A stretch of 50,385 nt of DNA from Planctomycetia bacterium (GTDB taxonomy: Bacteria; Planctomycetota; Planctomycetia; Gemmatales; Gemmataceae). The stretch spans positions 1 to 50,385 of the forward strand of contig SYCV01000008.1 in the NCBI GenBank assembly GCA_005786805.1, read 5' to 3'. The translations under genes were made by a program, and so were the position numbers. Positions within the stretch are counted from its first letter, which is position 1; the number at the start of each line of letters is the position of its first letter. Of the stretch, positions 1 to 50,385 are shown in pieces. The notes beneath the pieces are model-generated. The model saw only the letters and a program-made list of their open reading frames with translations, searched no databases and was not told the DNA's origin.

Positions 1-19
1 AAAAAAAGAAAAACCCCTG

Positions 20-940
20 TTGAATTATCTCGTGTACCTTGCAATCCGCATCGTTGTGGCGGCATTGCAGGCAATGCCCCTTGAAACAGGAAAATCACTC
101 GCCAGGGGGCTGGCTTGGATCATTTATAAAGTGGACAAAAGGCACAGGCAGGTGGCCCACGATAATCTCGCACTCGCTTTTCCAGAACTTGCCCACGATT
201 TCCCCGCCCGCGACCGCATCGTGCGCAAGGTCCTCGAACACTTCTGCACCCTTCTGATTGAGATAGTCCACCTCCCAAGAATCATGAACAGTCGCAACTG
301 GCGAAATTTCCTCGACCTGGGTGATAACCCAATCGTGGTTGACGCCCTTTTAAAAAACCGGCCCCTCATGATTGTCACCGGGCATTTCGGAAACTGGGAG
401 ATGGCTGGTTTCTCGCTCGGCCTTCTCGGGTTTACCACCCATGCCATCGCAAGAACTTTGGACAACCCCCATCTTGAAAATTTCCTGCGCTCTTTCCGCG
501 AACGAACAGGCCAGAAGTTGCTCGCCAAGAAAGGCGACTTCGACCAGATGACACACATCCTCGCGGCGGGTGGCACCATCGCTACACTTGCAGATCAAGA
601 TGCAGGGCCAAGGGGCCAGTTTGTTGATTTCTTTGGCAGGCCCGCCTCCACCCATAAGGCGATCGCGCTTTTGGCCATGGAGTACAATGTGCCCATGGCG
701 GTGGTCGGGGTTCCCAGGGTTGGTAATCCCATGAAATACCGGGTTGTTTGTGATGAGATCATCGACCCCAAGGATTACGAGGGCATGCCTGATGCGCTAC
801 ATCAAATCACGCAGCGCTACACCACCGCGCTCGAGCACATGATCAGGAAATACCCCGAGCAATACTTCTGGCTGCACAGAAGATGGAAACACCAACCCCC
901 CGTGAAGAAATCAAGGACCAAGCAACCCCAGGCCGCTTGA
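20..940 (+). CDS. Lipid A-type lysophospholipid acyltransferase (LpxL/HtrB family)
   Basis: This is a membrane-associated acyltransferase of the LpxL/HtrB family, which transfers a secondary acyl chain to a lipid A precursor at the inner membrane. The family HX4(D/E) catalytic motif is visible as HFGNWE near residue 121. An N-terminal hydrophobic stretch and basic residues follow the family pattern, and about 300 residues is the usual length. The first in-window start is TTG at position 20, but the frame is open to the window edge (upstream codons read KKEKPL), so the true start may lie outside and the gene may be 5'-truncated here. The lpxC gene near 17 kb shows that lipid A is made, which supports the call. 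The exact acyl acceptor cannot be read from sequence. Confidence 0.85.
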   Translation: MNYLVYLAIRIVVAALQAMPLETGKSLARGLAWIIYKVDKRHRQVAHDNLALAFPELAHDFPARDRIVRKVLEHFCTLLIEIVHLPRIMNSRNWRNFLDLGDNPIVVDALLKNRPLMIVTGHFGNWEMAGFSLGLLGFTTHAIARTLDNPHLENFLRSFRERTGQKLLAKKGDFDQMTHILAAGGTIATLADQDAGPRGQFVDFFGRPASTHKAIALLAMEYNVPMAVVGVPRVGNPMKYRVVCDEIIDPKDYEGMPDALHQITQRYTTALEHMIRKYPEQYFWLHRRWKHQPPVKKSRTKQPQAA

Positions 941-972
941 TAAATTGCGTATTACTTTTCACAAGAGTTGCC

Positions 973-1347
973 ATGATCAGCAATGAAATCGACAAGCGTT
1001 TTAGCATAGGCAGATCAACGATCAAAGGGGCAGGCAATGGCTTGTTTGCCAAAACCCTCATCCCCAAGGGCGACAAACTCGAGGTGGTGGGTGTGCTGGT
1101 CCCTGCAAAATCACTCGCGGATAAATGCACCGCCTACGCGGATGCCTACAAATTCCGTGTGGGAAAACACCTGCTCATCCCGACCGGCCTTGGCGGCATC
1201 GCGAATCATTCGACAAATCCCAATGCGAAAAAAACAATCGAAGGCAGCAGGGTTTTTCTCACCGCACTAAGAGACATCAACACAGGCGAGGAAGTGCTTT
1301 ATGTCTACAGTGGCTATGCACAAAAAAAATTCATAAGTCCAACCTGA
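973..1347 (+). CDS. SET-domain protein
   Basis: This is a 124-residue protein made almost entirely of a SET domain, the fold of lysine methyltransferases. Visible motifs are GAGNGLFA at the start of the domain, NHS (in IANHSTNPNA) that forms part of the SAM/lysine site, and GEEVLYVY, which matches the family's GEELTYDY. I chose the ATG at 973 because the domain begins right after it; an in-frame ATG at 883 would overlap the end of the acyltransferase. Free-standing SET proteins are common in bacteria and their substrates are mostly unknown. It lies 32 bp after the acyltransferase and may be co-transcribed with it. Confidence 0.75.
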   Translation: MISNEIDKRFSIGRSTIKGAGNGLFAKTLIPKGDKLEVVGVLVPAKSLADKCTAYADAYKFRVGKHLLIPTGLGGIANHSTNPNAKKTIEGSRVFLTALRDINTGEEVLYVYSGYAQKKFISPT

Positions 1348-1382
1348 ATCCATCGGGAAAACATCCGAAGGGCACCTGGGGT

Positions 1383-2477
1383 TCACTTGGCAGGCTCCGG
1401 TTTTTTATCCCTCTTGGTCACTTTCCAATCCTGGGTCACCTTGATGGGCCCGATGGTCGTGGCCTGGGTCGTAATCCAATAAGCTGGCGTTTGCAATGCG
1501 ATGATATTAATCCGCTTGTTGCTCAGTGGGTTATGCACATCGATGTTGGGATCGACATGCTGGGTGAAGAAAGCGGCGTAATCGATACCGAAACAGATAT
1601 CAGGATCGATCTTGTTTTTTTTGCTAAAGAGTGCGGAGCCTGGATCGGCGGGAACCCAGCCGATATTCTCCGCGAAAAACTCACAGCGCACACTCATCTG
1701 GTTGTATTCCTTGTTTTTCTGTTTTTCCATTTCCGATGCACTACTGACCATGCGCCCCCAAAGCGACCTGGCGGGAACCTTATTGGCGCGGAGTATCGCT
1801 ACAAAAAGATTTGAAATCCCGCCTGCATCTGACTTCATCATGATGCTCACCGCGGTTGACTTGCGATCCATCTTGTCTGAAAAGTCAAAATCAACCTTGT
1901 AGTTGATCTGCCTGAACACCCTCTTGGCGAAATCGAGGTCCCTTTCGCCCTCCCTGCGCATCACCTTGTTGTTCTCCATCCATACCTGGAAATCCTTGTC
2001 CTTGAATTTGACATCACCCCATTCCATCAGGTAAAGATTCCTCTCCTGCTCCTTTAACGGCTCGACTTTTTCCATGGGGGATGCATCATCGGCGGGAACA
2101 AGTTTCCTCGCAGTCAATTCCGCCTGGTAACTCACCTTCACATCGATTGAATCCTTGTTGATCGCCTCCTTCACCGGAAGACGGGTGAGATACACGGTGC
2201 GCATCAGGGGACTGAAGTCTCGTACGGGAACCGGCGGGGTCTTCGCATTGATCACCTGGGTCTTGGTCTGGACATTTTTCTGGGTGGGAAGATCAGGGGC
2301 CTTGCAGGTGAAAATACCCCATTCACGCACATTCAAATTTTCACCACTCGCCCTGAATGAAAGTTCCCCCTCGAACAAAACCGTTTCCACATTCTCAAAC
2401 TTCCAGCGGGTCACCGCGGGGTTCTTGGGACTCTCAGCCTGGTTTAAAAGCAACCCCAGAATCAAATTCAAAATCAT
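1383..2477 (-). CDS. Secreted transglutaminase-like protein, probably catalytically inactive
   Basis: The 364-residue product has a short hydrophobic N-terminus (MILNLILGLLL) consistent with export. Its second half has a transglutaminase-like core: the helix around AGGISNLFVAILRANKVPAR and the strand around FFAENIGWVPADPGSA match the family. The usual catalytic Cys at the head of the helix is replaced by Ser (GGISNLF instead of G-x-C-x). The usual His before the GWVPxD strand is not at its expected place (VRCEFF). A binding or structural role is therefore more likely than peptidase or crosslinking activity. The gene is 9 bp downstream of the next minus-strand gene, so the two probably form an operon. 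Confidence 0.6.
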   Translation of the reverse strand: MILNLILGLLLNQAESPKNPAVTRWKFENVETVLFEGELSFRASGENLNVREWGIFTCKAPDLPTQKNVQTKTQVINAKTPPVPVRDFSPLMRTVYLTRLPVKEAINKDSIDVKVSYQAELTARKLVPADDASPMEKVEPLKEQERNLYLMEWGDVKFKDKDFQVWMENNKVMRREGERDLDFAKRVFRQINYKVDFDFSDKMDRKSTAVSIMMKSDAGGISNLFVAILRANKVPARSLWGRMVSSASEMEKQKNKEYNQMSVRCEFFAENIGWVPADPGSALFSKKNKIDPDICFGIDYAAFFTQHVDPNIDVHNPLSNKRINIIALQTPAYWITTQATTIGPIKVTQDWKVTKRDKKPEPAK

Positions 2478-2486
2478 GTGAGACTC

Positions 2487-4442
2487 CTATCTGCCATCAG
2501 ATTCGATCAAAACGGGAAGCCGTAGGACCTCCCAATCCTTTTTACCATCAAGATGATTCAAATATTGCGCGCAGGCGGAAATCAAATGGGCATATCCACC
2601 CGTGTCGGAATAATGATCCCAATCAGCACCGGTTTCAATTCCCGTCGGGATAAAACCCTTGGTCGCGAAAATCCCGCGCCAGTTTAAAATACCACCCGCG
2701 ATTTCACGCTCCAACCATTTGACCACATCAACCTGCCTGCTGGCGAGTATGAATTCCACCTGCTCTTCACCCATTTTAATCGTGTACTTTTCCAATTCGA
2801 TGGAATTCATCCAAGGTGCCTGGGATTTGTCGATCGTGGTGGGGATGACACAATCAATGACCCTGTTGTTTCCCTCAAGAGTCGCGGAGAATTTTCCCTT
2901 AAGCGATGTTCCCTCAAAATTTCTGGCTTCAAGTTTGCCATCCTCTTTGATGATCAAATCACACCCATGGCGTTTTGGATCATTGGCCTGCATGATTGTG
3001 ATTTTTTTCATGGCCACGGGAAGAATAACTTTAATACCCAAGGAGTATTGGCTTGCCTCGAGATATAAATCATGGCTGCCCAACTTGATTTTAACAGGAA
3101 CATTTTTATCGGAGTCAACCAGGGGATCGTGGATGTTCACCCTGGGAATGCCTTTGAAAAGCGCATCGATTGAAGAATCCCAAAGATCGGGGAACTGGGC
3201 AAAAGCCTGCAATCCCAAGGCGCACTGGATCATGTTTTGCGGGCCGAACCGGGAACCCATTGGCCTGGGTTTTCCCGAGGGTCCTTTTTTATCGGAGCGA
3301 TAATCAGCCGGCCTGCCGTTTGTGAAATTGATCGGGTGCAGATCAAACCTGTTCATGCCAGCCGCAACTTTTGCATCATCGGAATAATAATGATAAAGCC
3401 TTGGCTCGGTGAGGGCATCATAAACCAGTTTGAAAGCGGCGGCTTTGGGCAGCTTGCCATGCCGGGCGAGGGCAGCATAGTACTTGTACTGCTGGTCATC
3501 CGCGAAGGCGGGAGTCGGGTATTTTTTTTCAGAAACAGCGGCTTCAAGGGCCTGTTTGTAATGATTGTTCAAAAGCGCGGGGCCAAGCGCCGAGGCATCG
3601 GGCACCAAACGCATGAAAGCCGGGTCTGAAAGCACCAGTGCCGCGGGCGCATCACACATGGGTATATGGCCATGATGCCGCATCCTTGAGGCTTGAAGGT
3701 TTTGAGCCGCATCGGAAAGCTCGCTGCGGAAGCAATCACCATCCTTCCCCTTGTATTCGCGGTAATATAGCCAGGAAAGTTGGAGCAACACGCCGAGGTC
3801 TTGTGCCAGGTGGTTGGAGGAACCGAGGGAGTAGCCCGAAAGGACAAATTCAGGGTTGGGTTTTTCATCCTTCACAAACTGATCAAACGAGGGAAAAGCC
3901 GGGAACTGGTTTTTATCACGCTGCCGTTCAAGGCTTACCGAGCCCCCATCATCCCACCAGTAGGGAACAAATCCTTTTTCCCCATCCTGAAGCAGCCATT
4001 CCTTCTGCCCGGACCAGGTTTGCTGAGCGGATGGCCTGGCATGGTTTAGCTTGTTGGAAAAAATCTTGTCCGAATGATTCAACATCCTGCAATAAAAGGG
4101 GAGCACATTTTTTTCAAGAAGATCACGATAAAGGGGATCACCTGTGGCAAGGCTGGCGTTGACCATGGCGGCGCCGAACCATGCGCCATCGTGCATCGTA
4201 TCCAGGGCCTCGCCCTGCACAAAGCAACCCGGGGACTTTTCCCTGCGCATGTCCCGATATTCATAAGTCATGCCATGCTGCATGGAATCCCTGCTGGTTC
4301 GCATGTGTTTTTCCGCGACAAAGGTCGCGAGTTTTTTCATGAATGAGCGAACTTCATCCTTCGAGAGCGCCAATGGTTCATCAGCAATGCAGGGGAGTAC
4401 CGCCAAACAGAGGAACAAAATGATGGCTGGAATTTTACGCAT
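2487..4442 (-). CDS. Secreted protein of unknown function, possibly alpha/alpha-toroid type
   Basis: I do not recognise the family. The 651-residue product starts with a clear signal peptide (MRKIPAIILFLCLAVLPCIA). The in-frame start further upstream would add 25 unrelated polar residues, so the ATG at 4442 is preferred. The mature protein is rich in aromatic and helical segments (for example WFGAAMVNASLATGDPLYRDL and PYWWDDGGSVSLERQ), a style seen in six-hairpin glycosidase or lyase-like proteins, followed by a strand-rich C-terminal third. This could be a polysaccharide-acting enzyme, but no catalytic motif can be named. It is the first gene of a two-gene minus-strand unit with the transglutaminase-like protein. 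Confidence 0.6.
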   Translation of the reverse strand: MRKIPAIILFLCLAVLPCIADEPLALSKDEVRSFMKKLATFVAEKHMRTSRDSMQHGMTYEYRDMRREKSPGCFVQGEALDTMHDGAWFGAAMVNASLATGDPLYRDLLEKNVLPFYCRMLNHSDKIFSNKLNHARPSAQQTWSGQKEWLLQDGEKGFVPYWWDDGGSVSLERQRDKNQFPAFPSFDQFVKDEKPNPEFVLSGYSLGSSNHLAQDLGVLLQLSWLYYREYKGKDGDCFRSELSDAAQNLQASRMRHHGHIPMCDAPAALVLSDPAFMRLVPDASALGPALLNNHYKQALEAAVSEKKYPTPAFADDQQYKYYAALARHGKLPKAAAFKLVYDALTEPRLYHYYSDDAKVAAGMNRFDLHPINFTNGRPADYRSDKKGPSGKPRPMGSRFGPQNMIQCALGLQAFAQFPDLWDSSIDALFKGIPRVNIHDPLVDSDKNVPVKIKLGSHDLYLEASQYSLGIKVILPVAMKKITIMQANDPKRHGCDLIIKEDGKLEARNFEGTSLKGKFSATLEGNNRVIDCVIPTTIDKSQAPWMNSIELEKYTIKMGEEQVEFILASRQVDVVKWLEREIAGGILNWRGIFATKGFIPTGIETGADWDHYSDTGGYAHLISACAQYLNHLDGKKDWEVLRLPVLIESDGR

Positions 4443-4572
4443 TGGGAATGATCCATTTTGGTTTGGAACCTGTTTGTGATCATTATTGCAACTTGAAAGC
4501 TGCACAACAACATTCAACCATCAGAAGGGATGGAAAATCAAGGTGGGAGAAATATCGAGATGAAATGAAAAT

Positions 4573-4599
4573 AACCCGGGATGATTACAACCCCGGGTT
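4573..4599 (-). terminator. Hairpin terminator after the esterase gene
   Basis: An inverted repeat with 8-bp arms AACCCGGG / CCCGGGTT lies 13 bp downstream of the esterase stop codon. Read on the minus strand it is followed by ATTTTCATTT, a moderately T-rich tract. This fits an intrinsic terminator for the minus-strand esterase gene. Confidence 0.65.
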
Positions 4600-4611
4600 T
4601 AAATCGTTTTG

Positions 4612-5694
4612 CTAATCTGAGGCGACCACGCCTTTCAGCGGATGGAACCTGCTCTGGACCCACTGAATCGCCTTGGGAACCGCCTTGTTGCCACTCTTGA
4701 GGTCGTGCTGCCCGTTCGGATCATAATCAACAGTGATTTGGATGCCCCGCTTGTTTGCAACCTCGAGAAAACTTCGGACCTGGTTGGGCACATGGAACTC
4801 ATCGCGGCCGCCATAGGAAATGTAAAGGTCCATTTCACCATCTTTCAAGTCGTAGGCCTCCATGATTTCAAGAGGGTTGATGGCACTTAAGCCGCTAAGC
4901 GCCTGATTGCCCATGCCAAAAAGGGGCCGGTAAAGGGTGCCAAAGCGCAACACGAAGAATTTTCTTGTGCCCAGGGGTTCAAGCCCCCTCATGCGCGATC
5001 GAAACGACCAGTTTTCAGGAACATATTTACCCTGGTAATTACCATTACCATCCACATAACGAAGATTTAATAATGGCATGAAGGCGATGGCTACCTTGAA
5101 GCGATCACGATGCTTGATGCCAAGTGCGAATGACGCGGAACCACCCATCGAGGGCCCCAGTAACGCGTGGTAATCCCGCTCGGGCCTGATCGGATAATTG
5201 GCCATCATGAAGTCATAGACATCCTCCATGACATAATCCTCGAAATTACCAACACGGGAGTTGGCCCAGAAGGTGGCGGGCTTTGTAAGGCTCGCTCTTC
5301 CGTTCATGCTTCCATCAGGCGCCACGATGATCACCGGGTCTAATTTTCCATCCTTGATGGCCTGGTCAAACTGGTCGACCTGGGACTGGAAAAAGAACTG
5401 CTCATCCTGTGCCGCGCCATGAAGAAAAATCGCAAAGGGATATTTTTTGGAAGGGTCGTAACCAGGGGGAAGATAGACATACATGTCCCGCTTTTGGCCC
5501 AGGGCCTGGGAATAAATGCGCCGGTCTTTGCCATGATTACTGGTGTAATCAACCAGTGAGCCATGAAGCATTCGGTTGACCCGTTCGAACTGATGCCTGC
5601 CCAGGATTGCAGGAGGGGCCTGGCCAATGCCAACGCCATCGACCCAGAAAGAAACAATAAAGGACCAGAATGTTTCCATAGTATTTTTTTGCAT
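4612..5694 (-). CDS. Alpha/beta-hydrolase, esterase D/enterochelin-esterase type
   Basis: This 360-residue alpha/beta-hydrolase belongs to the putative esterase family (esterase D-like). The oxyanion region FLHGAAQDEQFFF is near residue 90 and the nucleophile elbow GPSMGG places Ser182 as nucleophile. An acidic candidate sits in YGGRDEFHVPNQV, and a C-terminal His in GQHDLKSG completes the triad. Such enzymes hydrolyse esters such as feruloyl-sugar or acyl esters; the substrate cannot be set here. The N-terminus has no convincing signal peptide and no strong ribosome binding site before the ATG at 5694. It stands alone with a hairpin terminator behind it. Confidence 0.8.
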   Translation of the reverse strand: MQKNTMETFWSFIVSFWVDGVGIGQAPPAILGRHQFERVNRMLHGSLVDYTSNHGKDRRIYSQALGQKRDMYVYLPPGYDPSKKYPFAIFLHGAAQDEQFFFQSQVDQFDQAIKDGKLDPVIIVAPDGSMNGRASLTKPATFWANSRVGNFEDYVMEDVYDFMMANYPIRPERDYHALLGPSMGGSASFALGIKHRDRFKVAIAFMPLLNLRYVDGNGNYQGKYVPENWSFRSRMRGLEPLGTRKFFVLRFGTLYRPLFGMGNQALSGLSAINPLEIMEAYDLKDGEMDLYISYGGRDEFHVPNQVRSFLEVANKRGIQITVDYDPNGQHDLKSGNKAVPKAIQWVQSRFHPLKGVVASD

Positions 5695-6007
5695 ATGAGT
5701 TCAGAAGGGTTTGCATGCCCAACCCCAACGCGCAGCATGCTTTCAAAAATAATGTGCACCACGCTCGGCAGACAGGCGGTCTAAACTTTAATTAAAATTG
5801 AAATTTTTTCAAAATGATGGGCCGGTTATAACGACAGCAAAAACAATAATACCTTGGAAGAGAATACCTGCGAGCCGGAATCCTGAGTTATTCCCCCCGG
5901 ATTCACCAGCCGAACCGCATGATCTTCGAATTATATTCAAATGAGAATAAGGCCTTGAATCTTATGATCCAAAGGCCACATGGCAGGGTTGGGATTATAT
6001 TAATTAA
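5695..6007. other. Non-coding gap of about 313 bp
   Basis: No gene is supported here. The flanking genes are both on the minus strand, so this is the upstream region of the esterase gene. It contains an AT-rich stretch (about 5781-5815) where a minus-strand promoter could lie, but no box pair is good enough to call. Confidence 0.5.
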
Positions 6008-7003
6008 TCACTTTAACTGGATATTGACGGGGATGAGCAGGCTTTGGGACTGGCTCCCGTTTAAATGCACCCGAAGCTCCGCGATGGTTTCGCCCTTGGG
6101 CAGTTTCTTCTCATCCAAAAGCAGACGCAAAGTCGCATCATCCCCAGGCCCCTGCGCCCAAGTGCATTTGAACGCGGGATGGGAACATTCAACCTTATCA
6201 ACCTTGACCGGCCCGGCACTCGCCTTGTTGATCCGAACCATTTTTGCTCCCAACGGAATTCCAACACTTCCTTCCAGGTATAATCTCGAAGGCGCGGCAC
6301 TTGCAACCTTGCCATCGCGTTTGACAATCGTCAGCGGGATTTTCATCTCGGTATAAGAGGGATCATCCGAGACCAGGTTTATCCAAAGTTCATGCCTGCC
6401 GGACGCCAGTAAATCTGAAATCCCAACCGTGATTGTTTGAACCGACTCCTTGTTCTCGTTAAGGGTTGCGGGATGAATCACCAGGCCAACATTCGCATTG
6501 CCCGAATCTGCCGCGATGATGCGCATCGGTTTCGCCCGGGTATCCTTCACGCATAGCGTGTGATTGATGGCCCGATCGGTAAAAATGGCAGCGGCGGCGG
6601 GAGTGACTTCAACCTCCACCTCGATTAGGGCTTTTAACTCCAAAGCCAGTTCACTGGTCACCCCGGCTTCCTGGTAGCGAAGGTTAATTCCAAAACGATG
6701 CATTCCCTTTGGCTTTGTGAGGGTATGAATTTCAATGGGCAGGGAGATTGATTCGCCAGCCATCAAAGTGGTTTTCGGAAGAACAGGGCGCAAGCAACCA
6801 CAACTCGAAAGCACTTCAAGAATTTGAATGGTTTCTTTGCCATTGTTTTCAAGGATGAAAGAATGCTTGAAAGGCTTTCCCGCAAGCAATTTGCCTGAAT
6901 CCACAGAAGGCACTTTGCAGGAAAGCTCCGCTTTGGCGACCGGAGTGGCTGCCCATATCCCCAGTCCTAACAAAACCATGATTATCTTCCTGGTTTTTGT
7001 CAT
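6008..7003 (-). CDS. DUF1573-domain exported protein
   Basis: This is a 331-residue exported protein. A signal peptide covers about residues 1-26 (KIIMVLLGLGIWAATPVAKA). A DUF1573 domain follows (about 30-130), with the typical FKHSFILENNGKETIQILEVLSSCGC; the paired Cys68 and Cys70 are the family hallmark. The remainder consists of beta-sandwich-like segments. DUF1573 proteins are abundant in planctomycetes and Bacteroidetes and resemble ASH/MSP-type Ig-like domains; their function is not established. It is divergently arranged with the anti-sigma-like gene, with a shared 186-bp AT-rich upstream region. Confidence 0.8.
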   Translation of the reverse strand: MTKTRKIIMVLLGLGIWAATPVAKAELSCKVPSVDSGKLLAGKPFKHSFILENNGKETIQILEVLSSCGCLRPVLPKTTLMAGESISLPIEIHTLTKPKGMHRFGINLRYQEAGVTSELALELKALIEVEVEVTPAAAAIFTDRAINHTLCVKDTRAKPMRIIAADSGNANVGLVIHPATLNENKESVQTITVGISDLLASGRHELWINLVSDDPSYTEMKIPLTIVKRDGKVASAAPSRLYLEGSVGIPLGAKMVRINKASAGPVKVDKVECSHPAFKCTWAQGPGDDATLRLLLDEKKLPKGETIAELRVHLNGSQSQSLLIPVNIQLK

Positions 7004-7189
7004 TTACCTCTCCAGCAATATTTTGGTACTTTTCCCGCATCCATAGAGGTGCCTTTTAACCAAATTTTTGATTGGATCAATCTCAATTAAAACTGCAATT
7101 ATTTTTAAATTTCTTGTACGAAACCTGATTGCCACCCCAACTAATAAGGTGGGTTGGCCTGTAATTTTAAATTTTTTAGGAACGCATCC

Positions 7190-9145
7190 ATGCGAGTCAA
7201 TTATAAGTTTCTATTCAACTATCTCGATGATCGATTGGATGCCTCCCAAACCCATGAGCTGATGCTGATGCTCAAGGAAGAGCCAAGGGTGGTCGAAATG
7301 CTGGATCGCCTGAGGGGTGTTTTAAACAACCCGGTTTTCCAGCAACCCCATGGCAAAGAGGGTAACTGGCCCAATGCCAACCTGGTTTCCGCATACCTTG
7401 AGGGAACACTTAAAGGGGATGATTTGAAAACCGTGGAGGATGTTCTGGAATCGGATGATCACTTTCTAGCCCATCTTGCGACCTGTCATAAAGTTATCAG
7501 TGGCTTGATTCCCATCCCTGTTCCATCAAGGACATTATCGCGTTCCTATGAATTGGGAAAAGAGGTTGGCGCCATTCAAAAAATGCCAGCAAAACCAAAG
7601 GGGATCCCAAGGGAAAAACTAGAAGACCAACCAACCCAGGCGATTTCAAAAAACACCATGATTCTGATAATAAGCGGGCCCATGCTGATGATACTTCTGG
7701 GCTTGTTGCTTCTCAAAACCAGCAAGCCACCGGAAAAACCAGTGACCCATACTGAAATCAAGGCGGTGACCCCCTCGGTGGAGCAGAATAAAAATGAATT
7801 CGCCAAATTGCCCGAAAAGAAAGATCCAATAAAGACGGATCCTGTCATTTCAAACAAAAAAAATGAGGTCATGGTTCCGCAGGTAAAGGGTGCCAATCCC
7901 ATCACCAAGGAAACCACGATTATTCCAAAAATGATCAGCAAGGCGAATTTGGAAACCCGTATTGAAGCTGCGAGTTTGCAAGAGGTGAACCGTGAAAACA
8001 TCCTGCTCATGCACAAGCAAGCAAGCAACCAGCCTTACACAAGGATGATAAACCCGGTGCATCTTGAAACCTCGCTGATCTATCTTTGCCTTCCGGGAAG
8101 CATGCTCAGCGCTGAGCCGAACAAAAACCTGCAAATCAATTTTGTTGGGGAAACAAGAAGCACCAACCCGGAACCAATGTATTCCTCATGCGAATTCAGG
8201 TTTTATTCCAATGAAACGAAAGTGGTGGATATATCCTTGAAAAATGGCCGGGCTGTTATCAAATCAAAAAATCCCCAAAGGATGATCCTAAGATCCTGGG
8301 ATTTTAAAATCGCGCTGGAGATAGAACTTAAAGATGATTCAGAGATCGTGATGGAAGCTGCGGCGGATAAACTTCATTTGGGAATATCACACGGTACGTG
8401 CATTATTCACGAGGATGGGAAAGAAAAGCCCATGCCAGAGCTTCCAGCAGGCGGTATGGTTTTTATCAATTCACTTGGAGAGATAAAAAGACAGACAGCG
8501 GGGGAGAAAAACCCGATCTTTTCCAGCCAGCCAATACCGCTGGAGTTCATTTCAAACGACAAAGCTTTGGGCGCCGCCTTGAGTGAACTTTCGCTTGCCT
8601 TGAAACCTAACCTTGATGTCACGCAGGCGATACTTGGATACATCTTTGCCAACAACAGCAATGATGCCAGGAGGAATATCGGTTGCCTGGCGTTGGGTGC
8701 GATGGGAGAAGCGAAAAAACTTCTCGAATTATGGGGCACAGATTCCCCGCAGCAAACCTTGCTAAGGTTATACGCGCTGAAAGGCTTGAGACTATGGTTG
8801 ATGATGGAACCAGCTGAGGCGGGTCGCCTTTATATTCAAGACTCAATGGATGGATGGCTTCCGCGAGCGGGTTATACTCCTGAACAATCCCTGGTGATAA
8901 AAAAACTACTGACGGAAATGCCAGCTCAGGCGGGCAAAAAAGATTACGAGGAGCTTTTGGGATTATTGACACATGAGAATGCAAGGATCAGGGAACTATC
9001 CTATTTGCAATTGAGGCAATATGCCAGGATCACGAAGGATATCCCTGATTTTTTGTCATTGGCACAGCCAGCCTCGCGGTCTGTGGAGGTTTCAAAATGG
9101 CGTGAACTATTGGAAAACGGCCAATTACCAATCAAACAGGATTGA
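7190..9145 (+). CDS. Anti-sigma-factor-like single-pass membrane protein
   Basis: The 651-residue protein begins with two short helical modules (FLFNYLDDRLDASQTHELML and LVSAYLEGTLKGDDLKTVED) that look like the helical anti-sigma N-terminal domain, although the zinc-binding HxxxCxxC is not intact. A transmembrane helix lies around residues 156-175 (ILIISGPMLMILLGLLLL). A Lys/Pro-rich linker and a large outer domain follow, with a helical C-terminal third. The ATG at 7190 is preceded by AGGA at good spacing, so it is preferred over an in-frame ATG at 7154. No sigma factor gene is adjacent, so the anti-sigma role is an inference from domain style only. Confidence 0.55.
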   Translation: MRVNYKFLFNYLDDRLDASQTHELMLMLKEEPRVVEMLDRLRGVLNNPVFQQPHGKEGNWPNANLVSAYLEGTLKGDDLKTVEDVLESDDHFLAHLATCHKVISGLIPIPVPSRTLSRSYELGKEVGAIQKMPAKPKGIPREKLEDQPTQAISKNTMILIISGPMLMILLGLLLLKTSKPPEKPVTHTEIKAVTPSVEQNKNEFAKLPEKKDPIKTDPVISNKKNEVMVPQVKGANPITKETTIIPKMISKANLETRIEAASLQEVNRENILLMHKQASNQPYTRMINPVHLETSLIYLCLPGSMLSAEPNKNLQINFVGETRSTNPEPMYSSCEFRFYSNETKVVDISLKNGRAVIKSKNPQRMILRSWDFKIALEIELKDDSEIVMEAAADKLHLGISHGTCIIHEDGKEKPMPELPAGGMVFINSLGEIKRQTAGEKNPIFSSQPIPLEFISNDKALGAALSELSLALKPNLDVTQAILGYIFANNSNDARRNIGCLALGAMGEAKKLLELWGTDSPQQTLLRLYALKGLRLWLMMEPAEAGRLYIQDSMDGWLPRAGYTPEQSLVIKKLLTEMPAQAGKKDYEELLGLLTHENARIRELSYLQLRQYARITKDIPDFLSLAQPASRSVEVSKWRELLENGQLPIKQD

Positions 9146-9212
9146 TCCACGGCATCAAACAGAAAAGTGTCTATAGAATAAACCATAGATATTATTCAAC
9201 AAGGAATATGAA

Positions 9213-10208
9213 ATGATAGCCGCCTATATCAACAAACCTGGCCCTTATAATGAAATCATCGTGGGGGAGGTTCCAACCCCAAAACCATCTCAGGGCGAAT
9301 ACCTTGTCCGGGTCAAGACCATATCACTGAACCCGATCGACCTGTATATTCGCGCGGGAACCATCGCCATGCAATTACCCAAGCAGTTCATCTCCGGATG
9401 TGACTTTGCTGGCGTGGTGGAAGGCGTTGGGGAAAATTGCTCGCGGTTCAAGGAGGGCGACCGGGTTTGGGGCTCGAACCAGGGCTTGTTGGGCAGGCAG
9501 GGAACCAGTTCAGAATTCACCTGCGTGCGGGAAGAATGGCTTTATCCATCACCTGAAGGCGTTGATGACCAGCAATTGGCGGCAACCGCCCTGGTCGGTA
9601 TCACCGCCCACCTGGGCCTTTTCAGGAATGTCAATTTAAAGGCAGGTGAGACTATTTTTGTGAATGGAGGAACCGGCGGGGTAGGCAGCATGGTTGTGCA
9701 GATGGCAAAGGCCATCGGCGCCAAGGTCATCACCACGGTTGGTTCCAACGCCAAGGCGGATTTGTGTCGAAGCTGGGGCGCTGACAAAATCATCAACTAT
9801 AAAACCGATGACATTCCCAAGGAGGTTAAGGAATTCACCAACAACCAGGGAGTCAATGTCTGGTTCGAAACCCAAAGGGAACCCGACTTCTTTAAGATTG
9901 TGGACCTGATGGCACCCCGGGGAAGAGTCATCATCATGGCGGGAAGAACCGCCCAGCCCCTTTTTCCAGTTGGCCCCTTTTATGTCAAAGGCCTTACCCT
10001 CACAGGTTTTGCAATGTTTAATGCCACCCCCGACGAGCAAAGACGCTGCGCAACCGATATCAACGCATGGCTGGCTTCAGGAAAATTACATTCCCATATA
10101 GGGGCGGCTTTCCCTTTGTCCAAGGCCGCCGAGGCTCATAAACTTCTTGAAGAAAACACCCTGAAAAGCGCGGGTACTCTTTCAGGCAAAGTGATTTTAC
10201 TTCCCTAG
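9213..10208 (+). CDS. Zinc-free MDR-family quinone oxidoreductase (QOR-like)
   Basis: This 331-residue medium-chain dehydrogenase/reductase resembles NADPH:quinone reductases. The N-terminal GroES-like domain carries GCDFAGVVEGVGENCSRFKEGDRV. The Rossmann domain contains NGGTGGVGSMVVQMAKAIGAKV, the NADPH-binding loop. The structural and catalytic zinc cysteine cluster of alcohol dehydrogenases is absent. The likely reaction is NADPH-dependent reduction of quinones or enones in the cytoplasm. An AAGGA ribosome binding site precedes the ATG. It sits 21 bp before the HD-GYP gene and is probably co-transcribed with it. Confidence 0.85.
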   Translation: MIAAYINKPGPYNEIIVGEVPTPKPSQGEYLVRVKTISLNPIDLYIRAGTIAMQLPKQFISGCDFAGVVEGVGENCSRFKEGDRVWGSNQGLLGRQGTSSEFTCVREEWLYPSPEGVDDQQLAATALVGITAHLGLFRNVNLKAGETIFVNGGTGGVGSMVVQMAKAIGAKVITTVGSNAKADLCRSWGADKIINYKTDDIPKEVKEFTNNQGVNVWFETQREPDFFKIVDLMAPRGRVIIMAGRTAQPLFPVGPFYVKGLTLTGFAMFNATPDEQRRCATDINAWLASGKLHSHIGAAFPLSKAAEAHKLLEENTLKSAGTLSGKVILLP

Positions 10209-10229
10209 GTCAACTATCAGGGTGATTCC

Positions 10230-11759
10230 ATGAACAAGACATCCTCCTTGATTTTGCGTGGCGTGAATGTCACCTATAAATCAAAAACATGGGACCTTTC
10301 TGATTCCGCCTTTGTGGGCAGGGATAAAAGCCTTAAAATCATTCTTGATGATAATTCCGTCAGCAGAAAACACGCTGAAATAGCCCTATCAAGGGAAGGT
10401 TGGCAGATTTGCGACCTGGGTAGCACCAATGGAACTTATATAAATGGCAAAAAACTTTCCAGGGGCTTTTTTAATATCCTTCCCAATGACATCATCCAGT
10501 TTGGCGAAATCGCACTAAGAGTCGAGGCTATTCACGATCTTCCATTAACCAAATCCATGGAAGACGCCATCACGGATGACTTCAATGTCGATGAGGTGTA
10601 CAGCTCCAAATGGGATGAGGCACTCCAAAGCCTTGGAACTTTGGGCGCCAGGCTTCCCAAGGCGGGAGAAAAATTCTTCGCATTGTTGCAGGCGGGACAT
10701 TACCTCGCAAAAGTTGAAAAACAGGATGAATTACTGAAGAACATACTTAAAGACACCGTGGCCGTGCTGGAGGCCCAAAGAGGCGCGATCGCCCTGATTA
10801 ATCCGACCACCAACAATCTTGAACTCAAGTCAATTGAAACAGGTTTTGACGACCCGAAAACCAAAAACACCAACCTCCGCGTACCCTACAGTAAAACCAT
10901 AGCGAACCAATGTCTCGCGAAATCAGAATCCATTCTCTACAACAACCCCAAGGAACTTGAAAAACTTGAAATAACAAGCAGCATAGTCGAGGGAACCATG
11001 TCCTCGATCATGTGTGTGATCCTGCGCACGCCCCGAAAAAATGTCGGGATTCTGCATCTGGACCGGGGACCCCTGCAACCACCATTCACCAGGGATGACC
11101 TCAAACTGGCGGATGCGCTTGCGGCGCATGTTTCCTCAGGCATCGAGTGCGCCATGCTTCTGGACAAGCAACGGAATTTATTCTTGAACACGGTGACCAT
11201 CCTAGCCCAGGCGGTGGAACTGCGTGACATATACACAGGCGGGCACACCAACCGGGTCACTGCAATCGCGATGTTACTGGCGAATGGCGCCAAGCTTAAT
11301 GACGATGAAGTCGATAAGATCAGGACTGGGACCCCGCTTCACGACATCGGTAAAATCGGGATTGATGATGCCATCCTGCGAAAACCAAGCAAGCTCACGC
11401 ATGATGAGACAGAAATCATGAAGCAGCACACCACCAAGGGGGCCGCTATCATCATGCTGGTTCCCGACCTTCATGACATCATCCCGATAGTGCGATCGCA
11501 CCACGAAAGATGGGATGGGAAAGGTTACCCTGACGGGCTGGCAGGTGAGAATATTCCCCGCATTGCCCGGGTGGTTTCAATTGCTGACGCGATGGATGCG
11601 ATGGTTTCCGACAGGCCATATCGCAAGGGGTTATCAGTTGAAAAGGCCTTGGAGGAAATAGGGAAGGGTAGAGGCACCCAGTTTGACCCGGACTTGGTGG
11701 ATGTGTTTCTTGGAATGCGGCATCTGCTGGAAAGCTACCCTGAAATTCCAATAAACTAG
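10230..11759 (+). CDS. FHA-GAF-HD-GYP signalling protein
   Basis: This 509-residue cytoplasmic signalling protein has three domains. An N-terminal FHA domain (about residues 10-95; VGRD, SVSRKHAEI, DLGSTNGTYING) binds phosphothreonine peptides. A GAF domain lies at about 150-310. The C-terminal HD-GYP domain (about 320-500) has HDIGKIGI and HHERWDGKGYPDGL, the metal ligands and GYP signature of cyclic-di-GMP phosphodiesterases. It would link Ser/Thr kinase signalling to c-di-GMP breakdown. All key HD-GYP residues are present, so activity is expected. Confidence 0.9.
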   Translation: MNKTSSLILRGVNVTYKSKTWDLSDSAFVGRDKSLKIILDDNSVSRKHAEIALSREGWQICDLGSTNGTYINGKKLSRGFFNILPNDIIQFGEIALRVEAIHDLPLTKSMEDAITDDFNVDEVYSSKWDEALQSLGTLGARLPKAGEKFFALLQAGHYLAKVEKQDELLKNILKDTVAVLEAQRGAIALINPTTNNLELKSIETGFDDPKTKNTNLRVPYSKTIANQCLAKSESILYNNPKELEKLEITSSIVEGTMSSIMCVILRTPRKNVGILHLDRGPLQPPFTRDDLKLADALAAHVSSGIECAMLLDKQRNLFLNTVTILAQAVELRDIYTGGHTNRVTAIAMLLANGAKLNDDEVDKIRTGTPLHDIGKIGIDDAILRKPSKLTHDETEIMKQHTTKGAAIIMLVPDLHDIIPIVRSHHERWDGKGYPDGLAGENIPRIARVVSIADAMDAMVSDRPYRKGLSVEKALEEIGKGRGTQFDPDLVDVFLGMRHLLESYPEIPIN

Positions 11760-11777
11760 TTCGTAAAACCCATGGAA

Positions 11778-12212
11778 TCAAATCTGGTAGCTGGAGACAT
11801 TCTCCGAATAGGCCCTGCGCAGTATTTCCGCCAATGATAGTTTTTCAAGGATGCGAAGTTGTTCCGTATAGACCTGTTTCCAAGTTTCGGAAAGAGCGTT
11901 CACAATGGATGAGGCTGTTTGGAAATTAGTGGCCTCGGGGGCAGCAAGCGCGCGGTCATCAACCGCGCGGATAACCTCGGCAATATTGATGTTCTCAGGC
12001 TTTCGCGCCAAAGTGTAACCACCCGAGGCGCCACGAATACTTTTCACCAGGCCTGCCGTTTTCAATTGCAACAATATCTGCACCAGAAAACGCTGGGGTA
12101 TCTGGTGGGTGTCTGCAATCGCCTTGATCCGGACTGGTTGCGATGCATCAATGGTCGCGGCAAGCTCAAGCATTGCAAGACAGGCATAATCAGCCTTGGC
12201 AGACAATCGCAT
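11778..12212 (-). CDS. Rrf2-family transcriptional regulator
   Basis: This 144-residue winged-helix regulator of the Rrf2 family starts MRLSAKADYACLAMLELA, with IPQRFLVQILLQLKTAGLVKSIRGASGGYTLAR as the recognition helix and wing. The three cysteines that bind Fe-S in IscR are missing (the only Cys, in the first helix, is not in that cluster), so it is more like the CymR type, which controls sulfur metabolism through a partner. It lies 56 bp downstream of cysH on the same strand, which supports a sulfur assimilation role. Confidence 0.85.
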   Translation of the reverse strand: MRLSAKADYACLAMLELAATIDASQPVRIKAIADTHQIPQRFLVQILLQLKTAGLVKSIRGASGGYTLARKPENINIAEVIRAVDDRALAAPEATNFQTASSIVNALSETWKQVYTEQLRILEKLSLAEILRRAYSENVSSYQI

Positions 12213-12268
12213 TTTGAAACTTCCTTAAACAATTACAACCAATAAAAGCCAGTTTGGCCAACCAGGAT

Positions 12269-12994
12269 TCATATGCCGCTACCCTGTTGATGCTCGATCA
12301 CATGGAGCCCACACTCTTTCTTGGCGGAACCCGCCCACCGCCCGCTGCGCTCGTCATCACCATCCTTCACCTGCTGGGTGCAAGGTTGGCAACCTATGCT
12401 GGGATATCCCTGGTCATGGAGCGGGTTGTAAGGCACATCATTTTTTATCACAAAATCCCAGACATCTTTTTTATTCCAGCGCAACAGAGGGTTGACCTTG
12501 ATCAGATTAAACTTGGCATCCCACTGTACCACACCCGCCTCGGCACGATGGCTGGTCTGGTCTGCGCGAATGGCACTAAGCCACGCATCATAACCCGCCA
12601 CCGCCCTGCGCAACGGTATTATCTTGCGATCAAAACAGCATTGATCGGGCCTATGCCTGTAAAGCGGGCCTCCATGCTCTTTTTCGTATTCTTCAACGGT
12701 AAGCTCAGGGCGGACATATTCCACTTCTATGCCGTAACGCTCCTTGATCTTTTCGCGCAAATCCAATGTTTCCTTGAACTGATAGCCTGTTTCCAAGTTA
12801 AAGACCCGCACCCTGGGTTCGATTTCAGCGAGCATGTGTATGATGCAACAACCCTCGGCACCAAAGGCGGTCGCCATCGTCAGTTTGGGGAAAAAGTTTT
12901 TCACGGCATAACGCAGAATGTCCTGTGGCGTGGCGGTTTCCAGGGAAACGCACGCGTCTTTCAACTGCTGTTCAGTCCATTGGGTCAATGCCAT
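12269..12994 (-). CDS. cysH: Assimilatory adenylyl-sulfate/phosphoadenylyl-sulfate reductase
   Basis: The 241-residue enzyme reduces (P)APS to sulfite with thioredoxin as donor. It has Cys119-Cys120 and Cys202-x-x-Cys205, the four ligands of the [4Fe-4S] cluster that marks APS-reducing members. The catalytic Cys228 is in ECGLH near the C-terminus. The PP-loop-like nucleotide region is in the first third (TAFGAEGCC). The iron-sulfur type usually prefers APS over PAPS. It is followed by the Rrf2 regulator on the same strand. It acts in the cytoplasm in cysteine biosynthesis. Confidence 0.92.
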   Translation of the reverse strand: MALTQWTEQQLKDACVSLETATPQDILRYAVKNFFPKLTMATAFGAEGCCIIHMLAEIEPRVRVFNLETGYQFKETLDLREKIKERYGIEVEYVRPELTVEEYEKEHGGPLYRHRPDQCCFDRKIIPLRRAVAGYDAWLSAIRADQTSHRAEAGVVQWDAKFNLIKVNPLLRWNKKDVWDFVIKNDVPYNPLHDQGYPSIGCQPCTQQVKDGDDERSGRWAGSAKKECGLHVIEHQQGSGI

Positions 12995-13180
12995 GGATAA
13001 AACCCATTATTCATTGAAATCTTCAGCACATACTATGTTTATCAAAAAGGTGATGTTAAGTACAATAGCGAGATGGGCAAGAGGGTCAAAAACCTTGTTT
13101 TCCAAGTTCAAATAAAAGCAAAATATTATCGCGGAGAAGATGTTTATTGATGGTATTGGTTCCAGAACATCGATTTTTAA

Positions 13181-13738
13181 TCACCGACTTGATGGATTGC
13201 AACTTGGGTTTGAGGAAACGCGGTTCCATGGCATTTTTGAAAGCATGATCCCCATGCCACAGGTATCCGTGATCCCCGCGAACATCAAACCACAACCTAC
13301 AAAGGTTGAAAGGAAACACCATCTTGGATCAATAAAAAATCCAAGCAAGCTGCCAAGCGCGACCAGAAATCCAGCCGCGATACGAACCTGCCTCTCCAAG
13401 GACATGATTTTTTTACCATGGGTGATGGGTAAGCCCGCCTGAGCGCAAGCAAGTGTGCCCCCTTGGATGTTAAAGACATTGGTTCGCCCCGAGGCAAGTA
13501 GAAGTTCGCAGGCTTTTTTGCCACGCGATCCGCTCCTGCAAACCACATACAATGGCTCGGTGCCCCCGAATTTTTCAGCCATCATTTTTTCAGAGAGGGA
13601 ATCCAGGGGAACAAGCTTCGCGAAGGAAACATGCATTTCCTGAAACTCAACGGGTGTGCGCACATCTATCAATTCAATAGTGCCGGCTTTTTTTCGCTCC
13701 ATCAGTTCCGCGGGTGTGATCTCGATGACATTCATCAC
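13181..13738 (-). CDS. Rhodanese with DUF2892 membrane domain (YgaP-like)
   Basis: This 185-residue protein joins an N-terminal rhodanese domain (about 1-105; active Cys67 in CRSGSRG) to a C-terminal DUF2892 membrane domain (SLERQVRIAAGFLVALGSLL and the following FVGCGLMFAGITDTCGMG) with two transmembrane helices. E. coli YgaP has the same architecture and handles persulfide sulfur at the membrane. The gene lies 18 bp downstream of the CoA-disulfide reductase-rhodanese gene, so the two form one operon. The architecture and the neighbour point to persulfide or sulfide detoxification. Confidence 0.88.
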   Translation of the reverse strand: MMNVIEITPAELMERKKAGTIELIDVRTPVEFQEMHVSFAKLVPLDSLSEKMMAEKFGGTEPLYVVCRSGSRGKKACELLLASGRTNVFNIQGGTLACAQAGLPITHGKKIMSLERQVRIAAGFLVALGSLLGFFIDPRWCFLSTFVGCGLMFAGITDTCGMGIMLSKMPWNRVSSNPSCNPSSR

Positions 13739-13756
13739 ATTCTCCTTGTTGAAAAA

Positions 13757-15424
13757 CTATATGCCTGTGTTTTTTGCAGCGCTGTAAGTCTTGTACGCGC
13801 CACTGAGATTGCAGCACCTGTACCCATGCTGCGAAAGAATTCTGCAGGCGTTATAGGAACGCTGCCCCGATTGGCAGTAAACAATCCAATCACTTGAGGA
13901 ATCAATCTCGTTCAACCGGGAACGAAGCTGGGGCAGGGGAATATTCAACGCCCCGGGAATCATTCCCGCCTCCACTTCTTTTGGTTCGCGAACATCCAAT
14001 AACTTGGATCCGTTTTTCACCCTGCCTTCAACCTCGCTCCAATGAACAATCTCCACAAGTTGGTTGATGTTATTCTGAATGGCCATGCCTGCAATATTGA
14101 CTGGATCCTTGGCGCTTCCAAAGGGCGGCGCATAGCATAATTCATAATCAACCAGGTCATCCATGGTTCCCCCGTGATGGATGGAGGCGGCGATCACATC
14201 AATGCGTTTATCGGCGCCGTCTTTCCCCACAGCTTGCGCGCCCAATATTTTTCCATCCTTGGGCGAGAACAAGACCTTCATGGATAGAGGGTGGGCGCCG
14301 GGGTAGTAACCTGCGTGGGAATTCGGATGAAGATAGACGGTTTTGAAAGGGATCCCTGCTTTGGAAAGGGTCTTCGCGCTGGCCCCCGTGCAGGCCGCGG
14401 TGTAATCAAATACGCGTAAAATCGCGGTTCCCAGCGTGCCCCGGTAAGATGTTGGTTTTCCAGCTATGTTATCCGCGACAATTCTTCCCTGCCTGTTCGC
14501 GGGTCCCGCCAATGGCACCTGGGTTTGATTGCCTGTAACGGGGTCCTTCACTTCTATGGCGTCGCCAATCGCATAGATAAAAGGATCCGAGGTACGGAGA
14601 TGATCATCAACCTTGATTGCTCCCCGGGGATTCACTTCAAGCTTCGCGTCGCTCGCCAGATGAGATTCAGGTTTCACGCCAATCCCCAGAATCACCACAT
14701 CGGCCTCAATTCCGGAGCCATCATCAAGCACCACTTTCAACACCTTTTCTTTCGGTGGCGCATCATCAATTCGAATCACCTGGCGATTAAGTCGCAAATC
14801 TATTCCCTTGGCGGCAAGTTCCTGGTGAATGGGGGATATCATTTCCGGATCGAACGGATCAAGCACCTGGCCGGAGCGCTGGACCAAGGCCACCCCTAGT
14901 CCGCGCTTTTCAAGTTGCTCCGCCATTTCAAGGCCAATGAATCCACCACCCATCACAACCGCTTTTTTTCCCTGCTGATTTTGAACCCAGGAATGAATGC
15001 GATCGGTATCAACAAGGTTGCGGAGGGAAAAAATTCCGGGCTTTTCAATTCCGGGGATTGGTGGAACCAAGGGTGCCGCCCCAGGAGCCAGGATCAAGTT
15101 ATCGTAGTTTTCCTCATAAATCGCGTTGGTTTGAAGATCACGGACCCGGATCGCTTTTTTATCCCTGAGAATCGCAACCACCTCGGATCGGACCCGGACA
15201 TCAAGATTTAGGTTTGCAGCAAGTTTTTGAGGGGTCTGCACCAGAAGTTTCCCCCGGTCCTTGATTTCCCCGCCCAGGTAATAAGGAAGGCCGCAATTCG
15301 CGAAGGAGACATCCGGCCCACGCTCAAAGATTATGATCACGGCTTTTTCATCAAGCCTGCGAAGCCTGGCGGCGGCACTGGCGCCCCCAGCCACTCCTCC
15401 CACTATAAGAACACGCTTCGCCAT
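13757..15424 (-). CDS. CoA-disulfide/polysulfide reductase with C-terminal rhodanese domain
   Basis: This 555-residue flavoprotein has the order FAD domain (VLIVGGVAGGASAAARLRR at the N-terminus), redox-active Cys44 in SFANCGLPYYLGG, NAD domain (VVMGGGFIGLEMAEQL), dimer domain, then a rhodanese domain (about 460-550, active Cys517 in YCQSGQRS). This is the CoADR-RHD type, known to reduce CoA-disulfide, CoA-persulfide or polysulfide. AAGGAG precedes the ATG at 7 nt. A strong promoter with a palindrome between its boxes lies just upstream and an ArsR-type regulator is encoded divergently, so repression relieved by reactive sulfur is likely. Confidence 0.9.
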   Translation of the reverse strand: MAKRVLIVGGVAGGASAAARLRRLDEKAVIIIFERGPDVSFANCGLPYYLGGEIKDRGKLLVQTPQKLAANLNLDVRVRSEVVAILRDKKAIRVRDLQTNAIYEENYDNLILAPGAAPLVPPIPGIEKPGIFSLRNLVDTDRIHSWVQNQQGKKAVVMGGGFIGLEMAEQLEKRGLGVALVQRSGQVLDPFDPEMISPIHQELAAKGIDLRLNRQVIRIDDAPPKEKVLKVVLDDGSGIEADVVILGIGVKPESHLASDAKLEVNPRGAIKVDDHLRTSDPFIYAIGDAIEVKDPVTGNQTQVPLAGPANRQGRIVADNIAGKPTSYRGTLGTAILRVFDYTAACTGASAKTLSKAGIPFKTVYLHPNSHAGYYPGAHPLSMKVLFSPKDGKILGAQAVGKDGADKRIDVIAASIHHGGTMDDLVDYELCYAPPFGSAKDPVNIAGMAIQNNINQLVEIVHWSEVEGRVKNGSKLLDVREPKEVEAGMIPGALNIPLPQLRSRLNEIDSSSDWIVYCQSGQRSYNACRILSQHGYRCCNLSGAYKTYSAAKNTGI

Positions 15425-15483
15425 TCCATAGCTCCTTTTATTTTCCTGATTTCATATCGACAAAGACCCATCTATTTATTAAC

Positions 15484-15512
15484 ATAATATTGCTAATTAG
15501 TAATATTGTCAA
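15484..15512 (-). promoter_or_regulatory. Sigma70-like promoter with palindromic ArsR operator in the spacer
   Basis: On the minus strand a -35 box TTGACA (15507-15512) and a -10 box TATTAT (15484-15489) are separated by exactly 17 bp. The spacer is nearly filled by a 22-bp imperfect palindrome (15486-15507) with outer arms AATATT and centre CTAATTAG, with one mismatched base pair. The promoter points at the CoA-disulfide reductase/rhodanese operon and the ArsR gene starts 13 bp away on the other strand. A dimer bound here would block RNA polymerase. Confidence 0.75.
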
Positions 15513-15524
15513 TGGGATGTTATC

Positions 15525-15863
15525 ATGGCCAATTCCTTGCTGAATCAGGATCAACTCCGCGCTGTCGCTAGACTTTTTGACCTGCTGGCGGAACCAACCC
15601 GCCTCGATATACTGCAAAACCTCAAGAAAAAGCCTCTTTCCGTGGGCGAGATTGTCAACGCCACCAACGCCAAGCAGGCGAATATATCCAAACAGCTTGG
15701 AATCCTTCATGATGCGGGGCTTTTAAGGCGGGAACGCCGGGGAAACCTTGTCTTCTATTCCATCGATGACCCGATGATTTTTGATCTTTGCGCCCTGGTA
15801 TGCGGGAAACTCAGGAAAGATGCTGAATCTAGATTGGCCGCAGTCCGGTCACTTGGAAGGTGA
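15525..15863 (+). CDS. ArsR-family transcriptional regulator
   Basis: This 112-residue winged-helix repressor has the ArsR core: LFDLLAEPTRLDILQNLKK, then VGEIVNATNAKQANISKQLGILHDAGLLRRERRGNLVFYSI. Cys89 and Cys93 in the C-terminal helix (DLCALVCGKL) could bind metal or form a disulfide/tetrasulfide. Given the divergent rhodanese/CoA-disulfide reductase operon, a persulfide-sensing role like that of BigR/SqrR is plausible, although those proteins use a different cysteine pair. It is expected to bind the palindrome at 15486-15507 and control itself and the operon. Confidence 0.85.
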   Translation: MANSLLNQDQLRAVARLFDLLAEPTRLDILQNLKKKPLSVGEIVNATNAKQANISKQLGILHDAGLLRRERRGNLVFYSIDDPMIFDLCALVCGKLRKDAESRLAAVRSLGR

Positions 15864-15919
15864 TGCTCCAACCTAACAGATCCATGCTTTTGCGAGTGAA
15901 AGCGTGAAAATTCAAAATA

Positions 15920-17026
15920 TCAGGCAGCGGCATCCTTGCTGATATTAAGATTATGGAAGAGTTTTCCATCGGGATTAGGCAGATCCCAGGGGCCGGTCGC
16001 ATTGCCACAGGCACCTTCCCATTTATGCGAGCAGATTCCATCAAGGATCATATTGGATATCTCGACCGCGCGGGCACCAGCGATTCCATCCACTCGAGGC
16101 TTTACACCCATCGTCACCGCCTGGACAAAATCCAGCAATTCCCAGGTCAATTGGTCACCATCGCTGCGTGAACAATCGATGGTTCTGGTCTCTATATGAC
16201 TCGCGAACAATTCCGCCTTGAAGGAATTCAAGGTTGCGGCATCCACCCTGCCCGGGGCCGACTCCGCCAGGTAGCGTAATGAATCACTGGGTTGCATGAG
16301 CGTTATTTTCTTTGAGATAAAATCGATGCCGGCATAACCTTCCGCACCCCAGACATCCATCCTGCGCCTGGCTTCAGGATGTGCCCTGCTTGCTGAAAGG
16401 TCACAGATTGTTCCATTTGCGAATGTGATACGAGCTTGCGCGATATCCTCATGCCCGCCCAAAACAGCAACTCCGATGCCTGAAACCGAGGAAACTTCCG
16501 ACCGCACAAGCGAGCAGACAAGATCAATATCATGAACCATCAGGTCGAGGACAACCCCGGTATCGGAAGACCGTCCCGAAAAACCACCAAGTCGCTCGGC
16601 GCGAATATAGCGGGGCTTCATCGGAAGATCACAAAGTGCTTCATATGCCGGGTTGAAACGCTCAACATGGCCAACTTGAATCGTGGTATTCCTGCTTTTT
16701 GCAAGGTCGCAAAGCTGGTAGGCTTTTTCAGGTTCTATAGTGATGGGCTTTTCTATAAGCAGCGATTTTCCCTGCTCCAGGAAATCTTTGGCAACATCAT
16801 GATGATACCGGGTGGGGACCACGATTACTGCGGCGTCAACCTTCGGCAGTAGCTCGAGGTGAGAGGTGTAAGGGGTCGTGGAATATCGTAGCGCGATGTT
16901 TTCAGCCTGTTGCCTGGAGGCATCAACCACGCCCATAAGCTTCACACCCTTTAGGGTTGAAAGTATCCTGGCATGCTGCTGGCCCAGGTGCCCGACTCCA
17001 ACAACACCGATTTTCAAGTCTGGCAT
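15920..17026 (-). CDS. Gfo/Idh/MocA-family oxidoreductase next to lpxC
   Basis: This 368-residue NAD(P)-dependent oxidoreductase has the Rossmann motif GVVGVGHLGQQHARIL at the N-terminus and EKPITIEPEKAY, the family's EKP signature. The C-terminal substrate domain includes VMVHDIDLV-type motifs (LDLMVHDIDLVCSLV). It starts 22 bp downstream of the lpxC stop, so it is probably co-transcribed. One known Gfo/Idh enzyme in lipid A pathways is GnnA (UDP-GlcNAc 3-dehydrogenase), but its partner GnnB is not in the window, so the role here is open: a sugar nucleotide or envelope sugar oxidation is an inference. Confidence 0.8.
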   Translation of the reverse strand: MPDLKIGVVGVGHLGQQHARILSTLKGVKLMGVVDASRQQAENIALRYSTTPYTSHLELLPKVDAAVIVVPTRYHHDVAKDFLEQGKSLLIEKPITIEPEKAYQLCDLAKSRNTTIQVGHVERFNPAYEALCDLPMKPRYIRAERLGGFSGRSSDTGVVLDLMVHDIDLVCSLVRSEVSSVSGIGVAVLGGHEDIAQARITFANGTICDLSASRAHPEARRRMDVWGAEGYAGIDFISKKITLMQPSDSLRYLAESAPGRVDAATLNSFKAELFASHIETRTIDCSRSDGDQLTWELLDFVQAVTMGVKPRVDGIAGARAVEISNMILDGICSHKWEGACGNATGPWDLPNPDGKLFHNLNISKDAAA

Positions 17027-17048
17027 AACACCCTTTCAATAAAAATCC

Positions 17049-17936
17049 CTAAGCTGTAAGTCGCGCGGAAGGGGAGATTGTCATTTGTAATTTTTGAAAC
17101 AGATTCCTGGCAAGCTCAACATTCAAGGGGTGCCCGGACCTGTAAGCTACCACATGTCCGCATAAATCCACCCCAAGCAGGGCCAGGTCGCCCACCATGT
17201 CCAACACCTTGTGCCGGGCGGGTTCATTGGCAAATCGAAGCTGGTTATCGATTGGCCCCTTGGGGCCGAATATGACAAGATCCTGGGAAGTAGTCCGAGA
17301 CCCAAGACCTTGGGCTTTCAACATGTCCGCCTCTTCCTCAAGGATGAAAGTCCTGCACTGGGAAATCTCCCTTGTGAAAAGAGCGGGTTCGATGATTTGG
17401 GTATGAACCTGTTTTTGAATCGGGGATTGGTTTCCGTAATCGAGGAAATATGTCATTTTCAACCCGGTTCCCTCGCAGGGATGAAGCGCGAGCGTGGCGC
17501 CCTTTGACTCGACAATAATCGGGCTTTCGACACCATAAATCATTTTTCTGGAATTCTGGGCGACGCTACCAGTTTTTTTAAGGAGATTCACAAACTCACT
17601 AGCGGAGCCATCCAGTCCCGGGGGATCTTCCGCATTCAGCTCAACGATACAATTGTCAATTCTTAATCCACTCAAGGCTGCAAGCACATGCTCAACGAGG
17701 GTTACCTGGAAAGGTTTTTGCCCAAGCGTTGTACGCCTGTTGGTGCCGGTCACATTGGTGACATGGGCCGGAATGAAAGTTTTTGGTGAAAGGTCGGTTC
17801 GATGGAAAACTATGCCGGTGTTTTCCGGAGCGGGACAAAATCTCAGCGTCACAAATGATCCAGTGATGAAGCCTATGCCCTCAACTTCCACTGGTTTCGC
17901 CAAGGTTCTTTCCTGGCGTGAAGAAATCGGTATCAC
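17049..17936 (-). CDS. lpxC: UDP-3-O-acyl-N-acetylglucosamine deacetylase
   Basis: LpxC is the zinc hydrolase that commits UDP-3-O-acyl-GlcNAc to lipid A synthesis. The protein shows RTLAKPVEVEGIGF at the N-terminus, VEHVLAALSGLRIDNCIVELN with the first zinc His, and the C-terminal KVLDMVGDLALLG with the second zinc site. The longest frame begins at 18008, but its first codons lie inside a strong hairpin terminator. GTG at 17936 follows AAGGA and gives the family's usual N-terminus, so I place the start there (295 residues). It is not fused to FabZ, unlike some relatives. Confidence 0.9.
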   Translation of the reverse strand: MIPISSRQERTLAKPVEVEGIGFITGSFVTLRFCPAPENTGIVFHRTDLSPKTFIPAHVTNVTGTNRRTTLGQKPFQVTLVEHVLAALSGLRIDNCIVELNAEDPPGLDGSASEFVNLLKKTGSVAQNSRKMIYGVESPIIVESKGATLALHPCEGTGLKMTYFLDYGNQSPIQKQVHTQIIEPALFTREISQCRTFILEEEADMLKAQGLGSRTTSQDLVIFGPKGPIDNQLRFANEPARHKVLDMVGDLALLGVDLCGHVVAYRSGHPLNVELARNLFQKLQMTISPSARLTA

Positions 17937-17970
17937 TAATGGGTCATCCTTGACTAAAAGAACAAAGTAG

Positions 17971-18001
17971 AACCCCGGCGGGAATCCTTCCTGCCGGGGT
18001 T
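17971..18001 (-). terminator. Hairpin terminator/attenuator between ompH and lpxC
   Basis: A 14-bp stem (arms AACCCCGGC... and ...GCCGGGGTT, one G-T pair) closes a 3-nt loop just 10 bp after the ompH stop. On the minus strand it is followed by CTACTTTGTTCTTTT, a T-rich tract. It is likely a full or partial terminator that lowers readthrough from ompH into lpxC. Confidence 0.75.
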
Positions 18002-18011
18002 TGCCCATTTC

Positions 18012-18698
18012 TTACTTGGGAGTGGTGGCGGAGGTAGGCGTGATTGCCGATCCCGCTGGATTTGCCGCTGGCGCAACCCTGCTATATGCCTGGTTCAACG
18101 CGTTGACCACATCGGCACTGATATCAATGCCGGGGGCGAAGTAAATTGGCATGCATGCGCCCGCCTGCATCTTACGGACAATGTTGCCCGCGCTCCAATA
18201 TTCAGCGGAAGTTGTGGGATCATTGTAATGAAGCACCATGTCATAGCCATGTGCCACCGCGACGCGCTGGGCGGCTTCCTGAACTTCACGATAAATCAAC
18301 ACAACCTGCTCATCCTGTTTTTTGCCGATAAGGGTCTGGGCCTCATTGGAAAGATCCTCCAGTTCCCGCTTGAGGGCGCGCATTTGTTTTTCAATGGTCT
18401 CGCGCATTTCGGGTTTCAACTGGCCCTCCTTGTTAAGGGCCTCCAATTGGCTGGTCTTGGCCTTGGTCTTCACCTGCAACGGGGTGAACACTTCCTTCAT
18501 TTCATTGTTCAAGGCGACAGCCTTCTGGTAATTTTTGACAACATGATGAAGATTCAAAAGTGCGATGCGTGAGCGCTGCTCAGATCCTTGGATCGGGACC
18601 TTGGCTGGTGCGGTTTGAGCGCGCAGCAAATTGGTTCCAAAGTAAACAGCCAGTGCGAGTGTGGTGCATCCAGCAAACCAAGCCAGTTTCTTGTTCAC
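18012..18698 (-). CDS. OmpH/Skp-like periplasmic chaperone
   Basis: The 228-residue product has an N-terminal signal anchor (AWFAGCTTLALAVYFGTNLL) and a long charged coiled-coil middle (about 70-150; LEALNKEGQLKPEMRETIEKQMRALKRELEDL), then VLIYREVQEAAQRVAVAHGYDMVLHY, the typical OmpH core. The Ala/Pro/Thr-rich tail is low complexity. Skp-type proteins hold outer membrane proteins unfolded in the periplasm and often neighbour lipid A genes, as here with lpxC downstream. Confidence 0.85.
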   Translation of the reverse strand: MNKKLAWFAGCTTLALAVYFGTNLLRAQTAPAKVPIQGSEQRSRIALLNLHHVVKNYQKAVALNNEMKEVFTPLQVKTKAKTSQLEALNKEGQLKPEMRETIEKQMRALKRELEDLSNEAQTLIGKKQDEQVVLIYREVQEAAQRVAVAHGYDMVLHYNDPTTSAEYWSAGNIVRKMQAGACMPIYFAPGIDISADVVNALNQAYSRVAPAANPAGSAITPTSATTPK

Positions 18699-18879
18699 GA
18701 TAATCTCTCCTCAATCCGGGACTGTTAAAGACTTAATGGAAGCCGCATCCATGCGATTTCGGATAAAGGTCATGTCTTTAAAAATCACCCGAAAAATCAA
18801 TACGATTCAAGGCTTCTACCTAAGTGAAATCACAGGGTCAAGGCGAAGTCTCAAAGAACCCTCCAATACACACTCTGTC

Positions 18880-18909
18880 TTGCCTGTTTTCCCAAATTTA
18901 TTGTAGTAT
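18880..18909 (+). promoter_or_regulatory. Candidate sigma70-like promoter for the small lipoprotein
   Basis: TTGCCT (18880-18885) and TAGTAT (18904-18909) are separated by 18 bp and lie about 54 bp upstream of the ATG at 18963. The spacing is acceptable and each box differs by one or two bases from consensus. Confidence 0.4.
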
Positions 18910-18962
18910 TCATGTTTCAAGGGCTTCTGACCCCAAAAAATCTACTTCTCCAAGGAGGGAGA

Positions 18963-19331
18963 ATGCGCCAGCCAATGTCTGCTTTCTGCCTGCTTTTCAT
19001 GCTGATTGGGTGTTCATCCGGCCCCGTAGTGCCAACCTCCATCCAAGGCAGGATCCTATATCAAAAACAACCGTTGAGGGGAGGCACCATTGTTTTCACC
19101 CCGGATATGGAAAGAGGTTCTGTGGGCCCGATGGCAGCGGGCGAAATATTCGCTGATGGCACTTACACCGTGCTTCCACAACCCGGAAAAGACTCCATCC
19201 ATGCAGGCTGGTACAAGGTTTCATTCGCATCGCAGGGCCTTCCCTCAAAATTCACCGACCCCTCGTTTTCAGGCCAGGTAAGGCAGATCCTTTCAGGCCA
19301 GGTCAACAAGATTGATTTCAATCTGGAGTAA
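18963..19331 (+). CDS. Small lipoprotein with transthyretin-like fold
   Basis: This 122-residue lipoprotein has a signal peptide ending in the lipobox LIGC. The rest (IQGRILYQKQPLRGGTIVFTPD and FADGTYTVLPQP, then HAGWYKVSF) has the pattern of the carboxypeptidase-regulatory or transthyretin-like beta-sandwich common in planctomycete small lipoproteins. The ATG at 18963 follows AAGGAGGGA, a near-perfect ribosome binding site, and is preferred over an in-frame ATG at 18912. Function is unknown. The methyltransferase gene begins 5 bp after its stop. Confidence 0.7.
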   Translation: MRQPMSAFCLLFMLIGCSSGPVVPTSIQGRILYQKQPLRGGTIVFTPDMERGSVGPMAAGEIFADGTYTVLPQPGKDSIHAGWYKVSFASQGLPSKFTDPSFSGQVRQILSGQVNKIDFNLE

Positions 19332-19335
19332 TTAA

Positions 19336-20082
19336 ATGAATCAATTCCTTCACGGGGTTGCGCAGGCCGTTTCCCAAACCTTCAGTTTGCCTGACACCAT
19401 GCTTGAAATAGGCGCCTATCAAGTGCCTGGGCAGGAATCCTACTCCAACATCCGCTCCTTGTTTCCACACCATGAATACCAAGGGCTTGATATGCGCAAG
19501 GGAAAGGGCGTTGACATCATTGGGAATGTCGAGGATCTGCCAATCGAGGATGATTCCGTGGGCACCGTGATCGCCCTGAATCTTTTCGAGCATGTTCGAT
19601 GTTTTTGGAAGGGATTCGACGAGGTATACAGAGTGCTAAGGCCAGGTGGAGCCTTTTTTGTTTCATGCCCATTCTTTCTTCACCGACATTCCTATCCAAA
19701 TGATTACTGGCGTTTCACTCCCGATGCATTCGCCTACCTGCTTGAGAAATACCCCCAGAAAATCATCGGTTACCAGGGCCCGGCTAATAAACCACTTCAA
19801 GTCTGGGCAATCGCATTCAAAGAGCCGGCTTTGATCATCACGCCGGAACTGCACAGGAAATTTCAAGAGGCCTTAAAACTATTCGCCTATCAACCCGCCT
19901 CCAAGTTAAGGGAATTTCGCTACCTTCTAGGAAGGCTTCTTTGTGGCAGAAGCCCCTTTGCGACTTTTTTGGATAGAAACAAATGGGAAACATCTGTCCT
20001 AAGTTCAACTGAAAAATCAAACAAACCCAGTGCCAGCGCCCAAAAAGAATTACCCTACGCCAACAACATTCAACCAGACTGA
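19336..20082 (+). CDS. Class I SAM-dependent methyltransferase
   Basis: This 248-residue protein has a class I methyltransferase core: TMLEIGAYQVPG (motif I, degenerate), DIIGNVEDLPIEDDSVGTVIALNLFEHV (the motif II/III region with an acidic loop), and YRVLRPGGAFFVSCPFF. The YWRFTPDAF segment is frequent in sugar or polysaccharide-associated methyltransferases. The substrate is unknown. It is only 5 bp from the lipoprotein gene and probably co-transcribed. Confidence 0.8.
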   Translation: MNQFLHGVAQAVSQTFSLPDTMLEIGAYQVPGQESYSNIRSLFPHHEYQGLDMRKGKGVDIIGNVEDLPIEDDSVGTVIALNLFEHVRCFWKGFDEVYRVLRPGGAFFVSCPFFLHRHSYPNDYWRFTPDAFAYLLEKYPQKIIGYQGPANKPLQVWAIAFKEPALIITPELHRKFQEALKLFAYQPASKLREFRYLLGRLLCGRSPFATFLDRNKWETSVLSSTEKSNKPSASAQKELPYANNIQPD

Positions 20083-20127
20083 TGTATTCTCCAGGTCAGA
20101 TTAAAATTGATGCGGGGATAAAATTTA

Positions 20128-21393
20128 TCAGTCTCTCCAGAAAGTCGATTTTCCCGCTTGATAGACAACTTTCAAATGTGGAGTCTCAAGTCTTTTCTGT
20201 CCGCTGCCAAGTGAACCAAGGCATGCCGCCAATATCCCGGATGTCAAAAGTGTACGCTCAACAGGGTAGGGTGCTTTACCAGTCATGAACATTTCCTCCG
20301 CATTACTCATGAGTGCAGCCGAATAAGAAACATTCGGATTTGGAGGAAGATAAAACAGGGTCGATAGGGGTTCAGGTTGATCTTTCAAACTTGCCGCAAA
20401 AGTAAAATCACCGACCAATCCATTCATCAGCAACATGGAAGCTTTCAACCCATCCAAATATTCAACTCGGTAAACCACTGGTGATTTAACCCATTCTGAC
20501 ATTTGCTTGGTTGTGGGTTTGCGATGACTGTAAGTTGGTGCCTGCGCCAAAGTTTGAGACCTGTTAAGACAGGCATCAAAAAGGCGGGGATTCCAGCCTC
20601 CCTTTTCCCAGGAACCCTTGGACATTCTTTCCCATACTTCCTCCCCGCGGATGGCTTGAACGGCTGCAACCCCTGTTTCACCCCCCTTGCGCCTTTCCGC
20701 CATGCACTGAATCACTTCCAAGGCATGAAAATCGTAACTGTCTATTCCACCCATGGCGAGGCACATCATTTCCTCGGGTTGGGCATTTTGGGGCATTTCA
20801 ACAGCGGGCATGCGCCAGGTCACTGGCAGCGACGAACCTGCAAGTAGGGGAAATTTCATCTTGCGGGATGTGTCAACCATCTCCTTGGCCCAATCCCAAT
20901 TCCAGGAAAGATGCTTGTCATTGAAAACAGGCGTGGTTATTCCATCCTTATTGAATACCTCGACCACTTGCTTGAAAAATTCATAACGGGGATATTTCCT
21001 TTGCCCAAGTTCATTATCCGGATAATCACCATGCTCACCGATGATTAGCACCGCATCGACCGCAAGTTTATCGGTGCCACAACGCAAGGTTTCAGCAATT
21101 GTGGAATAAATTTTAAAATTTGACTCCCGTGCCCTTTCCTTGCTCAGGTCTCCCTTGGGAAACTGGTCCACAAAGGCGGAAACAACATCAATGTCAGGAT
21201 AATGCCATCTCCCTTTTACGGGATAACCACCAAGAAATCTTTCACCCATGTGCCAGGCATGGGAGCGAAATCGCCACTCGGTGGTTAGGATTGCCAGTTT
21301 CTTTTTTGGTTTTGATGCGCCTTGCGCAACAATATTGAAAGAAGACACGAAGCCTGAAAGCATCGAACCCAGGCAGGTTCTTCGAGAAATCAT
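20128..21393 (-). CDS. Tat-exported planctomycete protein of unknown function
   Basis: I do not recognise the catalytic family. The 421-residue product has a Tat-like signal (SRRTCLGSMLSGFV) and a conserved-looking globular domain beginning KLAILTTEWRFRSHAWHMGERFLGGY. A segment AVLIIGEHGDYPDNELGQ suggests a nucleotide- or metal-free Rossmann-like fold. The ATG at 21393 is preceded by GGGAA and places the twin arginine at the N-terminus; the slightly longer TTG start is less likely. Tat export suggests a cofactor or pre-folded state, but none is visible. Confidence 0.55.
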   Translation of the reverse strand: MISRRTCLGSMLSGFVSSFNIVAQGASKPKKKLAILTTEWRFRSHAWHMGERFLGGYPVKGRWHYPDIDVVSAFVDQFPKGDLSKERARESNFKIYSTIAETLRCGTDKLAVDAVLIIGEHGDYPDNELGQRKYPRYEFFKQVVEVFNKDGITTPVFNDKHLSWNWDWAKEMVDTSRKMKFPLLAGSSLPVTWRMPAVEMPQNAQPEEMMCLAMGGIDSYDFHALEVIQCMAERRKGGETGVAAVQAIRGEEVWERMSKGSWEKGGWNPRLFDACLNRSQTLAQAPTYSHRKPTTKQMSEWVKSPVVYRVEYLDGLKASMLLMNGLVGDFTFAASLKDQPEPLSTLFYLPPNPNVSYSAALMSNAEEMFMTGKAPYPVERTLLTSGILAACLGSLGSGQKRLETPHLKVVYQAGKSTFWRD

Positions 21394-21489
21394 GGTTATT
21401 CCCAATTAAACAAAAGTTGGTTAAGGTTTGAGGCATGTGTTAACAAGCTAACCAGAAAAGAATGATTGTGCAAGCTTCTGGCAATAATC

Positions 21490-21518
21490 TTGACCCAAGA
21501 TTAGTAGAAGTTTAATAT
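21490..21518 (+). promoter_or_regulatory. Strong sigma70-like promoter for the DUF1559 gene
   Basis: TTGACC (21490-21495) and TAATAT (21513-21518) are 17 bp apart, 55 bp upstream of the ATG. Both boxes are close to consensus, which suggests strong housekeeping expression of the pseudopilin-like protein. Confidence 0.65.
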
Positions 21519-21573
21519 TAATTAACAAGTGAAATAAATCCCATCAGGCTTTCCCATCTCGAGGTCGATAATC

Positions 21574-22485
21574 ATGAAATCCAAACAGGGCTTTACCCTT
21601 ATAGAACTCCTGGTGGTTATCGCCATTATTGCGATTTTGATTGGATTATTGCTTCCCGCGGTGCAGAAGGTCAGGGAGGCAGCCGCACGAATGAAATGCC
21701 AAAATAACATCAAGCAACTCGGCCTTGCCGTGCACAATCTCAATAATACTTTCGGGATTCTTCCCCCTCCGGGTGCGGGTGTTGCAAATGGTTCCGCTTG
21801 GAATTCCGTGGTCACTCAAAATGGCCCTTTCAAAGGGCAAACCCCGGGATTCTTTCTTCTTTTTCCCTATATAGAACAAACCGCGGTATACAACATGGTC
21901 ATAGCCCAGGGCGGGAATGTCTCCACTCCCACTGCTTATCAAAACACCAAGATTCCGATGCTTGTTTGCCCGACTGATACCAGCGGCACTGGCGGCAATG
22001 GTTTCGGCAGCCCCGTCGGACCCGATGCGACTTTCGCGATTTCCAATTATGCCTGGAACTATCTTGCCCTTGGTGATCCGGCAAATAATCGCCAGGAGGG
22101 CTCCGCAAAGCTTCCCGCCTCTTTCCCGGATGGAACCTCACAAACCATTTTTTTTGGGGAACGATATGCATGGTACGGAAACGCCAATGTCAACGGGACA
22201 CCTTGTTCCAGCCTTTGGTTCAACTCTGAAAACCGCTGGATGGCGCAAATTTGCAGCGCCCCTTATGCTGGCGGTACTGGTTACGCCCCTTGTCCTCTTT
22301 TTCAAGTAAAACCATTGGTAGTTAACGCACCCAACGCGAGCGGGGGAGGCAGTTCACCTCACTCAGGCGGTATCACCGTGGGCATGGGCGATGGATCTGT
22401 AAAAAATATTGCAAGTAATATCTCTTCCGCGACTTGGGCAAGTATTTGCGATCCCCGAGATGGTGTTCCTGTGAGCGATTATTAA
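21574..22485 (+). CDS. DUF1559 protein with type IV pilin-like N-terminus
   Basis: The 303-residue product starts [31 protein letters not shown], a perfect prepilin cleavage/methylation motif (G/FTLIE) and hydrophobic helix, followed by [24 protein letters not shown], the conserved start of DUF1559. The C-terminal [17 protein letters not shown] is the family's closing motif. DUF1559 proteins are greatly expanded in planctomycetes and are thought to form pseudopilus-like or surface structures. A small lipoprotein gene follows 34 bp later, a pairing that is common for this family. Confidence 0.92.
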
Positions 22486-22519
22486 TTCAAACGCATTTTC
22501 AACTAAAGGATTCCCCAAG

Positions 22520-22957
22520 ATGACTCCCTTTTTTCGTAAGCAAATAATACTCACAGTTTGCCTCGCACCTGTGCTTTTAGGGTGCGCGGAAGGAAGAAAA
22601 GGTGAAAAGGCTGAGGTTTCAGGCATTGTCAAACTTGATGGCGCTCCTGTGGCCGATGCCCAAATCAGGTTCATGCCCTACGATAATCCAGATCTGGGTA
22701 ATGCGTTTTGTAGGACAAACACCAATGGTGAGTTCACCATCAAGCCGGATGCCAATGATAATAACTGGTTGAAACCGGGAAAATACAAGGTGTTGATTTC
22801 AAAGATCGCACCCATCGAGGTAAAGGCGATGGGCGCTCCTGAAGTGAATCTTTTGCCCGCACAATATAACTTGCAGGACAAAACCCCCTTGATTGCCGAA
22901 TTAAAAAACGGCGATAACAAGCTCGGCCCCTTCGATCTTGTAAAAAATAAAAAGTAG
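22520..22957 (+). CDS. Small lipoprotein paired with DUF1559
   Basis: This 145-residue lipoprotein has lipobox LLGC near residue 22 and a beta-sandwich of the carboxypeptidase-regulatory type (VSGIVKLDGAPVADAQIRFMPYD, TNGEFTIKP, LKPGKYKVLIS). It resembles the lipoprotein at 18963 in pattern. It probably sits at the outer membrane face. Function is not known, but its place directly behind DUF1559 suggests they work together. Confidence 0.7.
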   Translation: MTPFFRKQIILTVCLAPVLLGCAEGRKGEKAEVSGIVKLDGAPVADAQIRFMPYDNPDLGNAFCRTNTNGEFTIKPDANDNNWLKPGKYKVLISKIAPIEVKAMGAPEVNLLPAQYNLQDKTPLIAELKNGDNKLGPFDLVKNKK

Positions 22958-23088
22958 ATTTGTTCAATAATCACCGCACGCCAAGCTTTGAAGACAAATT
23001 CATGGCCTTGGAATTTTCAAATAATTGCACTTCACAAGCTCCCGCCAATTCATCAGAATATGCTCATCATTACCCACCGGAGAAACCA

Positions 23089-24117
23089 ATGCTTAAGCAT
23101 ATCCTGACATTACTTGCATTTATTATTGTTTTTAATTCAAACTTAATTGCATCAGAGCTTCGTGTCTTTTTTGTAGATGTCGAGGGAGGCGCTGCAACCC
23201 TGATAGTAACTCCCGCTGGGGAATCGCTTCTTATTGATTGTGGCAACCCGGGCAAACGCGATGCCGAGCGAATTCACAAGGTTGCAACCGAGAAGGCTGG
23301 CATCAAGGCCATCGATCATCTTTTCATCACGCACTGGCATCTGGACCATTACGGCGGGGCGGAGCGCCTCCGGTCACTCATGCCCATCCACAACTTTTGG
23401 GATCGTGGCATCCCTGAAACCCTGCCTGAAGATGCGAAAAATTTTCCCATACTCATACAGGCATACAAGGCTGCCGGGGGGGATAAATCAAAAACCCTCA
23501 AAGCTGGCGATGAAGTTCCTTTGAAACAACTTGCAGGTGCCCCAAAATTAAAATTAAGTGTTTTAAGTGCCAGTGGACAAGTGCTTAAGGATAAACCTGG
23601 CGCTCCAGAAAACCCGATTGCCAAACAACATCAACCTCGCCCTGAAGACAACTCTGATAACGCCAAAAGCCTTGGATTCCTACTTCAGTTTGGCGAATGG
23701 AAGTTTCTTGACTTGGGCGATCTCACCTGGAACATCGAGTACAAGCTGGTTCATCCCACGGATAAGATCGGCAAAATAGATGTGTACCAAACCACCCACC
23801 ATGGACTTGAAATAAGCAATAACCCGGTGGTCATCAACACGGTGGAGCCTCGGGTTGCGATTTTCAACAATGGTTCAAAAAAAGGATGCCATCCCCAGGT
23901 AACTGGCGCACTTCGAAGAGTTCAGGGATTGGAAGCGATCTTTCAAGTCCACCGCAATATTAATGCGGGCCCGGGTGAAAACACCGAACCCTCCAACATC
24001 GCGAATGAGGGAGAGGAATGCTCCGCAGAAACTGTTGTTTTAACGGTTGGCAAAGACGCCAAATCCTACACGGTTCAAGCGGGCAAAAACAAACCCAAGG
24101 ACTTTAAAACCAGATGA
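23089..24117 (+). CDS. Secreted metallo-beta-lactamase-fold hydrolase
   Basis: This 342-residue exported protein begins with a signal peptide (LKHILTLLAFIIVFNSNLIAS). The metallo-beta-lactamase motif is HWHLDHYGG, giving the HxHxDH zinc site; LDLGDLTWN and TTHHGLEIS supply later metal ligands. The arrangement resembles the ComEC-type MBL domain found alone as a secreted hydrolase. GGAG lies before the ATG at 23089; a longer TTG-initiated frame lacks a signal at its start. The substrate is unknown. Confidence 0.8.
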   Translation: MLKHILTLLAFIIVFNSNLIASELRVFFVDVEGGAATLIVTPAGESLLIDCGNPGKRDAERIHKVATEKAGIKAIDHLFITHWHLDHYGGAERLRSLMPIHNFWDRGIPETLPEDAKNFPILIQAYKAAGGDKSKTLKAGDEVPLKQLAGAPKLKLSVLSASGQVLKDKPGAPENPIAKQHQPRPEDNSDNAKSLGFLLQFGEWKFLDLGDLTWNIEYKLVHPTDKIGKIDVYQTTHHGLEISNNPVVINTVEPRVAIFNNGSKKGCHPQVTGALRRVQGLEAIFQVHRNINAGPGENTEPSNIANEGEECSAETVVLTVGKDAKSYTVQAGKNKPKDFKTR

Positions 24118-24318
24118 GTAGTGATCAAAATATCAAATAGCCACATAATCCAATTCAATTTTGGAATTTAGGTCACAATCGGAAAAAAAGTCATAACTGA
24201 CAGGATCAACCCGGGGATTTAACCGGATCAAATATTAAAAATTGCTCATATTTTAGGTAAAAAGGCCATTGATGTTATAATTATTATAGAGGTTTAATAT
24301 CCCTACCAAGCTTTTACC

Positions 24319-24861
24319 ATGAATACACCAGGTGAAAAATTCAGCGGCTACATCATAGCAAAAGAAGGCTATAGGCCCTTTATTGTATCTGGCGAAGTAT
24401 TGAAAAAATTGGCCAAAAGAGGCAGACTTCGTGCCGATGATTTGGTTTTTTGTGATTTTCAAAAAGTATGGAAAAAAGCCAGGCATGTCAAAGGTCTGAG
24501 AACTTTTTTTGCGAGGAAAAACCCGAAATTCAATGAAAGTTCCAATCAACAGGATGCAAATGATTATGATGTAATCGCAGCGATCGAGCAGGAAAATTTA
24601 TCCAGTTTACAGATGGTTTCCGCCCAAAGCTTGCAAACTAATGCCAACCTAAACTTTTCAAACCAAGATATCCATCATTTCATGGAAGATGAATCGCTTC
24701 GAGATGCCGTGGAATATTTGAAAAACGGGGCCCCTTCAGACGATAATTTTGTATCCGATACCTGGTCTAGCGTTTTCAAGCCTTTGTATATCATTGGATT
24801 TATCGCAATATTGGTATTGGGCTCGCTTGGATATTACTTCTTCCTTGCCAACAATTCTTAA
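24319..24861 (+). CDS. GYF_2-like protein with C-terminal membrane anchor
   Basis: The 180-residue protein starts with a domain like GYF_2 (about 10-65; GYIIAKEGYRPFIVSGEVLKKL, GRLRADDLVFCDFQKVWKKA) and ends with a transmembrane helix (LYIIGFIAILVLGSLGYYFFL) with only a few residues after it, so it is tail-anchored. The middle is polar and Asn/Gln-rich. GYF_2 domains bind peptides or other domains and are frequent in planctomycete membrane proteins. The TATAAT at 24276-24281 could serve as a -10 box but has no good -35 partner. Confidence 0.5.
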   Translation: MNTPGEKFSGYIIAKEGYRPFIVSGEVLKKLAKRGRLRADDLVFCDFQKVWKKARHVKGLRTFFARKNPKFNESSNQQDANDYDVIAAIEQENLSSLQMVSAQSLQTNANLNFSNQDIHHFMEDESLRDAVEYLKNGAPSDDNFVSDTWSSVFKPLYIIGFIAILVLGSLGYYFFLANNS

Positions 24862-25084
24862 ACTTGCCCCAATTTATGCCTGAAAAACAAGCAGATTTGT
24901 TAATTAGCCTCTACTTTCGTTTAGATCCCACTTTTTTTTACCAAATTAACTCCAACTTCAACTAATGAGCCTTGAAGTGACCTTGGATTTAGCTTAATTT
25001 TAATATATAGCCCTCCTGCAAGAACGCAGCTAATTTAAATTCCTGGCCTAATTCAGAATATTAAGATTTCAACCATGGGTCTTC

Positions 25085-27253
25085 ATGTTTAGTTCATCTT
25101 TAACGCACCAGTTTAAAATGATTTTTATTTTGATCTGGTGCGGGCTTTCCATGATGGTTTATGCGCATGCCGCGGATAATTCCCGCCAAAGTTCATTCAA
25201 GCCTTTAACATGGCCAAAAATCCCAAACGAGTCAGTAGGTGGATTAAGCCCCATTGACTCATTTTGGAAAGCTGCTTTGAACAAAGCGGGTGTTGCCCCA
25301 GCCCCTCAAGCCGACAAACGAACCCTTTTACGCAGATTACATATTGATATCACAGGACTTCCTCCCAAAAACGAGGATATTCAAGAGTTTTTAAACGATT
25401 CTTCTCCTTATGCTTATGAGAAAGTCGTGGAGAAACTATTGGCATCACCAGCGTTTGGCGAACACTGGGGTCAGCAATGGTTGGACTTGGTAAGATACAG
25501 CGACTCCGAGGGATTTAAAATTGACCGCATCAGGCCTGATGCCTGGAAATACCGCAACTGGGTGATTCAATCTCTTAACGATGATCTTCCGTACGATAAA
25601 TTTATCAGGTGGCAGTTGGCAGGAGATGAATTAGCTCCAGACAACCAAGTCGCGCGAATTGCCACTGGTTTTCTCAGGCTTGCACCGGAAGAATCAAACG
25701 GGGCTGATTACACCCAGATTCGCCAGGATATTTTGAACGATGTGACCGATGTCACGGCACAGGCTTTCCTTGGTTTGACACTTGGTTGCGCCCGTTGTCA
25801 CCATCATAAATTTGACCCGATCCGTCAGGACGAATATTTCAAGTTTCAGGCATTTTTCAGTGGTATCATTTATCCAGACTCCATACCGCTCGCGCCTGTC
25901 TCACTTTCTTCAGGGCAAAAGTCGATAGAGGAAAAAGTTCTTTCCATGCGCAAGGAACTTTCCCTCATGATGGAAAAACACGAGAAGGATTTATTCGAGG
26001 AAATAGTCGTTGCATTGGACCCGCAAACTCAGGTGGCATTGAAAACACCACCGGAAAAACGAACTGTCACCCAAACCCAGTTGGCTATTTTGGCAAGCAA
26101 ACAGATTGAACGCAGGAAAACAAAACTTTACCGCAGGCTTAAACCCGAACAAAGGGCCATTTACGATAAGACATTTGAATCACTTGCCAACCTGACCAAG
26201 GAACTACCCACCCAAGAAGCATACATGGGCGTGATGGAAAAATTCCCCCTGGCACCCTCGACATACCGGTTGGCACAAGGGGATGTTCGCAAGCCAAAAG
26301 AAGAGGTCCAACCCGGATTCCCCGCATGGCTTGAAAAAAATGCTCCACAAATATCGCAGTTATCAAATAGCTCAGGACGAAGGACCGCACTCGCCAAGTG
26401 GCTTACACAACCGGACCACCCTTTGACTGCCCGTGTGATGGTAAATCGAATTTGGCAGGGATATTTTGGCACCGGTTTGGTTGCAAACCCGAGTGATTTT
26501 GGCAAAGCCAGCGAGCCTTACCATCAACCTGAAATTTTAGACTGGCTGGCATCAGAGCTTGTACGCAATGATTACAGCCTCAAATCAATCCACCGAATGA
26601 TCGTGAATAGCTCACCTTACAAACTTTCAAGCAAAATCTCAGACCCGGATATACTTGTTAAGGGCAACAAGGTTGATCCTGAAAACCATCTTGTATGGCA
26701 CGCGGAAGTCCGAAGACTTTCCGCGGAAGAGATCAGGGATGCCATTCTTCATGCATCAGGCGCCCTGAACCACGGCATGCATAATGGTGTGGTCAGGTTT
26801 GCGCTTCCCGCATCACTTGCAAGCAGCAGATATGCCTGGACAAAAGACGAGTCTGCTGATTCATCAAAAAGGCGCTCCATTTATTTGATTCAAAGGCGCA
26901 ACCTTCCAAACCCATCCCTTGAAGCCTTTGATTTTCCCGACCGAAACCTAAGTTGTGCGATCCGCAATGACACTGTGACTGCGGTGCAGGCGCTTGCGCT
27001 TTTGAATGATCCTGAAATGCTTGATCATTCCCGAAATCTCGCAGCGAATATTCTTCAAAAATCTGGTAACAACACCCGCATGCAAATCCAAGAAGGTTTT
27101 CTCGCGATTTTAAAACGAGCTCCAGATTCCGCTGAATTGGAGCAATCCAGGGTATTCATCGAGGTCAACTCCGCCGCTGTTGACCCTCTTGAAAGACTAT
27201 CAGACCTTATACACGCCTTGTTGAACACAAGTGAATTTTTGGAGCTTGAATGA
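25085..27253 (+). CDS. DUF1549/DUF1553 protein with CxxCH motif, no cytochrome domain
   Basis: This 722-residue exported protein has a signal peptide (IFILIWCGLSMMVYAHA), a DUF1549 domain (about 45-260) and a DUF1553 domain (about 430-690). The motif CARCHHHKFDPI at the end of DUF1549 has a CxxCH heme-binding pattern. Many relatives carry an N-terminal PSCyt1 cytochrome c domain; this one does not. It overlaps the DUF1501 gene by 4 bp (ATGA), the usual two-gene unit in planctomycetes. Polysaccharide or sulfated glycan use in the periplasm has been suggested for such pairs, but the reaction is not known. Confidence 0.92.
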   Translation: MFSSSLTHQFKMIFILIWCGLSMMVYAHAADNSRQSSFKPLTWPKIPNESVGGLSPIDSFWKAALNKAGVAPAPQADKRTLLRRLHIDITGLPPKNEDIQEFLNDSSPYAYEKVVEKLLASPAFGEHWGQQWLDLVRYSDSEGFKIDRIRPDAWKYRNWVIQSLNDDLPYDKFIRWQLAGDELAPDNQVARIATGFLRLAPEESNGADYTQIRQDILNDVTDVTAQAFLGLTLGCARCHHHKFDPIRQDEYFKFQAFFSGIIYPDSIPLAPVSLSSGQKSIEEKVLSMRKELSLMMEKHEKDLFEEIVVALDPQTQVALKTPPEKRTVTQTQLAILASKQIERRKTKLYRRLKPEQRAIYDKTFESLANLTKELPTQEAYMGVMEKFPLAPSTYRLAQGDVRKPKEEVQPGFPAWLEKNAPQISQLSNSSGRRTALAKWLTQPDHPLTARVMVNRIWQGYFGTGLVANPSDFGKASEPYHQPEILDWLASELVRNDYSLKSIHRMIVNSSPYKLSSKISDPDILVKGNKVDPENHLVWHAEVRRLSAEEIRDAILHASGALNHGMHNGVVRFALPASLASSRYAWTKDESADSSKRRSIYLIQRRNLPNPSLEAFDFPDRNLSCAIRNDTVTAVQALALLNDPEMLDHSRNLAANILQKSGNNTRMQIQEGFLAILKRAPDSAELEQSRVFIEVNSAAVDPLERLSDLIHALLNTSEFLELE

Positions 27254-28647
27254 ATCCTCAATCAAGAAGAGAGTTCCTTCGAAGCATGGGCGGTGGATTT
27301 GGTTCAATCGCGCTTGGTTCATTACTTGCCCGAGATGCCCAAGCTTCCAATATCAGTGATGATCCGCTCCGGCATCATCCATCCAAGGTTCGCAGCATAG
27401 TCTGGTTTTTTCTGGATGGTGGCCCAAGTCATATTGATCTACTTGATCCAAAGCCAGCCCTTGAAAAACTTGCAGGGAAACCTCTTCCCTCCACTTTTGC
27501 AAAACCCCAAACCGCCATGGGAATAACCGCGAACACCCCTCTCATGGCATCCAAGAGAACTTTCAAACAACACGGAAAATCAGGCATTCCCATTAGCGAC
27601 TGGTTACCGCACCTATCCCGACATGCCGATGATATCGCCGTGTTGCGATCCTGTGTTGGCGAAGGCCTGACTCATGTCGCGGGTGTTTCCCAGATGAACA
27701 CATGCAGCACCCTGCCAGGCAGACCATCCCTGGGTGCATGGTCTGTTTATGGACTTGGTAATGAGTGCGACAATCTACCCTCCTTCGTCGTCCTTTCGGA
27801 TCGCAGGGGTGATGTCCCGGGTGGCAGCCGTAATTGGGGTAGTGGCTTCATACCCGCCACTTACCAGGGTACTAGGTTTCTTGAAGGCCCCGAGCCGGTG
27901 CTCTTCCATGCCCCGCCACCTCAAATCACTCCGATCAGGCAACGGAAAAAACTTGATTATCTAAATTGGCTGAATGAACGACACAAAAAACTTTCCACCC
28001 CGACAGACAGACTTGATGCCCGTATTGCAAGTTACGAGCTGGCTTGGAAAATGCAGACCAGCATCCCTGATGTTAATAATCTTTCGAATGAGACCCGGGA
28101 AACTCTTGGACTTTATGGAATCGAGAATGAGACCACCAAGCCAACCGCTCGTGCATGCCTGATGGCGAGGAGACTTGTTGAACGCGGTGTGCGCTTCATT
28201 CAAGTTTATCTTGGCAGTGGCAGCGGATGGGACGCCCATTCCGACCTTGAAGGAAATCATTCCCAATTGTGCAGGGAAACAGACCAACCCGTTGCCGCTT
28301 TCCTGACCGATTTAAAACGCAGGGGATTGCTCGATGAAACCCTTGTAATCTGGGGAGGCGAGTTTGGTCGCACGCCAATGAGCGAAAGTGGCGATGGCCG
28401 TGATCACAATCCTTGGGGTTTTTCAATGTGGTTCGCCGGGGGCGGAGTTAAGGCTGGCACCATTGTTGGCAGCACCGATGAGATTGGTCTTTATGCCGTC
28501 GACAGGCCGGCACCCATCAAGGATATCCATGCTACAATCCTCAGGCTGGCCGGCCTCGAAAATGATTTGTTGACCTATAAACACAATGGCAGGGAAGAGC
28601 GGGCAACCATAACTGATGCAAGTGTGATCGAAGAATTAATGGCCTAA
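27250..28647 (+). CDS. DUF1501 protein (alkaline-phosphatase/sulfatase-like fold), Tat-exported
   Basis: The 465-residue product has a Tat signal (SRREFLRSMGGGFGSIALGSLLA) and a DUF1501 domain: VWFFLDGGPSHIDLLDPKP at the start (metal-binding Asp), GWDAHSDLEGNH in the middle and GGEFGRTPMSE with metal ligands, ending in DHNPWGFSMWFAGGGVKAG. The fold is related to alkaline phosphatases and sulfatases. It overlaps the DUF1549/1553 gene and is translationally coupled to it. Substrate unknown. Confidence 0.92.
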   Translation: MNPQSRREFLRSMGGGFGSIALGSLLARDAQASNISDDPLRHHPSKVRSIVWFFLDGGPSHIDLLDPKPALEKLAGKPLPSTFAKPQTAMGITANTPLMASKRTFKQHGKSGIPISDWLPHLSRHADDIAVLRSCVGEGLTHVAGVSQMNTCSTLPGRPSLGAWSVYGLGNECDNLPSFVVLSDRRGDVPGGSRNWGSGFIPATYQGTRFLEGPEPVLFHAPPPQITPIRQRKKLDYLNWLNERHKKLSTPTDRLDARIASYELAWKMQTSIPDVNNLSNETRETLGLYGIENETTKPTARACLMARRLVERGVRFIQVYLGSGSGWDAHSDLEGNHSQLCRETDQPVAAFLTDLKRRGLLDETLVIWGGEFGRTPMSESGDGRDHNPWGFSMWFAGGGVKAGTIVGSTDEIGLYAVDRPAPIKDIHATILRLAGLENDLLTYKHNGREERATITDASVIEELMA

Positions 28648-28657
28648 AAACATCTTT

Positions 28658-28835
28658 TGATGACTATTATGGTTTCGCAACCGAGCAAAGTTCCACCATA
28701 TGACCATCCGGGTCACTTATAAACACCTGGACATATCCACTTATATTTTTTCCTGATGGCTATCCCGGTTTCGCAACCGAGCAAAGTTCCACCATATGAC
28801 CATCCGGGTCACTTATAAACACCTGGACATACCCA
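28658..28835. repeat. Tandem duplication of the 3' end of the DUF1805-VOC gene
   Basis: Two copies of about 82 bp lie 96 bp apart: 28658-28739 and 28754-28835. The core of 69 bp differs at only one position (ATATCC versus ATACCC). The right copy encodes the last residues of the VOC gene; the left copy lies downstream of its stop codon and is not translated. It is a recent local duplication of the gene tail. Confidence 0.9.
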
Positions 28836-29557
28836 TCAGGCCTTAATTTTGGACCTGAAATAATCTGAATATTATTTTGTTTCAAAATACCGATGGTGGC
28901 TTCCGCATCGGTGACTTCAAATGCAAAATGAGGGCCGCGAGTCTGCCGTTTTTCCAACGGCAATTGATTCCCAGCAGGCGAGGAACCCTCATACTCAAGT
29001 ATCAAATGCATCTGAACCCTGCCAAGTTGAAACCAAAGCCCATCAAAGGAAAAAGCCGGTCGCGCAACCTGCCTCATCCCCAAAACTTTCACATAAAAAT
29101 TCCTTGAGATTTCGAGGTCCTTGACCACAAGGGTGATGTGATCAAACGATTTCACCTGCAACAGAGATGATGGATTTTCAACCTTTGGAACCTCCACTTT
29201 TAATGATGCCAATTGCATCAACTCAACCGCTTCCCGGCCTGTCATTCCTATCTTGATACCGAAGGAGGCGGCTTTGGGAGTGGTTCCAACGATTTTGGCT
29301 TCAAAAAGATCTTCTGGTTCTCTAAGGGGATTTGCAGGGGTGCCCTTGGCGATTGCAATCGCCTGGTCAAACTCGGCGGGGGTTTCAAGATCATAAATCC
29401 CACATCCGACAATTCCGGCAGGTGTGATAATGGAACAATATTGCCCCTTGTTCCATAAATTACAAATTCCCAGGGCATACCCATGCTTGAATTGCAACCA
29501 ACGACTTGAGGTGCTAGGCAGCGAATCCATGGTTAAAATTTCCATGAGAGAAATCAA
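28760..29557 (-). CDS. DUF1805-VOC (glyoxalase-fold) fusion protein
   Basis: This 265-residue protein has two parts. Residues about 20-115 match DUF1805 (YunC-like; CSIITPAGIVGCGIYDLETPAEFDQAIAIAKGT). Residues about 135-262 form a VOC/glyoxalase domain (FDHITLVVKDLEISRNFYVKVLGM, then HFAFEVTDAEATIGIL and FISDPDGHMVEL), with His and Glu of the metal site present. The start is TTG at 29557 overlapping the gyrB stop (TTGA) or ATG at 29545; the data do not decide. VOC proteins act as lyases, dioxygenases or resistance proteins; the substrate is unknown. Confidence 0.75.
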   Translation of the reverse strand: MISLMEILTMDSLPSTSSRWLQFKHGYALGICNLWNKGQYCSIITPAGIVGCGIYDLETPAEFDQAIAIAKGTPANPLREPEDLFEAKIVGTTPKAASFGIKIGMTGREAVELMQLASLKVEVPKVENPSSLLQVKSFDHITLVVKDLEISRNFYVKVLGMRQVARPAFSFDGLWFQLGRVQMHLILEYEGSSPAGNQLPLEKRQTRGPHFAFEVTDAEATIGILKQNNIQIISGPKLRPDGYVQVFISDPDGHMVELCSVAKPG

Positions 29558-32088
29558 GCGCCATGGTAGTCAATTTCGGTGACCTGGAGCGCGTATTTAT
29601 GTATGAAATCCCTGCGGGGTTCAACCTTGTCTCCCATCAGGGTTCGAAACATCTCATCCGCCTTGAACGCATCATCTAGCTTGATTTGCATAAGGGTGCG
29701 CTGATTGGGATCCAATGTTGTTTCCCAAAGTTCCTCGGGATCCATTTCACCCAGTCCTTTGAACCGGGTTATTGTCATACCCTTTTCCCCAATCCTGCGA
29801 ACTTCAACAATCAAGCCACGCAAATGCTCGAGATTTTTACTCTGGTCGCCGTTGGTCAGCACCAGCCTTGGCACAGGTTCTCGACCTGCTATGCGAACTG
29901 GAGGGATCAAGTCAGTTGGTAGTAGACCAAACACCTTTAGTTCTTCAATCGTTTTGTTGATATCACGGATTTCGTGAAGCTCCTGGGCATAAAAAACATC
30001 TGCGGGAGGCACCACGGGTGTTGAATTGTCCGAACCTTCGGAACCCTGGGCGGGCAAAGGTTGCTGATCCTCATTACCTGCGACAAATTCCTTGCCTGCC
30101 TTTTCCTGTTCCTGTTTGCGAAACGCATCAACTTCCGCGGGGCTGAAGAACCAATACTCTTTTCCAGACAAAAGAACCCTGCAATAAGGAAGCACCCCAT
30201 CCTTGATGCGCTCAATCAAAGCCCGGAGCGACAAACCTCGTTTTTCCAGGGTCAAAAGCGCATCCTCCATGCGGGAGGTCAGCTTCAACAAATGAGCGAA
30301 CCTTTCACCACTAAGGGTGATTCGTTCCGAATTGGTTCCAGGAAGGGGAAGTATGATCAGGCCGGTCCCATCAAGACCGCGCTCAAGTAATTCAGATTGC
30401 ATGTCCTCGGCGGTCGCGACATAACGAATCTGCTTTTTCTGCACCACCTTGTAAAGCGGAGGGCGGGCGACATGGATATGACCATGTTCCACCAATTGCG
30501 CCATCTGCCTGTAAAAGAAAGTCAGCAAAAGGGTACGGATATGCTGCCCATCAACATCGGCATCCGTCATGATGATGATTTTGTTGTACCGGAGGGAATT
30601 TCGAACGGTTTCATAATCCTGCTGATTTCCTATGTCGACACCAATCGCGGATATCAAGCTGCAAATTTCCGTGTTGTTCAACAAATTCTCCAGCCTGCAT
30701 TTCTCCACATTCAGTGGTTTGCCACGCAGGGGCAATACCGCCTGGTACATGCGGTCGCGACCTGCTTCGGCGCTTCCACCGGCGCTGTCACCCTCAACGA
30801 GGAATAATTCCGACTCCTCGGTGTCGCGCGTGGTGCAGTCAAAAAGTTTCCCTGGTAACCCACCTCCACTGAGGATATTTTTTCTGTCGCGAATTGCTTT
30901 TCTTGCCTTGGCAGCGGCCTCACGGGCTTCGGCTGCATTCATGATCATGTCAAGGATTACTTTCGATTCCTTGGGGTTTTCCTCCATGTACTTGCTTAAC
31001 TTCTCTGAGACAGCTGCGGAAACAGCGCCTTCAACATCCGCGTTAAGAAGTCGGATTTTATTTTGTGATTCAAATTGCGGCTCAGGATGCTGGATACTGA
31101 CAACCGCGGTCACACCAGTGCGGAAATCCTCACCAATTGGGCGGACATTCTTGAAGAAATCAAGTTTTTCGCCATATGCCCCCACGGTTCGGGTTAGTGC
31201 GGCCCTGAAACCACTAAGATGAGTCCCACCAACCGGATTATAGGCATTGTTCGCGTAGCAACGGACTCGTTCCTCATCCTCTTTTGTGTATTGCAAAGCA
31301 CATTCAACCTTGATGTCGCCAACGCTATGTTCGATGTAAATTGGTGGATGAATCACCTCACTGTTACGATTAAGATGCTTCACGAATTCCGCAATTCCAC
31401 CTTCATACTTGAATTCCTCGGATTTTCCCGTTCGGTCATCCGTCAGGGTGAAACAAAGGTTTTTATTAAGGAACGCGAGTTCCCTCAGGCGATCTTCAAG
31501 TGTGTCATATTTGAATTCAAGATCCTTGAAAATTTCATGATCGGGTTTGAACTTGATGCGTGTACCCGTGCCGATTGCAATTCCAATATCCTTCAGTTGT
31601 GTGGTGGCCTTGCCCCGCTCATATTCCTGCACATAAGTACGGCCATTTCGACGAACCTCAGCCTCTACCCAGGCACTCAGGGCAGTTACAGCCTTGGCAC
31701 CCATGCCGTGCAAACCCGCGGAAACCTTATAGGCTCCCTTGTCGAATTTTCCCCCCGCGCCAACGGTTGTAAGCACGACTTCCAAAGTTGGTTTCTTGGC
31801 CTGGGGATGCATGTCAACAGGAATACCACGGCCATCATCCTTGACGCTGATGCTGCCATCAACATAGATGTGAATCTGTATCGTGTTGCAAAAACCGGCA
31901 AGCGCCTCATCAACGCTGTTGTAAATCAACTCGTAAACAAGATGATGCAGGCCAGTGGTGTTGATATCGCCGATATACACCCCCGGTCGCCTGCGGATAT
32001 GATCAGCATCACGAAGAATCTGAACATTGCCACTGTTGTAATCATTTGCTTCTTCAGATGTTTGATCAATCGTATTATCATCTGCCAT
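29554..32088 (-). CDS. gyrB: DNA gyrase subunit B
   Basis: GyrB is the ATPase half of DNA gyrase, which adds negative supercoils. The 844-residue protein has a GHKL ATPase (EALAGFCNTIQIHI, DDGRGIPVDMH, GLHGMGAKAVTALS), a transducer domain, TOPRIM (LVEGDSAGGSAEAGRDR, DADVDGQHIRTLLL) and the C-terminal RFKGLGEMDPEELWETT. A stretch of about 150 residues between TOPRIM and the tail, rich in Glu and Gln, contributes extra length. GGAGATAG precedes the ATG. It is the last gene of the replication block dnaA-dnaN-dciA-gyrB. Confidence 0.97.
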   Translation of the reverse strand: MADDNTIDQTSEEANDYNSGNVQILRDADHIRRRPGVYIGDINTTGLHHLVYELIYNSVDEALAGFCNTIQIHIYVDGSISVKDDGRGIPVDMHPQAKKPTLEVVLTTVGAGGKFDKGAYKVSAGLHGMGAKAVTALSAWVEAEVRRNGRTYVQEYERGKATTQLKDIGIAIGTGTRIKFKPDHEIFKDLEFKYDTLEDRLRELAFLNKNLCFTLTDDRTGKSEEFKYEGGIAEFVKHLNRNSEVIHPPIYIEHSVGDIKVECALQYTKEDEERVRCYANNAYNPVGGTHLSGFRAALTRTVGAYGEKLDFFKNVRPIGEDFRTGVTAVVSIQHPEPQFESQNKIRLLNADVEGAVSAAVSEKLSKYMEENPKESKVILDMIMNAAEAREAAAKARKAIRDRKNILSGGGLPGKLFDCTTRDTEESELFLVEGDSAGGSAEAGRDRMYQAVLPLRGKPLNVEKCRLENLLNNTEICSLISAIGVDIGNQQDYETVRNSLRYNKIIIMTDADVDGQHIRTLLLTFFYRQMAQLVEHGHIHVARPPLYKVVQKKQIRYVATAEDMQSELLERGLDGTGLIILPLPGTNSERITLSGERFAHLLKLTSRMEDALLTLEKRGLSLRALIERIKDGVLPYCRVLLSGKEYWFFSPAEVDAFRKQEQEKAGKEFVAGNEDQQPLPAQGSEGSDNSTPVVPPADVFYAQELHEIRDINKTIEELKVFGLLPTDLIPPVRIAGREPVPRLVLTNGDQSKNLEHLRGLIVEVRRIGEKGMTITRFKGLGEMDPEELWETTLDPNQRTLMQIKLDDAFKADEMFRTLMGDKVEPRRDFIHKYALQVTEIDYHGA

Positions 32089-32109
32089 TTATTCTATCTC
32101 CAATATAAA

Positions 32110-32451
32110 TTATTCTGCTTTTCCGTACTTGAAACGCAAGTCTGTAAGCACCAAGGCCGGCAAAAGCTTGCGTAACTTGGCCAGTATCGGGCGTTTCTGG
32201 TATTGCGAAAGCTCCTGAAGCAACACCGAGCTGTCAACCGATACTTCGAGCACACCTTTTTTTAAAACAAGCACGCGGGTATGTTCGGCATATTCCTCAC
32301 CCGCCGCCTCCGCCCAGCTTTTTTCAAGCTTCAGGCGTTCCTGTTTTCTACCCCATCCTTTTGCGACAAATAATCTGCCGAGGATATCCCCGATTTTTTC
32401 CGGCCCTTTTTCCGGCTTGAAAAACCGTATACCCATTTTTAATGTCTCCAA
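32110..32451 (-). CDS. dciA: DciA-family (DUF721) helicase-loading protein
   Basis: This 113-residue protein matches DUF721/DciA: KIGDILGRLFVAKGWGRKQERLKLEKSWAEAAGEEYAEHTRVLVLKKGVLEVSVDSSVLLQELSQYQ. DciA loads the DnaB replicative helicase in bacteria that lack DnaC/DnaI. Its place between dnaN (8 bp) and gyrB (21 bp) is the conserved position for this gene and supports the call. Confidence 0.88.
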   Translation of the reverse strand: METLKMGIRFFKPEKGPEKIGDILGRLFVAKGWGRKQERLKLEKSWAEAAGEEYAEHTRVLVLKKGVLEVSVDSSVLLQELSQYQKRPILAKLRKLLPALVLTDLRFKYGKAE

Positions 32452-32459
32452 CTATCTCA

Positions 32460-33563
32460 TCAGGTCAGGGGCATGATCAAATATTGGTAATCATCGCCAA
32501 ATTTGAACAACGCGGGACTTGAGGCGTCTGTCAAATCCAATCTTACTTCTGAATCATTGGGTAAAACTTTCAAAAGATCAGAAACAAAAACCGGATTGAA
32601 AGCTATTTCAACATTTGGGCCATCATAATCAATCTGCATTTCAACTTTTGATTTACCTGAGACACTGCCCTGGGCCTGAAGCACCAATTTCTTTGAGTTG
32701 AACTTGAAAAGGACTTTTTTAACCTCTTCATCCGCCATGATCGCCGCTTGCCTGACTGCCGATCCAAAAGGCTCGACTTTCAAAATAGCATGGGCCGATG
32801 ATTTTTTAGGCAGCACCATTTTGTAATCTGGAAAGCGTCCTTCCACAAGCCTGCTGTAAACCATGGATCTTTCTGTTTTGAATAAAACCTCATTGGGACG
32901 GAAACATACCTTGATGGTTTCCTGGTCATCAGAAAAATTACGATCCAATAAATTCAAAGCCTTGCTGGGCACCACTGGCATCTGCCCTTTCACGGAATGA
33001 CCTCCATGCTCTGAAGCCACCCCCTGGGTCCAAGCCAGTCTTCTTCCATCCGTCGCCACCAGTTTCACACTTTCTTTTTCAAGCTCCCAAAGCGCCCCGG
33101 TCATGGTGTATCTTGCCATTTCAGAAGCTGCTGCAAACACGGTTCTGCGTATCATGGCTCGCAATGTCGCAGCAGTCATCTCATGATACTTCTCATCGGA
33201 AAAAATCGGTATGTCTGGAAAATTCGCAGGATCCTCACTTGGCATGTCGAATTCAAATGATTTTCCCTCGATGTGGCTTGAATCCGCATCAGCTTCCAAG
33301 TGAACCTCAACATCCTTTGTTTCCCTTAGAATTGAAATCAACTTGGAGGCAGGAAGAATTGCCTCTCCAGGTTTTTCAACCATCATGCCGGCTATTTCAA
33401 TCCTTACTCCCAGTTCCAAGTCAGTCGCCATCAAGACACAACGATCCTCTTCGGCAACTGCCTTGAAATTTTTAAGAATGGGTTTCACATCCTTGGAAGA
33501 AATGGCGGAACTTGCCACCTGGCATGCAGCCAACAATGCTTCCCGATTGCATATTGCTTTCAT
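32460..33563 (-). CDS. dnaN: DNA polymerase III beta sliding clamp
   Basis: The 367-residue clamp has the three-domain architecture: AICNREALLAACQVASSAISSKDVKPILKNFKA at the start, ASEMARYTMTGALWELEKESVKLVATDGRRLAWTQG in domain II, and the C-terminal YQYLIMPLT, the last-strand signature (LIMPL/MPMRL) of the protein-binding site. It gives processivity to the replicative polymerase. It follows the candidate origin and leads dciA and gyrB. Confidence 0.97.
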   Translation of the reverse strand: MKAICNREALLAACQVASSAISSKDVKPILKNFKAVAEEDRCVLMATDLELGVRIEIAGMMVEKPGEAILPASKLISILRETKDVEVHLEADADSSHIEGKSFEFDMPSEDPANFPDIPIFSDEKYHEMTAATLRAMIRRTVFAAASEMARYTMTGALWELEKESVKLVATDGRRLAWTQGVASEHGGHSVKGQMPVVPSKALNLLDRNFSDDQETIKVCFRPNEVLFKTERSMVYSRLVEGRFPDYKMVLPKKSSAHAILKVEPFGSAVRQAAIMADEEVKKVLFKFNSKKLVLQAQGSVSGKSKVEMQIDYDGPNVEIAFNPVFVSDLLKVLPNDSEVRLDLTDASSPALFKFGDDYQYLIMPLT

Positions 33564-33867
33564 AATTAAACGACCCTCGTCTCCATATCATCGCACATAC
33601 TATGATTCTTAATAGTAAATATAATTAAATTTTATTACTTTTATTGAGTGGCACATCCATGCTGTCAAAAACATGTTCAAAGAACATTTAAACCATTTCA
33701 CTACTTGAGTTTATTGTACTAAATTTGTTGTGGAAAACTTGTTATTTTGTGGTGGATTCGTGGTTAATCTTGGTGGGTGAAATGTTTGCTGAATCTGCAT
33801 TGTTTTGTGTGATGACGAAATCAAACCGTCAAATGACATTGAATCAACAAGTTGTTAACAAATTAAA
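33564..33867. other. Candidate chromosomal replication origin (oriC)
   Basis: This 304-bp gap separates dnaN from dnaA. It has an AT-only-like tract (33609-33645; AATAGTAAATATAATTAAAT and following) that could unwind. Near 33729-33767 lie DnaA-box-like words: TGTGGAAAA (one mismatch to TGTGGATAA), TGTGGTGGA and CGTGGTTAA (weaker). The region also has AACAAGTTGTTAACAA. Position and composition fit oriC, though no perfect DnaA box is present. The dnaN promoter must be here too. Confidence 0.5.
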
Positions 33868-34938
33868 TCAAGCTAAATCGTGTTCCAGCTGTCGAATTGT
33901 GCCCAAAAGTCTGGTGTCATTAACCAGGACATCTTCCACTTTTTTGCAGGCGTGAAGTACTGTTGAATGATCTCTTCCACCAAAAAATTCACCTATTTCC
34001 TGGAGTGACATTCCGGTCAACCTTCTTGCAAGGTACATGACAATCTGCCTGGGTAAAACTATTTCCTTGTCCCTCGACCGGGTTTGCATTGATTTTGGGG
34101 TTATACGAAAATGTTTCCCAACCTTGGTTGCGATGGATTCAACACTTATGCTTTTTTTCAAATGACCTGGTGAAGCGAATAGTTTTTCAAGATCTGAACG
34201 CTTCAAGGGTCGTCCCAGGCTACGAACCATCAGGTGAACCCTGTTACAAATACTTTGCAATTTGCGAAGGCTGCCATCAACCAGATTCGCAAGCCATTCC
34301 AAGGCCTGGGTTTCAATTTTTGTCCCATAGGACTCTAGTTTGCGCTCAATGAAAAGTAACCTGCTCTCAGGGCCGAGTGATGGAAGTTCAAGAATTAATC
34401 CTGAACTTATCCGATTGATGAATCGATACGAAAATTTAGTTAATTGAACCGGTGCTATGGAGGTTGAAAGAATAGTCAGATTTCTTCTGGCGCTTCTTTC
34501 ATCCAGAATCCTAGCCAGTGAATCCGCTTCTCGTGGTTTTAAAAGTTGGATGTCTTCCAAGATCAATAAATCCAAGTCAATGAATTGTTTTTGAAGATTT
34601 TCAAACTCATCCCGATTGGACATTTCTGAATCACGAAGGGATTGGCAGAACTCAGAAGCGCGAATGATCTGGGTGGTCTTATTCTGGGATACTTTCAATA
34701 TTTTCCTGCAAAGGGAACTTAAGAGTCTCGTTTTTCCGGTTCCAGGAGGCCCAAAAAGCACACATATCGAGTCAAATCGTTTGGATGGCCGAAGAACAAA
34801 TAATTTCCCAAGACGATCCAGGGATAATCTGGCTAGCCTGTGTTCGGGAAAATTCAACCTCGGGGAATGAGGTGCGACCATTATTGTCCTGAAAAAACTG
34901 TTTTGACCATTAAATCCAGTCAGCTGACCATATTTCAT
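33868..34938 (-). CDS. dnaA: Chromosomal replication initiator DnaA, short form without domains I-II
   Basis: This 356-residue AAA+ protein has Walker A GPPGTGKT (63-70), Walker B LLILEDIQLL, an arginine finger in YRFINRISSGL, and a DNA-binding domain IV with GGRDHSTVLHACKKVE, the DnaA signature. The usual N-terminal domains I (about 80 residues, which bind DnaB and DiaA) and II (linker) are missing: only about 20 residues precede the AAA+ core, and only 55 bp separate its ATG from the cysteine desulfurase stop, so no room remains. It opens oriC and probably relies on DciA for helicase loading. Confidence 0.92.
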   Translation of the reverse strand: MKYGQLTGFNGQNSFFRTIMVAPHSPRLNFPEHRLARLSLDRLGKLFVLRPSKRFDSICVLFGPPGTGKTRLLSSLCRKILKVSQNKTTQIIRASEFCQSLRDSEMSNRDEFENLQKQFIDLDLLILEDIQLLKPREADSLARILDERSARRNLTILSTSIAPVQLTKFSYRFINRISSGLILELPSLGPESRLLFIERKLESYGTKIETQALEWLANLVDGSLRKLQSICNRVHLMVRSLGRPLKRSDLEKLFASPGHLKKSISVESIATKVGKHFRITPKSMQTRSRDKEIVLPRQIVMYLARRLTGMSLQEIGEFFGGRDHSTVLHACKKVEDVLVNDTRLLGTIRQLEHDLA

Positions 34939-34993
34939 GCTATGCGTTTATGTATTCTCGTGCAATCCTAAGCTCTTCGTATTTATGTGATTT

Positions 34994-36145
34994 TTATGTT
35001 TTTGTCAGGTGGTTTTTAAGTGATTCCACGCAATCAACCACTCTTCTCGCGCCTTCAACCACTTTTGCCTCGGTTAAATCAAAACCAAAACTGAATCTCA
35101 TGGAAGATTTTAAAATCTCAGGGGCCACTTGCATGGCCATCAATACCGGGGATGGTAAAAGTGATCCACTCGAACATGCGGAACCCGTGGAACAGGCCAC
35201 TCCCGCCATATCTAGTCGCATCAACAAAATGTCGGCTTTAAGCCCGGGAAAACCTAGATTAAGAGTGAAAGGCACAGAGGAATCAAACTCACCGTTGATA
35301 GTGAAATCGGTGACCTTGTTTCTAATTTCGCGGAGGAACAGGTCCCGAAGGCCTGCCACTTTCGATCTTCTTGCTTCAAGCGACTTCATTGCAAGTCTAA
35401 GTGCGGTAGCCATGCCCACAATCAAATGGACAGGTTCGGTACCCGGTCTAAGGCTTTTTTGCTGGTGTCCGCCAAACAACATGGGTTTTAAATTATGTCC
35501 GCGTCGGACGAGCAGGGCGCCGATGCCTTTCGGGCCATGGAATTTATGCGCGCTAAGGGCCAGGGAGGACACACACAGGCGATGGAAATCAACGCGTATT
35601 TTCCCCGCTGCCTGAACTCCATCGGAGTGAATCCACATCCCGCCTTGCAATTCGTTTCCCAAAGCCTCCACGGGTTGCAGCACCCCTGTCTCATGGTTCA
35701 CCATCATCAATATGGCTAGCTTGGTGTCCGGTTGGATTTTTTCATGGAGGTTGGAAACGCAGGTTTTTCCCTGATGCCCCGTATCAAGCCATTGAATCTG
35801 AAAACCCTGTTTTTCAAGCTTTTTAAGATGTTCCGTGATCGATGCATGTTCGATTTTTGAGGCGAGGATTCTCGCGGAAGAGGTTGTCAGCGCGCTTTCA
35901 AGGGCAAGGTTGTTTGCCTCGGTGGCTCCGCTGGTGAACAACACCTCATCAGGGAACGCCCCGAGAAGGTTAGCTATTTCCTCACGGGAATCCTCAAGGG
36001 CCTTACGAGATTTTCTTCCCGCGCCATGACTGCTTGATGGATTTCCAAATTGAGCCAGGGCATAAGGCTGCATGGCATCCCAAACCTCAGGCAAAACCGG
36101 AGTGGTCGCATTCGAATCAAGGTATATAAATTCCTGTTCATTCAT
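34994..36145 (-). CDS. Cysteine desulfurase (NifS/IscS family)
   Basis: The 383-residue PLP enzyme takes sulfur from cysteine to form a persulfide for Fe-S clusters or tRNA thiolation. It has IYLDSNATTPVLPEV at the N-terminus, MMVNHETGVLQPV, the PLP lysine in SAHKFHGPKG, and the mobile-loop catalytic Cys in VACSTGSACSSG. The short catalytic loop is of the class I (IscS/NifS) type. Selenocysteine lyase activity by such enzymes can also supply selenide, which may matter because a selenoprotein gene lies about 4 kb away. No scaffold gene is adjacent. Confidence 0.92.
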   Translation of the reverse strand: MNEQEFIYLDSNATTPVLPEVWDAMQPYALAQFGNPSSSHGAGRKSRKALEDSREEIANLLGAFPDEVLFTSGATEANNLALESALTTSSARILASKIEHASITEHLKKLEKQGFQIQWLDTGHQGKTCVSNLHEKIQPDTKLAILMMVNHETGVLQPVEALGNELQGGMWIHSDGVQAAGKIRVDFHRLCVSSLALSAHKFHGPKGIGALLVRRGHNLKPMLFGGHQQKSLRPGTEPVHLIVGMATALRLAMKSLEARRSKVAGLRDLFLREIRNKVTDFTINGEFDSSVPFTLNLGFPGLKADILLMRLDMAGVACSTGSACSSGSLLPSPVLMAMQVAPEILKSSMRFSFGFDLTEAKVVEGARRVVDCVESLKNHLTKT

Positions 36146-36191
36146 AATTACATCTTAAATGAAATGCAAACCACTGACGATACAAACAAGT

Positions 36192-36572
36192 TTATATCAA
36201 CCCTTCCAATGTTAATTTTTCGTTGATGATCCGCTTGAGGTCCTCGAGGCCCGTCAGGGCTTTAAGGTCGGCGGCATTTATCAGGGTTTTGAGACTATCT
36301 GAGCGGGTGTCCTTGATGAAAATGGCAGGAAGGGCATCATCCATCTTGAATTCTTTTCGAAAGTCATCCCGGTGTAAAAAAGTCAGGGGGAGTTTTATTT
36401 TGCTCAAAAACTCACGCCATTCTTTGCGCATCGCAAAAGCACCATGGGTCAGGGCACATAGGTTGCAGGGATAAGTGGATGGAGAAAGTATCTTGTGGGA
36501 GATATCGGCCATCAGGTTAAAAAAGCCTTTGTCGGCGTTGTACACGAAAACTAAACCTGAGTTTTTATCCAT
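36192..36572 (-). CDS. Conserved protein with CNLC motif, function unknown
   Basis: The 126-residue soluble protein reads LVFVYNADKGFFNLMADISHKILSPSTYPCNLCALTHG, then EFLSKIKLPLTFLHRDDFRKEF. This layout, with a CxxC pair (CNLC), looks like a conserved bacterial family that I cannot name with a function. The ATG at 36572 is preferred over a more upstream in-frame start, which would add an unlikely hydrophobic stretch. It is 46 bp upstream of the cysteine desulfurase on the same strand and could be in its operon. The cysteines suggest metal or thiol chemistry, by inference only. Confidence 0.5.
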   Translation of the reverse strand: MDKNSGLVFVYNADKGFFNLMADISHKILSPSTYPCNLCALTHGAFAMRKEWREFLSKIKLPLTFLHRDDFRKEFKMDDALPAIFIKDTRSDSLKTLINAADLKALTGLEDLKRIINEKLTLEGLI

Positions 36573-36731
36573 GAAAAGAATTTCCGTTAGAGAAATCGTT
36601 ACAACCGTCACCAGTTTAATCTCAAGAAGAAGAATAGGAAAGATAAAGGGCGTCAATTAGGAAATTGCCAAGAAAGAGGAAGCTTTTTGCAATGTTTTGA
36701 AAGAATTATGACGAAATTTAGGAATAATAGC

Positions 36732-36760
36732 TTGACTAGAGAACAGTATTTTCCATAAAT
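36732..36760 (+). promoter_or_regulatory. Strong sigma70-like promoter of the microcompartment operon
   Basis: TTGACT (36732-36737) and ATAAAT (36755-36760) are separated by exactly 17 bp. The expected transcription start is near 36767, about 50 bp before the regulator's GTG. The boxes differ by one or two bases from consensus. Confidence 0.7.
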
Positions 36761-36770
36761 TGGAATAATA

Positions 36771-36796
36771 TGAAAGGTATCTACCAATATCTTTCA
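36771..36796 (+). promoter_or_regulatory. Palindromic operator, probably for the DeoR-type regulator
   Basis: A 26-bp inverted repeat has arms TGAAAGGTAT and ATATCTTTCA (9 of 10 positions pair) around a CTACCA centre. It starts right after the predicted transcription start. A 9-bp direct repeat GGAATAATA (36721-36729 and 36762-36770, 41 bp apart, about four helical turns) flanks the promoter. Binding by the operon's own first-gene product would repress the whole operon until a sugar phosphate is present. Confidence 0.6.
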
Positions 36797-36816
36797 ATAA
36801 CTCTCAGGAGTTGCGT

Positions 36817-37596
36817 GTGATTGTTGAAGAAAGAAGGCAAAGGGTTTTAGATCTGGTAACCACCAAAGGGTTTGCAACCTTGGCTGATCTTGCCTTGGAA
36901 ATTCAAGTTTCCGAATCGACTGTCAGGCGTGACCTCGAGTTCTGGCATCAGCAGGGAAATCTCAAGCGCACTCATGGTGGTGCCATCTTTGTGGGGGACG
37001 GCTCCAGTTTTCCCTCCTTGGAAGATCGCATTGATGCCCAGTTGGAAGAAAAAAGAGCCATCGCCCGCGCTGCGGTTGCCCGAATTTGTGATGGTGACAC
37101 CGTGCTTCTTGATGGGGGCACCACCACCCTTGAGGCTGCTCGCCTGCTCCTGGGAAGGTCCATCCAGGTTGTGACCAACAGTCTGCCCATTGCCACCTTG
37201 CTTGCCGGCAGCAGGGAGACTGACCTGGTGCTTCTTGGGGGTTATGTCTACCCCAAGACCGGAGTCGCCCTTGGGCCCTTTACGGTGCGCATGATGCAGG
37301 ACCTGCATGTTCACCAGACTTTGCTTAGTGTCAGCGGGTTGACCGAGCGGGGATTGTTCAACAGTAATTTGCTTTTGGTTGAAACCGAGCGCGAGATGAT
37401 GCGCTGTGCCGATGAGGTGGTCGTGCTTGCTGATCATACCAAGGTTGGTCGTCCGGCTCTGGCGTTTCTCTGCGAATGGTCTGAAATTGATCTTTTGGTC
37501 ATTGATCGCAAACTTGAAGACAGGAAAAAATCCATGTTGGCACAAACAGGCGCGCGCCTTCTCATCGCTGGCGACCTTGAGGAGTTTGGAAGATGA
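36817..37596 (+). CDS. DeoR/GlpR-family regulator of the microcompartment operon
   Basis: This 259-residue repressor has an N-terminal winged helix (VEERRQRVLDLVTTKGFATLADLALEIQVSESTVRRDLEFW) and a C-terminal sugar-phosphate-sensing domain (DGDTVLLDGGTTTLEAARLL). The GTG at 36817 sits 6 nt after CAGGAG, while the in-frame TTG at 36811 would touch the ribosome binding site, so GTG is preferred. It overlaps the pduL ATG by 4 bp. As first gene of the operon it is expected to autoregulate via the palindrome upstream; the inducer may be fuculose- or rhamnulose-phosphate. Confidence 0.88.
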   Translation: MIVEERRQRVLDLVTTKGFATLADLALEIQVSESTVRRDLEFWHQQGNLKRTHGGAIFVGDGSSFPSLEDRIDAQLEEKRAIARAAVARICDGDTVLLDGGTTTLEAARLLLGRSIQVVTNSLPIATLLAGSRETDLVLLGGYVYPKTGVALGPFTVRMMQDLHVHQTLLSVSGLTERGLFNSNLLLVETEREMMRCADEVVVLADHTKVGRPALAFLCEWSEIDLLVIDRKLEDRKKSMLAQTGARLLIAGDLEEFGR

Positions 37597-38291
37597 GCTC
37601 AGGCACCCTAAAAAACAATCTGATGATTCCCGACAGGTCGCGTATCGAGCAACTGGTTCGTGAGGCTGTTGTGATGCAGCTTGGCAGCTTGCAAACCAAG
37701 GCTCTCGCCCCGGGGCAAACCAATCCCCTCCTGGTCAATGTATCGGCCCGTCATGCCCATGTGACCCAGGAAGACCTTGAAAGGCTTTTTGGCAAGGGAC
37801 ATAAATTAAGAGTGTTTAAGTCCCTTTATCAGGATGGCTTTTTTGCCGCCGAGGAAACCGTCACCATCATCGGGCCCAGGCATCGCATGATCACCAACCT
37901 GCGCATACTTGGCCCATGCAGGGACCACAGCCAGGTGGAGCTGGCATTCACAGATGCCGTGCAACTTGGCTTGGATATTCCCGTTAGAAAAAGTGGGGAC
38001 CACCGTGACAGCCCGGGTTGTTACCTGCTCGGTCCCGCGGGGATGATCCATCTTTCCAAGGGTGTCATAAGGCATGAGCGCCATGTTCACATGAGCCCCG
38101 CGGATGCGGGTTATTACCAGGTCAAAGACGGCGATCGCCTTAACTTGCGCGTCAAAAGCGATTGTGCCGTGGTTTTCGAAAACCTTCTTTGCAGGGTGGC
38201 GGATGCCTCCAAGCTGGAAGTGCATATCGATACCGACGAAGGGAACGCGTGTAATTATGCCCGGGCGACCGGGTTTGAACTGTTTCGATGA
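37593..38291 (+). CDS. pduL: PduL-type phosphate acyltransferase
   Basis: PduL exchanges CoA for phosphate on an acyl group, recycling CoA inside the shell. The 232-residue protein has two zinc-site motifs: VSARHAHVTQEDLERLFG (about 50) and RHERHVHMSPADAGYY (about 160). The N-terminus (RIEQLVREAVVMQLGSLQ) is an amphipathic helix followed by a flexible linker, a typical encapsulation peptide. The gene overlaps the DeoR gene (ATGA). Next come the shell genes, with a hairpin in between. The likely acyl group is lactoyl or propionyl. Confidence 0.92.
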   Translation: MSSGTLKNNLMIPDRSRIEQLVREAVVMQLGSLQTKALAPGQTNPLLVNVSARHAHVTQEDLERLFGKGHKLRVFKSLYQDGFFAAEETVTIIGPRHRMITNLRILGPCRDHSQVELAFTDAVQLGLDIPVRKSGDHRDSPGCYLLGPAGMIHLSKGVIRHERHVHMSPADAGYYQVKDGDRLNLRVKSDCAVVFENLLCRVADASKLEVHIDTDEGNACNYARATGFELFR

Positions 38292-38295
38292 GTTT

Positions 38296-38318
38296 TTTGT
38301 CCGGGCGTGACGGACAAA
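38296..38318 (+). other. mRNA hairpin between pduL and the shell genes
   Basis: A perfect 8-bp inverted repeat TTTGTCCG / CGGACAAA with a 7-nt loop lies 4 bp after the pduL stop and 28 bp before the first BMC-H start. No T-run follows on the plus strand, so it is not a terminator; it may stabilise or process the downstream mRNA to raise shell protein yield. Confidence 0.5.
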
Positions 38319-38346
38319 GGGCGAATCGGGGAATGGAGAAAGAACG

Positions 38347-38640
38347 ATGGCAGTAAACATGGAAGCCCTCGGGATGATCGAGACCCGGGGCATGGTACCT
38401 TTGATCGAAGCCAGCGACACCATGCTGAAGGCAGCGAATGTGAAGCTGGTTGGTTGGACAAAAATCGGCAGTGGCCTGGTCACCGCCATGGTTGTGGGCG
38501 ATGTTGCCGCGGTAAAGGCAGCGATAGACGCGGGTGCCGCCGCCGCCAGCAGGGTGGGCGAAGTGGTCGGGGTCCAGGTGATCCCAAGGCCGCATGAGGA
38601 TGTAGGCACCCTGATTCCCGAACGAAAAGCGATCAGCTAA
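38347..38640 (+). CDS. BMC-H hexameric shell protein 1
   Basis: The 97-residue protein is a single PF00936-type BMC domain: [30 protein letters not shown], pore loop [30 protein letters not shown] and VIPRPHEDV. The pore motif KIGSG is identical to that of PduA, whose pore passes propanediol and similar polar metabolites. It forms hexagonal tiles of the shell. It has a GGAG site in front and is followed 30 bp later by a second BMC-H with a different pore. Confidence 0.96.
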
Positions 38641-38670
38641 ACCCTAATCAATGAAACGGAGGAAAAAGAA

Positions 38671-38970
38671 ATGGCGACAGTAGCAAATCGTGGTGGACAG
38701 GCCGAGGCGCTCGGCATGGTTGAGACAAAGGGATACATTGCCGCCGTGGCAAGCACGGATGCGATGTTGAAAGCCGCGAACATAACACTTGCGGGCCAGG
38801 TTCAGATTGGAAACGCGTTTGTATGCACCTTTGTGCGTGGTGATGTGGGCTCGGTGCGCGCAGCGGTTGACGCTGGTGCCCAGGCTGCCACTGCCAATGG
38901 TGAATTGGTGAGCGCCCATGTGATACCAAGGCCTGAAAAGGACATCCTTGATTTTTATCTGGGCAAGTAA
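38671..38970 (+). CDS. BMC-H hexameric shell protein 2
   Basis: This 99-residue BMC-H protein has the domain features EALGMVETKGYIAAVASTDAMLKAANITL, pore loop QIGNAFV, GDVGSVRAAVDAGAQAA and HVIPRPEKDIL. The pore differs from that of the upstream paralogue (Gln-Ile-Gly-Asn-Ala), so the two hexamers may pass different molecules. ACGGAGGA is an excellent ribosome binding site. No trimeric BMC-T gene is seen in the locus, so these two and the three pentamers would build the whole shell. Confidence 0.96.
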   Translation: MATVANRGGQAEALGMVETKGYIAAVASTDAMLKAANITLAGQVQIGNAFVCTFVRGDVGSVRAAVDAGAQAATANGELVSAHVIPRPEKDILDFYLGK

Positions 38971-38982
38971 AGGGGCTTGTTG

Positions 38983-40164
38983 ATGAAGATATTGGTGGCA
39001 AACCTGGGTAGCACCAGCTTCAAGTACCGTCTGTTTGACATGGATGGCGAGAAGTTGCTTGCCCGGGGTGGTGTCGAGAGGATTGGCGCACCTGTGTCCC
39101 CATGCTTTGTCGAGTCGGGTGGAACCCGCGCTGATGCCGAGTTGGTCGCAAGGGATCATGCCGCCGCGGTTACATTATGCCTCGAGCAACTTTCCCAGAG
39201 GGGCTGCCTGAAAAATCCGGGTGAGCTTGCCGCTATCGGGTTCAAGGCGGTTCATGCCAAGGATGTGAGTGGCACCCGTAGGGTGGATGAGAAAGTGCTG
39301 GATGCCATGCAGGCATATGCCGATGTGGCACCGGCCCACAACCCACCTTACATACAGGCGATGCGGTTGCTGGCTTCGAAGCTGCCCCAGATACCATTGG
39401 TGGCATCCTTTGAAACGGGTTTTCATCAAACCATTTCCGATGCGGAGCGTTCCTATGCCATTCCCCACGAATGGATGGAAAAGCATGGTGTCAAGAAATG
39501 GGGTTTCCATGGTGCCAGCCATCGTTACATAGCGATGCGTGCCGCTGAGCTTATGAAAAACCCTAATGCAAGGATCATATCCTTTCATCTGGGTGGGTCG
39601 AACTCGGTGTGCGCGATAAGCGAGGGTAAGTCGAGGGCGAACAGCCTTGGGATGAGCCCGCAGTCCGGCTTGCCACACAACAATCGTGTCGGGGATTTTG
39701 ATGTCTTCGCTCTGCCTGTGTTATTGCGGGAAACAGGCAAATCGATCGAGGAAATCCTTGATCTTCTCGCCAATCACAGTGGCCTCATGGGTTTATCAGG
39801 TGGCAAGAAGGACATGCGTGACCTGGAGGCTGCCGCCTTGGCGGGAGACCAAAAATCCAAGGTTGCCCTGGATGTGTTCATAGCATCCATCCGCCATTAC
39901 CTTGGCGCCTACATGGTTTTACTGGGTGGAGTGGATGCCATCGTTTTCACCGGGGGCATAGGTGAAAATTCAACGCTGACCCGTTCCGGAGTTTGCGCGG
40001 ACCTTGGATGGTTCGGCGTTCACCTTGACGGGGAAAAGAACAAGACTGCCCGGGGAGAGACAACTCTTCACCTGGAAAACAGCAAGGTTCAGATTTGGAT
40101 CATTCCCACGAACGAGGAATTGGTGGTCGCGAGGCAGACTCGTGATCTTTTAACAGGAAAGTAA
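38983..40164 (+). CDS. ackA: Acetate/propionate-kinase-family enzyme of the microcompartment
   Basis: The 393-residue kinase of the acetate kinase family converts an acyl-phosphate (here probably lactoyl- or propionyl-phosphate made by PduL) into the acid with ATP formation. Motifs include VANLGSTSFKYRLF, HNPP, FETGFHQTIS, GFHGASHRYIA, HLGGSNSVCAI, GKKDMRD and VFTGGIGENS. The usual HLGNG motif is HLGGS and LNxGSSSxK is VANLGSTSFK, so it belongs to a divergent branch. ATG at 38983 is chosen over TTG at 38977. The selenoprotein gene follows after 12 bp. Confidence 0.9.
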   Translation: MKILVANLGSTSFKYRLFDMDGEKLLARGGVERIGAPVSPCFVESGGTRADAELVARDHAAAVTLCLEQLSQRGCLKNPGELAAIGFKAVHAKDVSGTRRVDEKVLDAMQAYADVAPAHNPPYIQAMRLLASKLPQIPLVASFETGFHQTISDAERSYAIPHEWMEKHGVKKWGFHGASHRYIAMRAAELMKNPNARIISFHLGGSNSVCAISEGKSRANSLGMSPQSGLPHNNRVGDFDVFALPVLLRETGKSIEEILDLLANHSGLMGLSGGKKDMRDLEAAALAGDQKSKVALDVFIASIRHYLGAYMVLLGGVDAIVFTGGIGENSTLTRSGVCADLGWFGVHLDGEKNKTARGETTLHLENSKVQIWIIPTNEELVVARQTRDLLTGK

Positions 40165-40176
40165 AGGAGAATTCAA

Positions 40177-40410
40177 ATGATAGTGAACATCACCTACTGC
40201 ACCTCCTGAGGGTACAGGAATTTTTCCGTCAGTTTGGCGGGAGCAATTCAGAAGGCATTCGCGGATAAAGTCACAGTCCACCAGAAGACGGGTTCAGGTG
40301 GGGTTTTTGACGTGGAACTTGATGGTGAAATGATCTTCAGCAAATGGGATCAACATCGATTTCCCGATAACAAGGAAATCATACAAGTGATCGAGGCCCG
40401 GCTTAAATAA
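40177..40410 (+). CDS. SelW/Rdx-family selenoprotein with in-frame UGA (selenocysteine)
   Basis: Normal ORF calling splits this gene because its 11th codon is UGA (40207-40209). Read through as selenocysteine it gives 77 residues, with the CxxU redox motif at Cys8-Thr-Ser-Sec11 in VNITYCTSUGYR, exactly as in selenoprotein W. The C-terminal half matches the Rdx thioredoxin-like fold: GSGGVFDVELDGEMIFSKW, a basic/aromatic stretch, then NKEIIQVIEARLK as the last helix. The start ATG has AAAGGAGA (40163-40170) 6 nt upstream, 12 bp after the kinase stop. A consensus bacterial SECIS hairpin follows the UGA. The stop is followed at once by GGAG for the next shell gene. Members of this family are thiol redox proteins; its link to the microcompartment is inferred from operon position. 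Confidence 0.93.
40218..40249 (+). promoter_or_regulatory. Bacterial SECIS element for the SelW-like gene
   Basis: A hairpin lies in the coding sequence directly after the UGA. The upper stem pairs 40223-40230 with 40236-40243 (8 bp, including G-U pairs); after one bulged C (40244) the lower stem pairs GAATT (40218-40222) with AATTC (40245-40249). The loop is AGUUU (40231-40235), with G in the second loop position, 21 nt after the UGA. This meets the published bacterial SECIS pattern (small loop, G among its first two bases, 16-37 nt spacing). Confidence 0.85.
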
Positions 40411-40421
40411 GGAGTTTCATC

Positions 40422-40742
40422 ATGTTCGTGGCACGCGTCACCGGCTCGGTTGTTTCATCCCAGAAGGTATCGTCGATGGTCGGCCATAAACTGCTCATCG
40501 TCGAGCCCCTGCGGGTTGATCCTGCCAACCGCGACAAGCTTGTGGGCACGGGAAGAAGCTTTGTCGTGGTGGATACCGTGGGCGCTGGCCTTGATGAAAT
40601 GGTGCTGATAGTCCAGGGTTCAAGCGCCAGGCTAACACCCGAGACGGAAAAACTTCCCGTTGACGCCACGATCATTGGGATTGTTGATACCGTGAGTGTC
40701 CAGAACAAAATCGTGTTCAACGCCAGTGGCAAAAATGGCTAG
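40422..40742 (+). CDS. BMC-P pentameric shell protein 1 (EutN/CcmL family)
   Basis: The 106-residue protein has the EutN/CcmL fold: MFVARVTGSVVSSQKVSSMVGHKLLIVEPL, then GRSFVVVDTVGAGLDEMVLIVQGSSAR and ATIIGIVDTVSV. Five copies close the vertices of the polyhedral shell. It is the first of three BMC-P genes. Its GGAG (40411-40414) touches the stop codon of the selenoprotein gene, so the two are tightly linked. Confidence 0.95.
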   Translation: MFVARVTGSVVSSQKVSSMVGHKLLIVEPLRVDPANRDKLVGTGRSFVVVDTVGAGLDEMVLIVQGSSARLTPETEKLPVDATIIGIVDTVSVQNKIVFNASGKNG

Positions 40743-40782
40743 GGTCGGAATGCATCAGGATGATTCAACAAGGGGATAACCA

Positions 40783-42201
40783 ATGCAAGTGACAGATGAT
40801 CTGGTGAGAAGTGTTGTGCAGCGGGTGCTGGCTCAAATTCAAGCGCCTTCAGGAGTGGCCACTTCCGCCAAGGCCGGAGCGGATGGTGTTTTCAGCGATG
40901 TTGAATCCGCGGTTGCCGCCTCGGTTTCAGCACAGCGGGCCTTTGAACGAAGAGGACTTGAAGACCGGAGAAAAGCACTTGCTTGCATCCGTAAGATCTG
41001 TCTTGAAAGGGCCGATGAACTGGGCCGGGAAGAAATGGAAGAAACAAGGATAGGCAGGCTTGCCCACAAGATAGAGAAACTCAAGCTGATCGCTGATCGC
41101 ATCCCTGGTGTTGAATTTCTCAAGACCGAGGCATTTAGCGGAGAGAACGGCATAACCCTCCAGGAGTATGCCCCATTTGGAGTGATCGGTGCCATCACTC
41201 CTGTCACCCATTCGCTTCCCACCCTTGCATGCAATGCGATCAACATGCTTGCCTCGGGTAATTCTCTTGTGGTGAACGCCCATCCCTCCGGTGTGAAAAT
41301 AGCCTGCAAGGGCGTGAAGCTTTTCAACCAGGCGATTCGTTCCGCGATTGGGATAGACAATCTCATCACCATCATCGACAAGCCGACCTTGGAAACAGCC
41401 CAGGCTATCTTTGATCATCGGGAAGTTAAGATGTTGTGCGTGACCGGTGGGCCCGCCGTGGGCAGGGCCGCCTTGCGAAGTCCCAAGCGTGCGGTGGTCG
41501 CGGGCCCGGGCAATCCCCCTGTTGTTGTGGATGAAACCGCGGACATAGACAACGCCGCTCGAAGCATCATTGCGGGCGCCGCCTATGACAACAATCTTCT
41601 TTGCATAGGTGAAAAGGAAGTTTTTGCGGTCGCGGGAATCTTTGATGAATTGATGGAGGCAATGAGCAGGCACAAGGCGGTGAGATTGAATGCAGCGCAG
41701 GTGGACGCGCTTACCAAGATCGCTTTCAGCCCCTCCGAAGACAAGAAGTACATGGTGCCCACGAAGGAACTGATCGGGCAGGATGCCGCATTTCTTGCCG
41801 CAAAAATCGGACTTTCTATCCCTGCGGACACCGAGTTGCTGTATGGCGAAACCGATGAGTCGAACCCGTTTGTTCCCACCGAACAAATGATGACCTTCGT
41901 TCCCTTTGTGAAAACCAGGGATGTGGATTCCGCGATCGAATTGGCCAAGAAACATGAGCATGGTTACAGGCATACCAGCATCATTCATTCCCGCAATGTG
42001 GAAACCATCACCCGCATGGGTCGTGAAATGGACACCACCCTTTACATCCAGAATGGCGCGAGTGTCGCGGGCCTGGGCAGTGGTGGTGAGGGATACCTTA
42101 GTTTCAGCATTGCGACTCCCACAGGCGAGGGTGTAACCACCCCGTTGACATTCACCAGGCAAAGGCGCTCGACCACGGTTGGCTCGATGCGGGTTATCTA
42201 G
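40783..42201 (+). CDS. CoA-acylating aldehyde dehydrogenase (PduP-like) with encapsulation peptide
   Basis: This 472-residue enzyme oxidises an aldehyde (lactaldehyde or propionaldehyde) with NAD and CoA to acyl-CoA. The catalytic Cys274 is in [32 protein letters not shown] and [11 protein letters not shown] are typical of the acylating branch. The N-terminus ([17 protein letters not shown]) is an amphipathic encapsulation helix followed by an Ala/Gly-rich linker. It sits between two pentamer genes. It is the signature enzyme of the compartment. Confidence 0.94.
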
Positions 42202-42209
42202 GAAAAAAG

Positions 42210-42467
42210 ATGCAAATCGCCACCGTTGTTGGAACTGCGACCGCAACCATCAAGCATGACAGCCTCAAAGGCTGGAAGCTTGTGTTGATACAGCCCTTGC
42301 AGAAGAACGGCGGGGCCGATGGCGAACCGATGCTTGCGATTGATCACCTGGGTTCATCAATTGGCTCGAATGTGATCATCACCAGCGAGGGTGGCGCGGT
42401 GAGGGATATCATGAAGCGGAAGGATTCGCCCGTGCGTTGGATGGTCATGGGGTTGTGTGATTCATGA
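42210..42467 (+). CDS. BMC-P pentameric shell protein 2
   Basis: This 85-residue EutN/CcmL protein reads MQIATVVGTATATIKHDSLKGWKLVLIQPL, MLAIDHLGSSIGSNVIITSEGGAVRDI and WMVMGLCD. It is shorter than the first BMC-P. It starts 8 bp after the aldehyde dehydrogenase and overlaps the next gene by 4 bp (ATGA), so translation is coupled. Confidence 0.93.
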   Translation: MQIATVVGTATATIKHDSLKGWKLVLIQPLQKNGGADGEPMLAIDHLGSSIGSNVIITSEGGAVRDIMKRKDSPVRWMVMGLCDS

Positions 42468-43066
42468 ATAATGGAGTGCATGAATGGCCCGGGTCGGTTC
42501 TTGCGCTCAATGATTTGCAGCGCCTGGGCCCAAACCTTCGGGAGCTGGTTGTAAGGGACAAGGTGGTGCTGACTCCCTGCGCCAGGGATGAGTTAAAAAG
42601 GCTAGGTGTCTCACTGGTAAGAAGGGATGAAAAAACACCGAGAAATATCGGGTATGGCTCTGATGCAATGTACCCCCAGATAGCAACCGTGGTTCTGGCG
42701 TTGGACAAGGAGGGATTGACCCTTAAGGCATTGGAGTTTCAGCGCGGATTGGATTCGATGCTCCTTGGCAAGTCGGCGGGCGAGTTGGTTTCAAGGGGAG
42801 AGATGAAAAGCGCGGTATTGTTTTGCGCGGAACCCGAGGCTGCAGCATGTGCCGCAAACAAACTGGTTGGTATCAGGGCCGCTGCGGTAAACAACATCCT
42901 TCAGGCCAAAAGGGCTTGTGCCTCGCTGGGGGCGAACCTGATGGCCGTGGAAATGCCAGGCCGGACTTATTTTGAAATCAGGCAGGTGATGTTCCTGATG
43001 ATGGATGCAAAGGGATGCCATCAAGGCAACCATAAATTGTTGGAGAGACTCGATGCGCGTAGCTGA
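42464..43066 (+). CDS. Microcompartment-locus protein with RpiB/LacAB-like C-terminal part
   Basis: The 200-residue protein has a C-terminal half (SAVLFCAEPEAAACAANKLVGIRAAAVNNILQAKRACASLGANLMAVEMPG) that looks like the sugar-phosphate isomerase RpiB/LacA-LacB, which also carries G-I-R-A and a small-residue loop. The N-terminal half (WPGSVLALNDLQRLGPNLRELVVRDKVVLTPCARDELKRLG) contains a segment seen in BMC-associated proteins near the word TPxARD, and could be a targeting or binding part. Catalytic residues of RpiB cannot be confirmed. It may isomerise a sugar phosphate or sense one; this is inference. It overlaps genes on both sides. Confidence 0.6.
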   Translation: MNNGVHEWPGSVLALNDLQRLGPNLRELVVRDKVVLTPCARDELKRLGVSLVRRDEKTPRNIGYGSDAMYPQIATVVLALDKEGLTLKALEFQRGLDSMLLGKSAGELVSRGEMKSAVLFCAEPEAAACAANKLVGIRAAAVNNILQAKRACASLGANLMAVEMPGRTYFEIRQVMFLMMDAKGCHQGNHKLLERLDARS

Positions 43067-43343
43067 GGTCATAGGATCGGTAACATTGTCGCGGGCACAC
43101 CCTTTGCTGGTTGGATCGCGCTGGATTATCGGGGTTCCCTACAGCCTAGAGGCCCTTCGTGCCGATGGTAAGGGTGATGGGGAAGACCTGGTGATATTTG
43201 ATAACCTGGGGGCGGGACTGGGATCAAAAATAGGATTTAGCGAGGGGGGTGAGGCGGCTGCCCCCTTTTATCCGGTAAAAAAGCCGGTGGATGCCTATGC
43301 CGCATTGCTGCTCGATAAACTGGAAATTTCACCAAGGGATTAG
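43053..43343 (+). CDS. BMC-P pentameric shell protein 3
   Basis: This 96-residue EutN/CcmL protein begins MRVAEVIGSVTLSRAHPLLVGSRWIIGVPY and continues LVIFDNLGAGLGSKIGFSEGGEAAAPF. The start at 43053 has GGAGA 6 nt upstream and gives the usual N-terminus; a longer frame from 43005 lies inside the upstream gene. It overlaps that gene by 14 bp. Three different pentamers are usual for planctomycete-type compartments. Confidence 0.93.
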   Translation: MRVAEVIGSVTLSRAHPLLVGSRWIIGVPYSLEALRADGKGDGEDLVIFDNLGAGLGSKIGFSEGGEAAAPFYPVKKPVDAYAALLLDKLEISPRD

Positions 43344-43376
43344 TTTGATTAGTCAATCAGGAACAAGGAATTGATC

Positions 43377-44234
43377 ATGTACACAAATGAATACAAACTC
43401 AAGGAATTGATCTGCGAGATCGGTCGCAGGGTTTACAACAAGGGCTTTGCCGCCGCCAATGATGGGAATATATCCATCCGGCTAAACGACCGTGAACTTC
43501 TTTGCACCCCGACGATGGTCTCGAAGGGTTACATGAAGCCCGAGGACATTTGCAAGGTGGATTACGAGGGCAAGCAGCTTGCGGGGATACGCAAGCGATC
43601 AAGCGAGATACTATTGCATCTATCGGTATACAAGAACCGGCCTGATGTGAATGGCGTTGTTCATTGTCATCCACCCCATGCCACCGCTTTTGCCGTGGCT
43701 CACGAGCCGATTCCAAAGGCGATTCTTCCCGAAGTTGAGGTGTTTTTGGGCGAGGTTCCCACAGCGGTTTATGTAACCCCGGGCGGGCAGAAATTCGCCG
43801 ACTCAATCACCCCCTATGTCAAGGATTGCAATACCATAATCCTTGCAAATCATGGCACCATCACCTTTGGCCCTGATCTTGAAAAAGCTTATTTCAACAC
43901 TGAAATCATCGATGCTTATTGCCGTATCCTTATTCTTTCAAGACAGTTGGGCAGGATTAATTATTTCTCCGACAAGGAAACAGCGGAGTTGCTTGAATTG
44001 AAGAAGAAACTCGGCTATGACGATGTGAGGTTCAAGAACACTAACTGTGACCTGCGTGGTGAAAACTGCTTCAATGAGGGATACAGCAAATTCCATCCTG
44101 AACATGTGGCGTTTCCCGTGGCGGAACAGGACGCCTGGGTCAACGCGAAATCCTCGCCAGGCAACAATAACCTGGATGTCGACGCCCTTGTCAAGAAAAT
44201 CACGGACCAGGTAATGGCATCGTTGAAAGGTTAA
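43377..44234 (+). CDS. Class II aldolase (fuculose/rhamnulose-phosphate type) with C-terminal cargo helix
   Basis: The 285-residue zinc aldolase of the AraD/FucA family has AAANDGNISIRL near the start (phosphate loop), zinc ligands in VVHCHPPHATAFAV and ILANHGTITFG, and the catalytic acid in LPEVEVFLGEVP. After a Gly/Asn-rich linker (PGNNNLD) it ends with VDALVKKITDQVMASLKG, an amphipathic helix that matches encapsulation peptides. It would cleave fuculose- or rhamnulose-1-phosphate to DHAP and lactaldehyde inside the shell. The ATG at 43377 follows AAGGA with 7 nt; the earlier TTG is less likely. Confidence 0.92.
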   Translation: MYTNEYKLKELICEIGRRVYNKGFAAANDGNISIRLNDRELLCTPTMVSKGYMKPEDICKVDYEGKQLAGIRKRSSEILLHLSVYKNRPDVNGVVHCHPPHATAFAVAHEPIPKAILPEVEVFLGEVPTAVYVTPGGQKFADSITPYVKDCNTIILANHGTITFGPDLEKAYFNTEIIDAYCRILILSRQLGRINYFSDKETAELLELKKKLGYDDVRFKNTNCDLRGENCFNEGYSKFHPEHVAFPVAEQDAWVNAKSSPGNNNLDVDALVKKITDQVMASLKG

Positions 44235-44237
44235 TTG

Positions 44238-44253
44238 GCCTGGATAGCCAGGC
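44238..44253 (+). other. Short mRNA hairpin after the aldolase gene
   Basis: Arms GCCTGG / CCAGGC with an ATAG loop form a perfect 6-bp hairpin just after the aldolase stop, without a T-run. It may mark an mRNA processing or stability point before the membrane-protein gene. Confidence 0.35.
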
Positions 44254-44274
44254 GCTCACCAACTGGGGCTTTAC

Positions 44275-44586
44275 ATGTTCAGTTTCAAGAAAGATAAAAC
44301 CGGTTTCTTTTCAGCGCTAAGCTTGATCATCGTCGCTTCCGCCACGGTGATCGCAACCGGTATCCTTCTTGCACAGGGCATCAGGGAAGGCAACTGGGAA
44401 TACTACAGTGTCCCAATCAAGATTGTCCTTGCTGTTTCCTGGATTGCCTGCATGACCATCGTGCTTGTGCGCATCGGTGTTTTCGCGGTCCAGCGGGGCA
44501 ACAAGAAGATTCAGGAACTGCAATCGGGTGAAAAACAAGCACATCAACCCGATCCACAAGGCCCAGACCTCGAACAACCAAAATAA
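44275..44586 (+). CDS. Small two-helix membrane protein in the microcompartment operon
   Basis: The 103-residue protein has two transmembrane helices (SALSLIIVASATVIATGILLA and IKIVLAVSWIACMTIVLVRIG), a basic start and a hydrophilic Gln/Pro-rich tail. I do not recognise the family. Being in the middle of the BMC operon, it may place or feed the compartment at the inner membrane, or take part in uptake; this is inference. GGGG precedes the ATG. Confidence 0.65.
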   Translation: MFSFKKDKTGFFSALSLIIVASATVIATGILLAQGIREGNWEYYSVPIKIVLAVSWIACMTIVLVRIGVFAVQRGNKKIQELQSGEKQAHQPDPQGPDLEQPK

Positions 44587-44613
44587 TCATCAGCGTTTCC
44601 GGAGAGAATTGTC

Positions 44614-45642
44614 ATGAAGGTAAGTATCATTGGTGGCGGCGGCCTGGTTGGAAGCATGGCTGCATACGCGTTGCAATTTGGAAGGGCAGCAAGCCATATC
44701 TGCATCATCGATGCCAACAAGGATGTCGCGCAGGGCGTCGCCTTGGATCTTCTCCAGGGATCCTGCCTGGTGGCGGACCAGCGAATAACCGCTGGCACCA
44801 TGGAGGATGTCTCCTCAAGCAATGTGATTGTGATCACCGCGGGCCTTCGTAGAAAACCTGACGAGAGCAGGCTTGATCTCATCAACCGTAATGTTGATCT
44901 TTTCCTCAATCTTCTTCAGCAGGCGAAATCCGCGGGCATCAAGGATAACACCTACCTTGTGGTGGTGAGTAATCCCGTTGATGTGCTTACATATCTCGCG
45001 GGAAAACTCTCAGGGCTCGATCCTAAGCGGGTGGTTGGTCTTGGCACGGTGCTGGATACCGCCCGTTTCCGCAGCCATCTTGCCAAACGACTTCAAGTCG
45101 CGCCAACCCAGGTCCAAGCATTGCTTCTGGGCGAGCATGGCGACAGCATGGTGCCGATCTGGTCAAGCGCAACCGTTGCGGGCCTGCCTTTGGAACAATT
45201 CCCCGGGTGCAATCCCCAGCTCATGAAGGATGCCTTTGAAGAGACGAAGACCGCGGGCGCAACCATGATCAAGCTAAAGGGCGGATCTGGTTTTGCTGTC
45301 GGGGTTTCAATTGCTGAAGTGGTTCAATCAATCATCCTGGACAGCAGGAAAATCCTGCCGGTAAGCTCGCTGCAAAACGGGCTTTATGGCGTGCATGATG
45401 TATGCCTATCAGTCCCGACCGAGGTTGGCTGTGGTGGTGCGCGCAAACTTTTTGAACTTGCCCTCACCCCCAAGGAGCGCATCGGCATCCAGCAATCAGG
45501 CAAGGTGCTTCGAGAAATAATCGACCAGGTTGAGGCCCGTATAGGCAACCCAGGCACTGTTCCAATCGGGGCGTCATCGCCGATCAATCCCCAGGGCAAA
45601 ACCCCGCCCAGGTCTGCCTGGCAACCCTCCAGGAAATATTAG
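44614..45642 (+). CDS. Lactate/malate dehydrogenase-family enzyme
   Basis: The 342-residue NAD-dependent 2-hydroxyacid dehydrogenase has the Rossmann motif IIGGGGLVGSMAAYAL, ITAGLRRKPDESRLDLINRN (specificity loop), VVSNPVDVLTYLA, and catalytic His in LLGEHGDSMVPIWS. At the key specificity position (102 in LDH numbering) it has Arg, as in malate dehydrogenase, not Gln as in lactate dehydrogenase, so lactate specificity is not assured. In this locus it would recycle NADH/NAD for the aldehyde dehydrogenase or oxidise lactate to pyruvate. The C-terminal tail is Pro/Ser-rich. Confidence 0.85.
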   Translation: MKVSIIGGGGLVGSMAAYALQFGRAASHICIIDANKDVAQGVALDLLQGSCLVADQRITAGTMEDVSSSNVIVITAGLRRKPDESRLDLINRNVDLFLNLLQQAKSAGIKDNTYLVVVSNPVDVLTYLAGKLSGLDPKRVVGLGTVLDTARFRSHLAKRLQVAPTQVQALLLGEHGDSMVPIWSSATVAGLPLEQFPGCNPQLMKDAFEETKTAGATMIKLKGGSGFAVGVSIAEVVQSIILDSRKILPVSSLQNGLYGVHDVCLSVPTEVGCGGARKLFELALTPKERIGIQQSGKVLREIIDQVEARIGNPGTVPIGASSPINPQGKTPPRSAWQPSRKY

Positions 45643-45644
45643 CC

Positions 45645-45896
45645 ATGGATGATGTAAAACTCATCGCATCCCTTGTATCGCAGCCCGCTGGATACACCAT
45701 CAGCATCGGTGGCGGCCTCGATATCACCCGCCTGGATGAGAATATTTTTTCCGTCACCTTTCCTGAATCCGAATCCATCGATTCCGACATCAAGGAAAAG
45801 CGCTTCAAGGACGCCGAGTCCGCAGCCAGATTCTTCGAGCAAAAACGACAGGCCTTGAAGCTGGGTGATGACTTCTTGACGGAGGATGATGAATGA
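45645..45896 (+). CDS. Small acidic protein of unknown function in the microcompartment operon
   Basis: The 83-residue protein (VSQPAGYTISIGGGLDITRLDENIFSVTFPESESIDSDIKEKRFKDAESAARFFEQKRQ) has a short beta part, a helical middle and an acidic tail. I do not recognise it. It starts 2 bp after the dehydrogenase stop and overlaps the next gene by 4 bp, so it is translated together with both and probably works with the following protein. Confidence 0.65.
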   Translation: MDDVKLIASLVSQPAGYTISIGGGLDITRLDENIFSVTFPESESIDSDIKEKRFKDAESAARFFEQKRQALKLGDDFLTEDDE

Positions 45897-47155
45897 CCAT
45901 CAAATCCCTCGATCAAAAACTTCAGCGCATTCACGCCAATCCAAAGTTGAACAAGGATTTCATCCTTGCGGATGCCAAGGATCCTGACATGGCGCTGGGC
46001 ATTGCTGCGATGGGAAAATCCCCAGAGGCCCATCATGGGGAAACCAGGTATCGCAGCCTGGCGGAATTCAGGGATATCATCACCCAGGTTGTGGAGCAAA
46101 AACTTGTCGACATCATGCTGATGTCCGCAAGCACCGCGGAAGTGATGGCGATTCACAGGAATATTTTCGCCAACAGCCCGGTAACCCCTGCTGCCCGCGC
46201 CAACGATACCACGGACATTCATATTCTTCGCGGGGGCCAGTCCGCCACCCAGCCATCGCTTCCTTTTCGCACCGCCACGCTTGATCATATCCAGTGTGGC
46301 AAATGGAGTTGCTCCCCTCTTGAAAGGCAGAAGGGTGTGAACCTTGGCCTTTACAGCATTACATTCAACAACGATTCCAATCTGGATCGCAACGCCCTTG
46401 AGGAATACAAGAAGTTTCGTATCGACGCCGAGCAAAAGGGTTTTCGCCACTTCTTGGAAATATTTGACCCGAATCGGGAGAGTGCGGTCGACCCGTTGAA
46501 ACTCCCCGGTTTCATCAATGATGCAATCGCCCGGACTTTGGGCGGTGTGACCTCCAAAGGCAGGCCGGTGTTTTTGAAGATCGTTTATCATGGCCCCAAA
46601 GCCATGGAAGAACTCGTGCATTACGATCCACATCTTGACGTGGGAATCCTGGGTGGTTCCGCAGGCACCACCTACGATGCGTTCAAGCTTCTTGCCGAGG
46701 CCAGAAAGTATGGCGCCAGGGCAGCTCTTTACGGCCGGAAAATCAACAACGCTGAACACCAGCTTTCCTTCATCCGCTATCTGAGGCTTCTTGCGGATGG
46801 TCAGGTTTCGCCTGAAGAGGCTGTGAAATCTTATCATGGTGATTTGCAGAAATTGAACATCAAGCCTCATCGTTCGCTGGCGGATGACATGAAAATCACC
46901 ACCGGTGTGATGAATTATTCCGGGTCAGGCACCACGATCAGTTTCCCCGAAAGTGCTTCTGATAAAAAAGATGACCATGATTGCGCCTGCAAGGGTGGCC
47001 CCAAGGCGTGCCCATGTGATGCACCTGTTGCTGAAGTTAAAAAAGAAGCTCCCCCAGCCAAGGTGGATAAAACCAGCCCGGTTGATTTTTCAAAAATGAC
47101 CGCTAAAGAGAAAATGGCTTATCATCAAAAACGCTGGAATCGCATCCTGGGTTGA
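45893..47155 (+). CDS. Unrecognised TIM-barrel-like cargo candidate with Cys cluster and C-terminal helix
   Basis: The 420-residue protein is not assigned to a family I can name. The pattern FILADAKDPDMALGIAAMGK, FVNLGLYSITFNN-like strands, HFLEIFDPN, VFLKIVYHGPKAMEELV and DVGILGGSAGTTYDAFKLLAEARKYGARAALYGRKIN resembles a (beta/alpha)8 barrel like class I aldolases. Near the end a cysteine cluster CACKGGPKACPC (CxCx6CxC) is followed by a Pro/Lys-rich linker and a terminal helix SKMTAKEKMAYHQKRWNRILG. Linker plus terminal helix is how BMC cargo is tagged. It may be an aldolase or sugar-phosphate enzyme, and the cysteines may hold a metal; both are inferences. Confidence 0.7.
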   Translation: MTIKSLDQKLQRIHANPKLNKDFILADAKDPDMALGIAAMGKSPEAHHGETRYRSLAEFRDIITQVVEQKLVDIMLMSASTAEVMAIHRNIFANSPVTPAARANDTTDIHILRGGQSATQPSLPFRTATLDHIQCGKWSCSPLERQKGVNLGLYSITFNNDSNLDRNALEEYKKFRIDAEQKGFRHFLEIFDPNRESAVDPLKLPGFINDAIARTLGGVTSKGRPVFLKIVYHGPKAMEELVHYDPHLDVGILGGSAGTTYDAFKLLAEARKYGARAALYGRKINNAEHQLSFIRYLRLLADGQVSPEEAVKSYHGDLQKLNIKPHRSLADDMKITTGVMNYSGSGTTISFPESASDKKDDHDCACKGGPKACPCDAPVAEVKKEAPPAKVDKTSPVDFSKMTAKEKMAYHQKRWNRILG

Positions 47156-47189
47156 TTCTTGTTATCTTTTTATAACGGAGTATCCCACG

Positions 47190-47456
47190 ATGGATCCCTA
47201 TTGGCTTCTTTTGTTTATACCATTGGCATACTATTTATTGAGAACGGGTAGCCTAGCGATGGACCTGCGTTTGCGGCGGGTTGAAAGAAAATTGGATGCC
47301 ATCATTAATCACATGGGTATAGTCATTAATTCTGGGGTTGATCCACAACTTTTAGAACTGGTCCGCGAAGGCAAAAAAATCGAAGCGATCAAACTATATC
47401 GTGAAAGCACTGGCGTTGGGCTAAAGGAAGCCAAGGATTTTGTTGAAAGCCTCTAG
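47190..47456 (+). CDS. Small membrane protein with L7/L12-C-terminal-like domain
   Basis: The 88-residue product has an N-terminal transmembrane helix (YWLLLFIPLAYYLLRTG) and a C-terminal segment (LLELVREGKKIEAIKLYRESTGVGLKEAKDFVESL) that matches the ribosomal protein L7/L12 C-terminal domain (KKIEVIKxVRExTGLGLKEAKDLVE). This is a known small family of membrane proteins, often next to unrelated genes. It lies 34 bp after the last BMC gene and may be its own unit. Function is unknown. Confidence 0.75.
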   Translation: MDPYWLLLFIPLAYYLLRTGSLAMDLRLRRVERKLDAIINHMGIVINSGVDPQLLELVREGKKIEAIKLYRESTGVGLKEAKDFVESL

Positions 47457-47602
47457 CTTACACCAAGAATCTTTAAACCCACTATTTCTATTAATGAACG
47501 GTGGATGTTAATCTGCTGGTGCTGAAAAATGGACAATGTTGCCACGATTTTTTTCAGAGCCGCAAGCGTAAGCGACGGCGAAAATATGCAAAGGGTGTTA
47601 AG

Positions 47603-47803
47603 TCAAACGGTTTCAAAAAGGATACTTTTAAAGTTTTCTTGATTTGTTCTTTTGCTAATACCAAGAATTTCTATGCCTACCACTTGATTATTAGAGTCAT
47701 AATCGAGAATGATACCTGGCTGTATCTCCTGGGAATCCATGATAGTAGATTCATCGAGACGAAAATATAGCGCGTCATTTTTCTTGTCTATTTTAAGTCT
47801 CAT
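47603..47803 (-). CDS. DUF2283 protein, possible antitoxin partner
   Basis: This 66-residue protein (LKIDKKNDALYFRLDESTIMDSQEIQPGIILDYDSNNQVVGIEILGIS) is a clear DUF2283 member. It overlaps the DUF4258 gene upstream by 11 bp. DUF4258 and DUF2283 genes are often paired, and the pair looks like a type II toxin-antitoxin or RelE-like unit, though no activity has been shown here. Confidence 0.8.
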   Translation of the reverse strand: MRLKIDKKNDALYFRLDESTIMDSQEIQPGIILDYDSNNQVVGIEILGISKRTNQENFKSILFETV

Positions 47804-48053
47804 TTGAAGTTCCTAATCTTCGGTCAAAAAAAACGGTTATAACCTTGACTATTTTTTCTTTAAGGGGAGAAACAATAACTCTCAATTTACGATTTCCAAA
47901 CTCCTGCACTGATCCTATATAATGAATGGTTTTATTTGTCATATCATGTTCAATGATATAGGGTTTATTAATTATTTGGAATACCCACGCCTTGGGTATT
48001 TTTCGCTCGTGAAGCATCTCCAAGGCGTGTTCGGTAAATTCCACATTATCCAT
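47793..48053 (-). CDS. DUF4258 protein, possible toxin partner
   Basis: This 86-residue protein (VEFTEHALEMLHERKIPKAWVFQIINKPYIIEHD and NRKLRVIVSPLKEKIVKVITVFFDRR) matches DUF4258, related in fold to BrnT/RelE-like toxins. It precedes DUF2283 on the same strand with an 11-bp overlap. Toxic activity is only inferred from the family and the arrangement. Confidence 0.75.
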   Translation of the reverse strand: MDNVEFTEHALEMLHERKIPKAWVFQIINKPYIIEHDMTNKTIHYIGSVQEFGNRKLRVIVSPLKEKIVKVITVFFDRRLGTSNET

Positions 48054-48059
48054 TTAAAT

Positions 48060-49118
48060 TTAACCCTTGTTGAATTTCTGGATGCGGCCCTGGCCCAGCC
48101 ATTCCAAAACATACAAATTCCCCTTGGAATCCAAGGTCAGCGCATGGGGTGCCTTGAACTTGCCCGGATGCTTTGAAATATCATCCTTGATCGCGGAACC
48201 ATCGCCCATCTGCGCTACGATTTTATCCTTGGCATCGATTACCGTTACACGGGAGCCAAGCTCAGGCACATAAAGATGTCCATCGTGCTGGTAGAAACAG
48301 CAGGGGGTGCGGACACCCTCAACTGTTCGCTTGTATTCCATCCCGAGCGAAAACACCTCAAGGCGGTTGTTGGCGCGGTCCGCGATGTAAAGTTCTGGTT
48401 CCTTGTTAAGCGTGCTAACCCAGACACCATGGCAGGTGCTGAATTTCCCATGCTCTTTGCCTGGGCCACCAATGGTTTTCAAATGCTTGAAGTTCTTGTC
48501 GAATTGAAAAACCTTCTGGCTGCCATAACCATCAACAATGTAAATGTCGCCATTGGGCGAGACTGCGACATCAGTTGGGTTAGCGAAATCCCATTTGACA
48601 GCCTTGGGGCCTTCTTGGGCGACATTACCGATCTCGAATAAAATCTTGCCGTTCATATCGGTCTTGTAGATGCGGGCGCCCAGTTTATTGCCATCCTTGC
48701 CCTTGGAGACATTTTCGGTCCAGTAAAGGAATTCTCCCTCAGGTTCCTTGCTCCAGTAAAGGCCATGGGCGGTGGCGTTGAACTGTGCCTGGTCGTAACC
48801 TATGCGCGAGGAAATATCCTTGCTCCAGGTTTCAAGAAGCGTGCCCTTGATGTCAAAGATGGCGACACAGGGGTTGGTTGATCGCGAGGTCACAATGATG
48901 CGGTCTTTGCCATCCACCACCACCGCGCAACCGAGGCCGAACTTCATGCCATCGGGCAACTTGCCCCAGGTGGGGTCGACTTCCAGCTTGAGGGAATTCT
49001 TGGGCTCATCCTTGTCGAGCGCCAGAAGGCCGGAGGTTCCCAGGGTGAAGGCGGCGCCAGCAGCGATAAAATCCCTGCGGGTCTTGCGAACGGGAAAAAG
49101 ATATTCGTTTGAAAGCAT
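48060..49118 (-). CDS. Tat-exported NHL-repeat protein 2
   Basis: This 352-residue protein has a Tat signal (RKTRRDFIAAGAAFTLGTSG) and at least five NHL-type beta-propeller repeats (for example DVAVSPNGDIYIVDGYGSQKVFQFDKNFKHLKTIG and HGVWVSTLNKEPELYIADRANNRLEVFSLGMEYKRTV). The ATG at 49118 gives the Tat motif at residue 12-ish; the longer frame adds 77 residues inside the intergenic space and neighbour gene. NHL propellers bind proteins or sugars, or act as hydrolases. It lies 43 bp after its paralogue and is probably co-transcribed with it. Confidence 0.85.
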   Translation of the reverse strand: MLSNEYLFPVRKTRRDFIAAGAAFTLGTSGLLALDKDEPKNSLKLEVDPTWGKLPDGMKFGLGCAVVVDGKDRIIVTSRSTNPCVAIFDIKGTLLETWSKDISSRIGYDQAQFNATAHGLYWSKEPEGEFLYWTENVSKGKDGNKLGARIYKTDMNGKILFEIGNVAQEGPKAVKWDFANPTDVAVSPNGDIYIVDGYGSQKVFQFDKNFKHLKTIGGPGKEHGKFSTCHGVWVSTLNKEPELYIADRANNRLEVFSLGMEYKRTVEGVRTPCCFYQHDGHLYVPELGSRVTVIDAKDKIVAQMGDGSAIKDDISKHPGKFKAPHALTLDSKGNLYVLEWLGQGRIQKFNKG

Positions 49119-49161
49119 GGTCTTTTGATCCTTAAAAACAGAGGTTGAAACAAAGGTTGAA

Positions 49162-50244
49162 TTAAACTTTCTTAAGCATGCTGACACGGCCGGTCGCGAC
49201 CCACTCAGCAACATAGATATTTCCCTTGGCATCGAAGCAGGCATCGTGTGGATGCACAAACTTTCCTGCGATCCATTTCTTGCTATCGCCCCGGATCGCG
49301 CCACCATCCTTGCCCGTGACTCTTTCCTTGTCGTCCCCAAGCACAGCAACCACTTCGTTCTTTTCGTTAAGAAGGGTGACCCGGGCTTGAAGTTCGGGAA
49401 TCAAAAGCAGGTTCTTATGGGTGTCAGCATTCGCGGGAAGACCGAAACCCTTGATGGTCTCGAGGTATTTTCCATCCATGGTGAAATATTGCAGGGTATG
49501 GTTCGCGCGATCGCAAACAACTATGGAAGGTTTCCTGCCCGGGCGGTTATCAACCCAGATGCCATGGGGCGTGTTGAACTTCCCCTCGCCTTTGCCCGCG
49601 CCACCAAAGAAGGATTTCCAGTTCCCATCTTTGTCGTAACGATGGGCCGCGAACGCGCCATAACCATCCACGAGGAGGAAACCACCATCATCCAGGAAGG
49701 CGAAATTGGTGGGCATGAAGCGATCCCTGCCCCAAATTTTCATGGGCTTCTTATCTTCATCCTTGGCATAAAGGCCGGAATCCATCGGCGCGTATTTCTG
49801 CCAGACGGTTTCGCCCGTGAGGCTCATCTTGGCGAAAGACTTCACTTGTTGGTAGGCGCAAACATAAAGGTATTCCTGCCCGCCTTCCTCCCGGATTTCA
49901 ATGCCATGCCCGCCACCTTGAAACTGCTTGCCAAAGGCACGGATGAATTTGCCCTCGGGATCAAACACGAATATGGAAGGGTGATCCTTGAGGTTATCCC
50001 TGCCTTCATGGATGACATAAAGGCAGCCGGATTTATCAACTGCGACATTGTGCGTGGTCTGCCAGGAATACTGGCTGGGCAGCTTGGCCCAATCGTGAAT
50101 CACCTGATACTTGTGTTCGCCTGCGCCCACGACAAGGGGCTTGGAATCTGTTTTGTCTTGTGCGCCAATGATAATTGGAGCGTTGTAGGCAAGCGCGCCT
50201 GCCGAGAGTGCCGCGGTGGATTTTAAAAATTTTCTTCGTTGCAT
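49162..50244 (-). CDS. Tat-exported NHL-repeat protein 1
   Basis: This 360-residue protein starts MQRRKFLKSTAALSAGALAYNAPIIIGA, a Tat signal, followed by NHL-type repeats (NVAVDKSGCLYVIHEGRDNLKDHPSIFVFDPEGKFIRAFG, HGIWVDNRPGRKPSIVVCDRANHTLQYFTMDGKYLETIKG, DACFDAKGNIYVAEWVATGRVSMLKK). It is a paralogue of the next gene; both share the motif GKGxxFxTPHGIWV-like. It probably forms a six-bladed propeller in the periplasm. Function unknown. Confidence 0.87.
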   Translation of the reverse strand: MQRRKFLKSTAALSAGALAYNAPIIIGAQDKTDSKPLVVGAGEHKYQVIHDWAKLPSQYSWQTTHNVAVDKSGCLYVIHEGRDNLKDHPSIFVFDPEGKFIRAFGKQFQGGGHGIEIREEGGQEYLYVCAYQQVKSFAKMSLTGETVWQKYAPMDSGLYAKDEDKKPMKIWGRDRFMPTNFAFLDDGGFLLVDGYGAFAAHRYDKDGNWKSFFGGAGKGEGKFNTPHGIWVDNRPGRKPSIVVCDRANHTLQYFTMDGKYLETIKGFGLPANADTHKNLLLIPELQARVTLLNEKNEVVAVLGDDKERVTGKDGGAIRGDSKKWIAGKFVHPHDACFDAKGNIYVAEWVATGRVSMLKKV

Positions 50245-50385
50245 GAGAGAGAAGTCCCTGAAGGTTGGAAGGAATGTATGTAAACAAGCTTAAATTGAAG
50301 GTGGGAGTGGTGCAATCAGAAAATGTGGGATTGAAGTGTTGATCTGGGGCTTGTTCATAGCCAGTTGCCAAACTTTTTCAGATAC

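Follow-up and report, generated by a model that had tools for sequence, protein, structure and literature searches.

A selenocysteine-containing SelW/Rdx protein predicted in a planctomycete microcompartment operon

Is a UGA codon inside a planctomycete microcompartment operon a stop, or is it read as selenocysteine (Sec)? The question arises in the window, by which we mean the whole analysed stretch of 50,385 nucleotides from a Planctomycetia bacterium of the family Gemmataceae. Between its acyl kinase gene and the next shell protein gene lies a frame that becomes a full-length SelW/Rdx gene if one UGA is read through. The following features define it:

40165..40172, + strand: ribosome binding site (RBS) of the Rdx gene, aaaggaga (aaggaga region), from the sequence
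40177..40410, + strand: predicted selenoprotein gene of the SelW/Rdx family, 77 aa, CxxU motif (C8, U11), from Pfam/NCBIfam matches, a TGA kept in 14 genomes, and dN compared with dS
40207..40209, + strand: UGA predicted to be read as Sec, residue 11, from TGA in 14 BMC-linked genes and TGC/TGT Cys codons in Obscuribacter-type homologues

The frame runs from an ATG at 40177 to a TAA at 40408-40410, with one in-frame UGA (40207-40209). Between the kinase stop (40162-40164) and this ATG lie 12 nt, and the TAA overlaps the ggag of the RBS that serves the following gene, which encodes a BMC-P shell protein and starts with the ATG at 40422. The original prediction had described this arrangement correctly throughout: frame, 77 residues, CxxU motif, own RBS, 12-nt spacing after the kinase and a stop touching the BMC-P RBS. 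Only two frames on both strands of the 50 kb combine a Cys placed three codons ahead of a TGA with 50 or more open codons beyond it, and the Rdx frame is one of them.

Translated with Sec, the product reads MIVNITYCTSUGYRNFSVSLAGAIQKAFADKVTVHQKTGSGGVFDVELDGEMIFSKWDQHRFPDNKEIIQVIEARLK. It matches Pfam Rdx (PF10262) with an E-value of 3.8e-19 and 69.1 bits (cut-off 22.6) and TIGR02174 (CXXU_selWTH) with 67.5 bits (cut-off 34.2), in agreement with the SelW/Rdx assignment first proposed. Against NF041051 (SelTWH_Campy, an NCBIfam equivalog for a Campylobacter subgroup) it scores 74.3 bits, below the cut-off of 88, and it is therefore not filed in that subgroup. A profile of Rdx relatives retrieves solved SelW-related proteins, for example 2oka, 2fa8 and 2obk. 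The AlphaFold2 model, for which Sec11 was replaced by Cys, has a pLDDT of 96.7 and superposes with TM scores of 0.90-0.93 on 2fa8 and 2obk and 0.83 on mouse SelW (2npb); in it C8-T-S-U11 forms the CxxU motif where strand 1 of a thioredoxin-like fold ends. The model does not extend past the Rdx fold at either terminus, and no targeting or encapsulation peptide is visible, so that the protein may act in the lumen or in the cytosol beside the shell. Compared with congeners, the codons past the UGA have dN 0.046 and dS 1.09-1.17 (dN/dS ∼0.04), a sign of strong purifying selection on the part of the protein encoded past it.

The surrounding genes are as follows:

36811..37596, + strand: DeoR-family regulator (PF00455, PF08220)
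37593..38291, + strand: PduL phosphotransacylase (PF06130)
38347..38640, + strand: BMC-H shell protein 1 (PF00936)
38671..38970, + strand: BMC-H shell protein 2 (PF00936)
38977..40164, + strand: acetate/propionate-family kinase, AckA (PF00871; TIGR00016 over cut-off)
40422..40742, + strand: BMC-P shell protein 1 (PF03319)
40783..42201, + strand: BMC-type aldehyde dehydrogenase (AldDH; PF00171; NF011927, 593 bits), with Cys274 invariant in the family's loci by a Cys count
42210..42467, + strand: BMC-P shell protein 2 (PF03319)
43005..43343, + strand: BMC-P shell protein 3 (PF03319)
43371..44234, + strand: class II aldolase (PF00596), the signature enzyme of PVM-type loci
44614..45642, + strand: lactate/malate dehydrogenase (LDH) family protein (PF00056, PF02866)

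The gene order is DeoR, PduL, two BMC-H, AckA, Rdx, BMC-P, aldehyde dehydrogenase, BMC-P, an RpiB-like gene, BMC-P, class II aldolase and the LDH-family gene. By gene content this is a PVM-type (fucose/rhamnose) microcompartment operon, with all parts of the type present; such loci are described in the main text of PMC4207490 as degrading fucose and rhamnose via lactaldehyde. Compared with the PVM-type locus of the main texts of PMC4207490 and PMC8217296, the window shares the class II aldolase, AldDH, PduL, AckA, DeoR and LDH-family genes and the excess of BMC-P (three) over BMC-H (two) genes, but adds the Sec-Rdx between AckA and BMC-P. Those two main texts mention neither Rdx nor selenium. 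Three further proteins are encoded here. The 200-aa protein at 42464-43066, between two BMC-P genes, has a partial RpiB/LacB-like match and is fast-diverging. The 420-aa protein at 45893-47155 is kept in the family's BMC operons and has a Cys-rich stretch near its C-terminus; it has no Pfam match and only a weak, aldolase-like one to NF005556 (E 0.0016). The 88-aa protein at 47190-47456 has an N-terminal hydrophobic stretch followed by a C-terminal ribosomal L7/L12-like segment.

An Rdx gene occupies the same junction (AckA, Rdx, BMC-P) in 14 genomes of five genera within one family (the window, G001, G004, G006, G034, G030, G491, G492, G020, G487, G488, G027, G479 and G480). All 14 carry TGA at the same codon, and a public record (L181) adds a fifteenth case with the same arrangement and TGA. 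The original prediction had proposed a look for same-place homologues in related BMC operons, and had allowed that the UGA might be an error for a Cys codon. The homologues exist, and a TGA shared by 14 genomes from separate assemblies rules out chance and sequencing error.

Most relatives lack the gene. The BMC-type aldehyde dehydrogenase is present in 38 of the 95 genomes of the window's family, and among 25 other family loci (three of them cut off at the AckA-BMC-P1 junction) none of the 22 that span the junction has Rdx. In these Rdx-less loci the matched ends of AckA and BMC-P1 lie ∼3-120 nt apart, leaving no room for a 231-nt Rdx gene. Nor does Rdx occur in any of 29 loci from other families, both flanking genes being visible in about 25. 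Since most related PVM operons do without it, the pathway generally does not need Rdx. A non-exhaustive scan of a public genome collection with exact peptide patterns found BMC-type Rdx in planctomycete-type operons only, plus four Cys-type homologues. These come from Cyanobacteriota/Obscuribacter MAGs, have a Cys codon (TGC/TGT) at the Sec position and have no BMC genes in their surroundings. A plasmid search returned a single distant Rdx, in Thermomicrobium.

In a tree of 78 columns, whose deeper branches are weak, the BMC-linked Rdx proteins form one clade (support 99/95) apart from the selD-linked Rdx, and the tree rules out a recent copy of the latter. Most carriers of the BMC-linked gene also have the selD-linked one. 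The two share the Rdx family, the TGA at the same codon and the same genomes of the planctomycete family, but they are only about 25-30% identical and belong to different clades, and in the window's genome the second adjoins selD. Most planctomycete Rdx have a CxxUNY-type motif, whereas that of the window has CTSUGYR. One selD-type homologue (L036, G011:C172:17774-17995) has Gly at the Sec position (CSVG), through Sec loss or a MAG sequence error. In the free tree built from eight BMC proteins, the distribution of Rdx takes two changes; a tree that unites the 14 Rdx-bearing operons in one clade is an equally good fit (p-AU 0.55). The gene may have been gained once, or gained early and later lost. 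One genome has a second PVM operon (L150, G482:C139), which clusters among those of other families, suggesting horizontal transfer. Partner-protein Cys columns tracking Rdx presence were also considered. AldDH 164 and BMC-P3 101 have Cys only in the family's Rdx-less loci; the outgroup also lacks Cys there, which fits a single change in the Rdx-less clade, and nothing firm follows about a link to Rdx.

A candidate recoding signal lies downstream of the UGA:

40225..40241, + strand: putative bacterial SECIS hairpin, in which 40225-40231 pairs with 40235-40241 around a GUU loop (40232-40234), from pairing over 14 sequences, the invariant loop, and stability compared with recodings

Published bSECIS rules call for a loop of 3-9 nt with G in its first two positions, a stem of 4-16 bp, a distance of 16-37 nt after the UGA and an MFE of at most -7.5 kcal/mol (PMC13188914). 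The hairpin UCCGUCA-GUU-UGGCGGG falls within all of these limits: its GUU loop begins 22 nt past the UGA and is closed by A-U, with six to seven pairs and -9.5 kcal/mol. Over the 14 sequences pairing holds in 94.9% of cells; slid controls reach 60.2% at most. The loop and closing codons (AGT TTG) are invariant in all 14, although Ser and Leu each have six codons. At one inner stem pair eight of the sequences have GC and six have AU; the switch follows two related groups and may thus have happened just once in evolution. In all 14 the native hairpin region exceeds synonymous recodings in stability (z -0.65 to -3.13). For the window's own hairpin 7% of synonymous recodings are equally stable, which makes the single-sequence evidence modest and leaves the weight on the 14-sequence comparison. 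Taken together, the family match, the same-place homologues, the conservation past the UGA and this hairpin argue for the central claim of the original prediction, a Sec-containing SelW/Rdx protein in a planctomycete microcompartment operon. A separate terminator-like hairpin, UCCUGAGGGUACAGGA at 40204-40219 followed by AUUUUU (ATTTTT in DNA; to 40224), overlaps the Sec UGA. It is not conserved between genera and is possibly due to chance; the window has 15 terminator-like patterns against 12.9 in shuffles, so that they are no commoner than expected.

For Sec machinery in the genome, on which the prediction also depended, the picture is mixed. The window's own bin has a Sec-type selD (353 bits, with an in-frame TGA of its own) directly beside the second Sec-Rdx; selA, selB over cut-off and selC (tRNA-Sec) were not found in this bin, which is 88.7% complete. 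All three are present in three congeners (G001, G004 and G006) and in four carriers of other genera (G034, G020, G027 and G030), and all four sel gene families are seen among congeners with the same operon. Given an incomplete bin and sel genes in relatives with the operon, the missing selA, selB and selC do not refute the Sec reading. An EF-Tu-sized protein picked up by the SelB profile in congeners was not picked up in the window's bin, and the bin's tRNA-Sec candidates were resolved by ARAGORN as ordinary Ser, Arg, Leu and Tyr tRNAs. Contig C13 of the bin (4324 bp) can be aligned with the contigs that carry selC in G006 and G001; it breaks off about 2.2 and 1.9 kb, respectively, short of the selC position, which fits an assembly gap. 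About a fifth of the bin, read in stretches, contained no flanks of selBA. The second Sec-Rdx lies directly upstream of selD (G000:C258:20380-21582; L075 ∼10380-11590, minus strand), and the selD TGA has the context CAG-TGA-AGK. Counting selD and the two Sec-Rdx genes, the bin would have at least three selenoprotein genes. In G020 a single contig carries both the BMC-linked Rdx and, ∼7 kb away, a tRNA-Sec gene (G020:C155:67074-67167).

SelW-like proteins have a CxxU redox motif and are reported to interact with glutathione (PMC1088965); in Campylobacter jejuni, translation of SelW continues past the UGA (PMC11955535). The window's Rdx resembles these bacterial SelW-like selenoproteins (C. jejuni, PMC11955535; Sargasso Sea, PMC1088965) in size, CxxU motif, thioredoxin-like fold and a UGA followed by a hairpin, and differs in being encoded in a microcompartment operon and in forming a separate clade. 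Sec machinery and selenoproteins are also described in Porphyra-associated planctomycetes (PMC4807772), in a main text that names neither SelW nor microcompartments. SelW-like selenoproteins are already known in bacteria. In the open literature that was searched, including a 2026 selenoproteome review (PMC13188914), we found no description of a selenoprotein in a microcompartment operon; a dedicated one appears unreported, although priority is not certain.

We consider it probable, from comparative sequence evidence, that this is a genuine selenoprotein gene of a PVM operon, with its UGA decoded as Sec and its product engaged in redox upkeep of lactaldehyde-pathway thiols. UGA codon 11 would be decoded by SelB and tRNA-Sec, directed by the hairpin at 40225-40241, to give a 77-residue thioredoxin-like protein whose redox pair is Cys8-x-x-Sec11 and which is produced alongside the shell, acyl kinase and aldehyde dehydrogenase. 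As a selenol/thiol oxidoreductase it would keep reactive thiols of the pathway (AldDH Cys274, CoA) usable; Cys274, invariant in the compared loci, would be a likely client. The original prediction had likewise suggested protection of the catalytic Cys of the aldehyde dehydrogenase, or control of redox conditions within the shell, as a possible function. A further step, that Sec-Rdx sits in or on the shell as a dedicated selenoenzyme and redox module of the lactaldehyde pathway, making organelle catabolism selenium-dependent, is one we advance tentatively, the odds being somewhat against it.

The protein might instead be a real selenoprotein with a general, cytosolic antioxidant role, placed in the operon for co-expression only and having no specific pathway partner. 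In the same phylum SelW/Rdx proteins are widespread beyond BMC operons, and almost all of their genes have TGA; that breadth, like the lack of a targeting extension and the many related PVM loci without Rdx, suits such a role. A distinct clade coexisting with the selD-linked Rdx in most of the same genomes, and exactly one operon position kept in five genera, fit it poorly, and we rate it unlikely while giving it some weight. Very improbable, in our judgement, is a UGA that acts as a selenium-dependent switch, where readthrough or termination alters translation of BMC-P and aldehyde dehydrogenase and the protein is secondary. The mid-operon position, the stop overlapping the next RBS and the terminator-like hairpin at the UGA lend themselves to that idea, but the hairpin's lack of conservation and ordinary frequency, and the strong constraint on the protein past the UGA, do not. 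We give still less credence to a true stop in a pseudogene, a misassembled gene or a chance frame, for which the bin's missing selA, selB and selC speak; the 14 TGA orthologues and dN far below dS lead us to reject it, and the two further intact TGA-containing selenoprotein genes in the bin, with a contig stopping ∼2 kb before the selC position, also stand against it.

Annotation that halts at UGA can be expected to leave this gene out, and surveys of microcompartment loci may therefore have overlooked it. If the preferred reading of a Sec-decoded, pathway-serving Rdx is right, the gene would link selenium to fucose and rhamnose breakdown in planctomycetes, and would give the bacterial SelW/Rdx proteins, a poorly understood family, a defined pathway in which their function is testable.
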